DNA of 64,000 nucleotides from NCBI RefSeq assembly GCF_023375815.1, contig NZ_CP067412.1:186001-250000 (forward strand). The letters run 5' to 3'. Made by a program: the position numbers and the translations under genes. Below, piece after piece: positions 1 through 64,000 of this stretch; positions within the stretch are counted from its first letter, which is position 1, and each line of letters begins with the position of its first letter. The notes under the pieces are model-generated. The model had not been told where the DNA came from. It did not search any database and was given only the letters and a program-made list of their open reading frames with translations. This DNA comes from Pseudomonas sp. HS6. GTDB lineage: Bacteria; Pseudomonadota; Gammaproteobacteria; Pseudomonadales; Pseudomonadaceae.

Positions 1-1
1 G

Positions 2-1261
2 CTGATCCAGGTCGCCCTGGAAAACAACCGCGACCTGCGTGTCGCGGCGTTGAACATCGACGCCTACGCGGCTCAGTACCGCATCCAGCGTGCCGACCTG
101 TTCCCGGCCGTTTCGGCCAATGCCAGCGGCAGCCGTCAGCGGGTTCCGGCCCGTGCGTCGCAGACCGGTGAAGCGAGCATCACCAGTTCCTACACCGCCA
201 CCGTCGGCATCAGCGCCTACGAGCTCGACCTGTTCGGTCGGGTTCGCAGCCTGAGCGAACAAGCGCTGCAACAATACTTCGCCACCGAAGAAGCGCGCCG
301 CAGCACCCAGATCAGCCTGGTGGCCAGCGTGGCCAATGCCTACCTGACCTGGCAGGCCGACAAGGAACTGCTGAAGCTGACTCAGGACACCCTCGGTGCC
401 TTCGAGGAAAGCTACAAGCTGACCAGCCGCAGCAACGAGGTCGGTGTGGCCTCGGCGCTGGACCTGGCGCAGTCGCGCACCTCGGTCGAGAACGCTCGTG
501 CACAACTGGCGCGCTACACCCGCCAGGTCGCTCAGGACGAAAACAGCCTGACCCTGCTGCTCGGCACCGGCGTGCCGGCCAACCTGCAAGCGGCCAAACC
601 GCTGGCCGACGACCTGCTCAGCGATGTGCCGGCCGGTTTGCCGTCGGATCTGCTGCAACGTCGTCCGGACATCCTTCAGGCCGAGTACAACCTGAAGGCC
701 GCCAACGCCAACATCGGCGCGGCCCGTGCAGCGTTCTTCCCGAGCATCAGCCTGACCGCCAACGCGGGCAGCCTGAGCCCGGACCTGTCCGGCCTGTTCA
801 AGGGTGGTTCGGGCACGTGGCTGTTCCAGCCGCAGATCAACCTGCCGATCTTCAACGCCGGCAGCCTGCGCGCCAGCCTCGACTACGCCAAGATCCAGAA
901 AGACATCGGCGTGGCGAACTACGAGAAGTCCATTCAAACGGCCTTCCAGGAAGTCGCCGATGGCCTGGCCGCGCGCCAGACCTACACCGAGCAGTTGCAG
1001 GCGCAGCGTGACTTCGTTCAGGCCAACCAGGACTACTACCGTCTGGCCGAGCGTCGCTACCGCATTGGCGTCGACAGCAACCTGACCTTCCTCGATGCCC
1101 AGCGTCAGCTGTTCAGCGCCCAACAGGCCCTGATCACCGACCGCCTCGCGCAGCTGACCAGTGCGGTCAACCTGTACAAGGCCCTGGGCGGTGGCTGGAA
1201 TGCGCAAACCGCGCAGAACGAGCCGCTGAAAGAAGAAGCGCCAAAGATGAAGTTGTTCTGA
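2..1261 (+). CDS. Outer membrane channel of an RND efflux pump, OprM/TtgC-like (5' partial)
   Basis: Trimeric TolC-type channel that lets an inner-membrane RND pump and its periplasmic adaptor expel drugs or solvents across the outer membrane. The frame is open from the left edge, so the signal peptide, lipobox and first part of the outer membrane efflux domain lie outside the window. Both long helical OEP halves are visible, with the NodT/OprM hallmarks [21 protein letters not shown], a late [15 protein letters not shown] and the ending [11 protein letters not shown]. The adaptor and pump genes are probably just upstream. The short charged tail (EEAPKMKLF) is not a conserved feature that I know of. 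Family assignment is firm; which pump it serves is inferred. Confidence 0.93.
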
Positions 1262-1280
1262 TCATCCGGTGAACACAAGG

Positions 1281-1305
1281 AGCCCGCCGATTGGCGGGCT
1301 TTTTG
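1281..1305 (+). terminator. Rho-independent terminator after the efflux gene
   Basis: An 8-bp GC-rich stem (AGCCCGCC / GGCGGGCT) with a GATT loop is followed directly by TTTTTG. It lies 20 bases past the efflux stop codon. Confidence 0.9.
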
Positions 1306-1322
1306 TTGCCTGCATATCTTAC

Positions 1323-1337
1323 GTTCGATAATCGCCC
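1323..1337 (+). promoter_or_regulatory. PcaR-type operator upstream of the porin gene
   Basis: GTTCGATAATCGCCC differs by one base from the 15-base PcaR box reported for Pseudomonas putida (GTTCGATAATCGCAC, from memory). It recurs in related form before pcaI, pcaK and pcaR in this window. It sits about 215 bases before the porin ATG, with a looser half-site-like GCGATTGAA near 1352. Confidence 0.6.
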
Positions 1338-1550
1338 AGAACCCGCTTTCAGCGATTGAACCGCGCCACTCCCGCCCCGCACCATTCGAGCCACAAAACC
1401 AATAACAACAGGTTCGACACCATGCTCCAGCACCCTGCCCCGCCCGGCTGATCAACACCGCTCTCCCCCAAATTCGCCATTCCATGCCTGCCTCGAAAAC
1501 GGCAGTAACGGACTTCGTTCGACCCAAAAAAAATAACAAGAGATTCTGCG

Positions 1551-2810
1551 ATGACCCAACCCACTGCGCCGCATGTATTTCCCGGCCTGATCGCCCTCGC
1601 ACTGGTCGGCGCCGCTTTGCCCGTCGCGGCCGAAGAGGCCGGTTTCATCGAAGGGGCCAAGGCCGATCTGAACCTGCGCAACTTCTACATCAACCGCAAT
1701 TTCACCAATCCGACCAAGGCCCAGGGCATGGCGCAGGAGTGGACGCAGAACTTCATCCTCGACGCCAAATCCGGTTTCACCCAGGGCACCGTCGGTTTCG
1801 GCATGGACGTATTGGGGTTGTACTCGGTGAAACTCGATGGCGGCAAAGGCACCGGCGGTACCCAGGCGTTGCCGCTGGATCATGACGGTCACCCGGCGGA
1901 CAACTTCGGCCGCACCAACGTGGCGTTCAAGGCCAAACTGTCGCAGACCGAAATCAAGGTCGGCGAATGGATGCCGGTGCTGCCGATCCTGCGTTCGGAC
2001 GACGGCCGCTCGCTGCCGCAGACCTTTCGCGGCGGGCAGATCACCTCGAAGGAAATCGCCGGCCTGACCCTGTACGGCGGCCAGTTCCGCGCCAACAGTC
2101 CCCGTGATGACAGCAGCATGAGCGACATGTCGATGTTCGGCAAAGCGGCGTTCACCTCCGACCGCTTCAACTTTCAGGGCGGCGAATACGCGTTCAATGA
2201 CAAGCGCACGCAGATCGGCCTGTGGAACGCCGAACTCAAGGACATCTACAGCCAGCAGTACGTCAATCTGACCCACAGCCAGCCGCTGGGCGACTGGACC
2301 CTGGGCGCCAACCTCGGTTTCTTCTACGGCAAGGACGACGGCAGCGCCCGGGCCGGCGAGCTCGACAACAAGACCTGGTCGGGGATGTTCTCTGCGCGAT
2401 ACGGCGGCAACACTTTCTACGTCGGCCTGCAAAAACTCACGGGCGACAGCGCCTGGATGCGCGTCAACGGCACCAGCGGCGGCACCCTCGCCAACGACAG
2501 CTACAACTCAAGCTACGACAACGCCCAGGAACGTTCCTGGCAACTGCGCCACGACTACAACTTCGCCGCCCTCGGCGTTCCCGGCCTGACCCTGATGAAC
2601 CGCTACATCAGCGGCGACAACGTCCACACCGGTACGATCACCGATGGCAAGGAATGGGGCCGCGAATCGGAACTGGGCTACACCGTGCAGAGCGGCACGC
2701 TCAAGAACCTGAACGTCAGATGGCGCAACTCGACCATGCGCCGCGACTTCAGCAACAACGAGTTCGACGAGAACCGGTTGATCATCAGTTACCCGATCAG
2801 CCTGCTCTAG
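1551..2810 (+). CDS. OprD-family outer membrane porin, probably for aromatic acids
   Basis: Eighteen-strand substrate-specific porin of the OprD/Opd family, 419 aa, of normal family length. Residues 1-27 form a signal peptide (PVAA then EEAGF). The mature protein starts with the typical FIEGAKADLNLRNFYINRNF stretch and ends with the beta-signal NRLIISYPISLL. OprD-family members split into basic amino acid (OccD) and carboxylate/aromatic (OccK) importers. The PcaR-like box upstream and the pca block 1 kb away suggest benzoate or 4-hydroxybenzoate class substrates, as proposed for the pcaP porin of P. putida. Unlike pcaP it is not in the pca operon: it lies on the opposite strand behind tam. 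Substrate is inferred. Confidence 0.85.
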   Translation: MTQPTAPHVFPGLIALALVGAALPVAAEEAGFIEGAKADLNLRNFYINRNFTNPTKAQGMAQEWTQNFILDAKSGFTQGTVGFGMDVLGLYSVKLDGGKGTGGTQALPLDHDGHPADNFGRTNVAFKAKLSQTEIKVGEWMPVLPILRSDDGRSLPQTFRGGQITSKEIAGLTLYGGQFRANSPRDDSSMSDMSMFGKAAFTSDRFNFQGGEYAFNDKRTQIGLWNAELKDIYSQQYVNLTHSQPLGDWTLGANLGFFYGKDDGSARAGELDNKTWSGMFSARYGGNTFYVGLQKLTGDSAWMRVNGTSGGTLANDSYNSSYDNAQERSWQLRHDYNFAALGVPGLTLMNRYISGDNVHTGTITDGKEWGRESELGYTVQSGTLKNLNVRWRNSTMRRDFSNNEFDENRLIISYPISLL

Positions 2811-2985
2811 GTCGCTGTGCCATCCGTCAGGATTAATGGCACGTCGCCAGCCGTCGAGTAGAGTGGATCCACCTGAAGGACTCAGGTGCTCCACCCTTCC
2901 TGCTTCCGTTATCTGTTGATGTCGGTCCTCAAGACTTGGCCAGGTTGTCATCGGAAGACCCTGCTGATCACTGGAGGACGACCTC

Positions 2986-3786
2986 ATGATCACCCGACTC
3001 AAATCGGCTCCCGACTGGGATGCCAAGGCCTACCAGCAGTTTTCCCGTCTCAGGCAGCGCCCGGTCCATGAATTGCTCGACCGCGTCGAACTGCACAATC
3101 CCCAGCGTATTTATGACCTCGGCTGCGGCACTGGCATCGCCACGCAACTGTTGGCCGAACGCTGGCCTCGTGCACAGCTCGCGGGTATCGACAGCTCAGA
3201 GAAAATGCTCGATGAAGCCCGCAGTCTGCCAATCAAGGCATCGTGGCAACAATGCGATCTGCTCGACTGGCAGCCGGAGCAACGGGCGGATCTATTGCTG
3301 GCGGCCGCCGTGCTGCATTTCATCGACGATCATGCGCACTTGCTGCCGCACCTGCTTGGCCAGCTCAATCCCGGCGGCTGCCTGGCCGCGCACATGCCCG
3401 ACTGGCGCGATGCGCTGTGGTATCAACTGACGCTCGAGACCCTCGACGATGCCGGAGGCAAACCCTTGGGCAGCACTCAACTGCGCCAGCGCATGGCGGC
3501 GCGACCGTTGTTGTCACTGGAGGGTTACTACCGTTTGCTGGCACCGCTGACCACTTCGCTGGATATCTGGGAGACCGAGCAATTGCAGGTGGTTGACGGC
3601 AAGTCGCCGATTTATGACTGGGTGAAGGTGTCGGCGCTGCGGCCGGTGATGCAGGGACTGACCTCAGAGGAACAGGCGCGCTTCATTTATCACTACCTGA
3701 TGCGGGTGCAGGCGCATTATCCGCAGGAGGACGACGGGCATACGTTGTTTCCGTTCAAGCGGATTTTCATTGTTGCCAAGGTGTGA
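2986..3786 (+). CDS. tam: Trans-aconitate 2-methyltransferase
   Basis: SAM-dependent methyltransferase that esterifies trans-aconitate, an inhibitory by-product of the TCA intermediate cis-aconitate. The 266 aa length fits Tam. The N-terminal WDAKAYQQFSRLRQRPVHELL and the motif I DLGCGTGIATQLL (about residues 43-55) are characteristic, followed by the acidic SAM ribose-binding region GIDSSEKMLDEA. The ATG follows a good GGAGGACGACCTC ribosome site. It is probably transcribed alone and converges on pcaC. Cytoplasmic. Assignment by similarity to Tam/COG4106 is strong; activity is not shown. Confidence 0.88.
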   Translation: MITRLKSAPDWDAKAYQQFSRLRQRPVHELLDRVELHNPQRIYDLGCGTGIATQLLAERWPRAQLAGIDSSEKMLDEARSLPIKASWQQCDLLDWQPEQRADLLLAAAVLHFIDDHAHLLPHLLGQLNPGGCLAAHMPDWRDALWYQLTLETLDDAGGKPLGSTQLRQRMAARPLLSLEGYYRLLAPLTTSLDIWETEQLQVVDGKSPIYDWVKVSALRPVMQGLTSEEQARFIYHYLMRVQAHYPQEDDGHTLFPFKRIFIVAKV

Positions 3787-3797
3787 AGCTCAAAGGA

Positions 3798-3820
3798 TCG
3801 CAGCCTTCAACAGGCTGCGA
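3798..3820. terminator. Shared hairpin between tam and pcaC
   Basis: Perfect 8-bp stem TCGCAGCC / GGCTGCGA with a 7-base loop lies between the convergent ends of tam and pcaC. The trailing T-tract is weak on both strands (CTCTTC on plus), so it may be an inefficient bidirectional terminator. Confidence 0.55.
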
Positions 3821-3837
3821 CTCTTCAAATTCGGCAG

Positions 3838-4230
3838 TTACTCGCGTGACTCGGTACCCAACTCATCCCACACCGACTCGGCCAGATGAAACGTCGCATT
3901 CGCCGCCGGAATCCCGCAGTAGATCGCGCTCTGCATGATCACTTCCTTGATCTCGCCCCGGCTCACGCCATTGTTGGCCGCTGCGCGCAGATGCAACTTG
4001 AGTTCGCCTTCGCGGTTCATGCCGATCAGCATGGCGATGGTGATCAGGCTGCGGGTGTGGCGCGGCAGGCCCGGACGGGTCCAGATGTCGCCCCAGGCGT
4101 GACGGGTAATCATCTCCTGGAACTCCGAGTTGAACTCGGTCAGCGTGGTCAGGCTGCGATCGACATGAGCGTCGCCGAGCACCGCGCGGCGCACTTGCAT
4201 GCCGTCGTCATAACGTTGTTTCTCGTCCAC
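3838..4230 (-). CDS. pcaC: 4-carboxymuconolactone decarboxylase
   Basis: Converts gamma-carboxymuconolactone to 3-oxoadipate enol-lactone with loss of CO2. The 130 aa chain is one complete carboxymuconolactone decarboxylase domain. It opens MDEKQRYDDGMQVRRAVLGD and keeps the conserved HLRAAANNGVSRGEIKEV helix and the IYCGIPAANATFHLA segment, with the family Cys and His. It is the last gene of pcaT-B-D-C on the minus strand, 10 bases after pcaD, which fits the reaction order PcaB, PcaC, PcaD. Nothing in it is unusual. Confidence 0.96.
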   Translation of the reverse strand: MDEKQRYDDGMQVRRAVLGDAHVDRSLTTLTEFNSEFQEMITRHAWGDIWTRPGLPRHTRSLITIAMLIGMNREGELKLHLRAAANNGVSRGEIKEVIMQSAIYCGIPAANATFHLAESVWDELGTESRE

Positions 4231-4240
4231 GGAAATCCCC

Positions 4241-5032
4241 TCAAGCGGCCAGCAGAAATGTCAGCACGCGGTCGCTGAACGCGTCGCCGGCCTGAACGTT
4301 GGAAAGGTGTGCGGCATAGAACTCGGCGTACTCGGCGCCGTGCACATGCTCCTGAATGAAATGCCCGCCGGACGGCGGCGTCACCGCATCTTCCGTACCG
4401 GCGATCACCAGCAGCGGCGCCTTGATCGACGCCAGTTGATCACGGAAATCCGCATCGCGCACCGCCGCACAATTAGCGGCGTAACCTTCAGGATTGGTCG
4501 CGGCCAGCATGTCGGTGATCTGCTTGGCCGCTGCCGGATGGGCGGCGGAAAAGTCCGGGGTAAACCAACGGGCAATCGACGCATCACGCAAGGCGACCAT
4601 CGCCGCCGGGCCGTCGCGCAGCACGGTTTCAATGCGCGGATTCCACACCGACGGGTCGCCGATTTTCGCCGCCGTATTGCAGACGATCAGTTTGTTCAGC
4701 CGCTGGCCGGCGTTGATACCCAGCCACTGGCCGATCAAGCCGCCCATCGACAGACCGCAGAAATGCGCACGTTCAATGTGCAGCGCATCCAGCAGTGCCA
4801 GCACGTCGTGGCCCAGTTGCTCGATGCTGTAAGGGCCCGGCGTCACCAGCGACTGGCCGTGACCGCGAGTGTCGAAACGCAGCACGCGAAAGTGCTCGGT
4901 GAACGCCGGCATCTGGGCGTCCCACATGTGCAGGTCGGTGCCCAACGAGTTGGACAGCACCAGCAGCGGCGCATCGGCCGGGCCTTCCAATGAGTAATGC
5001 AGGTCGCCATCGGCGAGTTGAACGAAAGCCAC
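4241..5032 (-). CDS. pcaD: 3-oxoadipate enol-lactonase
   Basis: Alpha/beta hydrolase that opens 3-oxoadipate enol-lactone to 3-oxoadipate, the step where the protocatechuate and catechol branches meet. The nucleophile elbow GLSMGG puts the catalytic serine near residue 95. The acid is probably in TEDAVTPPSGG, and the histidine is in AAHLSNVQ near the C-terminus. The 263 aa length is standard for a stand-alone PcaD, with no fusion to PcaC as found in some actinobacteria. It lies 12 bases after pcaB in the pcaTBDC unit. Confidence 0.96.
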   Translation of the reverse strand: MAFVQLADGDLHYSLEGPADAPLLVLSNSLGTDLHMWDAQMPAFTEHFRVLRFDTRGHGQSLVTPGPYSIEQLGHDVLALLDALHIERAHFCGLSMGGLIGQWLGINAGQRLNKLIVCNTAAKIGDPSVWNPRIETVLRDGPAAMVALRDASIARWFTPDFSAAHPAAAKQITDMLAATNPEGYAANCAAVRDADFRDQLASIKAPLLVIAGTEDAVTPPSGGHFIQEHVHGAEYAEFYAAHLSNVQAGDAFSDRVLTFLLAA

Positions 5033-5044
5033 AGCCCTCTCCTT

Positions 5045-6409
5045 TCAGTCAGACAATGCGTTGTGTTCGGCCACCGCACGCTCGACCCAGGTCTGCGCCT
5101 GACCGAGGTAATGGGCGGGATCGAGCAGATGATCCAGTTCGGTTGCGCTGAGTTCGACGGTCACTTGCGGTTCTTCACCGAGTACCGCACGCAGGTGGCG
5201 TTGCTCGGCCACCGCCCGCTTGCAGCATTGTTCGAGCAGATGATGCGCAGCGTCGCGGCCGACCCGTTGCGCGAGGACGATGCTCACCGCCTCGGCCAGC
5301 ACCAGACCTTGGGTCAATTCCAGGTTGCGGGCCATGCGCGCCGCATCGACCTCCAGACCGTCGGTCAGCAATCGCGCCTGTTGCAGAGCGCCCGACACCA
5401 GGCAGCAGATGTCCGGCAGGGTTTCCCATTCGGCATGCCACAAGCCGAGGCTGCGCTCGTGTTCCTGGGGCATGGCGCTGAACAGCGTCGAGACCAGCCC
5501 CGGCACGCGGGTCGCCGCACCGATCAACACCGCCGCACCCACCGGGTTGCGTTTGTGCGGCATGGTCGAGGAACCGCCCTTGCCCGGCGCCGAAGGTTCG
5601 AACACTTCCGCCGCTTCGGTCTGCATCAACAGGCTGATGTCGCGACCGAGTTTGCCGAGGCTGCCGGCGATCAGACCGAGCACTGCACCGAACTCGACGA
5701 TGCGATCACGCTGGGTGTGCCACGGTTGTTCCGGCAGGGTCAGTTGCAGTTCTTCAGCCAGTGCACGAGCAATCGGCATCGCTTGTTCGCCAAGCGCCGC
5801 AAGGGTGCCGGACGCGCCACCGAATTGCAGCACCAGCAGGCGCGGCTTGAGTTCGCGCAGACGCTGACGGCTGCGGGTCACGGCACCAAGCCAGCCGGCG
5901 ATCTTCATGCCGAGGGTCACTGGTGTCGCGTGCTGCAGCCAGGTGCGCCCGGCCAGCGGCGTCGCGGCGTGGTGTTGCGCCTGAATGGCGAGGGATTCAG
6001 CCAGTTGCGCCAACTCACCTTCAATCAATTCCAGCGCCTGACGCAATTGCAGCACCAGCCCGGAATCCATCACGTCCTGGCTAGTGGCGCCCAGATGCAC
6101 ATAGCGCTCGGCCTCGACATCGGTGGCGGCAATCTGTTTGCCCAAGGCCTTGACCAGCGGAATCGCCGAATTGCCCGCCGTGGCGATGGCTTCACCCAAC
6201 GCGGCGAAATCGAACAGTCCGGCGCGGCAGGCGTTTTCGATGGATGCCACAGCACTCGCCGGAATCACCCCGACCCGCGCTTCGGCCCGGGCCAGCGCCG
6301 CTTCGAAGTCGAGCATCGCCTGCACCCGGCCCTGATCGCAGAACACGTCGCGCATATCGCGGGCAGTGAAATAGGCATCGAACAATTGATTGCCCGGTCG
6401 CTGAGTCAT
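5045..6409 (-). CDS. pcaB: 3-carboxy-cis,cis-muconate cycloisomerase
   Basis: Lactonises 3-carboxy-cis,cis-muconate, the product of protocatechuate 3,4-dioxygenase, to 4-carboxymuconolactone. It belongs to the fumarase/aspartase superfamily, with the signature GSSTMPHKRNP in the middle of a 454 aa chain and the class II bacterial CMLE start NQLFDAYFTARDMRDVF. I chose the ATG at 6409 (MTQRPGNQ) because AAGGACTG precedes it. An in-frame start 14 codons earlier would add an unconserved Arg/Gly-rich lead and nearly reach pcaT. Third gene from the end of the pcaTBDC unit. Confidence 0.95.
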   Translation of the reverse strand: MTQRPGNQLFDAYFTARDMRDVFCDQGRVQAMLDFEAALARAEARVGVIPASAVASIENACRAGLFDFAALGEAIATAGNSAIPLVKALGKQIAATDVEAERYVHLGATSQDVMDSGLVLQLRQALELIEGELAQLAESLAIQAQHHAATPLAGRTWLQHATPVTLGMKIAGWLGAVTRSRQRLRELKPRLLVLQFGGASGTLAALGEQAMPIARALAEELQLTLPEQPWHTQRDRIVEFGAVLGLIAGSLGKLGRDISLLMQTEAAEVFEPSAPGKGGSSTMPHKRNPVGAAVLIGAATRVPGLVSTLFSAMPQEHERSLGLWHAEWETLPDICCLVSGALQQARLLTDGLEVDAARMARNLELTQGLVLAEAVSIVLAQRVGRDAAHHLLEQCCKRAVAEQRHLRAVLGEEPQVTVELSATELDHLLDPAHYLGQAQTWVERAVAEHNALSD

Positions 6410-6455
6410 AAACAGTCCTTGCCGGCGCGGGCCTTGATGGCCCGCGCGCATTGGT

Positions 6456-7751
6456 TCAAAGGTCGTGGTGCAAATACGCGGCCTGTTTCGGCAGGCGCAG
6501 GCTGAACAGGAACGCTACGGCCATCATCACCGTGACGTACCAATAGAAAGCGTTTTCCATGCCTCCGGCCTTGAGGCTCAGAGCCACATATTCCGCCGAA
6601 CCGCCGAAGATCGCATTGGCCACCGCATAGGCCAGGCCGACGCCAAGAGCGCGGACTTCCGGCGGGAACATTTCGGCTTTCACCAGGCCGCTGATCGAGG
6701 TGTAGAAACTGACGATCGCCAGCGCCACAGTGATCAACACAAAGGCCAGGAACGGGCTGCTGACGCTTTTCAGGCTCAACAGGATCGGCACGGTGAACAG
6801 CGTACCGAGGGCGCCGAACCAGAGCATCGAATTACGCCGGCCGATCTTGTCGGCGAGCATGCCGAACAGCGGCTGCATGCACATATATAAGAAGAGCGCG
6901 CCGGTCATGATGAAGCTCGCGGTCTTGGCGTGCATGCCGGCGGTATTCACCAGGTACTTCTGCATGTACGTGGTGAAGGTATAGAAAATCAGCGATCCAC
7001 CGGCGGTGTAACCCAGCACGGTGATAAACGCGGCTTTGTGATCGCGGAACAGCGCACTGATACTGCCGGCGTCTTTGTGCGCGCGCGTTTCCTTGTTGGT
7101 GGTTTCTTTCAGCGTACGACGCAGGAACAACGAAATAAGCGCCGCCACCGCCCCGACCACAAACGGAATCCGCCAGCCGTAGGCGCGCAGTTCATCTTCA
7201 GAGAGAAACTGTTGCAGGATCACCACCACCAGCACCGCCAGCAGTTGACCACCAATCAGGGTTACGTACTGGAACGAGGCGAAGAAACCGCGCTGGCCCT
7301 TGAGCGCGACTTCGCTCATGTAAGTCGCTGTGGTGCCGTACTCACCGCCCACCGACAAGCCCTGCAACAGACGCGCGAACAGCAACAGCACCGGCGCCCA
7401 GACGCCGATGCTGTTGTAGGTCGGCAGACAGGCGATGAGCAACGAGCCGAAGCACATCATCAGAATCGAGATCAGCATCGAATTCTTGCGCCCGTGCTTG
7501 TCCGCCACCCGGCCGAAGATCCAGCCGCCGATCGGTCGCATCAGGAACCCGGCGGCGAACACGCCTGCGGTGTTGACCAACTGCACCGTGGGGTTGTCCG
7601 AGGGGAAAAACGCCGGGGCGAAATAGATCGCGCAGAATGCGTAGACGTAGAAGTCGAACCATTCGACCAGATTGCCGGACGAGGCGCCGACAATGGCAAA
7701 GATGCGCTTGCTGCGCTCCTCGCCGGTGTAATGAGAGGTGGTGGTTGTCAT
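6456..7751 (-). CDS. pcaT: MFS dicarboxylate permease, PcaT-type
   Basis: Metabolite:H+ symporter (MHS) family member of the major facilitator superfamily, 431 aa, with about 12 hydrophobic segments. It opens with the family stretch [18 protein letters not shown] and carries the cytoplasmic loop motif [13 protein letters not shown] between segments 2 and 3. PcaT was proposed in P. putida to take up 3-oxoadipate, and the protein is close to the 2-oxoglutarate permease KgtP. Placement as first gene before pcaB-D-C supports PcaT. It has 190 bases of leader, half of which is a REPIN, so it may have its own promoter. Confidence 0.9.
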
Positions 7752-7831
7752 TGTTTTTCACTCGATAGGGACAGTGAGAGTCTAGACACACTTCGCAACA
7801 GTCCCGTTCCACAGATACCAAGGTGATGCAG

Positions 7832-7931
7832 ATCCCTGTGGGAGCGAGCTTGCTCGCGATGGCGTCTTGTCAGGCTACAACGATGGAGACTGACACACCG
7901 CTTTCGCGAGCAAGCTCGCTCCCACAGGGAT
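7832..7931. repeat. REPIN (inverted pair of REP sequences) between pcaG and pcaT
   Basis: Two REP elements face each other: GTGGGAGCGAGCTTGCTCGC at the left and its reverse complement at the right, separated by about 45 bases. The outer ends are ATCCCTG and CAGGGAT. This is the GCGAGC-arm type of Pseudomonas REP. Confidence 0.92.
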
Positions 7932-7944
7932 TCGTGGTGTTCTT

Positions 7945-8511
7945 TCAGTAATCGAAGAACACGGTTTCCGCGTCAGTGCCCTGCAGGATCACATTCCACT
8001 GATAAACGCCCGCCGCATCCGGCTTGGCCAGCAACGTGGTGCGGCGCTCGGCCGGTACGCATTCGAGCAGCGGATCATTCACGTTCGCCGGATCGCCCTC
8101 GAAATAAATCCGCGTCAGCAAGTGCTTCACCAACCCGCGCGCGAACACCAGCACCACCAAGTGCGGCGCCTGGGTCGAGCCTTTCAGGCCTTCGACCGTG
8201 CCCGGTTTGATCGTGGTGAAACGGAAGCGCCCTTCGGCGTCTACCGGCACCCGGCCGAAACCTTCGAAATTAGGGTCGAGCGGCTTGGCCTGCTCGTCTT
8301 CCGGGTGGTCATATTTGCCGGCGGCGTTGGCCTGCCAGACTTCGAGCATGGCGTCGTTGACGACATCGCCGTTACCGTCCACCACTTGCCCGGTGATCGC
8401 CACGCGCTGGCCAAGGGTCAGTTCGTTGGCGAGGTTCTCGCGATTCAGCCAGGTCAGGCCGATGTGGTAATACGGCCCGACGGTGTGGGACGTGGTCGCA
8501 GTCAGGGTCAT
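7945..8511 (-). CDS. pcaG: Protocatechuate 3,4-dioxygenase alpha subunit
   Basis: Structural partner of PcaH in the (alpha-beta) non-haem Fe(III) intradiol dioxygenase that cleaves protocatechuate between its two hydroxyl groups. The 188 aa chain begins in typical fashion with TATTSHTVGPYYHIGL and holds the intradiol core LEVWQANAAGKYDHPED. At the positions where PcaH has its two iron histidines it reads QAPHLVVLVF, so it lacks the full ligand set, as expected for the alpha subunit. Its ATG lies one base after the pcaH stop codon, so the two are translationally coupled. Confidence 0.97.
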   Translation of the reverse strand: MTLTATTSHTVGPYYHIGLTWLNRENLANELTLGQRVAITGQVVDGNGDVVNDAMLEVWQANAAGKYDHPEDEQAKPLDPNFEGFGRVPVDAEGRFRFTTIKPGTVEGLKGSTQAPHLVVLVFARGLVKHLLTRIYFEGDPANVNDPLLECVPAERRTTLLAKPDAAGVYQWNVILQGTDAETVFFDY

Positions 8512-8512
8512 C

Positions 8513-9217
8513 TCATTTCTCCATCGGCGTGGCTTCGCGGCCGCGCAGCACGATGTCCCAGCGATAAGCGAGGGCGTAGGACGGAATGGTTTTTTCCAGA
8601 TCGAAAGCAGCGATCAGGCGTTCCTTGGCCGAGGTGTCCGGCACGCAGTTGTAGATCGGGTCATACGGAAGCAGCGGATCGCCCGGGAAGTACATTTGCG
8701 TGACCAGACGCGTCAGGATGCTCGGCCCGAACAGCGAAAAATGCACGTGGGCCGGGCGCCAGGCGTTGTGGTGGTTGCCCCACGGATAGGCGCCGGGCTT
8801 GATGGTCTGGAACTGATACCAGCCATCGGCGTCGGTCACGGTGCGGCCAGTGCCAGTGAAGTTCGGGTCCAGCGGTGCGTCGTGCAGGTCGCGGGCGTGG
8901 TTGTAGCGGCCGGCAGCGTTGGCCTGCCAGATCTCCACCAGAATCCCCGGCACCGGCAGGCCGTCTTCATCGAGCACACGCCCGTGAATGATGATCCGCT
9001 CACCCAGCGGCTCACCCTGATGCTGGGCGGTCAGATCGTTATCAGTGTCGCCCACTCGCTCGGCACCGATGGTCGGGCCAGTGATTTCCGACAACGAGTG
9101 AGGCAGAAACACCAACGGCTTGGACGGCGAGCGCAGATTGGTGGATTGATAATTCGGGTGCAGGTACGGCGGCTGGGTGCCTTCCTGCGGGCGGCGGTAA
9201 CCAGGCTTGTCAGTCAT
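8513..9217 (-). CDS. pcaH: Protocatechuate 3,4-dioxygenase beta subunit
   Basis: Iron-bearing subunit of protocatechuate 3,4-dioxygenase, which gives 3-carboxy-cis,cis-muconate. The four Fe(III) ligands can be read in order: Tyr in AAGRYNHARD, Tyr in AYPWGNHHN, and two His in RPAHVHFSLFG. The 234 aa length and the N-terminal PYLHPNYQSTNLRSPSKPL are standard. The ATG follows GAGGAAAGCGAA. Only 36 bases separate it from the pcaF stop, with no visible terminator, so pcaIJFHG are probably co-transcribed. In many pseudomonads pcaHG is instead a separate locus. Confidence 0.97.
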   Translation of the reverse strand: MTDKPGYRRPQEGTQPPYLHPNYQSTNLRSPSKPLVFLPHSLSEITGPTIGAERVGDTDNDLTAQHQGEPLGERIIIHGRVLDEDGLPVPGILVEIWQANAAGRYNHARDLHDAPLDPNFTGTGRTVTDADGWYQFQTIKPGAYPWGNHHNAWRPAHVHFSLFGPSILTRLVTQMYFPGDPLLPYDPIYNCVPDTSAKERLIAAFDLEKTIPSYALAYRWDIVLRGREATPMEK

Positions 9218-9253
9218 TTCGCTTTCCTCTGTTCTTGTTCGTCACGGCTTGCG

Positions 9254-10459
9254 TCAGACGCGTTCGATGGCCAGGGCCAGACCCTGACCGACACCGACGC
9301 ACATGGTTGCCAGACCTTTCTTGCCACCGGTCTTTTCCAGCTGATGCAGGGCGGTCAGCACCAGGCGCGCGCCGCTCATACCCAACGGATGGCCGAGGGC
9401 AATCGCGCCGCCGTTCGGGTTGACCTGGGCCGCGTCGTCCGCCAGCCCCAGTTCGCGCAGCACCGCCAAGCCTTGGCTGGCAAACGCTTCGTTGAGTTCG
9501 ATCACATCGAAATCGCTGACCGCCACGCCGAGGCGCTCGGTGAGTTTGCGCACCGCTGGCACCGGGCCAATGCCCATCACCCGTGGTGCAACCCCGGCGC
9601 TGGCCATCCCCAGCACTTTGGCGCGGGCGGTCAAACCGTGTTTTTTCACCGCTTCGGCCGAGGCCAGAATCAGCGCGGCGGCCCCGTCATTCACGCCCGA
9701 AGCGTTGCCAGCGGTGACGGTCTTGTCCGGGCCGTTGACCGGTTTCAATTTGGTCAGGGCTTCAAGCGTGGTGTCGGCGCGAGGATGTTCGTCCTGGCTG
9801 ACTACGGTTTCGCCCTTCTTGTGGGCGATCCGCACTTCGACGATTTCCTCGGCGAAGTAGCCGGCAGCCTGAGCGGCGGCAGTACGTTGCTGACTGCGCA
9901 GGGCGAAAGCGTCCTGATCCTCGCGGGAAATTTCGTAATCGTCGGCGACGTTATCGGCGGTCTGCGGCATCGCATCGACGCCGTACTGGGCCTTCATCAA
10001 AGGGTTGATGAAACGCCAGCCGATGGTGGTGTCTTCCAGTTTCATGTTGCGCGAGAACGCGGCGTCAGCCTTGCCCATCACGAACGGCGCGCGGGACATC
10101 GACTCGACGCCGCCGGCAATCGCCAGCTCCATTTCACCGCTGGCGATGGCGCGGAACGCCGTGCCGATGGCGTCCATGCCCGACGCGCAAAGGCGATTGA
10201 GGGTGACGCCCGGAACGCTGTCCGGCAGACCGGCCAGCAGCAGCGCCATGCGCGCGACGTTGCGGTTGTCTTCGCCGGCCTGGTTGGCGCAGCCGAGGAA
10301 CACCTCATCGATGGCGCTCCAGTCCACCGACGGATTGCGTTCCATCAGGGCCTTGATCGGCACAGCGGCCAGATCATCAGCGCGAACCGCCGCCAGACCA
10401 CCACCGAATCGACCGATGGGCGTACGGATCGCATCGCAGATATAAACATCACGCATCAT
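9254..10459 (-). CDS. pcaF: 3-oxoadipyl-CoA thiolase
   Basis: Last step of the beta-ketoadipate pathway: cleaves 3-oxoadipyl-CoA with CoA to succinyl-CoA and acetyl-CoA. The thiolase triad is visible: Cys in [11 protein letters not shown], His in [13 protein letters not shown] and Cys in [11 protein letters not shown]. The 401 aa chain is close to P. putida PcaF over its length. Two ATG codons lie in tandem. The first overlaps the pcaJ TGA, so translation is coupled to pcaJ; the second would give the more usual [15 protein letters not shown] start. It is placed with pcaIJ and pcaHG, not with pcaK and pcaT as in P. putida. Confidence 0.96.
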
Positions 10460-11235
10460 GCTTCTCCCGGTGCCTGGCCATGGGCTGCTGCAGTACGCGC
10501 TTCGAGATCACGCAGGGCGGTCAGCTCGACTTCGGTGGGTTCGGCGCTGGTGGCAACGCTGTCGGCAAAACGGATCGCCCAACCGGTGGCGGCGACCACT
10601 TGCTCGCGGGTCACGCCCGGGTGCAGTGCGGTGACCACGAATTCGTGGGTGCCCTCTTCCGGCTCCATGATGCACAGGTCGGTGATAATCCCGACCGGGC
10701 CGGCGCCCGGCAGGCCCAGCCGTTTGCGCGAATCGCCGCCCTCGCCATGGCCGACCGAAGTAATGAAATCGAGCTTGTCGACAAACGAACGCGCCGACTG
10801 TTTAAGGATGATCAGCACGCTTTTCGCGGAACCGGCGATCTCCGGCGCACCACCGGCACCCGGCAAGCGCACTTTCGGCTGGTGGTAATCACCGACCACC
10901 GTGGTGTTGATGTTGCCGAAACGGTCGACCTGCGCCGCACCGAGAAAACCGACATCGATGCGTCCGCCCTGCAGCCAGTAGCGAAAAATCTCACCGGTCG
11001 GGACGACAGTGTCTGCGGTTTCTGCCAGTTCGCCGTCACCGATGGACAGTGGCAATACGCTGGGTTTGGCGCCGATCGGGCCGGACTCGTAGATCAGCAC
11101 CACGTCCGGCGACGAGGTCAGGCGAGCCAGGTTGGCGGCTTTCGACGGCAGGCCGATGCCGACGAAGCACACCGAGCCGTTCTTCAGGCGACGGGCCGCA
11201 GCGACGGTCATCATTTCATTGGTGGTGTAAGTCAT
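10456..11235 (-). CDS. pcaJ: 3-oxoadipate CoA-transferase subunit B, CatJ-type
   Basis: With PcaI moves CoA from succinyl-CoA to 3-oxoadipate. The likely catalytic glutamate is E50 in [10 protein letters not shown], the ESG motif of family I CoA-transferase beta chains. At 259 aa it is about 45 residues longer than the classic P. putida PcaJ. It resembles the CatJ/GctB-like branch described for P. knackmussii 3-oxoadipate CoA-transferase (from memory). It overlaps the pcaI stop (TAATG), which indicates coupled translation. The substrate assignment rests on context: it sits between the operator-led pcaI and pcaF. Confidence 0.88.
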
Positions 11236-12092
11236 TACTTGGCCTCCGAAGCAGCGGCCAACTTGGCCTGAAACTCGCTGAAGTCAGCGCAGCCATGGAT
11301 GTATTCGTTGATCCACGCGGTAAACGTCTCACGGTCGCGGGCGATCGGATCCCACGCCTGATAGAAACGGTTGTCACGTTCGGTATAACCGTGGGCATAG
11401 GACGGATGCGCGCCACCGGGTACGTGGCAGACCGCGCTCAAGGCCCAGGTCGGCAGCACGCAGGCGTTCATCGGCGCATTGAGGTTGTCGACGATTTCTT
11501 CGACGGTGACGATGCAACGCTTGGCGGCCAGTGCGGCTTCTTTCTGCACGCCGAGGATGCCCCACAACAGCACGTTGCCCTGACGGTCGGCTTTCTGGGC
11601 GTGGATCACGGTCACGTCCGGGCGCACCGATGGCACCGCTGCCAGCACTTCACCGGTGAACGGGCACGTCACGGATTTGATCAGCGGGTTGACCTTCGGC
11701 AAGTCGGAACCGGCGTAGGCCCGCAGTACCGCAAACGGTAGGCCGGAGGCGCCGGCGACGTAGGCATTGGCCAGGTCGGCGTGGCTGTGTTCTTCGATTT
11801 CCAGCGCGTGTGGCCATTGTTTCTCGACCGCGTCGCGCAGACGGTGCAGCGAACCCACGCCAGGATTGCCGCCCCAGGAGAAAATCAACTTGCGTGCACA
11901 GCCGGCGCCAATCAGTTGGTCATAGATCAGGTCAGGCGTCATCCGCACCAGGGTCAGATCTTTCTTGCCCTGACGAATGATTTCATGACCCGCCGCCGTA
12001 GGGATCAAGTGAGTGAAGCCTTCGAGCGCGACGGTGTCGCCGTCGTTGACGAATTGCTTCACCGCGTCGTGCAGCGAAAGGATCTCAGCCAT
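11235..12092 (-). CDS. pcaI: 3-oxoadipate CoA-transferase subunit A, CatI-type
   Basis: Alpha subunit of the 3-oxoadipate:succinyl-CoA transferase. The 285 aa chain opens MAEILSLHDAVKQFVNDGD and keeps a conserved CoA-transferase core with TVALEGFTHLIPTAAGHE and SWGGNPGVGSLHRLRDA. The length and these motifs match the CatI/glutaconate CoA-transferase branch, not the roughly 231 aa PcaI of P. putida. It is the first gene of pcaIJFHG and is preceded by a two-box PcaR operator about 105 bases upstream. That suggests PcaR-dependent induction by 3-oxoadipate, as known for pcaIJ. Confidence 0.88.
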   Translation of the reverse strand: MAEILSLHDAVKQFVNDGDTVALEGFTHLIPTAAGHEIIRQGKKDLTLVRMTPDLIYDQLIGAGCARKLIFSWGGNPGVGSLHRLRDAVEKQWPHALEIEEHSHADLANAYVAGASGLPFAVLRAYAGSDLPKVNPLIKSVTCPFTGEVLAAVPSVRPDVTVIHAQKADRQGNVLLWGILGVQKEAALAAKRCIVTVEEIVDNLNAPMNACVLPTWALSAVCHVPGGAHPSYAHGYTERDNRFYQAWDPIARDRETFTAWINEYIHGCADFSEFQAKLAAASEAK

Positions 12093-12194
12093 GGAGCGGG
12101 CTCCTGTTTTTTGTAGTGGATCGCCAGTGATAAAAAGGCGCGAGGTTGTGCGCCGGAGTCACTGAAGATTAAGCCGCTGATTTTCGCCAAACAA

Positions 12195-12226
12195 TCCGAT
12201 AATCGACTGAGTGTTCGTTTATCGAA
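12195..12226 (-). promoter_or_regulatory. PcaR operator before pcaI
   Basis: Two facing half-sites, CCGATAATCGAC and CGTTTATCGAAC, lie about 105 bases before the pcaI start. Both match the GTTCGATAATCGCAC PcaR box in their core (CGATAA). Site function is inferred from the match and from the pcaIJ precedent in P. putida. Confidence 0.65.
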
Positions 12227-12262
12227 CAGATTGTTATCAACCTATCGATCCTGCGGTGAACG

Positions 12263-13609
12263 TCAGGTCGCGTCCGCGTGACTGACCAAGCCCTTGATCA
12301 CCACCGCTGCCGTAGCCAGCCCGGCCGGAATCACCAGCGCCGTCAGCACCTGTTCGAAATTCCAGCCCAGGCCCAGCAGGGTCGCGCCCATCCACGCCCC
12401 GAGAATCGCGCCGAAACGGCCGATCCCGAGCATCCACGACACACCGGTCGCCCGACCCTGAGTCGGGTAAAACCGCGCCGCCAGCGACGGCATCGCTGAT
12501 TGCGCGCCGTTGACGCACATGCCCGCTACCAGCACCAGCGTCGCCAGCAGCGTGATGTTGCCCAGGCTCTGCCCGACCGCGTAGGCAAACACCCCGGCCA
12601 GCAGGTAGAAAATGCCGATGACCTTGTGCGGATTGAAGCGGTCCATCGCCCAGCCTACGCCGACCGCGCTCAACACCCCGCCGAACTGGAACAACGCGCC
12701 GATGAACGCCGCCTGCTCCATGCTCGCGCCGCTGTCGCGCATCAGGGTCGGCAGCCAACTGGTCAGCAGGTAAACGATCACCAGGCCCATGAAGTAGGTC
12801 AGCCATAGCAACAACGTGCCGGTGCTGTAAGTGCCGGAGAAAATCACTGCGAACACGTTGCGCGCTTTGACGGTTTTCTGTTCCGGGACGCTGAAACTCG
12901 CCGCTTGGGCAACGACGGCCGGATCGATCGGCGCGAGGGTCTTGCGGACTTTGTCGGTGCCACGATTGCGCACCACCAGATAACGTGCCGATTCCGGCAG
13001 CCAGAGCAGCAACACCACGGCGAGGATCAGCGGCAGAATCCCGCCGATCAGCAACAGGCTGTGCCAGCCAAACGCCGGAATCAACTTGGCCGAGATAAAT
13101 CCGCCACCGGCCATGCCCAGGTTGAAACCGCAAAACATGCTGGTCACCAGCAGCGACTTTTTGCGCTCCGGGGTGTATTCCGACAGCAGCGTGGTGGCGT
13201 TCGGCATGCCGGCACCCAGTCCAAGACCGGTGAGGAAACGCAGCACCAGCAATTGCTCGACGTTGGTGGCGTAGGCCGACGCCAGGCTGAACGCACCGAA
13301 CAGAAATACCGCCCCGACCAGTACGACTTTTCGCCCGAAGCGGTCAGCCAATGGCCCGGAGCCCAGTGCCCCAAAGACCATGCCGATCAACGCGGCGCTC
13401 ATCACCGGGCCGAGGCTGGCGCGGTCGATGCCCCAGTCCTGGGACAGGGCCGGTGCGATGAAACCCATGGCAGCGGTATCGAGGCCATCGAGAAACACAA
13501 TCAGAAAACACAGAATCACCACGCGCCACTGATAGCGCGAGATCGGTTGGGCGTTGATGAAGGACTGCACGTCAAGGCAGTTACCCACAGCGGACTGAGG
13601 CTGGTTCAT
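12263..13609 (-). CDS. pcaK: 4-hydroxybenzoate/protocatechuate permease
   Basis: Aromatic acid:H+ symporter (AAHS) family of the MFS; imports 4-hydroxybenzoate and also acts as a chemoreceptor partner in P. putida. It is 448 aa with about 12 membrane segments. The AAHS hallmarks are the segment 1 motif FLDGLDTAAMGFIAPAL, which holds the conserved acidic residues, and GPLADRFGRK in the first cytoplasmic loop. I chose ATG 13609 (MNQPQSAVG); an in-frame TTG six codons earlier lacks support. The promoter region holds a perfect palindromic PcaR site at 13862-13893. Confidence 0.93.
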   Translation of the reverse strand: MNQPQSAVGNCLDVQSFINAQPISRYQWRVVILCFLIVFLDGLDTAAMGFIAPALSQDWGIDRASLGPVMSAALIGMVFGALGSGPLADRFGRKVVLVGAVFLFGAFSLASAYATNVEQLLVLRFLTGLGLGAGMPNATTLLSEYTPERKKSLLVTSMFCGFNLGMAGGGFISAKLIPAFGWHSLLLIGGILPLILAVVLLLWLPESARYLVVRNRGTDKVRKTLAPIDPAVVAQAASFSVPEQKTVKARNVFAVIFSGTYSTGTLLLWLTYFMGLVIVYLLTSWLPTLMRDSGASMEQAAFIGALFQFGGVLSAVGVGWAMDRFNPHKVIGIFYLLAGVFAYAVGQSLGNITLLATLVLVAGMCVNGAQSAMPSLAARFYPTQGRATGVSWMLGIGRFGAILGAWMGATLLGLGWNFEQVLTALVIPAGLATAAVVIKGLVSHADAT

Positions 13610-13861
13610 TATTTTTATTCCACGCAAAAAACGCAGTCGAACGGCGACCGGCCAAAGACTGGCACGGACACAAGCATAGGGAGGGAATCAGGCGTTGCGC
13701 TAAAACCGGCAACAGGAACGGAAGCGGCGACAGTCGGGGAACGTGCGCATGGGAAGTTGCCTCTTGTCATTATTATGGGAGTCGACGATCCGGCGGGCTC
13801 ATTCACAACAGCGCCGGATGACGCTGCCGCGACATTAATGATCCGGGGGTTTTAGCGTCAA

Positions 13862-13893
13862 TTCGATAAACGCAACTCTGTGCGTTTATCGAA
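13862..13893 (-). promoter_or_regulatory. PcaR operator before pcaK
   Basis: Perfect 13-base inverted repeat TTCGATAAACGCA / TGCGTTTATCGAA with a 6-base spacer. It lies just behind pcaR and about 250 bases before pcaK. The arms contain the PcaR core. The 290-base pcaR-pcaK gap holds nothing else that I recognise. Confidence 0.7.
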
Positions 13894-13901
13894 CAGCTTC
13901 A

Positions 13902-14744
13902 TCAGGCAAACAACTGCGCGCTCAGGTCCCGGCTTGCACTCAACAGGCCCGGCAAAAAGCGCTGCTCAAGCTCGGTGCGGCTGACGCGACCGGCGTGGGT
14001 GCTGACGTTAAGCGCGGCCACCACCTGGCCGGAGGCGTCATACACCGGCACCGCAATCGAGCGCAGACCTTGTTCCAGTTCCTGATCGACGATGCACCAG
14101 CCCTGCTGCCGCACTTCCTGCAAACACTCGAGCAAGGTTTCCGGGGTGTGCAGCGTGCGGCTCGTCTTGGCCACCAGTTCGGCGTGGTCGAGGTATTCGC
14201 GCAGCGAGGTGTCGTCCAGCGCCGCCAACAGAATACGCCCCATGGACGTGCAATACGCCGGCAAGCGCCCGCCCACCGACAGATCCACCGAGATCAGGCG
14301 TTGAGTCGTGGCCGAACGGGCGATATAGAGAATGTCATCACCTTCCAGCGTGGCCATGTTGCAGGCTTCGTGGAGTTGCTCGCTCATGCGGTCGAGGTAA
14401 GGCTGGGCGGACACCGCCAGCGGCGTCGAGGACAGATAGGCGTGACCGAGGGTCAGCACTTTGGGCAGCAACGAATAAGTACGGCCGTCGGTGGTGGCGT
14501 AGCCGAGCTTGATCAGTGTATGCAGGCAACGGCGCACGGCGGCCCGGGGGATTTCCGTACGGTGGCTGATCTGGGCGATGGTCAAGTGGCGCTTGCGCTC
14601 CTGAAACGCCTGGACCACCGCCAGGCCACGGGCCAGGGAGGTCATGAAATCCGGATCACCGGTCAGGGCCTGGATGCGCTTGGCCGGCGAGGCGACGATC
14701 GGCGGCGCTACCGAGGTGAAGGAATTGCGCATTTGATCGTTCAT
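13902..14744 (-). CDS. pcaR: IclR-family regulator of the beta-ketoadipate pathway
   Basis: Transcriptional regulator that in P. putida responds to 3-oxoadipate, activates pca structural genes and represses itself. The 280 aa chain has an N-terminal winged helix at about residues 32-95 (SLARGLAVVQAFQERKRHLT, then RTEIPRAAVRRCLHTLIKLG). The IclR effector domain follows with the typical GRLPAYCTSMGRILLAAL and GLRSIAVPVYDASGQVVAALNVS. The ATG follows AAAGGACCTGAC. PcaR-like boxes lie before it, before pcaK, before pcaI and before the OprD-type porin. Identity is strong from sequence and context. Confidence 0.95.
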   Translation of the reverse strand: MNDQMRNSFTSVAPPIVASPAKRIQALTGDPDFMTSLARGLAVVQAFQERKRHLTIAQISHRTEIPRAAVRRCLHTLIKLGYATTDGRTYSLLPKVLTLGHAYLSSTPLAVSAQPYLDRMSEQLHEACNMATLEGDDILYIARSATTQRLISVDLSVGGRLPAYCTSMGRILLAALDDTSLREYLDHAELVAKTSRTLHTPETLLECLQEVRQQGWCIVDQELEQGLRSIAVPVYDASGQVVAALNVSTHAGRVSRTELEQRFLPGLLSASRDLSAQLFA

Positions 14745-14829
14745 GTCAGGTCCTTTTTTTCTTGTTCGGATCGACGGCTATACAAGCGGCTCGCAGACAG
14801 ATGCACAAGCGCCAGATCGCCAACACCGG

Positions 14830-14859
14830 GCGATTATCGAACCGTCGACCGATAATCGC
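14830..14859 (-). promoter_or_regulatory. PcaR autoregulatory operator before pcaR
   Basis: Perfect 10-base arms GCGATTATCG / CGATAATCGC with a 10-base spacer, about 90 bases before the pcaR ATG. Extended by AAC, the left arm reads GTTCGATAATCGC on the minus strand, identical to the first 13 bases of the P. putida PcaR box. Confidence 0.7.
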
Positions 14860-15053
14860 AACGATCCCTGGGCCCCTGCGGGATTCGCTCACGACCGTTT
14901 TAAACTCGGCATCCCCTCATGTCCCCGGCGCCTTAGTTGTTTGGCTAAATGGCGCCAGAAACACAACACCCGACAACAACGATGCAACTATGGGTAAAAG
15001 TTGCGAGTCACAAAACAATCACACATCCGGAACCGTTTTTAACTTGGCAAAGA

Positions 15054-15081
15054 TAGTCAATCCCGAATCGGCCGCTATAAT
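15054..15081 (+). promoter_or_regulatory. Sigma-70-like promoter
   Basis: A consensus TATAAT (15076-15081) sits 16 bases after TAGTCA (15054-15059, four of six matches to the -35 box). It points toward the 66 aa gene, leaving a leader of about 300 bases. Confidence 0.55.
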
Positions 15082-15388
15082 GCACCTCAGTGGCGCCGCA
15101 CTTTTATTTGCCGTCGACGCCATTCGCTGAAGCGATGTCCATTGCCTTCAGCCCCGGCTAGCGCCTGATGATCATCACCCATGCACCGCCAGTGCGCTCG
15201 CTGAAACAGGAAACTGATGCTGCGTCAGTTTTAATCTGGTGCCGTAGCCGCCTGTAACATGGAAGTCTTGACCGCCCTGCCGATAACACCGCTGCCTTTT
15301 CAGGCCGCGTCTTGTTGGCGGACGGGTTCAATCGATTCGTTGCAGTGCGTTTCACCAGACATTTATCTCAACTCATACAGGTAGCACT

Positions 15389-15589
15389 GTGACGAAAGAC
15401 GAACTGCGCGTGGAACTTGAGCGCCAGGAACAACGTTACAAGGAAGTTTACGGCGGGGAAGTCACCACCTACGCCGCCCAGCCCGAACCGGAACGCAAAG
15501 CCTGGCGTAAACGCCCTACCGTTCAGGATCAGGTCTTCCAGCAAGAACTGAAAAAAATGGAAGAGGAACTCAAAGCCGAAGAGCCTTGA
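15389..15589 (+). CDS. Small charged conserved protein of unknown function
   Basis: A 66 aa, very hydrophilic protein with a GTG start after CAGGTAGCACT. It begins [20 protein letters not shown] and ends in a Lys/Glu-rich helix ([16 protein letters not shown]). Both ends look like amphipathic helices or a short coiled coil joined by a Pro-rich middle. There is no signal peptide, membrane segment or catalytic motif. It recurs, as I recall, as an unnamed short gene in pseudomonads. It lies 375 bases before the Pit transporter on the same strand. Coding use resembles its neighbours. I do not recognise a function. Confidence 0.7.
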
Positions 15590-15964
15590 TGCCTTCCTTT
15601 GAGACTTTCGAGGGTAAGCGTACTCACCGGGTTACAAGCACGGTGGACTGACGATGCCTTGCGCGCCCGCTACCCGCGGGCAGCGGCCAACTCCCCTGTA
15701 TTGCACAGGTTTGGAGCATGTCAGACACGTTTCTCAGATATTTCATACAAGCCTCTGCGCCCTCCAGCACACCGGCCACCAAGCCGTCTTCTTGCATTTT
15801 TTTCAATGTAATCAAGGCCTTGCAAAACCCTGTAAAAAGCTTGGGTAATGCACCTTGATACAAATTAATTTGGCGAAGAAGGTTACCGATGAGCAGGTAG
15901 GGGATCGATTTCCAGTCTTTTCTGGCATAATCGCGCCCCCTTATGACCGGGTCAGAAAACCTTC
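15590..15964. other. Intergenic region before the Pit gene
   Basis: A 375-base gap. It is AT-richer from about 15790 to 15870. An extended -10-like TGGCATAAT at 15923-15931 is a possible start point for the Pit gene 34 bases downstream. Short frames on either strand lack a ribosome site and family resemblance. Confidence 0.4.
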
Positions 15965-17440
15965 ATGATCGATTTATTCAGCGGACTGGATGCCTGGGTG
16001 CTTGTGAGCCTCCTGCTCGCCCTGACATTTGTCCTCGCCTTCGAGTTCATCAATGGATTTCATGACACCGCTAACGCGGTAGCCACTGTTATCTACACCA
16101 AAGCGATGCCGCCTCACCTGGCGGTGTTCTTCTCGGGCGTGTTCAACTTCCTCGGCGTATTGCTGGGCGGCGTTGGCGTGGCATATGCCATCGTCCACTT
16201 GCTGCCGGTAGAACTGCTGATCAACGTGAACACCGGCCATGGTCTGGCAATGGTGTTCTCGCTGCTCGCCGCCGCCATCGCCTGGAACCTGGGCACCTGG
16301 TACTTCGGTATCCCGGCCTCCAGTTCCCACACGCTGATCGGTTCGATCCTCGGTGTCGGCCTGGCCAACGCCCTGATCAACGAGATTCCACTGGCCGACG
16401 GCGTCAACTGGCAGAAAGCGATCGATATCGGCGCCTCGCTGGTATTCTCGCCGATGGCCGGTTTCCTGATCGCCGCGCTGATCCTGATCGGCCTGAAATG
16501 GTGGCGCCCGCTGTCGAAAATGCACAAGACGCCTGAACAGCGCCGCAAGATCGACGACAAGAAGCACCCACCGTTCTGGAACCGCCTGGTCCTGGTGATC
16601 TCGGCCATGGCCGTGAGCTTCGTGCACGGCTCCAACGACGGCCAGAAAGGCATCGGCCTGATCATGCTGGTACTGATCGGTATCGTGCCTGCGCAGTTCG
16701 TACTCGACCTGAACAGCACCACTTACCAGATCGAACGTACTCGCGATGCGACCCTGCACCTGAGCCAGTTCTACAAGCGCAACGCCGATACCCTGGGCGA
16801 ATTCCTGGCGCTGGGCAAAAGCGTGGAAGGCGACCTGCCGGAGAAATTCCGTTGCAACCCGCAACAGACTGAACCGACCATCAGCGCTCTGCTCGACACC
16901 CTCAAAGGTGTAGCGGACTACCACTCGCTGTCGTCGGAAAGCCGCATCGAAGTGCGTCGCTACCTGCTCTGCCTGGACGACACCGCGAAGAAAGTCAGCA
17001 AACTGCCAGGCCTCGCCGCTCGTGAAAAAGCCGACCTGGACAAACTGCGCAAAGACCTGACCACCACCACCGAATACGCCCCGTTCTGGGTGATTCTGGC
17101 AGTCGCCCTGGCCCTGGGCCTCGGCACCATGGTTGGCTGGAAACGCGTGGTACTGACCATCGGCGAGAAGATCGGCAAGCAAGGCATGACCTACTCGCAA
17201 GGCATGTCGGCCCAGATCACCACCGCCAGCCTGATCGGTTTGGCCAACATCTTCAGCCTGCCGGTATCCACCACCCACGTGCTCTCCTCGGGCGTGGCCG
17301 GCACCATGGTCGCCAACAAAAGCGGCCTGCAAGGCGGCACGGTGAAAACCATCCTGCTGGCCTGGGTTCTGACCCTGCCGGCCACCGTGGCCCTGTCGGC
17401 CGGGTTGTTCTGGCTGGCGTCGAAGGCGTTGGGTAGCTGA
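15965..17440 (+). CDS. PiT-family inorganic phosphate transporter
   Basis: Low-affinity phosphate:cation (or metal-phosphate) symporter of the inner membrane, 491 aa. The duplicated PiT signature is visible as FINGFHDTANAVATVIYT near the N-terminus and VSFVHGSNDGQKGIGLI in the middle. About 10 membrane segments frame a hydrophilic domain of about 130 residues (roughly 250-375), rich in charged helices, between the two halves; this long form with an internal domain is known in pseudomonads. The C-terminal half ends with the repeat TASLIGLANIFSLPVSTTHVLSSGVAGTM. No PhoU-like partner gene is adjacent. A strong terminator follows. Confidence 0.92.
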   Translation: MIDLFSGLDAWVLVSLLLALTFVLAFEFINGFHDTANAVATVIYTKAMPPHLAVFFSGVFNFLGVLLGGVGVAYAIVHLLPVELLINVNTGHGLAMVFSLLAAAIAWNLGTWYFGIPASSSHTLIGSILGVGLANALINEIPLADGVNWQKAIDIGASLVFSPMAGFLIAALILIGLKWWRPLSKMHKTPEQRRKIDDKKHPPFWNRLVLVISAMAVSFVHGSNDGQKGIGLIMLVLIGIVPAQFVLDLNSTTYQIERTRDATLHLSQFYKRNADTLGEFLALGKSVEGDLPEKFRCNPQQTEPTISALLDTLKGVADYHSLSSESRIEVRRYLLCLDDTAKKVSKLPGLAAREKADLDKLRKDLTTTTEYAPFWVILAVALALGLGTMVGWKRVVLTIGEKIGKQGMTYSQGMSAQITTASLIGLANIFSLPVSTTHVLSSGVAGTMVANKSGLQGGTVKTILLAWVLTLPATVALSAGLFWLASKALGS

Positions 17441-17455
17441 TAGATCGTTGTAATG

Positions 17456-17490
17456 AAAAAGGCGTGATTCGAGAGGATCACGCCTTTTTT
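17456..17490 (+). terminator. Rho-independent terminator after the Pit gene
   Basis: Stem AGGCGTGAT / ATCACGCCT with an A-tract before and TTTTTT after, so it can act on both strands. It lies about 20 bases after the stop codon. Confidence 0.92.
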
Positions 17491-17520
17491 GTTGGCCTAA
17501 AGTGACGCGGAAGATCAGGA

Positions 17521-18043
17521 GCGCCCTCACCCCAGCCCTCTCCCGGAGGGAGAGGGAGCCGACCGAGTTGTTTGGGAGAGGTACGCCGACGTGAGATACC
17601 GAGGCGTACTCAGGTTCTTAAAAAGCAAACATCCCGCGCCAGCCCTTGCCCTCACCCTTGCCTTTGCCTTTGCCTTTGCTTCCCCCCACTCAACACGATG
17701 AGCGTTAGCTCAAGTACCGCTTTTGACGTGCCGGCCCCATCGGAAGGCTGAGTGGAGGGATTTATCCGGGGGTGGGCGCGTAGCGCCGTTTGGCGAAGCC
17801 AAACACATCGAGAGGAGGTGCAGCGAAGCAAACCGTAGGCGATGCCCCCGGATGAATCCCGGAACGAAGGAACGCCGAGCCACAGCGAGGTGCCGAACGC
17901 AGGGGCCCAGCCTTTTGGTTCCTTTTTGGCGTCTGAAAAAGGGACTCGCCGTAAGGGCGAAACCGCCAGCGGCAGCATCCGAAGCAACGGATATTCACCC
18001 AAAACCCCAAGAGCATGGTCGGCCCAAAGGCCGCCAAGAAGGC
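17521..18043. repeat. Block of intergenic repeat sequence, probably a dispersed Pseudomonas element
   Basis: A 520-base block with no credible gene. It begins with CCCTCACCCCAGCCCTCTCC, in which CCCTCTCCCGGAGGGAGAGGG is almost self-complementary, a string I recall as very common in Pseudomonas intergenic DNA. A hexamer run TTGCCT (about 3.7 copies, 17658-17681) follows. Next comes a stretch (about 17740-18040) with hairpin-like segments such as GCGCGTAGCGCC and GCCGTTTGGCGAAGCCAAAC. Frames are open on both strands here but their peptides resemble nothing, which is typical of GC-rich repeat DNA. Confidence 0.6.
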
Positions 18044-18069
18044 AAAAAAAAGGGCAACCGAAGTTGCCC
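18044..18069 (-). terminator. Rho-independent terminator after ccoM
   Basis: On the minus strand the stem GGGCAAC / GTTGCCC with a TTCG tetraloop is followed by eight T. It lies 35 bases after the ccoM stop codon. Confidence 0.92.
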
Positions 18070-18103
18070 AAAATGCCTTGCGTGCTCATCAAACCCAGAA
18101 GGA

Positions 18104-18220
18104 CTAAGGCTTCTTGCGCTTATTCGCATCCTTCCAGATAAAAAATCCAAACCCTGCAAAAAACAGAACCATGAGCCCCACCGTCAGAACCCCGGCAAAC
18201 ACCACGTTATCGAAAAACAT
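18104..18220 (-). CDS. ccoM: CcoM-like small subunit of cbb3-type cytochrome c oxidase
   Basis: A 38 aa single-span membrane protein that starts MFFDNVVFAGVLTVGLMVLF, continues FAGFGFFIWKDANKRKKP and stops with TAG. It closely matches, from memory, CcoM of Pseudomonas stutzeri, a fourth subunit seen in the cbb3 oxidase structure and needed for stable assembly. The gene has a strong AGGAGG ribosome site six bases before the ATG and its own terminator, so it is a single-gene unit. No ccoNOPQ genes are nearby. It is short enough to be missed by automatic gene callers. Confidence 0.82.
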   Translation of the reverse strand: MFFDNVVFAGVLTVGLMVLFFAGFGFFIWKDANKRKKP

Positions 18221-18365
18221 GACTGGCCTCCTGGCCCCTGCTTTGCTGCGATGGAGCTAAGTTAACCAATCAGGCAGGCGCAGGAATTGACCGGGATCAA
18301 TGCCGGTCAACACGCGGGAGAAAGGAGGGGAAATAACTGACCTGCATCAAGGGATGCAGGGGAGA

Positions 18366-18527
18366 TCAACGCTTTTTCGGTTTGTTTTTCGACTTTTTCT
18401 TCGGTTTGCCCAACGGCATGGCCTGCTCGAACGCCTGTCGCACTTCATTCAGGCGCTTCTCGTTGAGGTCATGAACCCGCTTGGCGCGTTCGGTGCTGAG
18501 GTCGATCAGTTTGTCGTCTTGGCTCAT
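18366..18527 (-). CDS. Small basic conserved protein of unknown function
   Basis: A 53 aa protein, MSQDDKLIDLSTERAKRVHD at the start and an extremely Lys-rich end (KPKKKSKNKPKKR). The first 35 residues form a probable charged helix; the tail could bind nucleic acid. It has no membrane segment or Cys. The ATG has only a weak ribosome site. The reading frame is intact and third-position GC is high in the helical part, which supports it being real. I recall similar short proteins as conserved hypotheticals in Pseudomonas. Function unknown. Confidence 0.6.
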   Translation of the reverse strand: MSQDDKLIDLSTERAKRVHDLNEKRLNEVRQAFEQAMPLGKPKKKSKNKPKKR

Positions 18528-18703
18528 GGCGTTCGGTGCATCGCTTGGACTGAATCACAACTGCCGGATCACCGACAGGACTGCGCCAATAATGCGGCCT
18601 GGCGCCAGCGCTGACCAGCCGTCGACGCAGGCGCTATACAACAAATCGTGTACCGGCCAGCACTTTTGCCCGCACACTCTGCGTTTTGCGCCGAACCTTG
18701 AGG

Positions 18704-19579
18704 ATGTCTGCCGTGCCCTTGCATCAGGATCTGCCGCCGCTGATGGCCCTGCGCGCCTTCGAGGCCGTGGCCCGTCACTTGAGTTTCATCAAGGCTGCCG
18801 ACGAACTGTCGGTGACGCAAAGTGCGATCAGCCATCAGGTGCACAAACTCGAGGAGTTCCTCGAACAGCCGCTGTTCGTGCGCCGCACCCGGGCGATCGA
18901 CCTGACGCCGGCCGGCGAACAATACTACCGACAGATCGAGCCCGCCCTCGCCGCGATTGCCTCCGCCACCCACGGTTTGCGCGGCGAGCGCCCCACCACC
19001 CTGCGCATCGGTCTGCTCGCTTCGTTCGCCACGCTCTGGCTGGCGCCGCGTCTGGCGGACTTCAACACCAAATACCCGAACATCAACGTCGAACTGCTGC
19101 CCGCCGTGCAACTGGCCGATGTCGACGGCGGCGAGGTGGACCTGGCAATCCGCTACGGCAAGGGTGGCTGGCCGAAAGTCCAGGCACGCCGATTCATGAC
19201 GGAAGTCCTGACTCCGGTTTGCAGCCCGGCCTTCAAGGCCCGTGGTGTGAAGAACGGTCCGCTGTTGATGGCCAAGTCGCACCAGCCGTTCGAATGGATC
19301 GACTGGCAGCAACACAGCGGTATCGATCTGGCGCAGGTGCCCACCGTGATGCTCCACGACTACAACATCGTGGTCGAAGCCGCTGTGGCCGGCCAGGGCA
19401 TCGCCATGGGCCGCCAATGCCTGATTGATCGTCGACTCAAGGAAGGTGCACTGGTGCCAGTCTTCGATACCCCGCCTATGTCCGGCGACATCGGCTATTG
19501 GCTTGTCACTGCGGAGCGTCCGATGAACCCAGCAGCACAGGCATTCAGCCAATGGCTGGAGCACATCATCGACGCATGA
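18704..19579 (+). CDS. LysR-family transcriptional regulator, GcvA-like
   Basis: A 291 aa LTTR. The N-terminal winged helix-turn-helix is at about residues 10-68 (LPPLMALRAFEAVARHLSFI, then ADELSVTQSAISHQVHKLEE), followed by a two-lobe effector domain. The sequence style (LPPLMALRAFEAVARH, then DLAIRYGKGGW) is that of the GcvA/AmpR group. The start is uncertain: ATG 18704 has GAGG too close, while GTG 18713 has better spacing. It reads in the same direction as, and 89 bases before, a RidA gene and a class V aminotransferase, which it probably controls. Target and ligand are unknown. Confidence 0.88.
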   Translation: MSAVPLHQDLPPLMALRAFEAVARHLSFIKAADELSVTQSAISHQVHKLEEFLEQPLFVRRTRAIDLTPAGEQYYRQIEPALAAIASATHGLRGERPTTLRIGLLASFATLWLAPRLADFNTKYPNINVELLPAVQLADVDGGEVDLAIRYGKGGWPKVQARRFMTEVLTPVCSPAFKARGVKNGPLLMAKSHQPFEWIDWQQHSGIDLAQVPTVMLHDYNIVVEAAVAGQGIAMGRQCLIDRRLKEGALVPVFDTPPMSGDIGYWLVTAERPMNPAAQAFSQWLEHIIDA

Positions 19580-19668
19580 GTTTTTTTGATACGTCGAATC
19601 CAATCTATCCGTTTGTCGCCCACCCTCCTGCGCCAACATGCTGGAGTCCTCATTCAGGAGGATTCCAC

Positions 19669-20139
19669 ATGACCGACTCGATCAAACAACGCGTCAAGCA
19701 ACTCGGCTTGCAACTGCCTGAACCCAGCCAGCCGGTGGCCAACTACGTCAGCCACGTGATCAGTCAGAATCAGTTGTACATCGCCGGGCAGATTCCCATG
19801 CTCGATGGAAGACCTGCATTCCTCGGGCGCCTCGGCGAAGCGATCTCCGACGAAGAAGGCGTCAGCGCCGCCGAACTGGCAGCGTTAGGCCTGCTGGCCC
19901 AACTCAGTGATGCCTTGGGCGATGACCTGTCGAAACTGGTGCGGGTTATCCGCCTGGGCGCGTTTATCGCCAGCACGCCGGACTTCCCACGCCAGGGCGT
20001 GATCGCCAACGGCGCCTCGAACCTGCTGGTCAACGTCCTTGGCGACAAGGGCCGCCATGTGCGCACCGCCGTCGGCGTGTCGAGCCTGCCGGCCGGCGTG
20101 GCGGTGGAAGTCGATGCGATCTTCGAGCTCAAGCCGTGA
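19669..20139 (+). CDS. RidA/YjgF-family protein
   Basis: A 156 aa member of the RidA superfamily, whose best known members hydrolyse reactive enamine/imine intermediates released by PLP enzymes. It begins MTDSIKQRVKQLGLQLPEPS and has the VANYVSHVISQNQLYIAGQIP strand pair. This longer subgroup differs from canonical RidA, and I cannot place the catalytic Arg with confidence (VRTAVGVSSLPAGVAVEVDA is the C-terminal signature). Ribosome site CAGGAGGATTCCAC. Its stop overlaps the start of the PLP aminotransferase by 4 bases, so the imine-detoxifying role and the PLP enzyme are probably linked. Confidence 0.88.
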   Translation: MTDSIKQRVKQLGLQLPEPSQPVANYVSHVISQNQLYIAGQIPMLDGRPAFLGRLGEAISDEEGVSAAELAALGLLAQLSDALGDDLSKLVRVIRLGAFIASTPDFPRQGVIANGASNLLVNVLGDKGRHVRTAVGVSSLPAGVAVEVDAIFELKP

Positions 20140-21347
20140 ACGTCGACGAGGTCCTGCGCCTGCGCGACGCCACACCCGGCTGCGCGCAGGTGATTCACTT
20201 CAACCACGCCGGGGCCTCGTTGCCGAGTCAGGCCACCCTCGACGCGGTGATCGGGCAGTTGCAGCGTGAAGCCCTCGGCGGGCCTATGGAGACGGCGGAC
20301 ATTCAAGTGCAGCAACGCGCGCGCACTGCCGCAGCCGCTCTGCTCAACGCCCAACCCGAAGACATCGCCTTTGCCAGCAGCGGCTCAGCGGCCTGGAGTC
20401 AGGCATTCAACGCATTGGGGCCGTGGCATCCCGGCGAACGGATTCTGGTCGGGCGCCATGAATGGGCCGGCAACCTGGCCTGCATGGCCGAAGCGGTGAA
20501 GGCCGGTGCGCGACTGGAAGTGATTCCGTGCGACGCCTCTGGCGCCGTCGATCCCCAGGCGCTGGCGCAGATGATTGACCGCCATGTACGCCTGATCGCC
20601 CTGACCTGGCTGCCGGCCAACGGTGGCCTGATCAACCCGGCAGCGCAGATCGGGGCGATAGCCCGACATCATGGCATTCCGTATTTCATCGACGCCGGAC
20701 AGGCACTGGGTCAACTGCCCTGTGACGTCCAGGCCTTGCAATGCGACGTGCTCAAGGGTGCGGGGCGCAAGTTCCTGCGCGGGCCGCGCGGTACGGCATT
20801 GATGTACATCCGGCCGCAATTCCTGCAACGACTGTTGCCCGTGCAGCGCGACGTGCTGTCGGCACCGTGGGATGGCCAGCGCTTTACATTGCGCGACGAC
20901 GCCCGCCGCTTTGAAACCAGTGAAGTGTCATTGGCGCTACTCGCCGGGCTGGCCAATGCGCTGGAGGAACATCAGCGCATCGGGGCAACGGCAATCCGCC
21001 AGCGGATCGTGGAACTGAGCCAAAAGCTGCGCCTGTGCATGAAAAGAATCCCAGAGCTGACACTGCGAGATCTCGGATCAGCCAACGAACAATCCGGACT
21101 GATCGCCTTCACACTCGAAGGCTGGGATTGCCTGGCGCTGAAGCAGGCGCTGGCCGAGCGGCGAATCAACATCGGCGCCAATGGCGTGGCCTACACGCCG
21201 CTGGACATGCAAGCGCGCGGGCTGAACTCGATTGCGAGGGTATCGGTGAGTTATCTGAACACCGAAGAAGAAATCGAAATATTGCTGACAAATCTGGCTG
21301 AACTGGCCGCGCAGCCTCAGATCTCGATGTCGACCCAAAGCCCCTGA
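20136..21347 (+). CDS. Class V aminotransferase-fold PLP enzyme
   Basis: A 403 aa fold-type I PLP enzyme of the class V (NifS/CsdA-like) group. The cofactor-binding Asp is near residue 187 in YFIDAGQALGQ, and the Schiff-base Lys is near 212 in GAGRKFLRGPRGTALMY. The N-terminal HFNHAGASLPSQATLDAV is like the EgtE/isopenicillin N epimerase-like subgroup. No catalytic Cys loop typical of cysteine desulfurases is obvious. GTG start within the RidA stop codon. The substrate cannot be told. Its last 31 bases overlap a convergent small gene. Confidence 0.85.
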   Translation: MNVDEVLRLRDATPGCAQVIHFNHAGASLPSQATLDAVIGQLQREALGGPMETADIQVQQRARTAAAALLNAQPEDIAFASSGSAAWSQAFNALGPWHPGERILVGRHEWAGNLACMAEAVKAGARLEVIPCDASGAVDPQALAQMIDRHVRLIALTWLPANGGLINPAAQIGAIARHHGIPYFIDAGQALGQLPCDVQALQCDVLKGAGRKFLRGPRGTALMYIRPQFLQRLLPVQRDVLSAPWDGQRFTLRDDARRFETSEVSLALLAGLANALEEHQRIGATAIRQRIVELSQKLRLCMKRIPELTLRDLGSANEQSGLIAFTLEGWDCLALKQALAERRINIGANGVAYTPLDMQARGLNSIARVSVSYLNTEEEIEILLTNLAELAAQPQISMSTQSP

Positions 21348-21658
21348 CGTGGCTGGTCTTCCATCAGCGGCGCCACCGGCACGGTGTTGTCGGCATTCAG
21401 TTCGGTGCCGGGCACGGCGAGGTGCGCTTCGGGGTCGTCATCGGCTTCGCGGCGACGGCGGTCGCGTTCCTGCTGGCGGCGCTGCTCTTCGCGCAGCAGA
21501 TAACCGTCTTCTTCCGGATCGCGCTTTTGCAGGTCGATCGTGCTTTCGTTGGAGCTTTCCTGCACCGGCACCACTGGAGGAATGTCCGGCCGCTGGCGGA
21601 TCGGGTCCTGCTGGGAAGTGATCGGCACGGCGCTCAAGGGGAGCATCGGTGGCAGCAT
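21317..21658 (-). CDS. Hydrophilic, proline- and charge-rich conserved protein of unknown function
   Basis: A 113 aa protein without signal peptide or membrane segment. It has a Pro/Gln-rich N-terminal half (MLPPMLPLSAVPITSQQDPI), a strongly charged middle (LREEQRRQQERDRRRREADD) and an acidic end, and is probably disordered. The ATG follows AGGAGACCCTTCAT, a good ribosome site, which supports expression. It is divergent from rapA across 240 bases and overlaps the end of the aminotransferase gene by 31 bases in antisense. Similar genes beside rapA occur, as I recall, in related pseudomonads. Function unknown. Confidence 0.65.
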   Translation of the reverse strand: MLPPMLPLSAVPITSQQDPIRQRPDIPPVVPVQESSNESTIDLQKRDPEEDGYLLREEQRRQQERDRRRREADDDPEAHLAVPGTELNADNTVPVAPLMEDQPRQGLWVDIEI

Positions 21659-21899
21659 ATGAAGGGTCTCCTGTCAGCAGGCTATCGGCTGCGGCATCGG
21701 TGCCTTGAGCCATCGGTCGCAAACTTGTGACCGGATTGGCACTCGGTTGTGCCGCAAGCGCTCGTAAAACCGACGCATGACCTAATCTTCCTTCAGTTGG
21801 CCGTCGGCATTTAATAGCCGCACGCGACGCCTAATCCTTTGGCCTCAGGGCCTCATTCCGTTAAGATAGCCCGCTTTTTCAAGGTGGGAGTCAGGCAGC

Positions 21900-24746
21900 A
21901 TGGCGCAGCAGTATCAACCGGGGCAACGCTGGATCAGTGACAGCGAAGCAGAGCTTGGTTTAGGCACCGTTCTGGCACAGGACGGCCGCTTGTTGACCGT
22001 GCTTTACCCGGCCACTGGCGAAACCCGCCAGTACGCGCTAAGGAATGCGCCCCTGACCCGCGTGCGATTCTCGCCGGGCGACTCCATTACCCACTTCGAA
22101 GGCTGGAAGTTGACTGTCCGCGAAGTCGAGGACGTCGATGGCCTGCTCGTCTATCACGGTCTGAACGCCGAGAACGAAGCCGTCACCCTGCCGGAAACCC
22201 AGCTATCGAACTTCATTCAGTTCCGCCTGGCCAGCGACCGTCTGTTCGCCGGCCAGATCGACCCGCTGTCGTGGTTCTCCCTGCGCTATCACACCCTGGA
22301 ACACACCAGCCGCCAGTTGCAGTCTGCGCTCTGGGGCCTGGGTGGCGTGCGTGCACAGCCGATCGCTCACCAGTTGCACATTGCCCGTGAAGTCGCCGAC
22401 CGCATCGCGCCACGGGTATTGCTGGCCGACGAAGTAGGCCTGGGCAAGACCATCGAAGCCGGCCTGGTGATCCATCGCCAACTGCTGTCGGGCCGCGCCA
22501 GCCGCGTGCTGATCCTGGTGCCGGAAAACCTCCAGCACCAGTGGCTGGTGGAAATGCGCCGCCGCTTCAACCTTGAGGTCGCGCTGTTCGACGAAGAGCG
22601 CTTCATCGAAAGCGATGCCACCAACCCGTTCGAAGACACCCAGCTTGCCCTCGTGGCACTGGAGTGGCTGGTCGACGACGAAAAGGCCCAGGACGCCCTG
22701 TTCGCTGCCGGCTGGGATCTGCTGGTCGTCGACGAAGCACACCACCTGGTCTGGCACGAAGAAAAAGTCAGCCCGGAATACTCGCTGGTCGAACAGCTGG
22801 CTGAAGTCATTCCCGGCGTGCTGCTGCTCACCGCTACTCCGGAACAACTGGGCCAGGACAGCCACTTCGCCCGTCTGCGCCTGCTCGACCCGAACCGTTT
22901 CCATGACCTGGCCGCCTTCCGCGCCGAAAGCGAGAACTATCGCCCGGTGGCCGAAGCCGTTCAGGAGCTGCTGGACAAGGGTCGCCTGTCGCCTGCCGCG
23001 CACAAGACCATCCACGGTTTCCTCGGCAACGAAGGTGAAGCCCTGCTCACCGCCGTCAACGATGGCGACACCGAAGCCAGCGCCCGCCTCGTGCGTGAAC
23101 TGCTCGACCGTCACGGCACCGGCCGCGTGCTGTTCCGTAACACCCGCGCCGCCGTGCAGGGTTTCCCGGAGCGCAAACTGCACCCGTATCCGCTGCCGTG
23201 CCCGGACGAATACCTCGAACTGCCACTGGGCGATCACGCCGAGCTGTACCCGGAAGTCAGCTTCCAGGCCCAGCCGGACGCCAGCGAAGAAGAACGCTGG
23301 TGGAAATTCGACCCGCGCGTCGAGTGGCTGATCGATCAGCTGAAAATGCTCAAGCGCACCAAAGTGCTGGTGATCTGCGCCCACGCCGAAACCGCGATGG
23401 ATCTGGAAGACGCCCTGCGCGTACGTTCCGGCATCCCGGCCACGGTGTTCCATGAAGGCATGAACATCCTTGAACGTGACCGCGCCGCCGCCTACTTCGC
23501 CGACGAAGAATTTGGCGCCCAGGTGCTGATCTGCTCGGAAATCGGCAGTGAAGGTCGCAACTTCCAGTTCGCCCACCACCTGGTACTGTTCGATCTGCCG
23601 TCGCACCCGGACCTGCTGGAGCAGCGGATCGGTCGTCTGGACCGGATCGGCCAGAAGCACATCATCGAACTGCACGTGCCGTACCTGGAAACCAGCCCGC
23701 AAGAGCGCCTGTTCCAGTGGTATCACGAAGCACTGAATGCGTTCCTCAACACCTGCCCGACCGGCAACGCCTTGCAGCATCAGTTCGGCCCGCGCCTGCT
23801 GCCGCTGCTCGAAGAGGCTGACGATGGCGAGTGGCAGTCGCTGATCGACGAAGCGCGCACCGAGCGCGAGCGTCTGGAAGCCGAGCTGCACACCGGTCGT
23901 GACCGTCTGCTGGAGCTCAACTCCGGCGGCGCTGGTGAAGGTGAAGCACTGGTCGAGGACATCCTCGAGCAAGACGATCAGTTCGCCCTGCCGATCTACA
24001 TGGAAACCCTGTTCGACGCCTTCGGCATCGACAGCGAAGACCATTCGGAAAACGCCCTGATCCTCAAGCCGAGCGAGAAGATGCTCGACGCCAGCTTCCC
24101 GCTGGGCGACGACGAAGGCGTGACCATCACCTACGACCGCAACCAGGCGCTGTCGCGCGAAGACATGCAGTTCATCACCTGGGAACACCCGATGGTGCAG
24201 GGCGGCATGGATCTGGTGCTGTCCGGTTCGATGGGCAACACCGCCGTCGCGCTGATCAAGAACAAGGCGCTCAAGCCGGGCACGGTACTGCTGGAACTGC
24301 TGTACGTCAGCGAAGTGGTTGCTCCGCGTGCGCTGCAACTGGGCCGCTACCTGCCGCCGGCCGCCCTGCGCTGCCTGCTCGATGCCAACGGCAACGACCT
24401 GTCGGCCCGAGTGGCGTTCGAAACCCTGAACGATCAACTGGAAAGCGTGCCTCGCGCCAGTGCCAACAAGTTCATCCAGGCCCAGCGCGATCAGCTGACG
24501 CCACGGATCAACGCCGGTGAAGAAAAGATCACCCCGCGTCACGCCGAGCGCGTGGCCGAGGCGCGCCGTCGTCTGGCAGCCGACACCGACGAAGAACTGG
24601 CGCGCCTGACTGCGTTGCAAGCGGTCAACCCGACCGTGCGCGACAGCGAATTGGTTGCCCTGCGCAAACAGCGCGAGCAAGGCCTGGCCATGCTCGACAA
24701 GGCTGCGCTGCGACTGGAAGCGATCCGGGTGCTGGTGGCGGGCTGA
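21900..24746 (+). CDS. rapA: RNA polymerase-associated SWI2/SNF2 ATPase RapA (HepA)
   Basis: ATP-dependent translocase that binds RNA polymerase and promotes its recycling. The 948 aa length matches E. coli RapA (968). N-terminal Tudor-like beta domains cover about residues 1-110 ([20 protein letters not shown]). The helicase core shows Walker [14 protein letters not shown], motif II DEAHHL, motif III LLTATP, and in the second lobe [19 protein letters not shown] and [15 protein letters not shown]. The C-terminal RapA domain follows to the end. Single gene with its own terminator. No anomalies. Confidence 0.97.
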
Positions 24747-24775
24747 TCCGCCCTGCTCCACCGCCACACATGAAA

Positions 24776-24799
24776 AGGCCCGCAGCGATGCGGGCCTTC
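24776..24799 (+). terminator. Rho-independent terminator after rapA
   Basis: Stem AAGGCCCGC / GCGGGCCTT with a short AGCGAT loop and TCTCATTT behind. It lies 30 bases after the rapA stop. Confidence 0.85.
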
Positions 24800-24838
24800 T
24801 CATTTGTCTGCAATTTATCGGGTGATGCTGATGGCCTC

Positions 24839-24927
24839 ATCGCTAGCAAGCTAGCTCCCACAGTGACCGAGTCGTGTACATAATCTGAATCCAACCCGAA
24901 ACCTGTGGGAGCTGGCTTGCCAGCGAT
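24839..24927. repeat. REPIN between rapA and the MFS gene
   Basis: Inverted pair of REPs. The right copy has GTGGGAGCTGGCTTGCCAGC arms, while the left copy reads GCTAGCAAGCTAGC. Both arms of the left hairpin have changed in a way that keeps base pairing. Confidence 0.9.
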
Positions 24928-24932
24928 CGCGT

Positions 24933-26282
24933 TTATGCAGTCACCGCAGCGCCCTCTGACTCAACCACCGCCACCAACCCCTCCTTCATCCGCTTCGCAT
25001 CCCGCACAAAACACCGCGCCGCCAGAAACAGAAACACCATGGTCAGGAACAGCGCCACGGGGATCAGGTACATCGCGTCATGCAGGCCGACAGCCTTGAA
25101 CGCCTCGGTCATCTGCTCGGCGCCCACCGAAACCATGGCCGACTTGGCGAAGTGATCGGACAATCCACCGACCACCACAGGTCCCAGACCACCGCCCAGC
25201 AAATACAAACCGGCAAAGAACAGCGCCATCGCCGTGGCCCGCAGGCGCGGTTCGACCACGTCCTGAATCGCCGTGTATACGCAGGTGTAGAAGTTATAGG
25301 CAAACAACCAACCGACACTGAACACCGCGACAAACACACCGATCTCGATCCGCCCGGCGTGCAGTGCCCAAGCGGTGCACACGGTCGAAATAATCAGGCT
25401 GAACGCCGCAAACAGCAGCCGCCCGTTAGCCACACGCTGATGGATCTTGTCGGCGATCCAGCCGCCGAGGGTCAGGCCAACCAACCCAGTCACCCCAACG
25501 ATCAACCCGGTGGCCACCGCCGCCTCCTGCAACGGCATCAGGAAATAGCGCTGGAGCATCGGCACCAGGAACGAGTTACAGGCATAGGTGGCGAAGTTGA
25601 AACACAGCCCGGCCATCACCAGCCACAGAAAAGTCGGCACCGCGAGAATCCGCCGGATCGGTTTGTCGACTTTCTCCTGCGACACTTGCACGGTCTCCGC
25701 CGCGCCGCGTTTGGGTTCCTTGATGAAGAACATGAACACCGCCAGCAGCAACCCCGGCACGGCAGCGATAAAGAATGGCGCGCGCCAGCTGTCGAACGCC
25801 TTGACCATCCAGCCAATGGTGAAAAACGCCAGCAGCAAACCCAACGGCAAGCCCAGCATGAAGATACCCATGGCCCGAGCCCGACGGTGGGCCGGGAACA
25901 GGTCGCCGATCAACGAGTTGGCGGCCGGCGCGTAACTGGCCTCACCGATGCCGATGCCCATGCGCACCAGCAGAAAACTCCAGAAACTGCCGACCAGGCC
26001 ATTGACTGCGGTCAACGCGCTCCAGGTCGCCAGCCCCCAGCCCATCAGTTTGCTGCGCGAACCGGTGTCGGCCATGCGCCCCAAGGGCAGGCCGGCGATG
26101 GCATAGACGATGGTGAATGCAGTGCCGACGATCCCCAGCTGAAAGTCGCTGAGGTGCCATTCCATGCGGATCGGCTCGATGATGATCGCGGGGATGGTGC
26201 GATCGAAGAAATTGAACAGGTTGGCGAGGAACAGCAGGAACAGAATGCGCCAGGCATTCGCCGCTTGGGTCGAGTTCTGCAT
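24933..26282 (-). CDS. MFS permease, spinster-like group
   Basis: A 449 aa major facilitator superfamily transporter with about 12 hydrophobic segments. It opens with MQNSTQAANAWRILFLLFLA and the segment 1 motif NLFNFFDRTIPAIIIEPI, and carries loop motif GRMADTGSRSKLMGWGLATW between segments 2 and 3. Segment 4 has GIGIGEASYAPAANSLI, typical of the spinster/hexuronate-like MFS group. The C-terminus is a short basic and acidic tail. It stands alone on the minus strand. The substrate cannot be deduced; organic anions or sugar acids are common in this branch. Confidence 0.85.
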   Translation of the reverse strand: MQNSTQAANAWRILFLLFLANLFNFFDRTIPAIIIEPIRMEWHLSDFQLGIVGTAFTIVYAIAGLPLGRMADTGSRSKLMGWGLATWSALTAVNGLVGSFWSFLLVRMGIGIGEASYAPAANSLIGDLFPAHRRARAMGIFMLGLPLGLLLAFFTIGWMVKAFDSWRAPFFIAAVPGLLLAVFMFFIKEPKRGAAETVQVSQEKVDKPIRRILAVPTFLWLVMAGLCFNFATYACNSFLVPMLQRYFLMPLQEAAVATGLIVGVTGLVGLTLGGWIADKIHQRVANGRLLFAAFSLIISTVCTAWALHAGRIEIGVFVAVFSVGWLFAYNFYTCVYTAIQDVVEPRLRATAMALFFAGLYLLGGGLGPVVVGGLSDHFAKSAMVSVGAEQMTEAFKAVGLHDAMYLIPVALFLTMVFLFLAARCFVRDAKRMKEGLVAVVESEGAAVTA

Positions 26283-26584
26283 GGGTCCGTCTCTTTATTG
26301 TTATTAGGGCTTCACTGCCGACGCATCCGAGCCCGGAACCTGCAATCTAGTCACGCTCGTCGGGACTGTCTGTGATCATTCGTCAGCCTGATACCGGACC
26401 ATGGCACTGTAACGAAACGTAAGCCCTTGAAATGCTTCGAATCCCCCGAAAACCGGGGGTTTGCGGAAAAATCCGGCAATGAAAAAATACTTTCACGCCC
26501 CCCTTCCCATCGCCGTGGCAAAGCCTAGAATGGCCGCCGGATCCGTCCGGATCCTGCCGATCAATCCCTTTGATGCTCCCGCCC
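26283..26584. other. Divergent promoter region between the MFS gene and the Cys-cluster gene
   Basis: About 300 bases with no gene. A short hairpin, CCCCCG and CGGGGG around AAAAC (26443-26459), is followed by TTTGCGG. The region around 26470-26500 is AT-richer and could hold a promoter. Nothing else is recognised. Confidence 0.4.
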
Positions 26585-26938
26585 ATGTCCGAAGTCAGTC
26601 CGTGTCTGAATTGCGGTGCCTGCTGTTCCCATTTTCGTGTTTCATTTTTCTGGGGTGAATGTGCATCCTCCGGCGGGACCGTGCCCGATGAACTGGTCAC
26701 TCAGATCACGCCCAGCCGGGTCGCGATGATCGGCACCGACCGCAAGGCGCCACGCTGCACCGCGCTGGAAGGCGAAGTCGGAAAATCAGTGGCCTGCACG
26801 ATCTACGACAAGCGTTCCAGTCCCTGCCGCGAATTCGAGGCGTCGTGGGAAAACGGCGAGCAGAACACCGATTGCGATAAGGCGCGTGCCCGTTTCGGCT
26901 TGCCGCCCCTGCAACCGCACTGGAACGAAGTCGCCTGA
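26585..26938 (+). CDS. YkgJ-family cysteine cluster protein
   Basis: A 117 aa protein of the CxxCxxCC (UPF0153/YkgJ) family, thought to bind zinc or an iron-sulphur cluster. The hallmark PCLNCGACC is at residues 6-14, and further conserved Cys occur in APRCTAL, VACTIYD, SPCREFE and TDCDKAR. I chose the ATG giving MSEVSPCLNCG; an earlier in-frame ATG adds four residues. No strong ribosome site is visible at either. Single gene. Function in the cell is unknown. Confidence 0.85.
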   Translation: MSEVSPCLNCGACCSHFRVSFFWGECASSGGTVPDELVTQITPSRVAMIGTDRKAPRCTALEGEVGKSVACTIYDKRSSPCREFEASWENGEQNTDCDKARARFGLPPLQPHWNEVA

Positions 26939-27102
26939 GATACCGAGCGTGCGAGGCTTAGCGCCAATCGCTATGACGCTCATGCCAAAATCATTAGAGC
27001 CAATGTGCCACCACCGCTTGCACCCCGAAATCGGCCTCTATACTGCATTCATTCGCCTGCGTTGATGACGCAGTCAGGAAGCACTCAGAGACGGGGCATG
27101 CT

Positions 27103-29385
27103 ATGGAGTGGCTTGGTTTGCAATTTGTTGCCGAGCTGCCGGAGAGCGGGCAGGTCATCCTCAATTGCACACACAACCCCTTGCTGGTGTTGGTCGCCTA
27201 TCTGGTGGCGTGTGCCGCGAGTTTCGCCACCCTCGACATGGCGGAACGCGTCGGTCATGCCGAAGACCCCGGGTCACGCAGGCTTTGGCGCTGGATCGGG
27301 GCCACTTGCCTGGCTGGCGGCATCTGGGCCATGCATTTCATCAGCATGCTGGCGTTCCAGACGCCGATCGACATCCAGTACGACCTGTCCATCACCCTGT
27401 TTTCCCTGCTGATCGCCGTGCTGGCGTCCTGGCTGGCGATGCACACCCTGAGTGAACCGCAGCCCAGCCTGCTGCAATACCTCAAGACCGCCATCGTCAT
27501 CGGACTGGGCATTGCCGGGATGCATTACGTCGGCATGGCCGCCATGCAATCCGCCGCCACCGCCTACTACGAACCGACCTTGTTCGGGCTGTCGATCCTG
27601 ATTGCCATCGGCGCCAGTTTCGCCGCGCTGTGGGTAGCCGGGTACTTGCGTGAAGGCAGCGGCCTGCACAACCAGATGCTCAAATACGTGGCCACCCTGA
27701 TTCTCGGGGCCGGCATCATCAGCATGCATTTCACCGGCATGGCGGCGTTGCAACTGGTCCTGCCGGAGGGAAGCATTCCCACACTGAAGGCCGATTCCAG
27801 CCACTTGCAACTGGGGCTCACCGTCGCCTTTATCACCCTGTTGATCCTCGGCAGCGCCATCAGCGCGGCATTGGCCGACAAGAAGCTGCAGAACAAGGAA
27901 CAGGACCTGCGCCGGGTCAACACGTTGCTCAGCCAGCTCGACCAGGCGCGCATGTCGCTGCAACAGGCGGCCAATTACGACGCGTTGACCAACCTGATCA
28001 ACCGTCGCGGTTTCAACCAGATCTTTGCTGAAAAGCTCAGCCAGAAATCCACCGAGGGCGGCATGCTCGCGGTGATGTTTCTCGACATCGACCACTTCAA
28101 ACGCATCAACGACAGCCTCGGCCATGATGCCGGCGACGAACTGCTCAAGGTCATCGCCCAGCACATCAAAGGCTCGGTGCGCGGTCATGAAGACGTGGTC
28201 GCACGCTTTGGCGGCGACGAATTCTGCATCCTGATCGGCCTGCGCGACCGCGAAGAAGCCCGCAACCTGGCCCAGCGCATCATGCTCAAGATGAAGGAGC
28301 CGATCGAACTGGCCGGACGGCGCATGGTGATGACCACCAGCATCGGCATCAGCCTGTTTCCCGAAGACGGCACCACCTGTGATGAACTGCTCAAGCACGC
28401 GGACCTGGCGCTGTATCAGTCCAAGGGTGCCGGGCGCAACGGCGTACACTTTTTCGATTCCAACCTGAAAAACCGCGCCAGCCTGGAACTGCAACTGGAG
28501 GAAGAACTGCGTCATGCCCTGCGTGAAGAGAACGGGCTGATGCTGTATTACCAGCCGATCTTCGAACTGAAGACCGGCAAGGTCACCAAGCTCGAAGCGC
28601 TGATTCGCTGGCAGCACCCGGTACACGGCCTGCTGACCCCTGATCGTTTTATCGCCATCGCCGAAAACAACGGTCTGATCGCCGAACTCGACAACTGGGT
28701 GCTGCGCAAGGCCTGTGAAGACCTCGGCGAGCTGTCGCGCCATGGCTGCGATGATCTGAAGATCGCCTGGAACTGCTCACCGCTGAATCTGGCCCGGGAA
28801 GAATTGGCCAATGAAATCGAATACGCCTTGCGCAGCGCCGGCGTCGCCCCCGAACGGCTGGAACTGGAGGTAACCGAAAACGCCCTGATGGGCAACATCG
28901 CCAATACGCTGGTGCTGTTGCGGCAGATCCGTGCCCTCGGGGTATCGCTGTCGATCGACGATTTCGGCACCGGCTATTCATCGCTGGCCTACCTCAAGCG
29001 CTTGCCGCTCAACACCCTGAAGGTCGATCGCTCATTCATCCTCGACATCCCCAAAGCCACCGCCGATATGGAGATCGTCCAGGCGATCATCGTCATGGCC
29101 CACACTCTGCACCTGCAGGTGGTCACCGAAGGCGTGGAAAGCCTGGAACAATACGAGTTCCTCGAGCGCTCGGGCTGCGACTTCATTCAGGGTTACCTGC
29201 TCAGCCGTCCGGTGCCGCTGCACGAACTGCGCCCGGTTCTTGAAGAGATCAACCAGCGCAAACACGCCCACACGGTCAATCCGCTGAGTCTGGCTCGCGG
29301 TACATTTTCACCAGTGTCGAAGGATCTTTCGCCAAAAAGCCCTGCGCCCCATGCAGGCGCATCAGTTGTGCGGCCAATCCGCTGA
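27103..29385 (+). CDS. Membrane MHYT-GGDEF-EAL cyclic-di-GMP protein
   Basis: Inner-membrane protein of 760 aa predicted to make and break c-di-GMP. Seven-helix MHYT sensor, about residues 20-260, with the repeats MHFISML (77), MHYVGMAAM (140) and MHFTGMAAL (208), thought to bind copper and sense O2, CO or NO. GGDEF domain with an intact active site RFGGDEF (370-374) and no clear RxxD inhibitory site. EAL domain with LEALIRW (498), DDFGTGYSSL and TEGVE, so the key phosphodiesterase residues are present. Architecture matches P. aeruginosa MucR and NbdA. The last 110 bases overlap a convergent gene, giving a tail that looks unconserved. Confidence 0.92.
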   Translation: MEWLGLQFVAELPESGQVILNCTHNPLLVLVAYLVACAASFATLDMAERVGHAEDPGSRRLWRWIGATCLAGGIWAMHFISMLAFQTPIDIQYDLSITLFSLLIAVLASWLAMHTLSEPQPSLLQYLKTAIVIGLGIAGMHYVGMAAMQSAATAYYEPTLFGLSILIAIGASFAALWVAGYLREGSGLHNQMLKYVATLILGAGIISMHFTGMAALQLVLPEGSIPTLKADSSHLQLGLTVAFITLLILGSAISAALADKKLQNKEQDLRRVNTLLSQLDQARMSLQQAANYDALTNLINRRGFNQIFAEKLSQKSTEGGMLAVMFLDIDHFKRINDSLGHDAGDELLKVIAQHIKGSVRGHEDVVARFGGDEFCILIGLRDREEARNLAQRIMLKMKEPIELAGRRMVMTTSIGISLFPEDGTTCDELLKHADLALYQSKGAGRNGVHFFDSNLKNRASLELQLEEELRHALREENGLMLYYQPIFELKTGKVTKLEALIRWQHPVHGLLTPDRFIAIAENNGLIAELDNWVLRKACEDLGELSRHGCDDLKIAWNCSPLNLAREELANEIEYALRSAGVAPERLELEVTENALMGNIANTLVLLRQIRALGVSLSIDDFGTGYSSLAYLKRLPLNTLKVDRSFILDIPKATADMEIVQAIIVMAHTLHLQVVTEGVESLEQYEFLERSGCDFIQGYLLSRPVPLHELRPVLEEINQRKHAHTVNPLSLARGTFSPVSKDLSPKSPAPHAGASVVRPIR

Positions 29386-30172
29386 TCGGCGTGGCCGAGC
29401 CGACTTCGCGGGAAAACTTCACCGCCGTATCGAGATCCTTGAGCAGCGTGCGCACGTGCCATCTCACCGGCTCGAAACGGCTTTCGGCCATTTGCGGGGC
29501 GAGTATCTGCAAAGGTTTCGAATCAGCAAAACCACCGGCCAGTGCTTCGGCAATCTGGCTGGCGTCGACCCCGGACTGCTCGGCCAGTGCGACCACTTCG
29601 GCAATCACCAGCGCATTGCACGCGACGATCATCTGGTTGCAGGCCTTGGTCACCTGACCGGCGCCAACGCCGCCCATGTGCGTAACGCGCTGGCCGAGGG
29701 CGAGCAACACCGGGCGTACGCGATCAAGATCTACTGCATCACCGCCTACCATGATCGCCAGGCTACCGGCTTCGGCCCCGACCACGCCGCCGGACACCGG
29801 CGAATCGAGCCAGGCCATGCCAGTCGTGTCCGCCAGTTGCGCCGCCATCTCACGGGTCGCCGTCGGTTCCAGGCTGGAAAAATCCACCAACAACTGATCG
29901 CGTTTCGCCCCTTCTGCGACACCGTTCGGGCCAAACACCACCTCGCGTACCACGGCCGTGTCGGCAAGGCACAGCATCATCACATCGGCGTGCCGACACA
30001 GCTCGGCAGGCGTCGCCACCTGCCGGGCGCCGGCCTCGACCAGCGGCGCGCATTTGTCCGGGTTGCGGTTCCACACGGTCAGCGGATACCCCGCTGCCAG
30101 CAGACGCCGGCACATCGGCAGGCCCATCAGACCGATTCCGGCAAACCCCAACGAAGGTAGCGTTGACATCAT
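29276..30172 (-). CDS. NAD(P)-dependent beta-hydroxyacid dehydrogenase (3-hydroxyisobutyrate dehydrogenase family)
   Basis: A 298 aa dehydrogenase of the HIBADH/GarR/GlxR group. Rossmann motif GFAGIGLMGLPMCRRLLAAG is at residues 9-28, the substrate-binding DSPVSGGVVGAEAGSL at about 122, and the catalytic Lys in GAGQVTKACNQM. It could reduce tartronate semialdehyde or oxidise a beta-hydroxyacid; the exact substrate is not shown by sequence. Tandem ATG codons follow an excellent AGGAGGCTAA site. Its 3' end overlaps the end of the MHYT-GGDEF-EAL gene. No pathway partners lie next to it. Confidence 0.88.
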   Translation of the reverse strand: MMSTLPSLGFAGIGLMGLPMCRRLLAAGYPLTVWNRNPDKCAPLVEAGARQVATPAELCRHADVMMLCLADTAVVREVVFGPNGVAEGAKRDQLLVDFSSLEPTATREMAAQLADTTGMAWLDSPVSGGVVGAEAGSLAIMVGGDAVDLDRVRPVLLALGQRVTHMGGVGAGQVTKACNQMIVACNALVIAEVVALAEQSGVDASQIAEALAGGFADSKPLQILAPQMAESRFEPVRWHVRTLLKDLDTAVKFSREVGSATPISGLAAQLMRLHGAQGFLAKDPSTLVKMYREPDSAD

Positions 30173-30369
30173 TTAGCCTCCTTTTGATTAAAGATCGCCG
30201 AATAATGGCCGATCCATCATCAATCAGGAAAGGATTCCCCCGCGCGACACTCAGGCCAGAGCCCTGACGCACGGGCCAAATACGCGCAGCAAAAAGACGC
30301 GAGATTCCCATTCCGTGAGGCTCGACGACAGCGGTCGCCGAACCAACCAGTCCAGGTATATGGCGCACA

Positions 30370-32571
30370 ATGACTTCTAAAAACAATCCGGCCACTGCGG
30401 TATCCGATCTGACCCTGAGCCCTGCAGCGAACAGCCCTGCCCCGATGAAGCCATTGCCTCCTTCGCGCCCGTCGGGCACCCAGCAATACCTGTACTTCAC
30501 CGAAACCAACACTGACCGCATCCTCGACAACCTCGACGGCCTGCGTGACCTGGTGTTCCCGCGCCCGCCGCACCTGGAAGGCGACAACGAGCAGCACAAC
30601 GATCAGGAATTCCCGTCGGTGTGCCTGATCGGACTCGGTCGCTGCGGTTCCAACATCGCCCTCGACGTGGCGGAACTGGTGTACAACGCGCGCAAGTTCT
30701 ACCTCAACGAATTCAACAACGAAGATCGCGCGGCTGACCGACGTCTGGCGTCCGACAAAGGCTACAGCCCGGCCCAGTGGATCAAGCAGAACCTGCGGAT
30801 CGGCCCGAACAAGTCCACCAAACCGGTGTTCCTGGTGGAACCGCTGGTGATGCTCGGCGACCTGGACAAGGACATTGCCGGGCGCATCCGTTTCTCGCGC
30901 AAGGGCGAGAAAAGCGGCTTCCTGCGCGACTACAGCAAAATGAAAATCATGGACTTGTCCGAAGTCCATGCTGGTGGCGCCGGTAACGCGCCGATCCTCG
31001 GCCAGTATCTGGCGAAGATCATCCTGAACAAGGATACCCAGCGCTTCTCCAGTCCTGACTGGAAAATGATCCACTCGTACCTGATCGACAGCTGCGGCAT
31101 CAAGGCCAACCAGTCGCGCCTGTATTTCTCGATCTTCAGTGCCGGCGGCGGTACCGGTTCGGGCATGGCCTCGGAATTCGGCCTGGCCCAGCAGCACTCG
31201 TACATGAACAAGACGTTCGACACCAAGCCGATGGACGAACATGACGGCAAAAGCGGTCATTCGTTCGTGTTCGAGCCGATCTTCACCAGCGGTATCTGCG
31301 TGCTGCCGAACATTTCCGACCACCGCAGCGAAATGTCCGAGGCGCTGCACATCAACGCCGGTCGCCTGCTGTGCAAATACTTGTCGGAAGAATGGGATTT
31401 CTCGTACAACTTCGCCAACGAAGACAGCAGCGAAGCCAGCGTCATGGGCCGTATCCGCCCATGGAACGCGATGATGCTGATCTCCAACGACATCATGCGT
31501 TACGCCGAAGAAAGCGATGACGGCAACATCCAGAACATTGATGTCAATGCGATGGAAAAGCACGCCAACCAGTACATCTCGCAGCAGATCTTCAACATTC
31601 TGACGGCGCAGGCAGTCACGACCGACTACGACCAGAACTATTTCCGTCGTGCCGGCATCGACATCGGCGAGACCATTCGCCTGGACGCCAACGACCTGTT
31701 CATGAGTCTGGCCGGCCCGGTGGCGATTGCCTACGCAGAATCCGTGGTGCCGGAAACCCCGCCGCCGAGCAGCGACAAGTTCAAGGTGTTCGACAAAGAG
31801 CCACAGCGCCTGAACATCGACGACCTGTTCTTCCGCTCGATCGACCTGCCGCACTTCAACAAGGTCACTCAGGCCATCGAAGGCATCAGCCTGCTGCCGA
31901 TCGAATCCAAGCGCTATCGCGCCTCGCTTGAGCAGTACAAGAACTCCGGCTACGACGCCGCCGCACTGCATGACCTGCACTTCTTCAAGAATTGCTCGTC
32001 GGTGGTCTCGATCGTTTCGCTGCCGAAAGACTACAAGCTGTCGTACATGGACCTGAACCGGTTGAAGACCCACCTCAACAGCCTGTTCCCCAACACCACG
32101 CTCAAGCGTTACGCACTGGTGATCGGCGCCTCGGCCAACCTGTCGCTGACCACCCTGATCGCCAAGAGCCCGTGCCTGTCGGACGACTTCCTGACCCTGA
32201 TCGTGGCATTCATCAAGCGATGCTTCGCGAAGACCCCGTACCGTTTCGACGAGACCCTCGACAACTCGATCCTCGACTTCATCATCAACGAAGAATTCGA
32301 CGAAGATCGCATCGATGACCTGCTCAACGAGTTCGAGAACCCGGCGAAGATCCTCGATACCAACTGGTACGCGATCAAACCGATGTACGAGAAGAAGTAC
32401 CGCGAGCTGATCAACGACAAAGAGAAGTTTGTCTCGATCAACGACATCCGCCTGTCGCGCGATTGCGTGAAGAAGTCGATCAAGTATCTGCGTGAGATCT
32501 ACCGTCACCGGATCGGCAAGACCAAGGTCATTTCGCTGAATAACCATACCGGCAAGACTTACTCGGTCTGA
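30370..32571 (+). CDS. FtsZ/tubulin-superfamily protein of unknown role
   Basis: A 733 aa protein with a tubulin-type nucleotide-binding core after an 80-residue Pro/Ser-rich lead. By-eye matches to FtsZ: loop T1 CLIGLGRCGSNIALDV (85-100); loop T4 SAGGGTGSG (257-265), the tubulin signature; T5-like FTSGICVLPNISDHRSEMSE (305-324); T6 MMLISNDIMRYA, like the IPNDKLL of FtsZ; helix 7 MEKHANQYISQQIFN; and T7-like RLDANDLF, where D439 and D442 align with the catalytic Asp pair and Asn is replaced by Arg. The C-terminal 290 residues are unlike FtsZ. The start is uncertain, with no clear ribosome site. It is a single gene followed by a REPIN, not part of a phage or plasmid. Function unknown. Confidence 0.8.
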   Translation: MTSKNNPATAVSDLTLSPAANSPAPMKPLPPSRPSGTQQYLYFTETNTDRILDNLDGLRDLVFPRPPHLEGDNEQHNDQEFPSVCLIGLGRCGSNIALDVAELVYNARKFYLNEFNNEDRAADRRLASDKGYSPAQWIKQNLRIGPNKSTKPVFLVEPLVMLGDLDKDIAGRIRFSRKGEKSGFLRDYSKMKIMDLSEVHAGGAGNAPILGQYLAKIILNKDTQRFSSPDWKMIHSYLIDSCGIKANQSRLYFSIFSAGGGTGSGMASEFGLAQQHSYMNKTFDTKPMDEHDGKSGHSFVFEPIFTSGICVLPNISDHRSEMSEALHINAGRLLCKYLSEEWDFSYNFANEDSSEASVMGRIRPWNAMMLISNDIMRYAEESDDGNIQNIDVNAMEKHANQYISQQIFNILTAQAVTTDYDQNYFRRAGIDIGETIRLDANDLFMSLAGPVAIAYAESVVPETPPPSSDKFKVFDKEPQRLNIDDLFFRSIDLPHFNKVTQAIEGISLLPIESKRYRASLEQYKNSGYDAAALHDLHFFKNCSSVVSIVSLPKDYKLSYMDLNRLKTHLNSLFPNTTLKRYALVIGASANLSLTTLIAKSPCLSDDFLTLIVAFIKRCFAKTPYRFDETLDNSILDFIINEEFDEDRIDDLLNEFENPAKILDTNWYAIKPMYEKKYRELINDKEKFVSINDIRLSRDCVKKSIKYLREIYRHRIGKTKVISLNNHTGKTYSV

Positions 32572-32591
32572 CAGCAGACCGAGGCGCCCCA

Positions 32592-32680
32592 ATCGCTGGC
32601 AAGCCAGCTCCCACAGTTTCTGCGTCGATCATTAATGCTTTGTTCGACACAAAGACTGTGGGAGCTGGCTTGCCAGCGAT
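32592..32680. repeat. REPIN after the tubulin-like gene
   Basis: Inverted pair of REPs with the GCTGGCAAGCCAGC arm type. Outer ends are ATCGCTGG and CCAGCGAT, with about 40 bases between the copies. Confidence 0.93.
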
Positions 32681-32733
32681 GAGGCCCTGAAATTCACTGA
32701 AGATTTCAGCCTTTCCAACATCCAGAAACAATT

Positions 32734-32753
32734 AAGCAGCCGTTAGGCTGCTT
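32734..32753. terminator. Perfect hairpin, possible terminator
   Basis: Perfect 8-bp stem AAGCAGCC / GGCTGCTT with a GTTA loop. No clear T-tract follows, so terminator function is uncertain. It could serve the tubulin-like gene on plus or the DUF2288 gene on minus. Confidence 0.4.
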
Positions 32754-32890
32754 ACTAAACTGTGCCCGTTACGTTTACGTCACCGTTATGCCACCCCCGC
32801 TTGTGGCGTTTCTCTACGGCAACGTGCCATCACGCTACTCGGCTACACACTTTTACTCGGCGATCATGCGCACCATCAAGGTGCAACCCT

Positions 32891-33196
32891 TCAGGTTGAC
32901 GCCCTTTCCTGGACCAGAATCCATGGCCGGACCACCACTGCCCACATCTGCGGATCGCGTTCAAAAATATCCAGCGCCCGCGTTTCAGAGAGCTTGGCGA
33001 CCTTGTCTTCGGCCAGCCAGGCAGCGACTTTCTCGCCTTGATCCGATGCCACGGCCTCAGCCACCGCGATCAAATCAAGGTCGGCATCGACCCACAATAG
33101 GGCACCCTGGGCGTAGAAGCGCTCCAGCTCTTTCCAGTTAATAGATGCGGTTTCACCAAGCAGCTTGGCATAGAGGGTGCTAGGTTCTTGATTCAT
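32891..33196 (-). CDS. DUF2288 domain protein
   Basis: A 101 aa soluble protein that fills one DUF2288 domain. It begins MNQEPSTLYAKLLGETASIN, has the family stretch GALLWVDADLDLIAVAEAVA and ends PQMWAVVVRPWILVQERAST. I chose the ATG at 33196; an in-frame extension upstream is unconserved. It may be a helical partner or regulatory protein, but the family has no known function. It diverges from braC across 350 bases. Confidence 0.82.
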   Translation of the reverse strand: MNQEPSTLYAKLLGETASINWKELERFYAQGALLWVDADLDLIAVAEAVASDQGEKVAAWLAEDKVAKLSETRALDIFERDPQMWAVVVRPWILVQERAST

Positions 33197-33548
33197 GGGA
33201 CTGTCCGGAAAAGAAATCGGCGCGAATGATAACGTCGGTGGTCCGGCAGAAAAACCCGGTTGCAAAAGGCTATACCGAACGAAAAGAGCAGGAAGGCCAG
33301 GGAATGCTGATGATTGGGGTATAAGCCCTCTGAACGTTCCGCCGCAATTCTGTCTTTTTCTTTCATTAAAGCGACATCTCCAGAATTTGCCCCTTGGCGC
33401 CAGCTTCCCAGGCCAACAACCGGCGCTCTACACTGTACCGGTACAGTTGCCGGGGGCATTTCCGGAGGATATCGCGATGATATCTGGCCCGGTTCTGCTG
33501 CTACGGCGTCAGGACTCTAAAAAAATACAACAGTAAGAGTGGAGCACT
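33197..33548. promoter_or_regulatory. Divergent control region between the DUF2288 gene and braC
   Basis: A 350-base gap without a gene. It contains a perfect 14-base palindrome CTGTACCGGTACAG (33433-33446) and a nearby imperfect GATATC...GATATC pair (33468-33484), about 100 and 65 bases before braC. They are candidate operators for control of the amino acid transporter. braC itself has the ribosome site AGAGTGGAGCACT. Confidence 0.4.
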
Positions 33549-34676
33549 ATGACTAAGGCTACTAAGCAGATTTCCAAACTGTTTGCCGCTATGGTACTGG
33601 CCGGGGTTGCCAGCCATTCGTTCGCAGCTGACACCATCAAGATCGGTATCGCCGGCCCTAAAACCGGCCCGGTAGCCCAGTACGGCGACATGCAGTTCAG
33701 TGGCGCCAAAATGGCCATCGAACAGATCAACGCCAAGGGCGGCGTCGACGGCAAGAAACTCGAAGCCGTTGAATACGATGACGCTTGCGACCCGAAACAA
33801 GCGGTAGCCGTTGCGAACAAGGTCGTCAACGACGGCGTCAAGTTCGTGGTCGGTCACCTGTGCTCCAGCTCCACTCAGCCTGCTTCGGACGTTTACGAAG
33901 ACGAAGGCGTGATCATGATCACCCCGGCTGCCACCAGCCCGGACATCACTAGCCGTGGTTACAAAATGGTGTTCCGCACCATCGGTCTGGACAGCGCCCA
34001 GGGTCCTGCCGCCGGTAACTACATTGCCGATCACGTAAAACCGAAAATCGTTGCTGTCCTGCACGACAAACAGCAATACGGTGAAGGCATTGCCACCGCC
34101 GTGAAGAAAACCCTGGAAGGCAAAGGCGTCAAGGTTGCCGTGTTCGAAGGCGTCAACGCCGGCGACAAAGACTTCTCTTCGATGATTGCCAAGCTCAAGC
34201 AAGCCAACGTCGACTTCGTCTACTACGGCGGCTACCACCCAGAGCTGGGCCTGATCCTGCGTCAGTCCCAGGAAAAAGGCCTGAAAGCCAAGTTCATGGG
34301 TCCGGAAGGCGTGGGTAACGACTCCATTTCGCAGATCGCCAAGGACGCGTCCGAAGGCCTGCTGGTGACCCTGCCGAAGTCCTTCGACCAGGATCCGGCC
34401 AACGTTGCTCTGGCTGATGCATTCAAGGCGAAGAAAGAAGACCCGAGCGGTCCGTTCGTGTTCCCTTCCTACTCGGCGGTTGAAGTGATTGCCGGCGGTA
34501 TCGCCGCTGCCAAATCCGAAGACCCTGCCAAAGTGGCGGCTGCCATTCACGCCGGCACCTTCAAGACCCCTACCGGCGACCTGAGCTTCGACGCCAAGGG
34601 CGACCTGAAGGACTTCAAATTCGTGGTCTACGAGTGGCACTTCGGCAAACCTAAAACCGAAGTTTCGCCTCAGTAA
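33549..34676 (+). CDS. braC: Branched-chain amino acid ABC transporter, periplasmic binding protein
   Basis: Periplasmic Leu/Ile/Val (and Ala/Thr) binding protein of the LIV-I system, 375 aa. Signal peptide residues 1-26 (MTKATKQISKLFAAMVLAGV to SFAA). The mature protein has the LivJ/LivK fold with KIGIAGPKTGPVAQYGD, VEYDDACDPKQAVAVANKVV and FVVGHLCSSSTQPASDVYED, including the two Cys expected to form a disulphide. It is separated from braDEFG by a terminator and 230 bases, the usual way to make the binding protein in excess. Confidence 0.95.
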   Translation: MTKATKQISKLFAAMVLAGVASHSFAADTIKIGIAGPKTGPVAQYGDMQFSGAKMAIEQINAKGGVDGKKLEAVEYDDACDPKQAVAVANKVVNDGVKFVVGHLCSSSTQPASDVYEDEGVIMITPAATSPDITSRGYKMVFRTIGLDSAQGPAAGNYIADHVKPKIVAVLHDKQQYGEGIATAVKKTLEGKGVKVAVFEGVNAGDKDFSSMIAKLKQANVDFVYYGGYHPELGLILRQSQEKGLKAKFMGPEGVGNDSISQIAKDASEGLLVTLPKSFDQDPANVALADAFKAKKEDPSGPFVFPSYSAVEVIAGGIAAAKSEDPAKVAAAIHAGTFKTPTGDLSFDAKGDLKDFKFVVYEWHFGKPKTEVSPQ

Positions 34677-34700
34677 GGCGCTGCCTGACTGACTGCCAAT

Positions 34701-34732
34701 AAAGCCCACGGCGTGCCGTGGGCTTTGTTTTA
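34701..34732 (+). terminator. Rho-independent terminator between braC and braD
   Basis: Stem AAAGCCCACGG / CCGTGGGCTTT followed by GTTTTA. It is probably partly leaky, giving more braC than braDEFG transcript. Confidence 0.88.
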
Positions 34733-34907
34733 CGAATGTATTGGGCCGCGCTGGCGTGATCCGCCAGTCTCCCCACCTGAAAATCTCAAAACCGTCATCA
34801 GCGGTTCGCTGGCAAAACCCGGATTCGAAGTGGATAAAGATCCACGGGGCCGGGCGGGAAAATGACTCCACCAGTGAAATGCGTATCAGGTTTTTAGGAG
34901 CGCAGTA

Positions 34908-35831
34908 ATGCCTGACCTCTATCACTTCTTCCAACAGCTGGTTAATGGCATGACCATTGGCAGCACGTATGCCCTGATCGCCATCGGCTATACGATGGTC
35001 TACGGCATCATTGGAATGATCAACTTCGCCCACGGCGAGGTCTACATGATCGGCTCCTACGTGGCGTTCATCGCCATCGCCGGGCTGTCCATGATGGGAC
35101 TCGACAGCGTTCCGCTGTTGATGACCGCCGCTTTTCTCGCAACCATCGTCGTGACCAGTGCCTACGGTTACAGCATCGAACGCGTCGCCTACCGCCCCTT
35201 GCGCGGCAGCAACCGTCTGATCCCGCTGATTTCCGCCATCGGTATGTCGATCTTCCTGCAGAACACGGTTCTGCTGGCGCAAGACTCCAAGGACAAATCC
35301 ATCCCCAACCTGATCCCCGGCAACATTTCCATCGGGCCAGGTGGCGCACATGAAGTGCTGATTTCCTACATGCAAATCGTGGTGTTCGTGGTGACCCTGG
35401 TCGCCATGCTCGGCCTGACGCTGTTCATCTCCCGCTCTCGCCTGGGTCGCGCCTGCCGTGCCTGTGCCGAAGACATCAAGATGGCCAACCTGCTGGGCAT
35501 CAACACCAACAACATCATCGCCCTGACCTTCGTCATCGGTGCTGCGCTGGCGGCCATCGCGGCCGTGCTGCTGAGCATGCAATACGGCGTGATCAACCCG
35601 AACGCCGGTTTCCTCGTCGGCCTCAAGGCCTTCACCGCCGCGGTACTGGGCGGGATCGGCAGCATCCCCGGCGCCATGCTCGGCGGGCTGGTGCTCGGTG
35701 TGGCGGAAGCCTTTGGTGCCGATATCTTCGGCGACCAGTACAAGGACGTCGTGGCGTTCGGCCTGCTGGTTCTGGTGCTGTTGTTCCGGCCAACCGGCCT
35801 GTTGGGTCGTCCGGAGGTTGAGAAAGTATGA
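34908..35831 (+). CDS. braD: Branched-chain amino acid ABC transporter permease LivH-type
   Basis: Inner-membrane permease, 307 aa, about 8 membrane segments. It has [20 protein letters not shown] near the start, the [18 protein letters not shown] stretch, and the cytoplasmic coupling loop [20 protein letters not shown] that contacts the ATPases. Ribosome site TAGGAGCGCAGTA. It overlaps braE by 4 bases. It forms the membrane pore with BraE. Confidence 0.95.
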
Positions 35832-37084
35832 CTAGGAATCTTAAACAGGCGCTGTTCAGCGCCCTGCTGGTGTGGGCTGTGGCCTACCCGGTACTCGGTC
35901 TGAAGCTGACCATCGTCGGCATCAACCTCGAAGTGCATGGCACCAGTACCTCGACCTTGATCACCATTGCCGTCTGCTCGGTACTGATGTTCCTGCGCGT
36001 GTTGTTCGACCGGCAGATCGGCGCGGCTTGGAAATCCTCGCCGAACCTGCCCAAGATGCCGGCCAAGGCCAGCAGCTTCCTGACCCTGCCGACCACCCAG
36101 CGCTGGATCATCATTGCGTTGATTATCGGTGCGCTGGTCTGGCCGTTCTTCGGCTCTCGCGGCGCGGTGGATATCGCCACGCTGGTGCTGATCTACGTGA
36201 TGCTGGGCCTGGGCCTGAACATCGTGGTCGGCCTGGCAGGCCTGCTCGACCTGGGTTACGTCGGCTTCTATGCCGTCGGCGCCTACAGTTATGCGCTGCT
36301 GTCGCATTACTACGGCCTGAGCTTCTGGATCTGCCTGCCGATCGCCGGACTGATGGCGGCCACCTTCGGCTTCCTGCTCGGTTTCCCGGTACTGCGTCTG
36401 CGCGGTGACTATCTGGCGATCGTGACGCTGGGCTTCGGTGAAATCATCCGTCTGTTCCTGCGTAACCTCACCGACATCACCGGCGGCCCGAACGGCATTA
36501 GTAACATTCCCAAGCCATCGCTTTTCGGATTGACCTTCGACAAGACGGCTGCAGAGGGGATGCAGACCTTTCACGAGTACTTCGGGCTGACCTACAACCC
36601 GGTGAACAAGGTGATCTTCCTTTACCTGATCGCGGTGTTGCTGTCGCTGTTCGCGCTGTTCGTCATCAACCGCTTGCTGCGCATGCCCCTGGGCCGTGCC
36701 TGGGAAGCGTTGCGCGAAGACGAGATCGCTTGCCGCGCGCTGGGTCTGAATCCGACGATCATCAAGCTCTCGGCGTTTACCCTGGGTGCCTGCTTCGCCG
36801 GTTTCGCCGGCAGTTTCTTCGCCGCCCGTCAGGGTCTGGTGACGCCGGAGTCCTTCACCTTCATCGAGTCGGCGACCATTCTCGCCATCGTGGTGCTGGG
36901 CGGCATGGGCTCGCAGCTGGGCGTGGTACTGGCCGCGGTCGTGATGATCCTGCTGCCGGAAATGATGCGTGAGTTCAGTGAGTACCGCATGCTGATGTTC
37001 GGCGCCCTGATGGTGCTGATGATGATCTGGCGACCTCAAGGTCTGCTGCCCATGCAACGTCCTCACATGGAGCTGCGCAAATGA
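35828..37084 (+). CDS. braE: Branched-chain amino acid ABC transporter permease LivM-type
   Basis: Second permease, 418 aa, with about 10 membrane segments. An extra N-terminal hydrophobic region of about 100 residues precedes the LivM core, as in other Pseudomonas BraE. Core signatures are [20 protein letters not shown] and the coupling loop [20 protein letters not shown]. Start and stop overlap braD and braF by ATGA, so the operon is tightly coupled. Confidence 0.95.
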
Positions 37085-37848
37085 GCCGCGAGATCCTGAA
37101 AGTCGAAAATCTGAGCATGCGCTTCGGCGGCCTGCTGGCGGTCAACGGCGTGGCCCTGACCGTGAAGGAAAAACAGGTGGTTGCACTGATCGGGCCGAAC
37201 GGCGCGGGCAAGACCACCGTGTTCAACTGCCTGACTGGTTTCTACAAGCCGAGCGGCGGCAGCATCGTCCTCGACGGCGAGTCGATCGAAGGCCTGCCGG
37301 GCCACAAGATCGCCCTCAAAGGCGTTGTGCGTACCTTCCAGAACGTGCGGTTGTTCAAGGACATGACGGCGGTCGAGAACCTGTTGATCGCCCAGCACCG
37401 TCACCTGAACACCAATTTCCTGGCCGGTCTGTTCAAGACCCCGGCGTTTCGCAAAAGCGAGCGCGAGGCCATGGAATACGCCGAATACTGGCTGGAAAAG
37501 GTCAACCTCAAGGAGTTCGCCAACCGTCCGGCCGGCACTCTGGCCTACGGTCAGCAACGTCGTCTGGAAATTGCGCGCTGCATGATGACCCGTCCGCGGA
37601 TCCTCATGCTCGACGAACCGGCCGCCGGTCTGAACCCGAAGGAAACCGAAGACCTCAAGGCGCTGATCAGCGTGCTGCGTGAAGAGCACAACGTGACGGT
37701 GCTGCTGATCGAGCACGACATGAAACTGGTCATGAGCATTTCCGACCACATCGTCGTGATCAACCAGGGCACGCCTCTGGCCAACGGCACGCCGGAACAG
37801 ATCCGCGACAATCCTGAAGTGATCAAAGCCTACCTGGGGGAAGCGTAA
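37081..37848 (+). CDS. braF: Branched-chain amino acid ABC transporter ATPase LivG-type
   Basis: Cytoplasmic ATPase, 255 aa. Walker [11 protein letters not shown]-loop in [10 protein letters not shown], a LivG-type signature [14 protein letters not shown] in place of LSGGQ, Walker [14 protein letters not shown] and switch His in [12 protein letters not shown]. The C-terminus ends IKAYLGEA, typical for this branch. It pairs with BraG. Confidence 0.96.
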
Positions 37849-38550
37849 ATGCTGCAGTTCGAAAACGTTTCCACCTTCTACGGCAAGATCCAGGCCCTGC
37901 ACAGCGTCAACGTCGAAGTCCGCCAGGGCGAGATCGTGACCCTGATCGGCGCCAACGGTGCCGGCAAGTCCACCCTGCTGATGACGCTGTGCGGTTCGCC
38001 GCAGGCGCACAGCGGCAGCATCCGCTACATGGGTGAGGAACTGGTCGGCCAGGAATCGTCGCAGATCATGCGCAAGAGCATCGCCGTGGTGCCGGAAGGC
38101 CGTCGGGTGTTTGCCCGCCTGACCGTCGAAGAGAACCTGTCCATGGGCGGATTCTTCACTGACAAGGGCGACTATCAGGAACAGATGGACAAGGTTCTCG
38201 GACTTTTCCCACGCCTGAAAGAACGCTTCAACCAGCGCGGCGGCACCATGTCCGGCGGCGAACAGCAAATGCTCGCCATCGGCCGGGCGCTGATGAGCAA
38301 GCCGAAATTGCTGCTGCTCGACGAACCGTCGCTGGGCCTGGCACCGATCATCATCCAGCAGATCTTCGACATCATCGAACAGCTGCGCAAGGACGGGGTG
38401 ACGGTGTTCCTGGTCGAGCAGAACGCCAACCAGGCGCTGAAAATCGCTGACCGTGCCTACGTGCTGGAGAACGGCCGGGTGGTGATGCAAGGCACCGGTG
38501 AAGCGCTGCTGACCGACCCGAAAGTGCGCGAGGCGTACCTCGGCGGTTGA
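37849..38550 (+). CDS. braG: Branched-chain amino acid ABC transporter ATPase LivF-type
   Basis: Cytoplasmic ATPase, 233 aa, directly after the braF stop codon. Walker A GANGAGKST, signature MSGGEQQMLAIGRAL, Walker B LLLLDEPSLGLAP, switch VEQNANQALKIADR and the LivF-type end VREAYLGG. Last gene of braDEFG, followed by a strong terminator. Confidence 0.96.
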   Translation: MLQFENVSTFYGKIQALHSVNVEVRQGEIVTLIGANGAGKSTLLMTLCGSPQAHSGSIRYMGEELVGQESSQIMRKSIAVVPEGRRVFARLTVEENLSMGGFFTDKGDYQEQMDKVLGLFPRLKERFNQRGGTMSGGEQQMLAIGRALMSKPKLLLLDEPSLGLAPIIIQQIFDIIEQLRKDGVTVFLVEQNANQALKIADRAYVLENGRVVMQGTGEALLTDPKVREAYLGG

Positions 38551-38564
38551 TTGATCGCTTCAAA

Positions 38565-38594
38565 CAAAAAAACGGCCTTCGGGCCGTTTTTTTA
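38565..38594 (+). terminator. Rho-independent terminator after braG
   Basis: Stem AAACGGCC / GGCCGTTT with a TTC-type loop, an A-tract before and TTTTTTT after. It separates bra from the bufferin locus. Confidence 0.95.
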
Positions 38595-38706
38595 CGTTTG
38601 GAAATTATTTCATCGATTGCTGTAACGCATCGCCAGGTCGTTTCTCTAGTGGGGTAAGCAAGCGCACATCGCTTGTTCCAACCCAAGTTGAAACCGGAGA
38701 AACATC

Positions 38707-39015
38707 ATGACTGCTACCACCCGCACCCTGTCCGCCACCGCCCTGGTTCTGGCCCTTGGTTCTGCTCTGAGCATGGCCGCCGTTTCGACTGTCCAGGCTG
38801 CCGACAACACCAACATGGAAAAATGCTTCGGCGTGGCCATGAAAGGTCATAACGATTGCGCCGCCGGTGCCGGCACCACCTGCGCAGGCACGGCAAAAAT
38901 GGATTACCAGGCCAACTCCTGGAAATTCGTTCCGAAAGGCACCTGCGCCACCACCGAAAGCAAAACCTCGCCGACCGGTTTCGGTCAGATGGAAGCCTTC
39001 AAGGCCAAGTCCTGA
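38707..39015 (+). CDS. bufA1: Bufferin-type RiPP precursor (DUF2282, BufA1-like)
   Basis: A 102 aa exported peptide precursor with signal peptide residues 1-31 ([15 protein letters not shown] then ADN). The DUF2282 core has four Cys at 40, 51, 59 and 80 in [20 protein letters not shown] and PKGTCA. In Caulobacter the homologous bufferins are post-translationally modified on Cys to thiooxazole-type groups that bind copper (from memory of recent work). Here the precursor is followed directly by the modifying MNIO enzyme and its partner. Ribosome site ACCGGAGAAACATC. Modification sites in this protein are inferred, probably Cys51 and Cys59. Confidence 0.88.
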
Positions 39016-39040
39016 TCCGGCGGCTGCCCGAGTGTTGATC

Positions 39041-39928
39041 GTGATCACTTCCTGCGACCATGCCTCCACCCGCACTCGGGCAGCCCTCCCCGGGCTCCCG
39101 CCCCGTGCCGGGCTGGGGCTCAAGACCGGGCACTTTCGTGAAGTGCTCGGTTCTTTACCGGACATCGGTTTCTTCGAAGTCCACGCCGAAAACTACATGG
39201 TGGCCGGCGGCCCGTTCCATCACTTTCTGGGTTTGATCCGCGAGGCGTATCCGCTGTCGCTGCATGGCGTCGGCTTGTCCATTGGTGCCGAAGGCCCGCT
39301 GGACATTCAACACCTCAAACGTCTGAGCACGCTGATCGAGCGTTATCAACCCCACTCCTTTTCCGAACACCTGGCCTGGTCGAGCCACGGCCCGGTGTTC
39401 CTCAATGATCTATTGCCCCTGGCTTACGACACGCCGACGCTGAATCGCGTCTGCGCTCACATCGACCAGGTGCAGAACACCCTCAAGCGCCCGATGTTGT
39501 TGGAAAACCCGGCGACATATCTGGCATTCCAGCGCTCGACGATCGACGAAGCGGATTTCATCCGTGAAGTCATCCGGCGCACTGGTTGCGGTTTGTTGCT
39601 GGACGTCAACAACGTCTACGTCTCGTGCATCAACCATCAACGCGATCCCCTGGCCTACCTCGACGCGCTGCCATTGCACGCCGTCGGCGAGATTCATCTC
39701 GCGGGTTTTGCCGAAGATTCCGACAGCCTCGGTGATCGCATGCTGATCGACGATCACGGCGCACCGATCGATCAGGCCGTCTGGTCGTTGTACCGGCAGG
39801 CGCTGGAGCGCGTCGGCCCGGTTGCGACGTTGATCGAGCGGGACAATCAGGTGCCGGCCTTCAACGTGCTGTTGGCCGAAGCACAACAAACCGATGAGCT
39901 TCTGCTTTGCGCAGGAGCTCAGCCATGA
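39041..39928 (+). CDS. bufB: MNIO-family (DUF692) multinuclear iron oxidase, BufB-like
   Basis: TIM-barrel enzyme of about 295 aa predicted to oxidise cysteines of the upstream precursor with a multi-iron centre and O2. Metal-ligand motifs are visible in order: [65 protein letters not shown] and LIERDNQVP. The start is uncertain: in-frame GTG 39032, TTG 39035 or GTG 39041 precede the conserved [17 protein letters not shown], and none has a strong ribosome site. The frame is open further upstream inside bufA1 but that part is not conserved. Its stop overlaps bufC by ATGA. Confidence 0.87.
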
Positions 39929-40677
39929 CTACTCAAGCCACTTTCAGCGCAGCACTTCTCGATGTTGGCCTGCCCTGCCCCCACGGTTTGTACAGCACTA
40001 ACGGGGCCGATCCGGCCAGTCGATTCGCGGTGTACCGCAACAACGTGCAGGGTTCGTTGAGCAACGCACTGGCCGACAGTTTTCCCGTGGTAATGCAGTT
40101 GGTGGGAGAGGAATTTTTCCGCGCCATGGCCGGAGTTTTCATTCAAAACCATCCACCACACAGTCCGTTGATGAGCGACTACGGCAGTGATCTGGCGGAC
40201 TTCATCAGTGGATTCGAACCGGCGTCGAGCGTGCCTTACCTGGCCGATGTCGCGCGGCTGGAACGCTTGCGCACGCTGGCCTATCACGCTGCTGATGCAT
40301 CACCGTCGAGCCAGGAACAGATTGCCGCTGCCTTCGCCGATCAAGAGGCGCTGAGCAGTCTGCAAATTGGTCTGCATCCTTCGCTGCATGTGCTCGATTC
40401 AGTCTTTGCCGTGGTGGATATCTGGGCCGCGCATCAGCACGACGCCACGCTGGCCGGGATCGATCTGAATCAGGCCCAACAGGCGTTGATCCTGCGCAAC
40501 GGGTTGGAGGTCGAGGTGTTCGCCGTGGATCCCGGCGCCAGCCAGTTCATTCGCCAGCTCAAGGCCGGCCTGTCACTCACCCAGGCGCTGGAATCCGCAG
40601 AAGCCTTCGATCTCAGCCAGACCCTGGCCCTGTTGATCAGCCGCCAGGCCATCACCCATTTACATCACAAGGTTTAG
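39925..40677 (+). CDS. bufC: DUF2063 partner protein of the MNIO enzyme, BufC-like
   Basis: A 250 aa protein with an N-terminal DUF2063 domain (sometimes called a putative DNA-binding domain). The signature is [20 protein letters not shown] followed by [20 protein letters not shown], with a second domain after about residue 110. In bufferin and related MNIO pathways this partner recognises the precursor and brings it to the MNIO enzyme. The ATG overlaps the bufB stop, giving translational coupling. No transmembrane segment. Confidence 0.87.
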
Positions 40678-40679
40678 CC

Positions 40680-41153
40680 ATGAACAGCCTCGTTGCCAGC
40701 GCCATTGCACTGCTGGAAAAAATCCCACACAGCCTGATCGCTTTCATCGCACGTTTTTCCATCGCGGCGGTGTTCTGGAAATCCGGGCAGACCAAGGTCG
40801 AGGGGCTGGCCATCGACCTGATCGACGGCACCTTTCAGATCGGCTGGCCGCATCTGGCCGACTCGACGATTCCGCTGTTCCAGAGCGAATACCACGTGCC
40901 GCTGGTGTCACCGGAAATCGCCGCTCACATGGCAGCGTTCGCCGAACACTTTTTCCCGATCCTGATACTGATGGGTTTCGCCACGCGGTTTTCGGCGTTG
41001 GCATTGCTGGGCATGACGTTGGTCATCGAGTTGTTCGTGTACCCCGACGCCTACCCCACTCACGGCACCTGGGCGGCGGTTCTGCTGTACCTGATGAGCA
41101 CCGGGCCGGGCAAACTGTCGATCGATCATTTGATCGCCCGGCGTTACCGCTGA
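40680..41153 (+). CDS. DoxX-family membrane protein of the bufferin locus
   Basis: A 157 aa inner-membrane protein of the DoxX family with about four hydrophobic segments. It begins SLVASAIALLEKIPHSLIAF and has AVFWKSGQTKVEG and EHFFPILILMGFATRF. It lies 2 bases after bufC. DoxX proteins are regular companions of DUF2282-DUF692-DUF2063 operons; the role is unknown, perhaps redox coupling or export support. Its 3' end overlaps the convergent LysR gene by 10 bases. Confidence 0.86.
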   Translation: MNSLVASAIALLEKIPHSLIAFIARFSIAAVFWKSGQTKVEGLAIDLIDGTFQIGWPHLADSTIPLFQSEYHVPLVSPEIAAHMAAFAEHFFPILILMGFATRFSALALLGMTLVIELFVYPDAYPTHGTWAAVLLYLMSTGPGKLSIDHLIARRYR

Positions 41154-42058
41154 AGCCGGTCCAGCGCCTCGCCGCTACGCTTGAACCAGCCGATCAGGTA
41201 GTCCGCGAGTACCTGGGTACGTTTCGGTAACCCGCCCTGATACGGGTGAACCAGATACATCGGCATGCGCCGGGTCTGAAAATCACGAAGGAGCCAGCGC
41301 AATCGGCCGTCAGCCAATTCCGCCTGCAACAAATAGGATGGCAAGCGGGCGATGCCGGCGCCCGCCAGGGCGGCTTTCTTCAACAGGTTGTAGTGATTGC
41401 TGGCGAATGGCCCCGAGACCCGCACCCGCAACAACTCGTGCTGCTGGTGGTACAGCCATTCCTCGCGACCGCTGTAGTGACTGTTGAGCAGACAACGGTG
41501 TTCGGCCAGTGCCTGCGGGGTCAGCGGCTCGCCGAAACGCTCCAGGTACGCCGGACTGGCACAGGTCATTTCCTGCCAGGCCAGCAAAGGCTTGGCCACC
41601 AGTCGCTCGTCATTGGCGACTTCGGTGCGAATCGCCAGATCGAAGCCATCGCGGGAGAGATCGCGGTAGCTGTTGTTCAACTCCAGCTCGATCTGTACTT
41701 CGGGGTATTTCTGGGAGAACTCCAGCAACAGTCCATCGAAGAACGTTTCCCCCAGCGACACCGGCACCGTCATACGCACCGGGCCGGCCATATCGTCCTT
41801 CAAGCGCGCCAATGCCTGACGTGCCCTTTCGACCTGGACTACAAGCGCCTGGGCCTGCGGCAACAACGCCGCACCGGCCGCCGTCAGGCTGAGCCGGCGC
41901 GTCGTACGTTGCAGCAACACCACGGAAAACCGCGTTTCCAGCTGACTGATGCGTTTGGACAACTGCCCCTTGCTGCACCCCAGTTGCTGCGCTGCCAAGG
42001 TAAAACTGCCCGCCTCGATCAACACCGCGAACGCCGCCAGATCATCCATCTCGCTCAT
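41144..42058 (-). CDS. LysR-family transcriptional regulator
   Basis: A 304 aa LTTR. It starts MSEMDDLAAFAVLIEAGSFT and has helix-turn-helix AAQQLGCSKGQLSKRISQLE at about residues 22-41, the linker helix, and a substrate domain of the CrgA/DmlR-like group (RTTRRLSLTAAGAALLPQAQ, then GFDLAIRTE). I chose ATG 42058; an upstream in-frame start adds an unconserved piece. It diverges from an SDR gene across about 100 bases, the classic arrangement for a LysR protein and its target. The effector is unknown. Confidence 0.88.
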   Translation of the reverse strand: MSEMDDLAAFAVLIEAGSFTLAAQQLGCSKGQLSKRISQLETRFSVVLLQRTTRRLSLTAAGAALLPQAQALVVQVERARQALARLKDDMAGPVRMTVPVSLGETFFDGLLLEFSQKYPEVQIELELNNSYRDLSRDGFDLAIRTEVANDERLVAKPLLAWQEMTCASPAYLERFGEPLTPQALAEHRCLLNSHYSGREEWLYHQQHELLRVRVSGPFASNHYNLLKKAALAGAGIARLPSYLLQAELADGRLRWLLRDFQTRRMPMYLVHPYQGGLPKRTQVLADYLIGWFKRSGEALDRLQR

Positions 42059-42161
42059 GGATTGTTTCCATTTGAAAACCAAAGGTTGCCCATTAGCGCG
42101 CTTATCAACGAAAAAAACCACTCTAGACTGAAACCTCGTTCAATCACTTGAGGCAAGCACG

Positions 42162-42761
42162 ATGAAAATTCTGTTGATCGGCGCAGGCGGCACCATCGGT
42201 TCGGCCGTGGACAAAGAACTGTCGCAGCGTCACGAAGTCATTCGCATCGGTCGCAGCAGCGGCGATTTCCAGGTAGATATCAGCGACAGCGCATCGATCC
42301 GCAAGCTGTTCGAACAGACCGGCAAGTTCGACGCCCTGGTCTGCGCCGCCGGCAACGTGACCTTCGCCCCGCTGGGCGAAATGAACGAAGACAGCTTCGC
42401 CCTCGGCCTCAAGGACAAACTGATGGGCCAGGTCAATTTGCTGCTGATCGGCCGCGAATTCGCCAACGACGGCGCGTCGTTCACCTTCACCACTGGCGTG
42501 CTCAGCCACGACCCGATCCGTAGCGGTGCTTCGGCAGCTCTGGTCAACGGCGCTCTGGACAGCTTCGTCCGTGCCGCCGCTATCGAACTGCCACGCGGCC
42601 TGCGCGTGAACTCGATCAGCCCGACCGTGCTGGTGGAAGCCATGGGCAGCTACGCCCCGTACTTCCGTGGCTACAAGCCGGTTCCTGCGGCGGACGTGGC
42701 ATTGGCCTACGCCAAAAGTGTCGAAGGCTTGCAGACAGGTCAGACATTTCACGTGGGCTAA
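42162..42761 (+). CDS. Short-chain dehydrogenase/reductase
   Basis: A 199 aa SDR with the cofactor motif LLIGAGGTIGSAV at residues 4-16, DALVCAAGNVTF at about 58-69 and the end GLQTGQTFHVG. It is a short, divergent SDR of the YbbO/CsgA-unlike small group. The usual YxxxK is not obvious; at its place the sequence reads SGASAALVNGALDSF, so Tyr and Lys are lost as in other members of this small subfamily. Ribosome site TTGAGGCAAGCACG. Probably controlled by the divergent LysR. Substrate unknown. Confidence 0.82.
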   Translation: MKILLIGAGGTIGSAVDKELSQRHEVIRIGRSSGDFQVDISDSASIRKLFEQTGKFDALVCAAGNVTFAPLGEMNEDSFALGLKDKLMGQVNLLLIGREFANDGASFTFTTGVLSHDPIRSGASAALVNGALDSFVRAAAIELPRGLRVNSISPTVLVEAMGSYAPYFRGYKPVPAADVALAYAKSVEGLQTGQTFHVG

Positions 42762-42820
42762 ACCCTTGTGATGAACAGTCAGCCTGCGTAACGTGGCGGC
42801 ACTTGTCTGGAGAGCCAAAG

Positions 42821-43474
42821 ATGCGTGTTGCCCGTTCCCTGATCGTTGTTGCCCTGCTCCCTCTGTTTGCCGCGTGCCAGTTGTTCGATGGCGCGCGGGA
42901 AAGCGCCTCCCACGTCGGCCAGACGCGGATGCAAGGGCAACTGACCGCTGCCGACGGCAAACTGGTGTTCCAGGCCTGCGGCGAGCAACGCCAATACGTG
43001 GTCAACGACATCGGCGGCACCAGCGTCCTGCAAGAGGCCGCCACGCTGGCCGATCAACAGGGCAAGCTGTTCGCCGACGTGCGCGGAAAGATCGTCGGCG
43101 ACCGTCTCGACCTGACCCAGTTGTACCGCGTCGAACGCTCGGGCACTGCTTGCGATGATCCGAACTTCAAGCAATTGATCCTGCGCGCCGCCGGCCATGG
43201 CCCGGAATGGAACGTCAAAGTCAGCGGCAAAGGCATGGTCATCGACCGCGAAGGCCAGCCACCGCTCGCCGTGCCCTACGTCGAAGAGCAACTGGGCGAC
43301 GGCCGTTTCAACCTCAGCAGCGAAGCCAACAACCAGCGTATCGAGTTGTGGGTGGCGCCGCAGCGCTGTGTCGACAGCAGCACCGGCAGCGTGCAGCACA
43401 TGAGCGCCGAGTTGCGGATCGACGGCAAGGTACAGCGCGGTTGCGGGTATTTCGGCGGATCGCGCAACGACTGA
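42821..43474 (+). CDS. Outer-membrane-type lipoprotein of unknown function
   Basis: A 217 aa lipoprotein. Residues 1-19 are a signal peptide with lipobox LFAAC, so Cys would be acylated. The mature part is beta-rich, with a repeated layout around TRMQGQLTAADGKLVFQACG and RIELWVAPQRCVDSSTGSVQ, reminiscent of the COG3650/HslJ-type copper-resistance and heat-shock lipoproteins. Six or so Cys could form disulphides. Ribosome site TGGAGAGCCAAAG. It stands between an SDR and an FAD oxidoreductase with no clear link. Function unknown. Confidence 0.8.
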   Translation: MRVARSLIVVALLPLFAACQLFDGARESASHVGQTRMQGQLTAADGKLVFQACGEQRQYVVNDIGGTSVLQEAATLADQQGKLFADVRGKIVGDRLDLTQLYRVERSGTACDDPNFKQLILRAAGHGPEWNVKVSGKGMVIDREGQPPLAVPYVEEQLGDGRFNLSSEANNQRIELWVAPQRCVDSSTGSVQHMSAELRIDGKVQRGCGYFGGSRND

Positions 43475-43569
43475 TCGTTTTACCCTCACGGGATCCGGCC
43501 GTTGCGGCTTATAATCGCCGCCTTCAAACGCCCTGGCGCAGTTGTGCGCCCCGCGAACCGGATCCTGTC

Positions 43570-45183
43570 ATGTTACGAATCACTGAACTCAAGCTGCCGA
43601 TCGACCATCCCGACGAAGACCTGCGCCCCGCCATCGTGCAGCGCCTGGGCATCGCCAGCGATGACCTGCTCGATTTCACCTTGTTCAAGCGCAGCTACGA
43701 TGCGCGCAAAAAGTCCTCCGAACTGTGCTTCATCTACACCATCGACCTCGAGGTGCGCGACGAGGCCAAGGTGCTGGGCAAGTTCGCCGATGACCGCAAC
43801 GTCAACGTGGCGCCGGATGTCAGCTACAAATTCGTCGGCCAGGCGCCGAGCGACCTGAGTCAGCGTCCTATCGTGGTCGGTTTCGGCCCGTGCGGGATCT
43901 TCGCCGGGCTGCTGCTGGCCCAGATGGGCTTCAAGCCGATCATCCTCGAACGCGGCACCGAAGTGCGCCAGCGCACCAAGGACACCTGGGGCCTGTGGCG
44001 CAAAAGTGTGCTCAACCCCGAGTCCAACGTGCAGTTCGGCGAAGGCGGCGCGGGCACGTTCTCCGACGGCAAGCTGTACAGCCAGATCAAGGATCCGAAA
44101 TTCCTCGGCCGCAAAGTCCTGCACGAGTTCGTCAAGGCCGGCGCGCCGGAAGAAATCCTCTACGTCAGCAAACCGCACATCGGTACGTTCCGTCTGACCG
44201 GCATGGTCGAAACCATGCGTGAAGAGATCCGTGCACTGGGCGGTGAAGTGCGCTTCCAGGAACGCGTCACCGACGTGCTGATAGAAGACGGCCAACTGGT
44301 CGGCGTCGAACTGGCCAGCGGCGAAACCCTGCATTCGAAACACGTGGTCCTGGCCCTAGGCCACAGTGCCCGCGATACGTTCCGCATGCTGCACAGCCGT
44401 GGCGTGTTCATGGAAGCCAAGCCGTTCTCGGTGGGTTTCCGGATCGAGCACCCGCAATCGCTGATCGACCGTGCGCGACTGGGCAAATACGCTGGTCACC
44501 CGAAACTCGGCGCTGCCGACTACAAACTGGTGCACCACGCCAAGAACGGCCGTTCGGTCTACAGCTTCTGCATGTGCCCGGGCGGCACCGTGGTGGCGGC
44601 GACTTCCGAGCCGAATCGCGTGGTCACCAACGGCATGAGCCAGTACTCGCGTAACGAGCGCAACGCCAACTCCGGCATCGTCGTCGGCATCACCCCGGAA
44701 GTCGATTATCCGGGCGGCCCGCTGGCCGGGATCGAGTTGCAGGAACGTCTGGAGTCCCACGCCTTCATCCTCGGCGGCAGCGACTACAAGGCGCCGGCAC
44801 AACTGGTCGGCGACTTCATCAACGACATTCCTTCGACCGAACTGGGCGAAGTCGAGCCGTCGTACAAACCAGGTGTAGCGCTGGGCGATCTGGCCCTGGC
44901 CTTGCCGGATTTCGCCATCGAAGCGATCCGCGAAGCACTGCCGGCGTTCGAGAAGCAGATTCGCGGTTATTCGCTGCACGATGCAGTGCTGACCGGGATC
45001 GAGACGCGCACCTCGTCGCCGCTGCGCATCACTCGAGATGAAACGCTGCAGAGCATGAATGTCAAAGGTCTGTTCCCGGCCGGTGAAGGCGCGGGTTATG
45101 CGGGCGGGATTCTGTCGGCGGGTGTTGACGGGATTCGTATCGCGGAAGCTGTCGCACGCGACATCCTGGGCCTGGAAGCCTGA
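43570..45183 (+). CDS. FAD-dependent dehydrogenase, COG2509 family
   Basis: A 537 aa flavoprotein. An N-terminal domain of about 90 residues (MLRITELKLPIDHPDEDLRP) precedes a FAD Rossmann motif PIVVGFGPCGIFAGLLLAQM at about residue 99. Then come NVQFGEGGAGTFSDGKLYSQ and the C-terminal FAD closing motif GLFPAGEGAGYAGGILSAG. The family is widespread (annotated as NAD(P)/FAD-dependent oxidoreductase) and lacks a known substrate. ATG 43570 is chosen because the conserved N-terminal domain starts exactly there; the frame is open further upstream across the preceding gene but is not conserved. Confidence 0.86.
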   Translation: MLRITELKLPIDHPDEDLRPAIVQRLGIASDDLLDFTLFKRSYDARKKSSELCFIYTIDLEVRDEAKVLGKFADDRNVNVAPDVSYKFVGQAPSDLSQRPIVVGFGPCGIFAGLLLAQMGFKPIILERGTEVRQRTKDTWGLWRKSVLNPESNVQFGEGGAGTFSDGKLYSQIKDPKFLGRKVLHEFVKAGAPEEILYVSKPHIGTFRLTGMVETMREEIRALGGEVRFQERVTDVLIEDGQLVGVELASGETLHSKHVVLALGHSARDTFRMLHSRGVFMEAKPFSVGFRIEHPQSLIDRARLGKYAGHPKLGAADYKLVHHAKNGRSVYSFCMCPGGTVVAATSEPNRVVTNGMSQYSRNERNANSGIVVGITPEVDYPGGPLAGIELQERLESHAFILGGSDYKAPAQLVGDFINDIPSTELGEVEPSYKPGVALGDLALALPDFAIEAIREALPAFEKQIRGYSLHDAVLTGIETRTSSPLRITRDETLQSMNVKGLFPAGEGAGYAGGILSAGVDGIRIAEAVARDILGLEA

Positions 45184-45211
45184 TCCGCACGACCTGAAAC
45201 ACTGCAAAAAC

Positions 45212-45301
45212 TGTGGGAGCTGGCTTGCCAGCGATGACGGACTCAGATTCACAATTAATGTTGACTGACACTCCGCTATCGCTGGCAAGCCAGCTCCCAC
45301 A
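45212..45301. repeat. REPIN after the FAD oxidoreductase
   Basis: Inverted pair of REPs of the GCTGGCTTGCCAGC arm type, outer ends TGTGGGAGC and GCTCCCACA, with about 42 bases between. Confidence 0.93.
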
Positions 45302-45316
45302 TTGGTTACCGGTAAC

Positions 45317-46411
45317 TCAGATATTTGCGCGTAACACTGAAGCCGGCAGAGCTTCACCTTTCTCGGCACTCGCCGCCACAGCCGCCATCAATCCATCCAG
45401 CTCATAGCCCTGCGCCTTGAGCCACGCCTGATCGTAATACGTGTCCGCATAGCGCTCGCCGCCATCGCACAGAATCGCCACGATCGACCCCGACTCCCCC
45501 GCCGCTTTCATCTGCTGCGCCGCCATCAGCGCACCGATCAGGTTGGTCCCGCTCGACCCACCGACATGACGCCCCAGACGTTGCGCCAGGTAATGCATGG
45601 CCGCCAGCGACAACGCATCCGGCACCTTGACCATCGCATCGATCACCTTCGGCAGGAACGACGCCTCTACCCGTGGTCGGCCGATGCCTTCGATTCGCGA
45701 ACCGTGGTCCAGACGCAGGCTGGCGTCGCCGGTCTGGTAAAAGTCAAAGAACACCGAACGCTCGGCATCGGCGCACAGCACGCGGGTGCAGTGCTGGCGA
45801 TAGCGCACGTAACGGCCGAGCGTCGCGGTGGTGCCGCCGGTGCCGGGGCTGGAAATCAGCCAGGCCGGGCACGGGTGCTGCTCGTAGCGCATCTGCTGGA
45901 AAATCGACTCGGCGATGTTGTTGTTCGCCCGCCAGTCGGTGGCGCGTTCGGCGTAGGTGAACTGGTCGATGAAGTGCCCGTCGTGTTCGCGAGCCAGACG
46001 TTCGGATTCGGCGTAGATCTGCGTCGGATCGTCCACCAGATGGCTCTTGCCGCCATAGAAGGCGATCTGGGCAATCTTCTCCTTGGACGTGGTCGCCGGC
46101 ATCACCGCAATGAACGGCAGCCCGAGCATCCGCGCAAAATACGCTTCGGAAATCGCCGTCGAACCGCTGGACGCCTCGATCACCGGCGCGCCAGGCTTGA
46201 GCCAGCCGTTACACAAGGCGTAGAGGAACAGCGAACGGGCCAGACGGTGCTTGAGGCTGCCGGTGGGATGGCTGGACTCGTCCTTGAAATACAACTCGAT
46301 GCCCGGAAAACCCGGCAGCGGCAAGGGGATCAGGTGGGTGTCGGCGCTGCGCTGGAAGTCAGCTTCGATGATCCGGATGGCTTCGCGGGCCCACTGTCGG
46401 TTGTCGCTCAT
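45317..46411 (-). CDS. PLP-dependent cysteine synthase-family enzyme, possibly L-cysteine desulfhydrase
   Basis: A 364 aa fold-type II PLP enzyme. PLP Lys is in DESSHPTGSLKHRLARSLF, the substrate loop in EASSGSTAISEAYFARMLGL, and the phosphate-binding loop in SSPGTGGTTATLGRYVR. It matches the subgroup that includes mycobacterial Cds1, an L-cysteine desulfhydrase that releases H2S; a synthase role cannot be excluded. I chose ATG 46411 (MSDNRQWARE). It stands alone on the minus strand between a REPIN and nhaA. Confidence 0.85.
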   Translation of the reverse strand: MSDNRQWAREAIRIIEADFQRSADTHLIPLPLPGFPGIELYFKDESSHPTGSLKHRLARSLFLYALCNGWLKPGAPVIEASSGSTAISEAYFARMLGLPFIAVMPATTSKEKIAQIAFYGGKSHLVDDPTQIYAESERLAREHDGHFIDQFTYAERATDWRANNNIAESIFQQMRYEQHPCPAWLISSPGTGGTTATLGRYVRYRQHCTRVLCADAERSVFFDFYQTGDASLRLDHGSRIEGIGRPRVEASFLPKVIDAMVKVPDALSLAAMHYLAQRLGRHVGGSSGTNLIGALMAAQQMKAAGESGSIVAILCDGGERYADTYYDQAWLKAQGYELDGLMAAVAASAEKGEALPASVLRANI

Positions 46412-46657
46412 GGCTGTTGATCTCGTTGAATCGGGCAGAAGTGCCTTCACAGGCTCAGCCCTCAAGCTTAGGAAAAAACCTACGGCACTGACAGATACAG
46501 CTGAGCTTCAATACCTTTGGCAACTGCTAGGCTCTGCTGCACGTCGACTTGACGCTCTGTAACCACATATAACAAAAAAGAATATAACTTTTGTTTTAAC
46601 AACTAACGGTACGGGTTAGGGTGTCCCACCTTTTGACTTAATCGATGGAGAGCGACC

Positions 46658-47845
46658 TTGCCTCTGCGTAGCACTTTCACGCGTTTCTTTCAGTTGGAAG
46701 CTGCCAGCGGTCTGTTACTGATCGCCGCGGCCATCCTGGCTTTAATCATCAACAACTCGCCGCTGTCGTGGTTGTACAACGGCCTGCTCGACACCCCCGT
46801 GGTGGCGCAGATCGGCGCGTTGAAGATCGCCAAACCCTTGCTGCTGTGGATCAACGACGGCCTGATGGCGCTGTTCTTCCTGCTGATCGGCCTGGAAGTG
46901 AAACGCGAAGTACTCGACGGTCAGCTGTCGAAACCTTCGCAGATCGTCCTGCCCGGTGCAGCAGCGATCGGCGGCATGCTGGTGCCGGCGCTGATCTACT
47001 GGTTCCTCAACCGTGACAACCCGGCAGCCCTCGATGGCTGGGCGATTCCGACCGCCACTGACATCGCCTTCGCCCTCGGCGTGCTGGCCTTGCTCGGCAA
47101 ACGAGTGCCGGTGTCGCTGAAGCTGTTCCTGATGACTCTCGCGATCATCGACGACCTCGGGGCCATCGTGATCATTGCGATCTTCTACTCCGGTGAGCTG
47201 TCGACCCTGTCGTTGGGCCTGGCGGCCGCGTGCATCGCGGCGCTGGTGGCGATGAACCGGCTCGGGGTAGTCAAGCTCGGGCCGTACATGATCATTGGTC
47301 TGATCCTGTGGGTCTGCGTCCTCAAGAGCGGTGTCCATGCGACGCTGGCCGGCGTGACCCTGGCGTTCTGCATCCCGCTGCGGACGAAAAACGCCGAGCC
47401 TTCACCGCTGCTGACCCTGGAACACGCGCTGCACCCGTGGGTGGCCTACGGCATCCTGCCGCTGTTCGCCTTCGCCAACGCTGGTCTATCGCTGACCGGC
47501 GTGACCGCCGAAAGCTTCACCCACCACGTCCCGATGGGCATCGCCGTCGGCCTGCTGCTGGGCAAGACCGTCGGCGTGTTCGGCCTGACCTGGCTCTCGG
47601 TCAAGACCGGCATCGCCGCCCTGCCCCAGAACGCCAATTGGGGCCAGGTGCTGGGCGTGGCGATCCTCTGCGGGATCGGCTTCACCATGAGCCTGTTTGT
47701 AGGCTCCCTAGCTTTCGTGCCGGGTGCCAGTGAATACGCCGGGATGGACCGGATGGGCATTCTCACCGGCTCGGTGTTCGCTGCATTGATCGGTTATGCG
47801 GTGACCTTGGCGGCGAGCAGAAAGAACACCGCGCTGCCTTCCTGA
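46658..47845 (+). CDS. nhaA: Na+/H+ antiporter NhaA
   Basis: Inner-membrane antiporter, 395 aa, about 12 membrane segments, exchanging Na+ or Li+ for two protons at alkaline pH. The paired Asp of the ion site is in [14 protein letters not shown], and other family stretches are [20 protein letters not shown] and [15 protein letters not shown]. The start is TTG with the GGAGAG ribosome site 6 bases before. An ATG 14 bases upstream is in another frame and stops after eight codons. The low-frequency start may limit expression. Confidence 0.94.
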
Positions 47846-47930
47846 TACTTCAGGATCGCCGTAGCGAACAATCCCCACGTCTTTAGAGACGCGTCCTACA
47901 GCCACGATTTTCCTGCTTCGTTAACGTCGT

Positions 47931-47952
47931 GCAGCCCCTTTCGAGGGGCTGC
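47931..47952. terminator. Hairpin between nhaA and the pyocin gene
   Basis: Perfect stem GCAGCCCC / GGGGCTGC with a TTTCGA loop and no T-tract. A smaller hairpin CGTCT / AGACG lies at 47878-47891. They may end nhaA transcription or form the toxin leader. Confidence 0.4.
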
Positions 47953-47977
47953 CGATGCATGAACGAAAGGACAATCA

Positions 47978-49168
47978 GTGGCTGGTCAAAAGGACATTCC
48001 CCGGGTTCCCAACCCACCGGCAGGCGACGGCCATCACGTCACCTACCGCTACTTGACGGCCACCGAACTGGCCGATCAGCAAGAGCGACAAGACAAATAC
48101 GACGCCATGCTGGCGAGACAGGACGCCTTCGAGCGCAACCGTGAGGTCGCGGCGAACAAGCCTGAGCCGGTGCGTGCTGGCTGCGTGTTCGCCAAGTCCT
48201 GCAAGTTGCCGGACGCGATCATCGATTACTCGAATTCTTCGGGGATGGTGCCGACTGACAGCCTGAAAGATTACGGCGAGGTCGTCTGGCTCGGTGCTCG
48301 TGAAGTTGACGAAGCAGGCCTGCTGAATCTTGAAACCATCAGCGGCAGCACGGTCTCACTCGAAATCGGCAGACTTGCACTCCGGGCACCGACACTCGCG
48401 CTTCCAACGATCACGGCACTCGGGGCGGGCGGAGCTGCCTTACTCTCGGGCCTGGTCGCTGCGTTATGGACGCCAACCCTCGGCGACAGCGCCCTCTACA
48501 CCGAAGACCAGTTGCGCGCCCTCAAACAGGCCCGCACCCGCGTGCGCTTGCACGTTGAACAACAGGCCGATGGCAGCCTCAAGGGTTACGGCTTCTACAC
48601 CGGCAAGAACCGCGACTGGGAAATGGTCGATGTCGCGCAGTTCACCGCACGCGGTAACCGGTTTATCGCAGACCTCGGCGAAGGCATCGAACTGATCTGG
48701 ACGCCCGCCGTGGACGGCTCCGATATCCTCGGCATCCCCGCGCTGGAAGCCGCTCCGCAAGCACCGCATATCTGGGTGTACCCACCGACGAAAGCGGCGG
48801 ACGGGATTCTGGTGAATCCGATTTATCCGCCGGAGTATCGGGATTTCATATTGGTGTTTCCGGCGGGCTCGGGAGTAAAACCGTTATACATCGTCGTCAA
48901 TGCTCGTGGAGACATCAAATATCATCCCGCCCCAACATCACTGTCAGCATTTCCTGATGTCAAATCTGCACCAATGAAAACGTCGGTTCGAGGTGGAGGG
49001 AAAAAGCGCAGACGATGGAAAGATGCTTCTGGAAAAATTTATGAGTGGGACTCTCAGCATGGCAAAGTCGAGATGTATACCAAGCAAGGAAAGCACCTAG
49101 GAGAGTACGACCCTGAAACAGGCGAACAGACAAAACCTGCCGATCCCACAAGGAGCGTAGAGAAATGA
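47978..49168 (+). CDS. S-type pyocin-like toxin with colicin E3-type ribonuclease domain
   Basis: A 396 aa killing protein with a GTG start after AAAGGACAATCA. Residues about 60-110 carry GCVFAKSCKLPDAIIDYSNS. A hydrophobic Ala/Gly stretch covers 137-168. An S-type pyocin domain (about 175-320) has DWEMVDVAQFTARGNRFIAD and PPEYRDFILVFPAGSGVKPL. The C-terminus (342-396) is a colicin E3 16S-rRNA-cleaving domain: RRRWKD, YEWDSQHG, EYDPETGEQ. D358, H361, E365 and R392 match the E3 catalytic residues. There is no signal peptide or evident TonB box. From about 48880 the DNA is visibly AT-richer, suggesting an exchanged toxin cassette. Overlaps immunity gene 1 by ATGA. Confidence 0.88.
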   Translation: MAGQKDIPRVPNPPAGDGHHVTYRYLTATELADQQERQDKYDAMLARQDAFERNREVAANKPEPVRAGCVFAKSCKLPDAIIDYSNSSGMVPTDSLKDYGEVVWLGAREVDEAGLLNLETISGSTVSLEIGRLALRAPTLALPTITALGAGGAALLSGLVAALWTPTLGDSALYTEDQLRALKQARTRVRLHVEQQADGSLKGYGFYTGKNRDWEMVDVAQFTARGNRFIADLGEGIELIWTPAVDGSDILGIPALEAAPQAPHIWVYPPTKAADGILVNPIYPPEYRDFILVFPAGSGVKPLYIVVNARGDIKYHPAPTSLSAFPDVKSAPMKTSVRGGGKKRRRWKDASGKIYEWDSQHGKVEMYTKQGKHLGEYDPETGEQTKPADPTRSVEK

Positions 49169-49395
49169 TTCATGTAGTTGAAGTCTTTGATCAGAAAACC
49201 GAAGACCTGCTCTTCAGCGTCAAGATTGCTGCATGCCATACAGAAGCGTTGAAGGTACTGATGAACTGGCAACATCCGGAAGACGAATTCGATGGTTGCG
49301 ACCTGTCTGAAGACCAGATCAAAATTCTGGAAGAATGGACCGGGGAAAAACTCTCAGGAGCAAATCGTATAATTCAACTGGTATGTACCGAATGA
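49165..49395 (+). CDS. Immunity protein 1 for the E3-type toxin
   Basis: A 76 aa acidic protein that probably binds the ribonuclease domain and blocks it in the producer. The ATG overlaps the toxin stop and follows AAGGAGCGTAGAGAA. Features are HVVEVFDQKTEDLLFSVKI, a Trp-containing middle and FDGCDLSEDQIKILEEW. It is clearly related to the next gene but not, by eye, to the classic ColE3 immunity protein. It lies in an AT-richer patch. The role is inferred from position, size and acidity. Confidence 0.78.
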   Translation: MIHVVEVFDQKTEDLLFSVKIAACHTEALKVLMNWQHPEDEFDGCDLSEDQIKILEEWTGEKLSGANRIIQLVCTE

Positions 49396-49646
49396 CTTTT
49401 CGCCATGCGGAACTGAAATACGTCATCGAAGCCTTTGATAAAAAAACAGAGTTGCTCGCATTTGAGGAGCAATTGCCTGAAGGATGCGATGAGAAGATCG
49501 CTGCCATCATGGGATGGACAGCAGAACAGCAAGGTTGGGAAGGCTACGACCTGACCAGTGATCAGCTCGCAGCGTTGGAGAAACTATTGGAAAAAAATGT
49601 TTCTGATCCCGCCTATCTCTTTCAGTTGAGCTGCAACACCTATTAA
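49392..49646 (+). CDS. Immunity protein 2, paralogue of the preceding gene
   Basis: An 84 aa acidic protein. It aligns by eye with immunity protein 1 in YVIEAFDKKTELLAFEEQL, IMGWTAEQQGWEGYDLTSDQ and LFQLSCNTY. Its ATG overlaps the stop of the first immunity gene (ATGA); an in-frame ATG three codons earlier is possible. A tandem duplicate of an immunity gene can broaden protection to variant toxins or be kept as an orphan. Which one neutralises the adjacent toxin is unknown. Confidence 0.76.
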   Translation: MTFRHAELKYVIEAFDKKTELLAFEEQLPEGCDEKIAAIMGWTAEQQGWEGYDLTSDQLAALEKLLEKNVSDPAYLFQLSCNTY

Positions 49647-49678
49647 GAAGTAATGTGCCAATACAGTCTTTAAAAACA

Positions 49679-49712
49679 AAACCCCGACCAGTCACCTGAT
49701 CGGGGTTTTCCT
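49679..49712. terminator. Bidirectional terminator between the immunity and lipoprotein genes
   Basis: Stem CCCCGA / TCGGGG plus an inner CAG / CTG around TCAC, with AAAA before and TTTT after. It ends the toxin-immunity operon on plus and the glycine-zipper gene on minus. Confidence 0.88.
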
Positions 49713-49729
49713 TTACCGCTCGTTCCCGC

Positions 49730-50194
49730 TTAATGCGAAACGCGGCTGGTCCCGCCAACAGTCGAAATCCGTACGCGCTCACCGACGCGGAACACTTCAT
49801 TCTCCTGCACTTGCTGCACGTAGGCGCGCATGCTGCCGTCGTCTTCACGCACGGTGATTTCAACGCCTTGGGTACGGGTCAGGCCTTCTTCAGTGGCGGA
49901 ACCGATCAGGCCACCGGCCACGGCACCGATAACGGCTGCAACGATGCTGCCTTTACCGCCGCCGATGGCGCTGCCGCCGACACCGCCGACCACTGCACCG
50001 GCAGCGCCGCCGATCGGGGTCTTGGTGCCTTCGATTTTCACCGGACGCAGGGATTCGATGGTGCCCATGCGAATCGTCTGCACGCGACGCGCTTCGTCAC
50101 GGGAGTAGGAGTCACCGGTCAGGCTCGATTGGCAGCCGGTAAGCAACATCGCCATCGTGGAAAAGGAAGCAACCAGCAGAACAGACTTACGCAT
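49730..50194 (-). CDS. Glycine-zipper outer membrane lipoprotein, SlyB/17-kDa antigen type
   Basis: A 154 aa lipoprotein, signal peptide with lipobox LLTGC. The middle is a glycine-zipper 2TM domain (TPIGGAAGAVVGGVGGSAIG, then AAVIGAVAGGLIGSATEEGL), and the C-terminal small beta domain reads VEITVREDDGSMRAYVQQVQ. SlyB-type proteins stabilise the outer membrane under envelope stress. I chose ATG 50194 after GGAGTTGATCCT; an in-frame upstream extension would bury the signal peptide. Single gene. Confidence 0.9.
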   Translation of the reverse strand: MRKSVLLVASFSTMAMLLTGCQSSLTGDSYSRDEARRVQTIRMGTIESLRPVKIEGTKTPIGGAAGAVVGGVGGSAIGGGKGSIVAAVIGAVAGGLIGSATEEGLTRTQGVEITVREDDGSMRAYVQQVQENEVFRVGERVRISTVGGTSRVSH

Positions 50195-50361
50195 AGGATC
50201 AACTCCAAAGGACAGGTATTCATTAAACTCCGCAGCTTGACGCCTGTCACGGCGTCGCCCGGATAAGTTTGGTTTCATTCAGGCCCGGTACAGGGCCTCC
50301 GCGAATTCACCCAACAGTAGCGCCAAAATACAAAGCTTGCGCCGCAGACCCAAGGATTTTC

Positions 50362-50598
50362 ATGGATTACTTCATCATTGTCGTCACGACCGTCGCCGGT
50401 TTGTACTTCCACTGGTGGCTGTACGTGCGGATCAAACGCTGGATGGATCGCGATCTGGCGCTGTCGCTGGCCGGCAAGGATGAAGGCAAACGCGCCTACA
50501 TGCTGGAGCGGCTGGCGCAGGCCCAGGCGCAGAAGATCAAGCGTCGGGACCTGCCGAAATGGCTCGAGGCCACTGCGGCAGGCTATCCCGCTCGGTAG
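50362..50598 (+). CDS. Small single-span membrane protein of unknown function
   Basis: A 78 aa protein with an N-terminal membrane segment (MDYFIIVVTTVAGLYFHWWL) and a basic, Gln/Arg-rich cytoplasmic helix (YMLERLAQAQAQKIKRRDLP). Ribosome site AAGGATTTTC. Conserved, as I recall, in pseudomonads beside pdxH. It converges on pdxH with 5 bases between stops. No catalytic motif is seen. Confidence 0.7.
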   Translation: MDYFIIVVTTVAGLYFHWWLYVRIKRWMDRDLALSLAGKDEGKRAYMLERLAQAQAQKIKRRDLPKWLEATAAGYPAR

Positions 50599-50603
50599 AC
50601 TGC

Positions 50604-51251
50604 TTAAGGTGCCAGACGTTCAAGAATCCAGTCAGCACCCTGCAAACGGTAGTTGAGGCGATCGTGCAGACGGCTCGCGCGGCCCTGCCAGAATTCGATG
50701 CGCTCGGGGAGTAAACGATAGCCGCCCCAGTGTTCCGGGCAGTCGGGTTGGGTGTCGGTGAAGCGTTGCTCGGTGGCCTTGAGCAAATCTTCCAGTTCAC
50801 CCCGACCGTTGATCACCCGGCTCTGCGGTGAAGCCCAGGCGCCCAGTCGGCTGCCCAGCGGGCGCACTTGATAGTACGCGTCGGACTCCTCGGGCGTGAC
50901 CTTCACCACTCGGCCTTCGATGCGCACCTGACGCTCCAGGGTCGGCCAGAAGAACGTCATGGCCGCGAACGGATTCGCGGCCAGATGCTGGCCCTTGGCG
51001 CTTTCGTAGTTGGTGAAAAAGGTGAAACCCTGCTCGTCCAGGCCCTTGAGCAGCAGAATGCGGCAGTGCGGACGACCGTCCGCATCGACCGTGGCCAGGG
51101 TCATGGCGTTGGCCTCCACGGGCGCCTGCTCGGTTTTCACCGCATCGGCAAACCACTGGTGGAACAACGCAAATGGCTCGGCCGGGGCTTGCGCCTCGGT
51201 CAGGCCATCCCGGGTGTAATCACGACGCATATCTGCCAGAGCCTGGGTCAT
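50604..51251 (-). CDS. pdxH: Pyridoxamine/pyridoxine 5'-phosphate oxidase
   Basis: FMN enzyme that makes pyridoxal 5'-phosphate, 215 aa. It has [20 protein letters not shown], the FMN-binding [54 protein letters not shown], and the C-terminal signature [16 protein letters not shown] ending in RLAP. Complete and typical. Cytoplasmic dimer. Confidence 0.97.
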
Positions 51252-51275
51252 GTCGCATTCCTTTTCGTTAGCGGA

Positions 51276-52385
51276 TCACTGTTTTGCGGCATCGGTCGCA
51301 ACGACTTTCTTGTCGGTTGCGGCGGCTTTGGCCGGCGTGGTTTTCTTGGCTGGAGTCTTTGCCGGTGCCTTCTTGGCCGGGGCCTTGGCGGCCGCTTTCT
51401 TGGCCGGGGCCTTTTTGGTTGCCGGTACAGCGGCTTTCTTCGCCGCCGGCGCCGGGGTAACCGGTTTGGCGACAGGCTTGACGTCCTGGGCAGCGACCAG
51501 GGTCACGGGTGCCGGAGCCGGCATGTTGTACTTGCTCAGCAGCGCAACCATGGTGTTTTGCGGGGTCACCAGCAGTTCGACACGACGGTTCAGGGCTCGG
51601 CCTTCAACGCTGTCGTTGGCCGCACGCGGTGCTTCGGAGCCCATGCCGCGCAGCATCAGGCGATCACGCTGCAAACCGCTGAGGCGGAAGATCGCCGCCA
51701 CGGCCTGAGCACGTTCCTGGCTCAGCTTGATGTTCGCCGGGGCAGAGCCAGTCGTGTCGCTGTGACCAAGGACCAATACGGCGGTTTTAGGATCGACTTC
51801 CAGGATTTTTGCCACACGGGTGAACGGGCCGAGGGTAACCGGCAGCAACATCGCCGGACGATCCGGGTTGAACGAGCCTTCCACCGGTGCGATCACGACC
51901 AGCACGTTTTCACGGCGTTCCAGTTGCAGATTGCTGTCCTTGATCGCCGTGCGCAGGCGCGGCTCGTAGTCGTCCAGCCAGGCCTGGGTGACCTTTGGAT
52001 CCGGCATCGGCACGACTTTGGCGGTGTCCTGCGACTTGCCGCCGAACGGCCACCACCACTTGGTGCCGGTGTCGGCATCGGCCTTGGCAACAACGGCAGG
52101 CTTGGCTTCAGGTTTGACTTCGGGTTTCACGTCGGCCTTGGCCTTGTCCGCCGAGTCATCGGAACCGAACGGCCAGTACCAATGGCTGCTGCTCTCGGCC
52201 TTGGCCACCGGCGCGGTGGCGGCCGGTTTCAACGGTGCAGGTGCCGGGGCCGGCTCCTTGGCCGCGACTTTGTCGGAAGAACCGAACGGCCACCAGCTGC
52301 CGCCATCGGCGTCATTCTTCGGAGTCTGTGCACAACCGGTAATCGCGAAACACAGGGCCAGGGCGAGAGTTTGTTTGGACGACAT
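51276..52385 (-). CDS. OmpA-family lipoprotein with WPFG repeats and a histone H1-like tail
   Basis: A 369 aa protein. Signal peptide with lipobox AITGC. The region from about 25 to 120 has three copies of a Trp-rich motif (SWWPFGSSD, HWYWPFGSDD, KWWWPFGGKS) separated by Pro/Ala/Lys linkers (KPEVKPEAKP). The OmpA peptidoglycan-binding domain (about 190-280) shows VLVLGHSDTTGSAPANIKLS, AQAVAAIFRL and VEGRALNRRVELLV. The last 70 residues are Ala/Lys/Pro repeats (AKKAPAKKAAAKAPAKK) like histone H1 or AlgP. The lead anchors it in the outer membrane, and the basic tail may bind an anionic polymer. No close named relative is known to me. Confidence 0.83.
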   Translation of the reverse strand: MSSKQTLALALCFAITGCAQTPKNDADGGSWWPFGSSDKVAAKEPAPAPAPLKPAATAPVAKAESSSHWYWPFGSDDSADKAKADVKPEVKPEAKPAVVAKADADTGTKWWWPFGGKSQDTAKVVPMPDPKVTQAWLDDYEPRLRTAIKDSNLQLERRENVLVVIAPVEGSFNPDRPAMLLPVTLGPFTRVAKILEVDPKTAVLVLGHSDTTGSAPANIKLSQERAQAVAAIFRLSGLQRDRLMLRGMGSEAPRAANDSVEGRALNRRVELLVTPQNTMVALLSKYNMPAPAPVTLVAAQDVKPVAKPVTPAPAAKKAAVPATKKAPAKKAAAKAPAKKAPAKTPAKKTTPAKAAATDKKVVATDAAKQ

Positions 52386-52498
52386 TGGTAACCCACAAAA
52401 ATAAGTAATGGAAAATCAGAGGACTTTCGCCCGGATAAACAGACGCTTTGAATCGAAAAACCGGTCGAGGTTCCGGCCCTGGAACCTCTGGTAACGCT

Positions 52499-53644
52499 TT
52501 ACAGACAAGTGGCAAGTACCCGCGCCAGCTTCTGCGCGCGCGGATCCATCAAGACGTACGGCCCCAGGGTATTTGTCACAAATCCGAAGGCCACATCGTG
52601 CTCCGGATCAGCAAATCCAATGGAACCGCCCGCCCCCGGATGCCCGAATGCCCGGGAGCCGAGGCCGTAGGTGGCGTTCGGCACGTCAGGCTGATCAAGC
52701 ATGCAACCGAGACCGAAACGGGTACGGGTCAGCAAGGTTTTGTCCTCGCCGAGGCTGTGCTCGCGAGTCAGCTCGTCGAGCATTTCGCTTTCCAGCAGGC
52801 TGCCGTCGAGCAGACCGGCATAGAACCCGGCCAGGCTGCGCGCATTGCCGTGGCCATTGGCCGCCGGTTGCTGCATGCGGCGCCATTCCGGTTTGTTGGT
52901 GCTGGTGAGCACCGACGGCGGATTGGTGAAGGCGCGAGTGGTCATGGCCGTCGGTTCACGCATGGTCACTTGCAACAGGCGCTGGGCGGCAGCATCGCCG
53001 ACATTGCCCTTGCCCCGTGCGATGTGCGCCACGCGATGGAACTCTTCGTCGGCCAGGCCGACATGGAAATCCAGTCCGAGCGGTTTGGCGACCCGCGCCA
53101 CAATGGATTCCCCCGGCCCGCGACCGTCGGCACGCCGCAGCAATTCGCCGATCAGCCAGCCGTAAGTGATCGCGGCATAACCGTGACCGGTGCCCGGCGT
53201 CCACCACGGTGCTTCGGCCGCAAGGGCGTCGACCATGGTTTGCCAGTCGTACAGCGCTTCAGGCGCCAACAGTTCGCGCAGGGCCGGCAGACCGGCCTGA
53301 TGGCAGAGCAGTTGACGCAGGGTCACGGATTCCTTGCCGGCGGCGGCGAATTCCGGCCAGTAGCGGGCGACCGGAACATCGAGTTGCAACTTGCCTTCGG
53401 CCACCAGTTGCAGGGCGGTGACGGCGGTGAAGGTCTTGGTGCAGGAGAACAGGTTGGCGATGGTGTCGCTGTGCCAGGCTTCGCTACCGTCCTTGTCGGC
53501 GGTGCCGGACCAGAGGTCGAGGACAGTCTCCCCGCCGACCCTGATGCACAACGCGGCGCCACGTTCCTGGGGATCGTCGAACAGCGCCGCGAAGGCTTCG
53601 CGCACCGCTTCGAATTGAAGCTCGTAATGTCCCTGAATCTGCAC
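52499..53644 (-). CDS. Serine hydrolase of the beta-lactamase/EstB family
   Basis: A 381 aa penicillin-binding-fold esterase. The nucleophile motif SCTK (SxxK) is in ANLFSCTKTFTAVTALQLV, the Tyr motif in GYAAITYGWLIGELLRR, and the third motif near FGHPGAGGSIGFADPEHDVAFG. No signal peptide, so probably cytoplasmic. I chose GTG 53644, eight bases after GGGAG; a TTG two codons earlier is the alternative. Relatives hydrolyse short esters or lactones. Single gene on the minus strand. Confidence 0.85.
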   Translation of the reverse strand: MQIQGHYELQFEAVREAFAALFDDPQERGAALCIRVGGETVLDLWSGTADKDGSEAWHSDTIANLFSCTKTFTAVTALQLVAEGKLQLDVPVARYWPEFAAAGKESVTLRQLLCHQAGLPALRELLAPEALYDWQTMVDALAAEAPWWTPGTGHGYAAITYGWLIGELLRRADGRGPGESIVARVAKPLGLDFHVGLADEEFHRVAHIARGKGNVGDAAAQRLLQVTMREPTAMTTRAFTNPPSVLTSTNKPEWRRMQQPAANGHGNARSLAGFYAGLLDGSLLESEMLDELTREHSLGEDKTLLTRTRFGLGCMLDQPDVPNATYGLGSRAFGHPGAGGSIGFADPEHDVAFGFVTNTLGPYVLMDPRAQKLARVLATCL

Positions 53645-53738
53645 CCGCAACTCCCCCGCGAAAACGCTCTACAAAGTGGCCCGCATTGTTCCAGCCCTTG
53701 AGGGTTTTGGGAACAGCGGCGGGCCGGGCGGTTCTGCC

Positions 53739-56096
53739 TTAGTGGCCGTTGCCGGAATGCCCGCCGGTATGGCCGGCGCCCTGCCCCGGGCCTTTGCCAG
53801 CCTCGCCTTTGCGCCCGCCTTCGGTTTCGTGACCGGTCTTGTCCGCTGCCGCGGCGGCCTTCTCGGCCTCTTTACCAAGCTGATCAATCGTCGCCAGATT
53901 GCTCTTGCGCACGGTTTCGACAAACCCCTGGTACGGCAAGTCGGTCACACCGACCAGACCGAAGTGGCCGTTTTCGCCATCGAGCAGGCGTCCGGTCACC
54001 GGTTGGTCGAGGTACTGGAACCAGTGCACGCCGACAATCGACGGCTCGCTCAGCGCCTGCTTGAGAAAGTTGGCGTAGGCCGGGCCACGGTCCTCTTCTT
54101 TGTTCAACGGCGTCACGCCACCCCAGAACGGGCCGCGATCGGTCGAACCGAAGTTGAACTCGGTGATCAGCACTGGTTTATCGAGGCTGCGCAGCGCGGC
54201 GAAGTCATAGCCGTCCTGCGGTTGCAGGGTGTACATGTTGAAACTCAGCACGTCGCAATACTGCGCGCAGGAAGCCACGGCTTCCGGTGTGCTGATGGCG
54301 AAGCGGCCGCCGAGCAGCAACTGGTTCGGCGCGTGCCATTTCAGCGAATCGGAAATGGTCTTGAAGTAGGTGTCGGCGAAAACCTTCTGGAAGTATTTGA
54401 AGTCGGCCTCGATTTCCGGGTGCTCAGGATTCGGCAGCGGCGCTTCGAAACCCGGGTCTTCCATCAACTCCCACGCCGGCAGATCGATACCCCAAGCCTT
54501 CGACAGCCCCGCCTGATTGCGATACTTGTCGCGCAACTGCTTGAGGAACGCACGCTTGGCCGGAACGTCGGTAGTCATTTTCAACGTGCCGTAGGCTAGC
54601 GCGTAACGCGACTTCGGATCGTCACCGGGGCCGGCCCAGGCCAGTTCGTTGTCGGCGAAGTAGCCGATCAGCCATGGATCGTCGCGATGATCACGGGCGG
54701 CAATCGCCACGGCACGTTCGGTGGCCATGGCGAAACGCGGATCGAACGGGTCAGGCATGCCGCCCCACCAGTCGTTGCCGGTGCTGATGCTGGTGTAATC
54801 GCCGACGATCGACAGCGGCAAGGTGTACGGCACGCGCTCGGCGTCGCTCAGTTGCGGTGCGCTCCAGTTGCCGACGGTGTTGAAGCCCCACGCCTGCAGA
54901 CGGTCGAGGGTGTGGGCGGCCCACTTCTGCTCATCGATGGCGACTTTGCACGGGGCAGCAGGCGCTTGCTCAGTCGCCGCCGGAGTCGCGCAAGGTTCGC
55001 CGTAAAGGCGTTGCAGGTTGGCGCCATAGAAGTCGTACCAGCGCCCGTTGCCGTAGCCACGGCCCTGATCGGCGCCGTTGCCGCCACGGTTGTCGCCCTC
55101 GCCGAAGTGACTGGCCAATGGCTCGTCAGGTTTTGGCAGGGATTCGAACATGTACTCGCGGCCGGCCACATAGGTCTGATTGACCTCGGGGCTGACGGTG
55201 TTCACGCCCAGGGAATAGAACGGATGGCCCTCCGGCGTCACCAGATACCAGCGGCCATCTCGTTTTTCGGTACGGAAAAAGCCGCTGGCCTTGAATGCCG
55301 GGCCTTTGCTCCAGCCGCCGAATTTGTCCAGCGACGACTTTTCGCGCTCGGCCAGCCAGGTTTTCAGCTGTTGCTGTTCCTTGGCGGCGGCGGATTTCAG
55401 TTGTTCATCGTTGGCGACTTTCTCCGGCCATTTGCTGCGGGTCGATTGACCATAGGCATCCACCAGATTGCCGTAGGCGGCTTTGATCACGTCTCCCTCG
55501 TCCTGCACGCCAAAACGCTCGAGCAACAAACTCTGCGCGGCTTTCGGCTGGTCCATCGACAGGCTGACGGACACTACCTGGCTGCGATCCAGCTCACCGG
55601 AACTGCTGGCCAGCAAGATGCGCTGCCCGTCGACCGTCATCGGCATCAACGGCCCGGCCTTCATGCCCTGGCTCAGCGGCGAGGTCGCGGTCAATGGCAC
55701 GAGCAAGGTCTGCGCCGGGCCGGCCGGCAGATCAACGCGGCTGACCAGGGTCTTGCCGTCGTTGCTCTGGATTTGTACGTAAACGGTCACCGCCCAGTTC
55801 ATCGCGCTCTGGATGCGCAGGCTCATCATGCCGGACTGTGACCAGTCCCAGGCACCGGTCTGAGGGCTCAGGCGCAAGGTCGGGTGCGCCGTCGGGTTGA
55901 ACGTCACCCGGCGCAGCACTTCGCCTTCGGGGGTCTGCTCGGCGTTGGCTTGCGGCAGGTCGGCGTTTTCGGTCGCCACTTTCACCACGTCGGCGGGGCG
56001 GACAAAGTTGAACAAGGTCTGCTGCCCGGCCGGTGCCGCCAGCAAAGGCGCAGCGAAAACCAGGGCAAAAACGGCAGGCAACGAACGACGAATCAT
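53739..56096 (-). CDS. Secreted agarase-like glycoside hydrolase
   Basis: A 785 aa protein with a signal peptide (MIRRSLPAVFALVFAAPLLA). A beta-rich carbohydrate-binding-like region of about 230 residues is followed by a TIM-barrel catalytic domain of clan GH-A. The acid/base Glu is in LIGYFADNELAWAG and the nucleophile Glu in PVLITEFNFGSTDRG. It resembles beta-agarases and GH42-like proteins; the natural substrate may be another galactan or exopolysaccharide. The C-terminal 40 residues are Gly/His/Lys-rich (GAGHTGGHSGNGH). I chose ATG 56096; the open frame upstream is antisense to dinG and unconserved. Confidence 0.82.
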   Translation of the reverse strand: MIRRSLPAVFALVFAAPLLAAPAGQQTLFNFVRPADVVKVATENADLPQANAEQTPEGEVLRRVTFNPTAHPTLRLSPQTGAWDWSQSGMMSLRIQSAMNWAVTVYVQIQSNDGKTLVSRVDLPAGPAQTLLVPLTATSPLSQGMKAGPLMPMTVDGQRILLASSSGELDRSQVVSVSLSMDQPKAAQSLLLERFGVQDEGDVIKAAYGNLVDAYGQSTRSKWPEKVANDEQLKSAAAKEQQQLKTWLAEREKSSLDKFGGWSKGPAFKASGFFRTEKRDGRWYLVTPEGHPFYSLGVNTVSPEVNQTYVAGREYMFESLPKPDEPLASHFGEGDNRGGNGADQGRGYGNGRWYDFYGANLQRLYGEPCATPAATEQAPAAPCKVAIDEQKWAAHTLDRLQAWGFNTVGNWSAPQLSDAERVPYTLPLSIVGDYTSISTGNDWWGGMPDPFDPRFAMATERAVAIAARDHRDDPWLIGYFADNELAWAGPGDDPKSRYALAYGTLKMTTDVPAKRAFLKQLRDKYRNQAGLSKAWGIDLPAWELMEDPGFEAPLPNPEHPEIEADFKYFQKVFADTYFKTISDSLKWHAPNQLLLGGRFAISTPEAVASCAQYCDVLSFNMYTLQPQDGYDFAALRSLDKPVLITEFNFGSTDRGPFWGGVTPLNKEEDRGPAYANFLKQALSEPSIVGVHWFQYLDQPVTGRLLDGENGHFGLVGVTDLPYQGFVETVRKSNLATIDQLGKEAEKAAAAADKTGHETEGGRKGEAGKGPGQGAGHTGGHSGNGH

Positions 56097-56191
56097 GAGA
56101 ACGGATTTCTCCCTAACGACCAGCAATGGCCAATGGAAAAGCGATGGCGCAGAGATAGACAACGCGGCGGGCAAAACTGCCCACCGATGTC

Positions 56192-58336
56192 TCAGGAAAT
56201 TTCTCGACGGAAAGGAGGCAACGCATTGAGGATCGCCTTGCCGTAGCGCTGGGTGACCAGCCGCCGATCCAGCAAAGTGATGGTGCCGCGGTCTTCTTCG
56301 GTACGCAGCAGACGACCGCAGGCCTGAACCAGTTTCAGCGAGGCGTCGGGCACCGAGATTTCCATGAACGGATTGCCTCCCCGGGCTTCGATCCACTCCG
56401 ACAGCGCGGCCTCGACCGGATCGTCCGGGACCGAGAACGGAATCTTGGCGATCACCACGTGTTCGCAATAGGCCCCCGGCAAGTCCACCCCTTCGGCGAA
56501 ACTGGCGAGACCGAACAGCACGCTGGAATCACCACCATCGACCCGCGCCTTGTGCTTGTTCAGGGTTTCCTGTTTCGACAGGTTGCCTTGAATGAACACT
56601 TGCTTGCGCCAGTCGCGGTCGAGACCGTCGAACACGTCCTGCATCTGTTTGCGCGAAGAGAACAGCACCAGCGTACCGCGCGAACCTTCGACCAGATCCG
56701 GCAATTCGCGGATGATCGCAGCGGTGTGAGCGGCGGCATCACGCGGATCGGCCTTCAGATCCGGCACTCGCAACACGCCGGCGTCAGCGTGATGGAACGG
56801 GCTCGGCACCACGGCTGTGACGGCTTTTTTCGGCAGGCCGGCGCGCATGCGGAAACGGTCGAACGTGCCGAGCGCGGTCAACGTCGCCGAGGTCACCAGA
56901 CAGCCGTAAGCTACGTTCCACAGGCTGCGGCGCAGGGTTTCGGCGGCGAGGATCGGGCTGGCGTTGACCTCGATGTCGAACAGCGAACCGCTTTCCGCCA
57001 GGGTCAGCCAGCGGGCCATCGGCGGGTTGTCTTCCGGGTCTTCGGCGGTGAACGCGGTCCACAGCTCCCAGTTGCCGGACGCGCGGGACAACAGGCTGCC
57101 GAACAATGGATACCATTCTTCGGCCTGGTTGCTGGCGATGCCGATGTTGACCTCGCCGTCCATGCCTTCCTTGAGCAGGTCGGTCAGACGAGTGAACAGA
57201 TCATTGAGACGGGAAAAACCTTTTTTCAGCTCGATGCCCATTTCGCGCATGTGCTCGGGAATCACCCCGCCAACGAAGCGATGACGCGGGCGCTCGCGGC
57301 CTTCGACATCTTCGCCGGGTTTGAAATCGGCGATCTGTTCACACGCAGTGAACATGAATTGCTGCTGAGTCTTGATCTCCCGCGCCAGCTCCGGTACCTG
57401 CTCGATCAGCTTGCCGAGGTCGCCCGGCAACGGATGCTGGGCCAGCAGTTTAGTGAGGTTCTTGGCGGTGGTTTCCAGCCAGTCGGCGGTGGAACGCAGA
57501 CGCGTGTAATGGGCGAAGTGGCCGATGGCCTTGTCCGGCAGGTGATGACCTTCGTCGAACACGTAAATGGTGTCGCGCGGATCGGGCAATACCGCCCCGC
57601 CGCCCAACGCGAGGTCGGCCAGCACCATGTCGTGGTTGGTGACGATCACGTCGACCTTGCCCATGCCTTCGCGGGCCTTGTAGAAGGCGCACTGGCCGAA
57701 GTTCGGGCAATGACGGTTGGTGCACTGGCTGTGATCGGTGGTCAGACGCGCCCAGTCGGCGTCTTCCAGCGCGTTGGGCCAGCTGTCGCGGTCGCCGTCC
57801 CATTTATTGCCGGCGAGCTTCTCGATCATGCTGGTGAACAGCTTCTGGCTGGCCTCATCGACCTCGATCTTGAAGCCTTCTTCTTCGAACAGCTGCGCCG
57901 TGGCGGTCTGCGCGTGGCCTTCCTGCAACAGCATGTCGAGCTTGGACAGGCACATGTAGCGGCCACGGCCCTTGGCCAGGGCAAAGCTGAAGTTCAGCCC
58001 GCTGTTGCGCATCAGGTCGGGCAAGTCCTTGTAGACAATCTGCTCTTGCAGCGCGACGGTCGCGGTGGCGATCACCAGGCGCTTGCCGGCCAGTTTGGCG
58101 GTCGGGATCGCAGCCAGGCTGTAGGCCACGGTCTTACCAGTACCGGTGCCGGCTTCCACCGCGACAATCGCGGGGTCGCCACTGCGCCGGCCTTCGTCGT
58201 CGGTGTCGATATCCCCGAGGACCTTGGCAATTTCAGCGATCATCAGACGCTGGCCGTAACGCGGCTTGAGGCTCTTGGCCTCTAGAAAACGCGAATAGGC
58301 GCCCTGGATCGTGGTTTTGAGTTCAGTGCTGATCAT
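56192..58336 (-). CDS. dinG: ATP-dependent DNA helicase DinG
   Basis: XPD-like 5'-3' helicase with an iron-sulphur cluster, 714 aa. Walker A VEAGTGTGKTVAYSLAA at about residue 59, Fe-S cysteines in YMCLSKL, QCTNRHCPNFGQCAFY, DEAH-like box VFDEGHHL, helicase lobe 2 VLFSSRKQMQDVFDGL and motif VI VQACGRLLRTEEDRG. It removes R-loops and replication-blocking structures. Standard length. It diverges from a CopD-like gene across 99 bases; a LexA box was not obvious in that gap. Confidence 0.95.
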   Translation of the reverse strand: MISTELKTTIQGAYSRFLEAKSLKPRYGQRLMIAEIAKVLGDIDTDDEGRRSGDPAIVAVEAGTGTGKTVAYSLAAIPTAKLAGKRLVIATATVALQEQIVYKDLPDLMRNSGLNFSFALAKGRGRYMCLSKLDMLLQEGHAQTATAQLFEEEGFKIEVDEASQKLFTSMIEKLAGNKWDGDRDSWPNALEDADWARLTTDHSQCTNRHCPNFGQCAFYKAREGMGKVDVIVTNHDMVLADLALGGGAVLPDPRDTIYVFDEGHHLPDKAIGHFAHYTRLRSTADWLETTAKNLTKLLAQHPLPGDLGKLIEQVPELAREIKTQQQFMFTACEQIADFKPGEDVEGRERPRHRFVGGVIPEHMREMGIELKKGFSRLNDLFTRLTDLLKEGMDGEVNIGIASNQAEEWYPLFGSLLSRASGNWELWTAFTAEDPEDNPPMARWLTLAESGSLFDIEVNASPILAAETLRRSLWNVAYGCLVTSATLTALGTFDRFRMRAGLPKKAVTAVVPSPFHHADAGVLRVPDLKADPRDAAAHTAAIIRELPDLVEGSRGTLVLFSSRKQMQDVFDGLDRDWRKQVFIQGNLSKQETLNKHKARVDGGDSSVLFGLASFAEGVDLPGAYCEHVVIAKIPFSVPDDPVEAALSEWIEARGGNPFMEISVPDASLKLVQACGRLLRTEEDRGTITLLDRRLVTQRYGKAILNALPPFRREIS

Positions 58337-58435
58337 TGAGTGTCGGGCGCAAAAAACGCTGGATAAATTTTCAGTGGTTCGGTTCGGCGGCTATCATACC
58401 CCGCGAATCGATCCCGCGCAGAACGGAGTACCCCA

Positions 58436-58900
58436 ATGACACCTTTTAGCCTCGTTTACCCCATCCATGTACTGGCCGCGCTGGTGTGGGTTGGCGGTAT
58501 GTTTTTCGCCTGGATGGTGCTGCGCCCTGCGGCGATGAAGGCACTGGACGGTCCCGGACGCCTGACGCTCTGGGTGGAAGTGTTTCAAGGTTTTTTTCGT
58601 TGGGTGTGGGGCGCGGTGATTCTGCTTCCGGTCACCGGGGTGGGCATGTTGCATCTGCAGCACATCGCCTTCGACAACGCGCCGCGTTATGTGCAGGTGA
58701 TGATGGGACTGTATGTGGTGATGACTGCGCTGTTCATTCGGATTCAGGCATTGATGCTGCCCGAATTGCGCACGGCGGTGCAGGCGAAGGACTGGCCGGC
58801 CGGTGCGGCAGTGCTGGGGCGGATTCGCAAGGTGGTGGGGTTCAATCTGTTGGTCGGGCTGGTGCTGGTAGCGATTGCCGCGGCGCGGCCGTCGTTCTGA
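58436..58900 (+). CDS. CopD-like integral membrane protein
   Basis: A 154 aa membrane protein with four hydrophobic segments. PIHVLAALVWVGGMFFAWMV at the start and a conserved His in VGMLHLQHIAF are typical of the CopD/DUF4149-like family. It could take part in copper uptake or haem-linked redox, but the family is broad. Ribosome site GAACGGAGTACCCC. It is followed by a perfect 13-bp inverted repeat. Confidence 0.8.
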   Translation: MTPFSLVYPIHVLAALVWVGGMFFAWMVLRPAAMKALDGPGRLTLWVEVFQGFFRWVWGAVILLPVTGVGMLHLQHIAFDNAPRYVQVMMGLYVVMTALFIRIQALMLPELRTAVQAKDWPAGAAVLGRIRKVVGFNLLVGLVLVAIAAARPSF

Positions 58901-58907
58901 AGTGACG

Positions 58908-58937
58908 CTGATCGTTCCCACTCAGTGGGAACGATCA
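58908..58937. terminator. Perfect inverted repeat between the CopD-like and collagen-like genes
   Basis: 13-bp stem CTGATCGTTCCCA / TGGGAACGATCAG with a CTCA loop between convergent genes. The GATCGTTCCCA string is common in Pseudomonas intergenic DNA. No T-tract follows, so it may be a dispersed hairpin element that also stops transcription. Confidence 0.6.
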
Positions 58938-58950
58938 GACAGGGAACGGC

Positions 58951-59709
58951 TTACAGGCGCTGAACGGTGACAGACCCCGCCGCCCCCGCAGGCCCCGGCT
59001 GACCGTCAGCCCCAGGCTTGCCGCTCTTGCCGCCATCGGCGCGATACACCAGGCAACCCTTGGACTTGCCGCCCGCCCCCGGTTTGCCACCAGGCCCGGC
59101 GGGACCACCGGCACCACCGGCGACTTCAACCTTGATCAGCTCGGCCGGAAACTCACGGGGCACTTCCAGTCGCACCAGCGCACCCGGTGCGCCCGCCTGG
59201 CCATTACTGCCGTCACTGCCATCGAAACCGTGCCCCGCCTGACCCCAGGTGCAGCCCGGTTCCTGACCGTTGGCGCCGTCGAGGCCGACAAAGCCCGGCG
59301 CACCGGTGCCGCCGCGCGCATCGACGATCAGCTGCGGTGCATTCAGCGCCTTGAATTGCAGATTCAGGTTACGCCCGGCACGGGCGGCTTTTTCATACGT
59401 CCCCGGCGCACCGCGAGCGGTGATCCGGCTGCCTTCGGCAAGCGCGGCACGGGTGACTTTCAGATCCAGTGCCTGTTCACCCGGCACGATGGCGATACGT
59501 GCGTCACGGCCCAACTGCAATTCGCCGACGCTCAACTCGGTCACGTTGGAGGGCACCAGCAAGGTGCCGTAATCGGCGACCACCAGTTTCTCCAGTTGCA
59601 GGGTGCTGGCGGTGTTGGGCAAACGCATCAGGGAATTGGGTTCGACATTCACAACCTGAGCGCAGGCCAGAGGGCTGATGAATGCAGCGAGCAGGCAAAG
59701 TTTACGCAT
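58951..59709 (-). CDS. Exported collagen-like glycine-repeat protein
   Basis: A 252 aa protein with signal peptide residues 1-18 (LLAAFISPLACA). A beta-rich N-terminal half is followed by two Gly-x-y-like blocks, GAPGFVGLDGANGQEPGC and GSDGSNGQAGAPGA, then GGAGGPAGPGGKPGAGG and GKPGADGQPGPAGAAG near the C-terminus. Two lone Cys lie in EPGCTWGQ and SKGCLVYRA. Collagen-like bacterial proteins often coat the cell or appendages. I chose ATG 59709 after GGAGGCTTCCC. It overlaps the DUF1145 gene end by 8 bases, so they form one unit. Function unknown. Confidence 0.78.
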   Translation of the reverse strand: MRKLCLLAAFISPLACAQVVNVEPNSLMRLPNTASTLQLEKLVVADYGTLLVPSNVTELSVGELQLGRDARIAIVPGEQALDLKVTRAALAEGSRITARGAPGTYEKAARAGRNLNLQFKALNAPQLIVDARGGTGAPGFVGLDGANGQEPGCTWGQAGHGFDGSDGSNGQAGAPGALVRLEVPREFPAELIKVEVAGGAGGPAGPGGKPGAGGKSKGCLVYRADGGKSGKPGADGQPGPAGAAGSVTVQRL

Positions 59710-59980
59710 GGGAAGCCTCCGGAGCGGCCGGGGCCGGGATGGTTTGCAGGTGGAAAACGCCGAACAGCAGGACACGGCCACGATCACGCCAAGGGTGCGG
59801 AAGCCCCTGGAGGCTGCGATTGCACAGCAGCACTTCCAGTAGATGGATGGCCAGCAGCAGAACAGCGGCCAGATTGACCAGCAGATGCAACGGATGAACA
59901 AACGGCACCAGCTGATTGGCCAGCACCACGCAGCAGAACACCAGGGTCAACAATCGCCCCAGCCCACAGAACACCTTCAT
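59702..59980 (-). CDS. DUF1145 membrane protein
   Basis: A 92 aa protein with two to three membrane segments (LGRLLTLVFCCVVLANQLVP and LHLLVNLAAVLLLAIHLLEV). It matches DUF1145, a small proteobacterial membrane family without known function. The ATG follows GGGGGAGCGT. Its stop overlaps the start region of the collagen-like gene, suggesting coupled expression, perhaps for surface display, which is inference only. Confidence 0.8.
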   Translation of the reverse strand: MKVFCGLGRLLTLVFCCVVLANQLVPFVHPLHLLVNLAAVLLLAIHLLEVLLCNRSLQGLPHPWRDRGRVLLFGVFHLQTIPAPAAPEASHA

Positions 59981-60143
59981 ACGCTCCCCCGTGTTGCGAA
60001 TTATTCTTTGGGCGCACAGTAACGGCTTCCGTACGGGATAAGCCAGAGGGGCAAATAAAAAAGTTCCGGGCACTCGTCGGATGGCTGCCGGATCGACGAT
60101 GAACGTCGACCGACAGCTCTAGCCTGCGGACTACAGAAGACTC

Positions 60144-60866
60144 CTAGCGATTGATGTGCAATTCCACGCGACGGTTTTGCGCGCGCCCCTCTTCGGTATC
60201 GTTGTCAGCCACCGGTTCACGTTTGCCACGCCCTTCGCTGGTGAGTTTGTCCGGCGCCAGCCCCTGGCTCAGCAGATAGGCCGCCACGCTGCTCGCGCGA
60301 CGTTCCGACAACGCCTGGTTGTAAGCGTCCGAACCCTTGCCGTCGGTATGGCCGATCACCTTGATGCTCACCACGTCGGCGTTGCGCAACTTGTCCATCA
60401 GCGAATCCAGCTGACTTTTCGCCGCAGGTTTGAGGTCGGATTTGTCGAAGTCGAACAGCACGTTGCCAGCATCGTTGAGCGTAATGACTTCGGATTGCGG
60501 AGCCGGTTCGGCCGGTTTCTCGGCGACCGGGTATTGCGGCAACCGACAACCACGGTGGTCGACCGGGGTGTTGGCCGGTGTGTCCGGGCAACGGTCGCGG
60601 CGGTCGAACACGCCGTCGCCGTCTTCATCGCCATCCTGGGCGTAACAGATCAATCCGCCGGTGAGGATACCCAGCGCTGCGCCACCACCGGCCCAGCCAC
60701 CACTTTCAATTGCGCCCAGACCACCGCCGACCAGTCCGCCAATGAGGCTGCAGATCGGCCAGGTACGTTGATTGAGGGGGGCAGTGCCATCGCTGTGAGT
60801 AGCGCAACCGGTCAAGAGGCTGCCAAGCAGCAGAACCGGCAAGACGGACCTTGAGAAAACACTCAT
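60144..60866 (-). CDS. OmpA-family peptidoglycan-binding lipoprotein, paralogue B
   Basis: A 240 aa lipoprotein, signal with lipobox LLTGC. A glycine-zipper segment (SLIGGLVGGGLGAIESGGWA) is followed by a TSP3-like calcium-binding repeat DGDEDGDGVFDRRDRCPDTP and an OmpA domain (ISIK-type core VIGHTDGKGSDAYNQALSER, GRAQNRRVELHI). It shares this order with the gene upstream, so the two are tandem paralogues, but a terminator-like hairpin separates them. The ribosome site AGGAG lies inside a strong hairpin in the leader (60875-60910). Confidence 0.88.
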   Translation of the reverse strand: MSVFSRSVLPVLLLGSLLTGCATHSDGTAPLNQRTWPICSLIGGLVGGGLGAIESGGWAGGGAALGILTGGLICYAQDGDEDGDGVFDRRDRCPDTPANTPVDHRGCRLPQYPVAEKPAEPAPQSEVITLNDAGNVLFDFDKSDLKPAAKSQLDSLMDKLRNADVVSIKVIGHTDGKGSDAYNQALSERRASSVAAYLLSQGLAPDKLTSEGRGKREPVADNDTEEGRAQNRRVELHINR

Positions 60867-60874
60867 TGTGAAAG

Positions 60875-60910
60875 CTCCTGTGTCACCGGCCCATACCGGT
60901 TACACAGGAG
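60875..60910 (-). promoter_or_regulatory. Leader hairpin that covers the Shine-Dalgarno site of OmpA paralogue B
   Basis: Arms CTCCTGTGT and ACACAGGAG are perfect complements, continued inward by ACCGG / CCGGT after one mismatch. AGGAG, the ribosome site 9 bases before the ATG, is the end of one arm. Confidence 0.65.
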
Positions 60911-60918
60911 TAAAGACC

Positions 60919-60949
60919 CGCATCCGCGACTGCACAAGCCGCGGATGCG
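60919..60949 (-). terminator. Hairpin after OmpA paralogue A
   Basis: 10-bp stem CGCATCCGCG / CGCGGATGCG, then GGTCTTTACT on the minus strand. It lies directly after the paralogue A stop and just before the leader of paralogue B. The T-tract is short, so termination may be partial. Confidence 0.6.
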
Positions 60950-60956
60950 AGGGGGC

Positions 60957-61652
60957 TTAGCGGTTGATTTTGATTTCCGTGCGACGGTTGAGCGCGCGGC
61001 CATCGGCGGTTTTGTTATCCGCCACTGGCTGGCTTTCACCGGCACCGGTCACCGAGACGAAGCTTGAACGTGGCACACCTTCATGGATCAGGTATTCCAC
61101 CACCGAGTGCGCCCGACGATCCGACAGTTTCTTGTTGTAGGCATCGCTGCCCACGCTGTCGGTGTGGCCGGTCACGGTCAGTTGCGCCGTGGTCGATTCC
61201 TGTTTCAGGCGCGTGGCGACCTTGTCGAGTACTTGCTTGTCGGAAGGCGTCAGCGTGGCTTTGTCGAACTGGAAGTGAACATCGCGGATGACGATGGTTT
61301 CTTCCTTGACCACTACAGCTTCTTCAACCACTGGTGCAGGGGCCGGGAACGGGCAACCGTCCGCGTCGACTTTGGTGCCTCGAGGTGTGTGCGGGCACTT
61401 GTCACGACTGTCCGGCACACCGTCGCCGTCTTCGTCGCCATCACCGTGTACCCAGCAGTAGGCTGCCGCCGTACCGCCGACCAACAATGCACCATAACCG
61501 GCCCACGACGAACTTTCCGTCGCGCCGATACCCGCACCAACGACACCGCCGACTGCCGCACAGGTCGGCCAGTCGGTTTTCTGCAAACCTGCGCAACCAG
61601 TCAACACACTGGTTAGCAGAACCAAGGGTAATGCTGTCCGAACTATGCTCAT
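60957..61652 (-). CDS. OmpA-family peptidoglycan-binding lipoprotein, paralogue A
   Basis: A 231 aa lipoprotein, lipobox VLTGC. It has the same order as paralogue B: glycine-zipper AAVGGVVGAGIGATESSSWA, TSP3-like repeat DGDEDGDGVPDSRDKCPHTP, then an OmpA domain with VTGHTDSVGSDAYNKKLSDR and GRALNRRTEIKI. It probably links outer membrane and peptidoglycan. The ribosome site GGAG is again at the end of a leader hairpin (61661-61695). Ribosome spacing to the ATG is 8-9 bases. Confidence 0.89.
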   Translation of the reverse strand: MSIVRTALPLVLLTSVLTGCAGLQKTDWPTCAAVGGVVGAGIGATESSSWAGYGALLVGGTAAAYCWVHGDGDEDGDGVPDSRDKCPHTPRGTKVDADGCPFPAPAPVVEEAVVVKEETIVIRDVHFQFDKATLTPSDKQVLDKVATRLKQESTTAQLTVTGHTDSVGSDAYNKKLSDRRAHSVVEYLIHEGVPRSSFVSVTGAGESQPVADNKTADGRALNRRTEIKINR

Positions 61653-61660
61653 CTAGTTTT

Positions 61661-61695
61661 CTCCTGAGGGATCGGCTTAGAACCGATTCAGGGAG
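61661..61695 (-). promoter_or_regulatory. Leader hairpin that covers the Shine-Dalgarno site of OmpA paralogue A
   Basis: On the minus strand CTCC-C-TGA-ATCGG pairs with CCGAT-CCC-TCA-GGAG around TTCTAAG. GGAG is the ribosome site. Both this leader and that of paralogue B begin with GGTCTTTACTCC. Confidence 0.6.
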
Positions 61696-61851
61696 TAAAG
61701 ACCGGAGTTTTAATCTCCGCCAGCAATAGGCCACTGCTGTTTGCGAGCGTGTTCACAGGACTTCGACGCATTGGGCGCAAACCCGCAGGACAGAGATCTA
61801 GGCCTCGACGCTCGGGCAGGCTAGTCTTGGCGATCTGATTGAGGAACTTCG

Positions 61852-62349
61852 ATGAACGTCGCCCTGTCTTCCCGCACGCCGCAGCAGGCATTGGCCGCCC
61901 TGCTGGACCGCTACGCCCCGGCCCGTCTGCTGTTGATCGGTGCCAGCGAATTCCCGGCACTGGCCGCTTTCAAGGACGCGCACCCGGACACCCGCGTCGC
62001 TCACGCCGCGCCCGGCACCTTGCCGGCGGAACTGGCCGCACAGCGTTTCGACCTGGCGCTGGTGGTCGATTGCCTCGAACATTTGCCCAAGCGCGACGGC
62101 CTGAATCTGCTCGGCGGGATTCGCAACCTCAACGCCAGCCGCATCGCGGTGCTGGCGGATCTGTCGGCCAGCGGCTGGCAGGAAACCGACTTCTACTCGC
62201 TGGCCCTGCAGGCCAGCGAGCGTTTTGCCCGCGACGAGCAGGTTCTGACCCTGTTCACCTATGATCTGCTTGACTACAAACAAGTCCCCGACTGGCTCAA
62301 CTCGCGGTTCTGGGCCAATCCGGAAAACTTCGGGAAATACTGGTGGTAA
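61852..62349 (+). CDS. Methyltransferase-like protein (DUF6231-type)
   Basis: A 165 aa soluble protein with a degenerate SAM-methyltransferase-like fold: [20 protein letters not shown] resembles motif I without the Gly-rich loop, and [20 protein letters not shown] resembles motif II. It ends [15 protein letters not shown]. Ribosome site GAGGAACTTCG. It precedes the YchJ-like gene by 4 bases. Loss of the GxGxG loop suggests that it may not bind SAM. Function unknown. Confidence 0.75.
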
Positions 62350-62353
62350 TGCA

Positions 62354-62830
62354 ATGAGTACAGCCATTTGCCCTTGCGGCAGCGGCAACCTGCTGGATGC
62401 CTGCTGCGGCCATTATCATGCGGGCCACCCCGCACCGTGCGCCGAAGCCCTGATGCGTTCGCGCTACAGCGCCTACGTGCTGGGCCTGATCGATTATCTG
62501 GTGGCGACCACCCTGCCCGCCCAGCAGACAGGGCTCGATCGCCAGTCGATCAGCGCCTGGAGCGCTTCGAGCACGTGGCTCGGGCTGGACGTCGAAAGTT
62601 CGGAAGTCTTCGGCGGCCAGCCGGAACACGCCTTCGTCACCTTCACCGCGCGCTGGCACGATAGCCAGGGTGAGCACAGCCACCGCGAGCGCTCATCCTT
62701 CGTGCAGAACGCCGGTCACTGGTACTTCATTGACCCGACCGTGCAGCTCAAATTGGGCCGCAACGATGCCTGCCCGTGCACCAGCGGCCAGAAGTTCAAG
62801 AAGTGCTGTGCGGGGTATTTCGGCAGCTGA
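62354..62830 (+). CDS. YchJ-family protein with two SEC-C zinc motifs
   Basis: A 158 aa protein of the YchJ (UPF0225) family. An N-terminal SEC-C-like motif [19 protein letters not shown] and a C-terminal SEC-C motif [18 protein letters not shown], each with the CxC...CC/CH pattern for one Zn2+. The middle is a NTF2-like domain ([20 protein letters not shown], then [20 protein letters not shown]). Complete. Function unknown; SEC-C also occurs at the end of SecA. Confidence 0.9.
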
Positions 62831-62861
62831 GGCTAGACTGGGCAGCAAAGGGAGTTAAACC

Positions 62862-63362
62862 ATGCTCGGTCAATGGCGCACGTTCAAGGCTTTCACACTG
62901 CTCATGCTCCTGGGGATCAGCTTCTCGGGGCTCGGCGGCTGCGCCTCATGGTTCGCCGACGACACCCTCGACCCCGCCGTGCATCTGGTGAAAGTCGAAG
63001 TGGTGCGCGCCAAGTTGCTGGAGCAGAAATTCATCCTGCACTTTCGCATCGACAACCCCAACGACAGCGACCTGACCGTGCGCGGCCTGGAATACCGCGT
63101 GCATCTGTCCGACATGTTGTTGGCCGAGGGCGAGCATGAGCACTGGATCACGGTCGGCCCCAAAAGCAGTGCTTTCTATAAAGTGCCGATCCGCACCAAC
63201 CTGTGGCCGAAGGTCAAAGAGGTGGTGAAAATGCTGAAGAATCCGCACCAGCAGATTCCCTATCGCCTGCAGGGCGAGATGGAAACCGGTTTATTCATCG
63301 CCCACTACGTGCACCTGGAGCGCAATGGCGTGATAATCCCCGCCGATTTGATTACGGAGTGA
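62862..63362 (+). CDS. LEA14/WHy-domain lipoprotein
   Basis: A 166 aa lipoprotein with lipobox GLGGC (signal residues 1-26). One WHy/LEA type 2 domain covers about 35-160 ([40 protein letters not shown]). Bacterial members, such as those of Pseudomonas, protect against drying or stress in some cases. Ribosome site GGGAGTTAAACC. It lies between two SEC-C genes on the same strand with short gaps. Confidence 0.87.
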
Positions 63363-63367
63363 CCCCG

Positions 63368-63580
63368 ATGACCCAGCAACCTCATGTCCATGGCCCTGAC
63401 TGCAACCACGATCATGACCATCACCAGCATGATCACGATCATGACCACGGCCATGTGCACGGCCCGAACTGCGGCCACGCCCACCAGGAACCGGTGCGCA
63501 ACGCCCTGAAAGACGTTGGCCGCAACGACCCTTGCCCATGCGGCAACGGCAAGAAATTCAAGAAGTGCCACGGCGCTTGA
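63368..63580 (+). CDS. Small His-rich SEC-C metal-binding protein
   Basis: A 70 aa protein. Residues 6-40 are a run of His/Asp ([20 protein letters not shown] and [13 protein letters not shown]) resembling nickel or zinc storage tails. The C-terminus is a SEC-C motif with [17 protein letters not shown]. The HGPxC repeat occurs twice. It has no ribosome site stronger than GACCCCG and lies 5 bases after the lipoprotein stop, so it is probably in the same transcript. Confidence 0.85.
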
Positions 63581-63619
63581 TGTTTCAGGTAAATACTTTC
63601 TTCGCCTGATACACCACCA

Positions 63620-63701
63620 ATCGCGAGCAAGCTCGCTCCCACAGGGATCGCGTTCCGTCAGGAGCAACTCGGTCAAATGTGGGAGCTGGCTTGCCAGCGA
63701 T
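63620..63701. repeat. Chimeric REPIN
   Basis: The left REP has the GCGAGCAAGCTCGC arm type and the right REP the GCTGGCTTGCCAGC arm type, joined in inverted orientation by about 35 bases. The other four REPINs in the window are each of one type. Confidence 0.88.
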
Positions 63702-63725
63702 GGCGACGGCCCATTCAGCAAAGCC

Positions 63726-64000
63726 TTATCGGGCCGCCAGAATCTCAGCGCTACTGATCACCGTCGCATACTCCCCGTGCAGATTCCCCAGCGACATCCC
63801 GTGCACCTCTTCAGCCGAACGCGGCGTGCCGAAATAATCGGCCTTGTCGAAGGTAAAGCACGCATCCTCCGCCACCCACGTATCGAACCCCAGATTGCCC
63901 GCCGTGCGTGCCGTGGACTCCACTGAGTTGTTCGTCGCCACGCCGACGATCACCAGTTGCCCGATCCCCGCCTCACGCAACTTCACTTCAAGCCCCGTCG
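63726..64000 (-). CDS. Isochorismatase-family hydrolase (5' partial)
   Basis: C-terminal 91 or so residues of an isochorismatase-like cysteine hydrolase; the frame runs past the right edge, so the N-terminal Asp and Lys of the triad are not seen. The usual catalytic region is IVGVATNNSVESTARTAGNL: at the place of the nucleophile Cys (TDYCV in nicotinamidase) stands Ser. This TNNSVE variant is a known subgroup of the superfamily whose activity is unclear. It ends EYATVISSAEILAAR. Confidence 0.85.
   Translation of the reverse strand, partial: TGLEVKLREAGIGQLVIVGVATNNSVESTARTAGNLGFDTWVAEDACFTFDKADYFGTPRSAEEVHGMSLGNLHGEYATVISSAEILAAR

Follow-up and report, generated by a model that had tools for sequence, protein, structure and literature searches.

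Pseudomonas sp. HS6 encodes, beside its normal FtsZ, a second protein of the tubulin superfamily, a 733-aa chain that very likely belongs to the FtsZl2 family, and in many relatives the gene lies close to genes for predicted c-di-GMP enzymes. The link to c-di-GMP genes is suggestive and not settled. The gene is a real, conserved and little-studied member of a known family and does not found a new one. It lies in the window, by which we mean the whole 64,000-nucleotide stretch of DNA analysed, and is chromosomal, the HS6 genome being one contig of 6.55 Mb. That about two thirds of the examined Pseudomonas species carry a conserved chromosomal tubulin, which in HS6 stands beside a normal FtsZ, marks a gap in bacterial cell biology, and the recurrent c-di-GMP neighbours are the first concrete functional lead for the FtsZl2 family.

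FtsZl2 was named by Makarova and Koonin in 2010, with PFL_1302 of P. fluorescens Pf-5 as its type (PMC2875224); a Pseudomonas member was thus already on record when the earlier note stated that it knew of no characterised one. The available text of that paper gives the family traits as the motifs T1, T4, T6 and T7, a C-terminal region of about 300 aa without known relatives, and occurrence in Proteobacteria only, and reports no associated genes and hence no functional clue. The membrane-remodelling proposal made there, to which the earlier note refers, is based on FtsZl1 and not on FtsZl2 (PMC2875224, same text). Our assignment likens the protein to PFL_1302 by the published description: we found a core with T1, T4, T6, T7 and H7, followed by a mixed alpha/beta C-terminal region of about 300 aa without a coiled coil. 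Orthology to PFL_1302 is very likely because the gene is single-copy in P. fluorescens-group genomes. In the open-licence literature after 2010 we found no later study of FtsZl2, the other match to the name being an FtsZ mutant, L272E. The accessible portion of a P. fluorescens c-di-GMP CRISPRi study concerns FtsZ and other genes (PMC6828691), and that of PMC9871819 sets Tubulin_2 proteins aside and does not contain the string FtsZl.

Structure prediction places the protein, with very little room for doubt, in the tubulin superfamily, with a predicted GTPase domain and activation domain. A first AF2 model, built from a shallow alignment (60 sequences, all at least 55% identical), reached a pLDDT of 45.7 and was rejected; the accepted model uses a new alignment that adds eight relatives at 29-34% identity. 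Foldseek, in which TubZ was the second match, and structural alignment of this model bear out the earlier placement in the FtsZ/tubulin superfamily, including a tubulin fold for the segment 85-445 and a disordered N-terminal lead. The CetZ chains and most FtsZ chains align to the model up to residues 599-627; for BtubA, OdinTubulin and alpha/beta-tubulin the alignment extends to residues 714-718 and spans 375-387 residues in all. The C-terminal region had been described as the protein's own, which does not hold for the model, where the match of the C-terminal half to CetZ/FtsZ runs to about residue 620 and that to tubulins to about residue 718. By DSSP, residues 483-711 are a mixture of strands and of helices no longer than 15 residues, and the C-terminal region of the model contains no coiled coil. 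The connector helix H7 is modelled at residues 392-419, and the stretches 129-154, 417-419 and 471-475 are poorly modelled. TubZ and PhuZ chains are absent among the 50 structural-alignment rows listed, an absence that carries no meaning. A BFVD structure search returned phage tubulins and FtsZ (E 8e-10 and weaker), as expected from the fold.

The fold assignment rests on the AF2 model; hhalign of the FtsZl2 family against 31 FtsZ proteins aligned the GAG...GGGTGSG stretch only, with low probabilities of 5% and 11%. Pfam gave two sub-threshold matches, PF00091 and PF13809, a sequence search of the PDB gave one match at E 2.5, and searches of NCBIfam, PHROGs and PADLOC with the protein gave nothing meaningful.

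The FtsZ loop motifs that had been picked out by eye are real. GGGTGSG and RLDANDL were counted both in a wide alignment of 72 rows, with identity down to 29%, and in the 121 loci surveyed, and SNDIM in the alignment. All 72 rows have the five GGGTGSG glycines, the SNDIM residue N373 and the RLDANDL residues R437 and D442; D439 is kept in 71/72, the single exception being an E in P0301. GGGTGSG has two exceptions among the loci. L112 (G193) reads GGGTDSG and has an NMT1-GGDEF neighbour; in L176 (G067) the match lacks the T4 part and begins only at about residue 386. This copy seems to be decayed or truncated at its N-terminus, and an MHYT-GGDEF-EAL ORF ends 66 bp 5' of the matched part. Compared with five relatives, the gene has a dN/dS of 0.06-0.08, which indicates strong purifying selection. 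Coordinates are collected in Table 1.

Table 1. Features of the FtsZl2 gene and its c-di-GMP neighbour in window coordinates.
Feature	Position	Strand	Basis
FtsZl2-family tubulin-superfamily gene, 733 aa	30370..32571	+	ORF, published family description, AF2, structure match
Disordered N-terminal lead, residues 1-40	30370..30489	+	AF2 block with pLDDT 29-49
Predicted GTPase half with T1, GGAGN, T4, T6, H7 and T7, residues 83-462	30616..31755	+	Motif counts, AF2, CetZ/FtsZ alignment
T4 signature GGGTGSG, residues 259-265	31144..31164	+	Exact in 119/121 loci
T7 motif RLDANDL with D439 and D442, residues 437-443	31678..31698	+	121/121 loci
Predicted FtsZ/tubulin-type activation domain, residues about 480-605	31807..32184	+	Structural alignment
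Predicted tubulin-like C-terminal helices, residues about 606-718	32185..32523	+	Structural alignment
MHYT-GGDEF-EAL protein gene, recurrent same-strand c-di-GMP neighbour	27103..29385	+	Pfam
3-Hydroxyisobutyrate dehydrogenase-like gene, divergent, between the FtsZl2 and MHYT-GGDEF-EAL genes	29276..30172	-	Pfam

The 12 window neighbours of the gene scanned with Pfam are metabolic, transport and signalling genes, with no phage, plasmid or mur/fts genes among them. On the 3' side lie a DUF2288 gene (minus strand) and a branched-chain amino-acid ABC transporter operon (33549-38550); beyond the MHYT-GGDEF-EAL gene lie a CxxCxxCC gene, an MFS transporter and rapA. In many relatives the dehydrogenase-like gene is not between FtsZl2 and the enzyme, and the gap is then about 200 bp. 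A sigma-70 promoter scan gave one match against 0.9 expected, located inside the FtsZl2 gene and not in the conserved upstream blocks at 30180-30369. These blocks, around ATTAAAGA and AAAGxCGCGA...CCGTGA, are kept in most of 23 aligned Pseudomonas loci. After the stop codon, 32590-32690 holds a REP-like pair of inverted GTGGGAGCTGGCTTGCCAGC copies. Codon bias (rank 8 of 27 window genes) is uninformative. Elsewhere in the window, the small RNA PhrS was found at 18043-18260 on the minus strand (193 bits).

FtsZl2 occurs in 130 of 199 Pseudomonas genomes, about two thirds, with one match in 129 of them; the two matches in the remaining genome (G075) come from a single gene that lies in two pieces on its contig. 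Outside Pseudomonas the distribution is patchy, with 7 of 145 genomes in the order, 2/321 and 4/370 in the class and 6/349 in the phylum, each of these counts including HS6 itself. A genus coded g28 has the gene in 29 of 48 genomes, and it was also found in the families of G376 (1/3) and G1080 (6/47) and in the order of G1084 (2/6). Named relatives among the matches listed include Rheinheimera, Arsukibacterium, Cellvibrio, Marinomonas, Colwellia and Alkalimonas. The named protein matches among those listed are all Proteobacteria (best 120 of 666, 647 and 131), the distant P0278 to P0302 lying outside the named set, and the genome searches covered genomes within one phylum. Eight proteins of 640-663 aa at 28-34% identity (P0278, P0281, P0289, P0293, P0294, P0296, P0301 and P0302) form a deep branch of the family, in which P0294 comes near Pfam Tubulin_2 (E 3.9e-5). 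A further protein, P0284, is a 409-aa fragment that joins an N-terminal Cro/C1-type HTH (HTH_3, E 7.7e-14) to a GTPase half resembling that of FtsZl2, with 46% identity across 61% of the GTPase query, an arrangement that recalls the TubR/TubZ pairing in one chain.

Plasmid records gave no FtsZl2 match and viral contigs no relative, and three tblastn matches in phage records (E 2 to 5) look like chance, in agreement with the earlier description of a chromosomal gene free of phage and plasmid surroundings. These searches bear on a suggestion of the earlier note, that the protein could be an antiphage or other conflict element. Other prokaryotic tubulins do occur in predicted conflict systems together with GTPases, HSP70 and vWA proteins, according to the available text of PMC7159879. 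Such partners are absent from the 12 window neighbours scanned with Pfam, PADLOC detected no system, and a single copy in a fixed chromosomal place in close relatives, under the purifying selection noted above and without viral or plasmid kin found, makes such a role very improbable.

We surveyed the flanks of 121 of the 171 FtsZl2 copies, namely 81 of 131 in Pseudomonas and all 40 others, some flanks ending at contig ends. Twenty of the 121 loci were fetched before the GGDEF genes were noticed and the remainder after. An ORF with GGDEF and/or EAL lies within 1.3 kb of FtsZl2 in 82 of the 121 loci (62/81 in Pseudomonas, 20/29 in g28 and 0/11 in others), and in all 82 it is on the same strand. 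Up to a distance of 8 kb we counted 90 GGDEF/EAL ORFs, of which 81 lie no more than 1.2 kb away. The neighbours are of three types, with domain make-up taken from Pfam on six examples. The MHYT-GGDEF-EAL gene is within 1.3 kb in 59 of 81 Pseudomonas loci (57 upstream, 2 downstream), the NMT1-GGDEF gene is upstream in two loci and downstream in one, and the Ammonium_transp-PAS-GGDEF-EAL gene is downstream in 16 and upstream in four. Between sides, the MHYT proteins are 55-58% identical and the NMT1 proteins 66-68%. Within g28, ppx stays in place with like genes beyond, while FtsZl2 and the enzyme have exchanged positions in L228, L231, L249 and L253 relative to L097 and others. Among 80 named Pseudomonas loci, which are close relatives and may overlap those of the main survey, 75 have the MHYT gene, which is absent from L038 (at a contig end), L042, L061, L069 and L080. 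A GGDEF-EAL gene in L100, the second one downstream of FtsZl2 and in the same orientation, falls outside the 1.3 kb limit and is not part of the count.

These neighbours qualify the earlier statement that the gene stands alone, which is probably right for transcription and wrong for the neighbourhood, where GGDEF/EAL genes recur alongside. Two things argue against a single operon: the gaps, which range from 66 bp to 1.3 kb, and the opposite-strand gene between the two in HS6. For 27 genomes, with 3-61 GGDEF matches counted in each, random placement predicts 0.63 loci with GGDEF within 1.3 kb and 14 were observed, a figure that overstates the significance because the loci share ancestry. Sorted by flanking genes, the loci form 10 groups, in two of which the link occurs; counted by enzyme type the link occurs three times, and by type and side six times. 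On a tree, with long-branch warnings, at least 16 changes between adjacent and not adjacent are needed; we read these mostly as losses, and the count alone cannot tell gain from loss. GGDEF was singled out after inspection of the data, and the gene of a plain dehydrogenase, NADdh, is also found on both sides of FtsZl2 in Pseudomonas, which means that part of the pattern is due to local shuffling. Shared ancestry, the post hoc choice of GGDEF and the dehydrogenase's changes of side are the reasons why we call the link suggestive.

It is quite possible that FtsZl2 forms a tubulin-type filament unrelated to c-di-GMP, for example in cell shape, envelope growth or the placement of chromosome or cargo, and that the locus is hitch-hiking or slowly shuffled. 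The small number of neighbourhood groups with the link, the side-switching dehydrogenase and the abundance of GGDEF genes in most genomes fit this explanation, as does the lack of the neighbour in 39 of the 121 loci, including all 11 outside Pseudomonas and g28 and 9 of 29 in g28 where FtsZl2 is retained. It accounts less readily for three differently built enzymes, each of which occurs both upstream and downstream of FtsZl2 but never on the opposite strand, and for the tight clustering of nearby GGDEF/EAL ORFs. A functional tie to c-di-GMP, drawn purely from the neighbourhood, is one that we propose tentatively.

In the combined reading that we advance with reserve, the protein, predicted to bind and hydrolyze GTP, would likely polymerize head to tail into filaments and would likely act together with the membrane-bound c-di-GMP enzymes encoded next to it. 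GTP would bind at the T1-T4/T6 pocket, and hydrolysis would be completed by the T7 loop (D439/D442) of the next subunit. In FtsZ, the T7 residues act across the filament interface and complete hydrolysis with the next subunit. Filaments would then form and turn over, probably outside the divisome, since the protein lacks the FtsA/ZipA-binding C-terminal peptide and a real FtsZ is present. A GTP-dependent polymer is probable, and polymerization is worth assaying because the model gives a tubulin-like C-terminal half. It is improbable that FtsZl2 is instead a non-polymerizing GTP-binding protein of tubulin fold that serves, as monomer or dimer, as a GTP-dependent switch or scaffold. In favour of this alternative, the protein exceeds FtsZ in size and some of its poorly modelled stretches could block a filament face; against it, the near-invariant T7 aspartates speak for polymerization.

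The partner enzymes of the proposed FtsZl2 filament would be sensors with MHYT, substrate-binding or ammonium-transporter input, which might link an external signal and c-di-GMP to the filament. Coupling could run either way: c-di-GMP or the sensor enzyme may set the place or time of the filament, or the filament may position the enzyme in the membrane. A precedent is YfiN of E. coli, a diguanylate cyclase that is also a cell division inhibitor (PMC4992967, available text). The furthest form of the idea, that c-di-GMP governs a second bacterial tubulin cytoskeleton in which a GTP-driven filament is controlled by membrane sensors that synthesize and degrade the messenger, or steers them, is speculative and rather unlikely; if true, lifestyle signals would act directly on a tubulin polymer.

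Compared with known systems, the protein shares 13-17% identity with FtsZ and with CetZ (Haloferax, Methanosaeta) in structural alignments. FtsZ carries a C-terminal conserved peptide that binds FtsA/ZipA; the HS6 FtsZ ends in DIPAFLRRQAD, whereas the FtsZl2 protein ends in GKTKVISLNNHTGKTYSV, without such a peptide. We rejected FtsZl2 as the cell's FtsZ, in line with the earlier note, because a separate canonical FtsZ is encoded at G000:C1:6288824-6289303, which in a search of the genome at E 0.01 is the only PF00091 match and scores above the cut-off. From tubulins, BtubA and OdinTubulin the protein differs by long T1-T4 inserts, its disordered lead and no second subunit gene seen alongside. 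Membership in FtsZl1 / Tubulin_2 (PF13809) was likewise rejected, the profile match being weak (E 0.0053; 16.5 bits against a cut-off of 27); FtsZl2 differs in that its modelled C-terminal region lacks a coiled coil, and Pfam detected no vWA, GTPase, kinase or OmpA gene in the 12 window neighbours given to it. TubZ and PhuZ have the tubulin fold in common with FtsZl2 and are plasmid or phage proteins, whereas FtsZl2 is chromosomal. With FtsZl2 as published, the protein shares the tubulin core with T1, T4, T6 and T7, named members in Proteobacteria and presence beside a normal FtsZ; the C-terminal region, published as without similarity, here models as a tubulin-type C-terminal half, and the family, published without associated genes, here has c-di-GMP genes recurring alongside.
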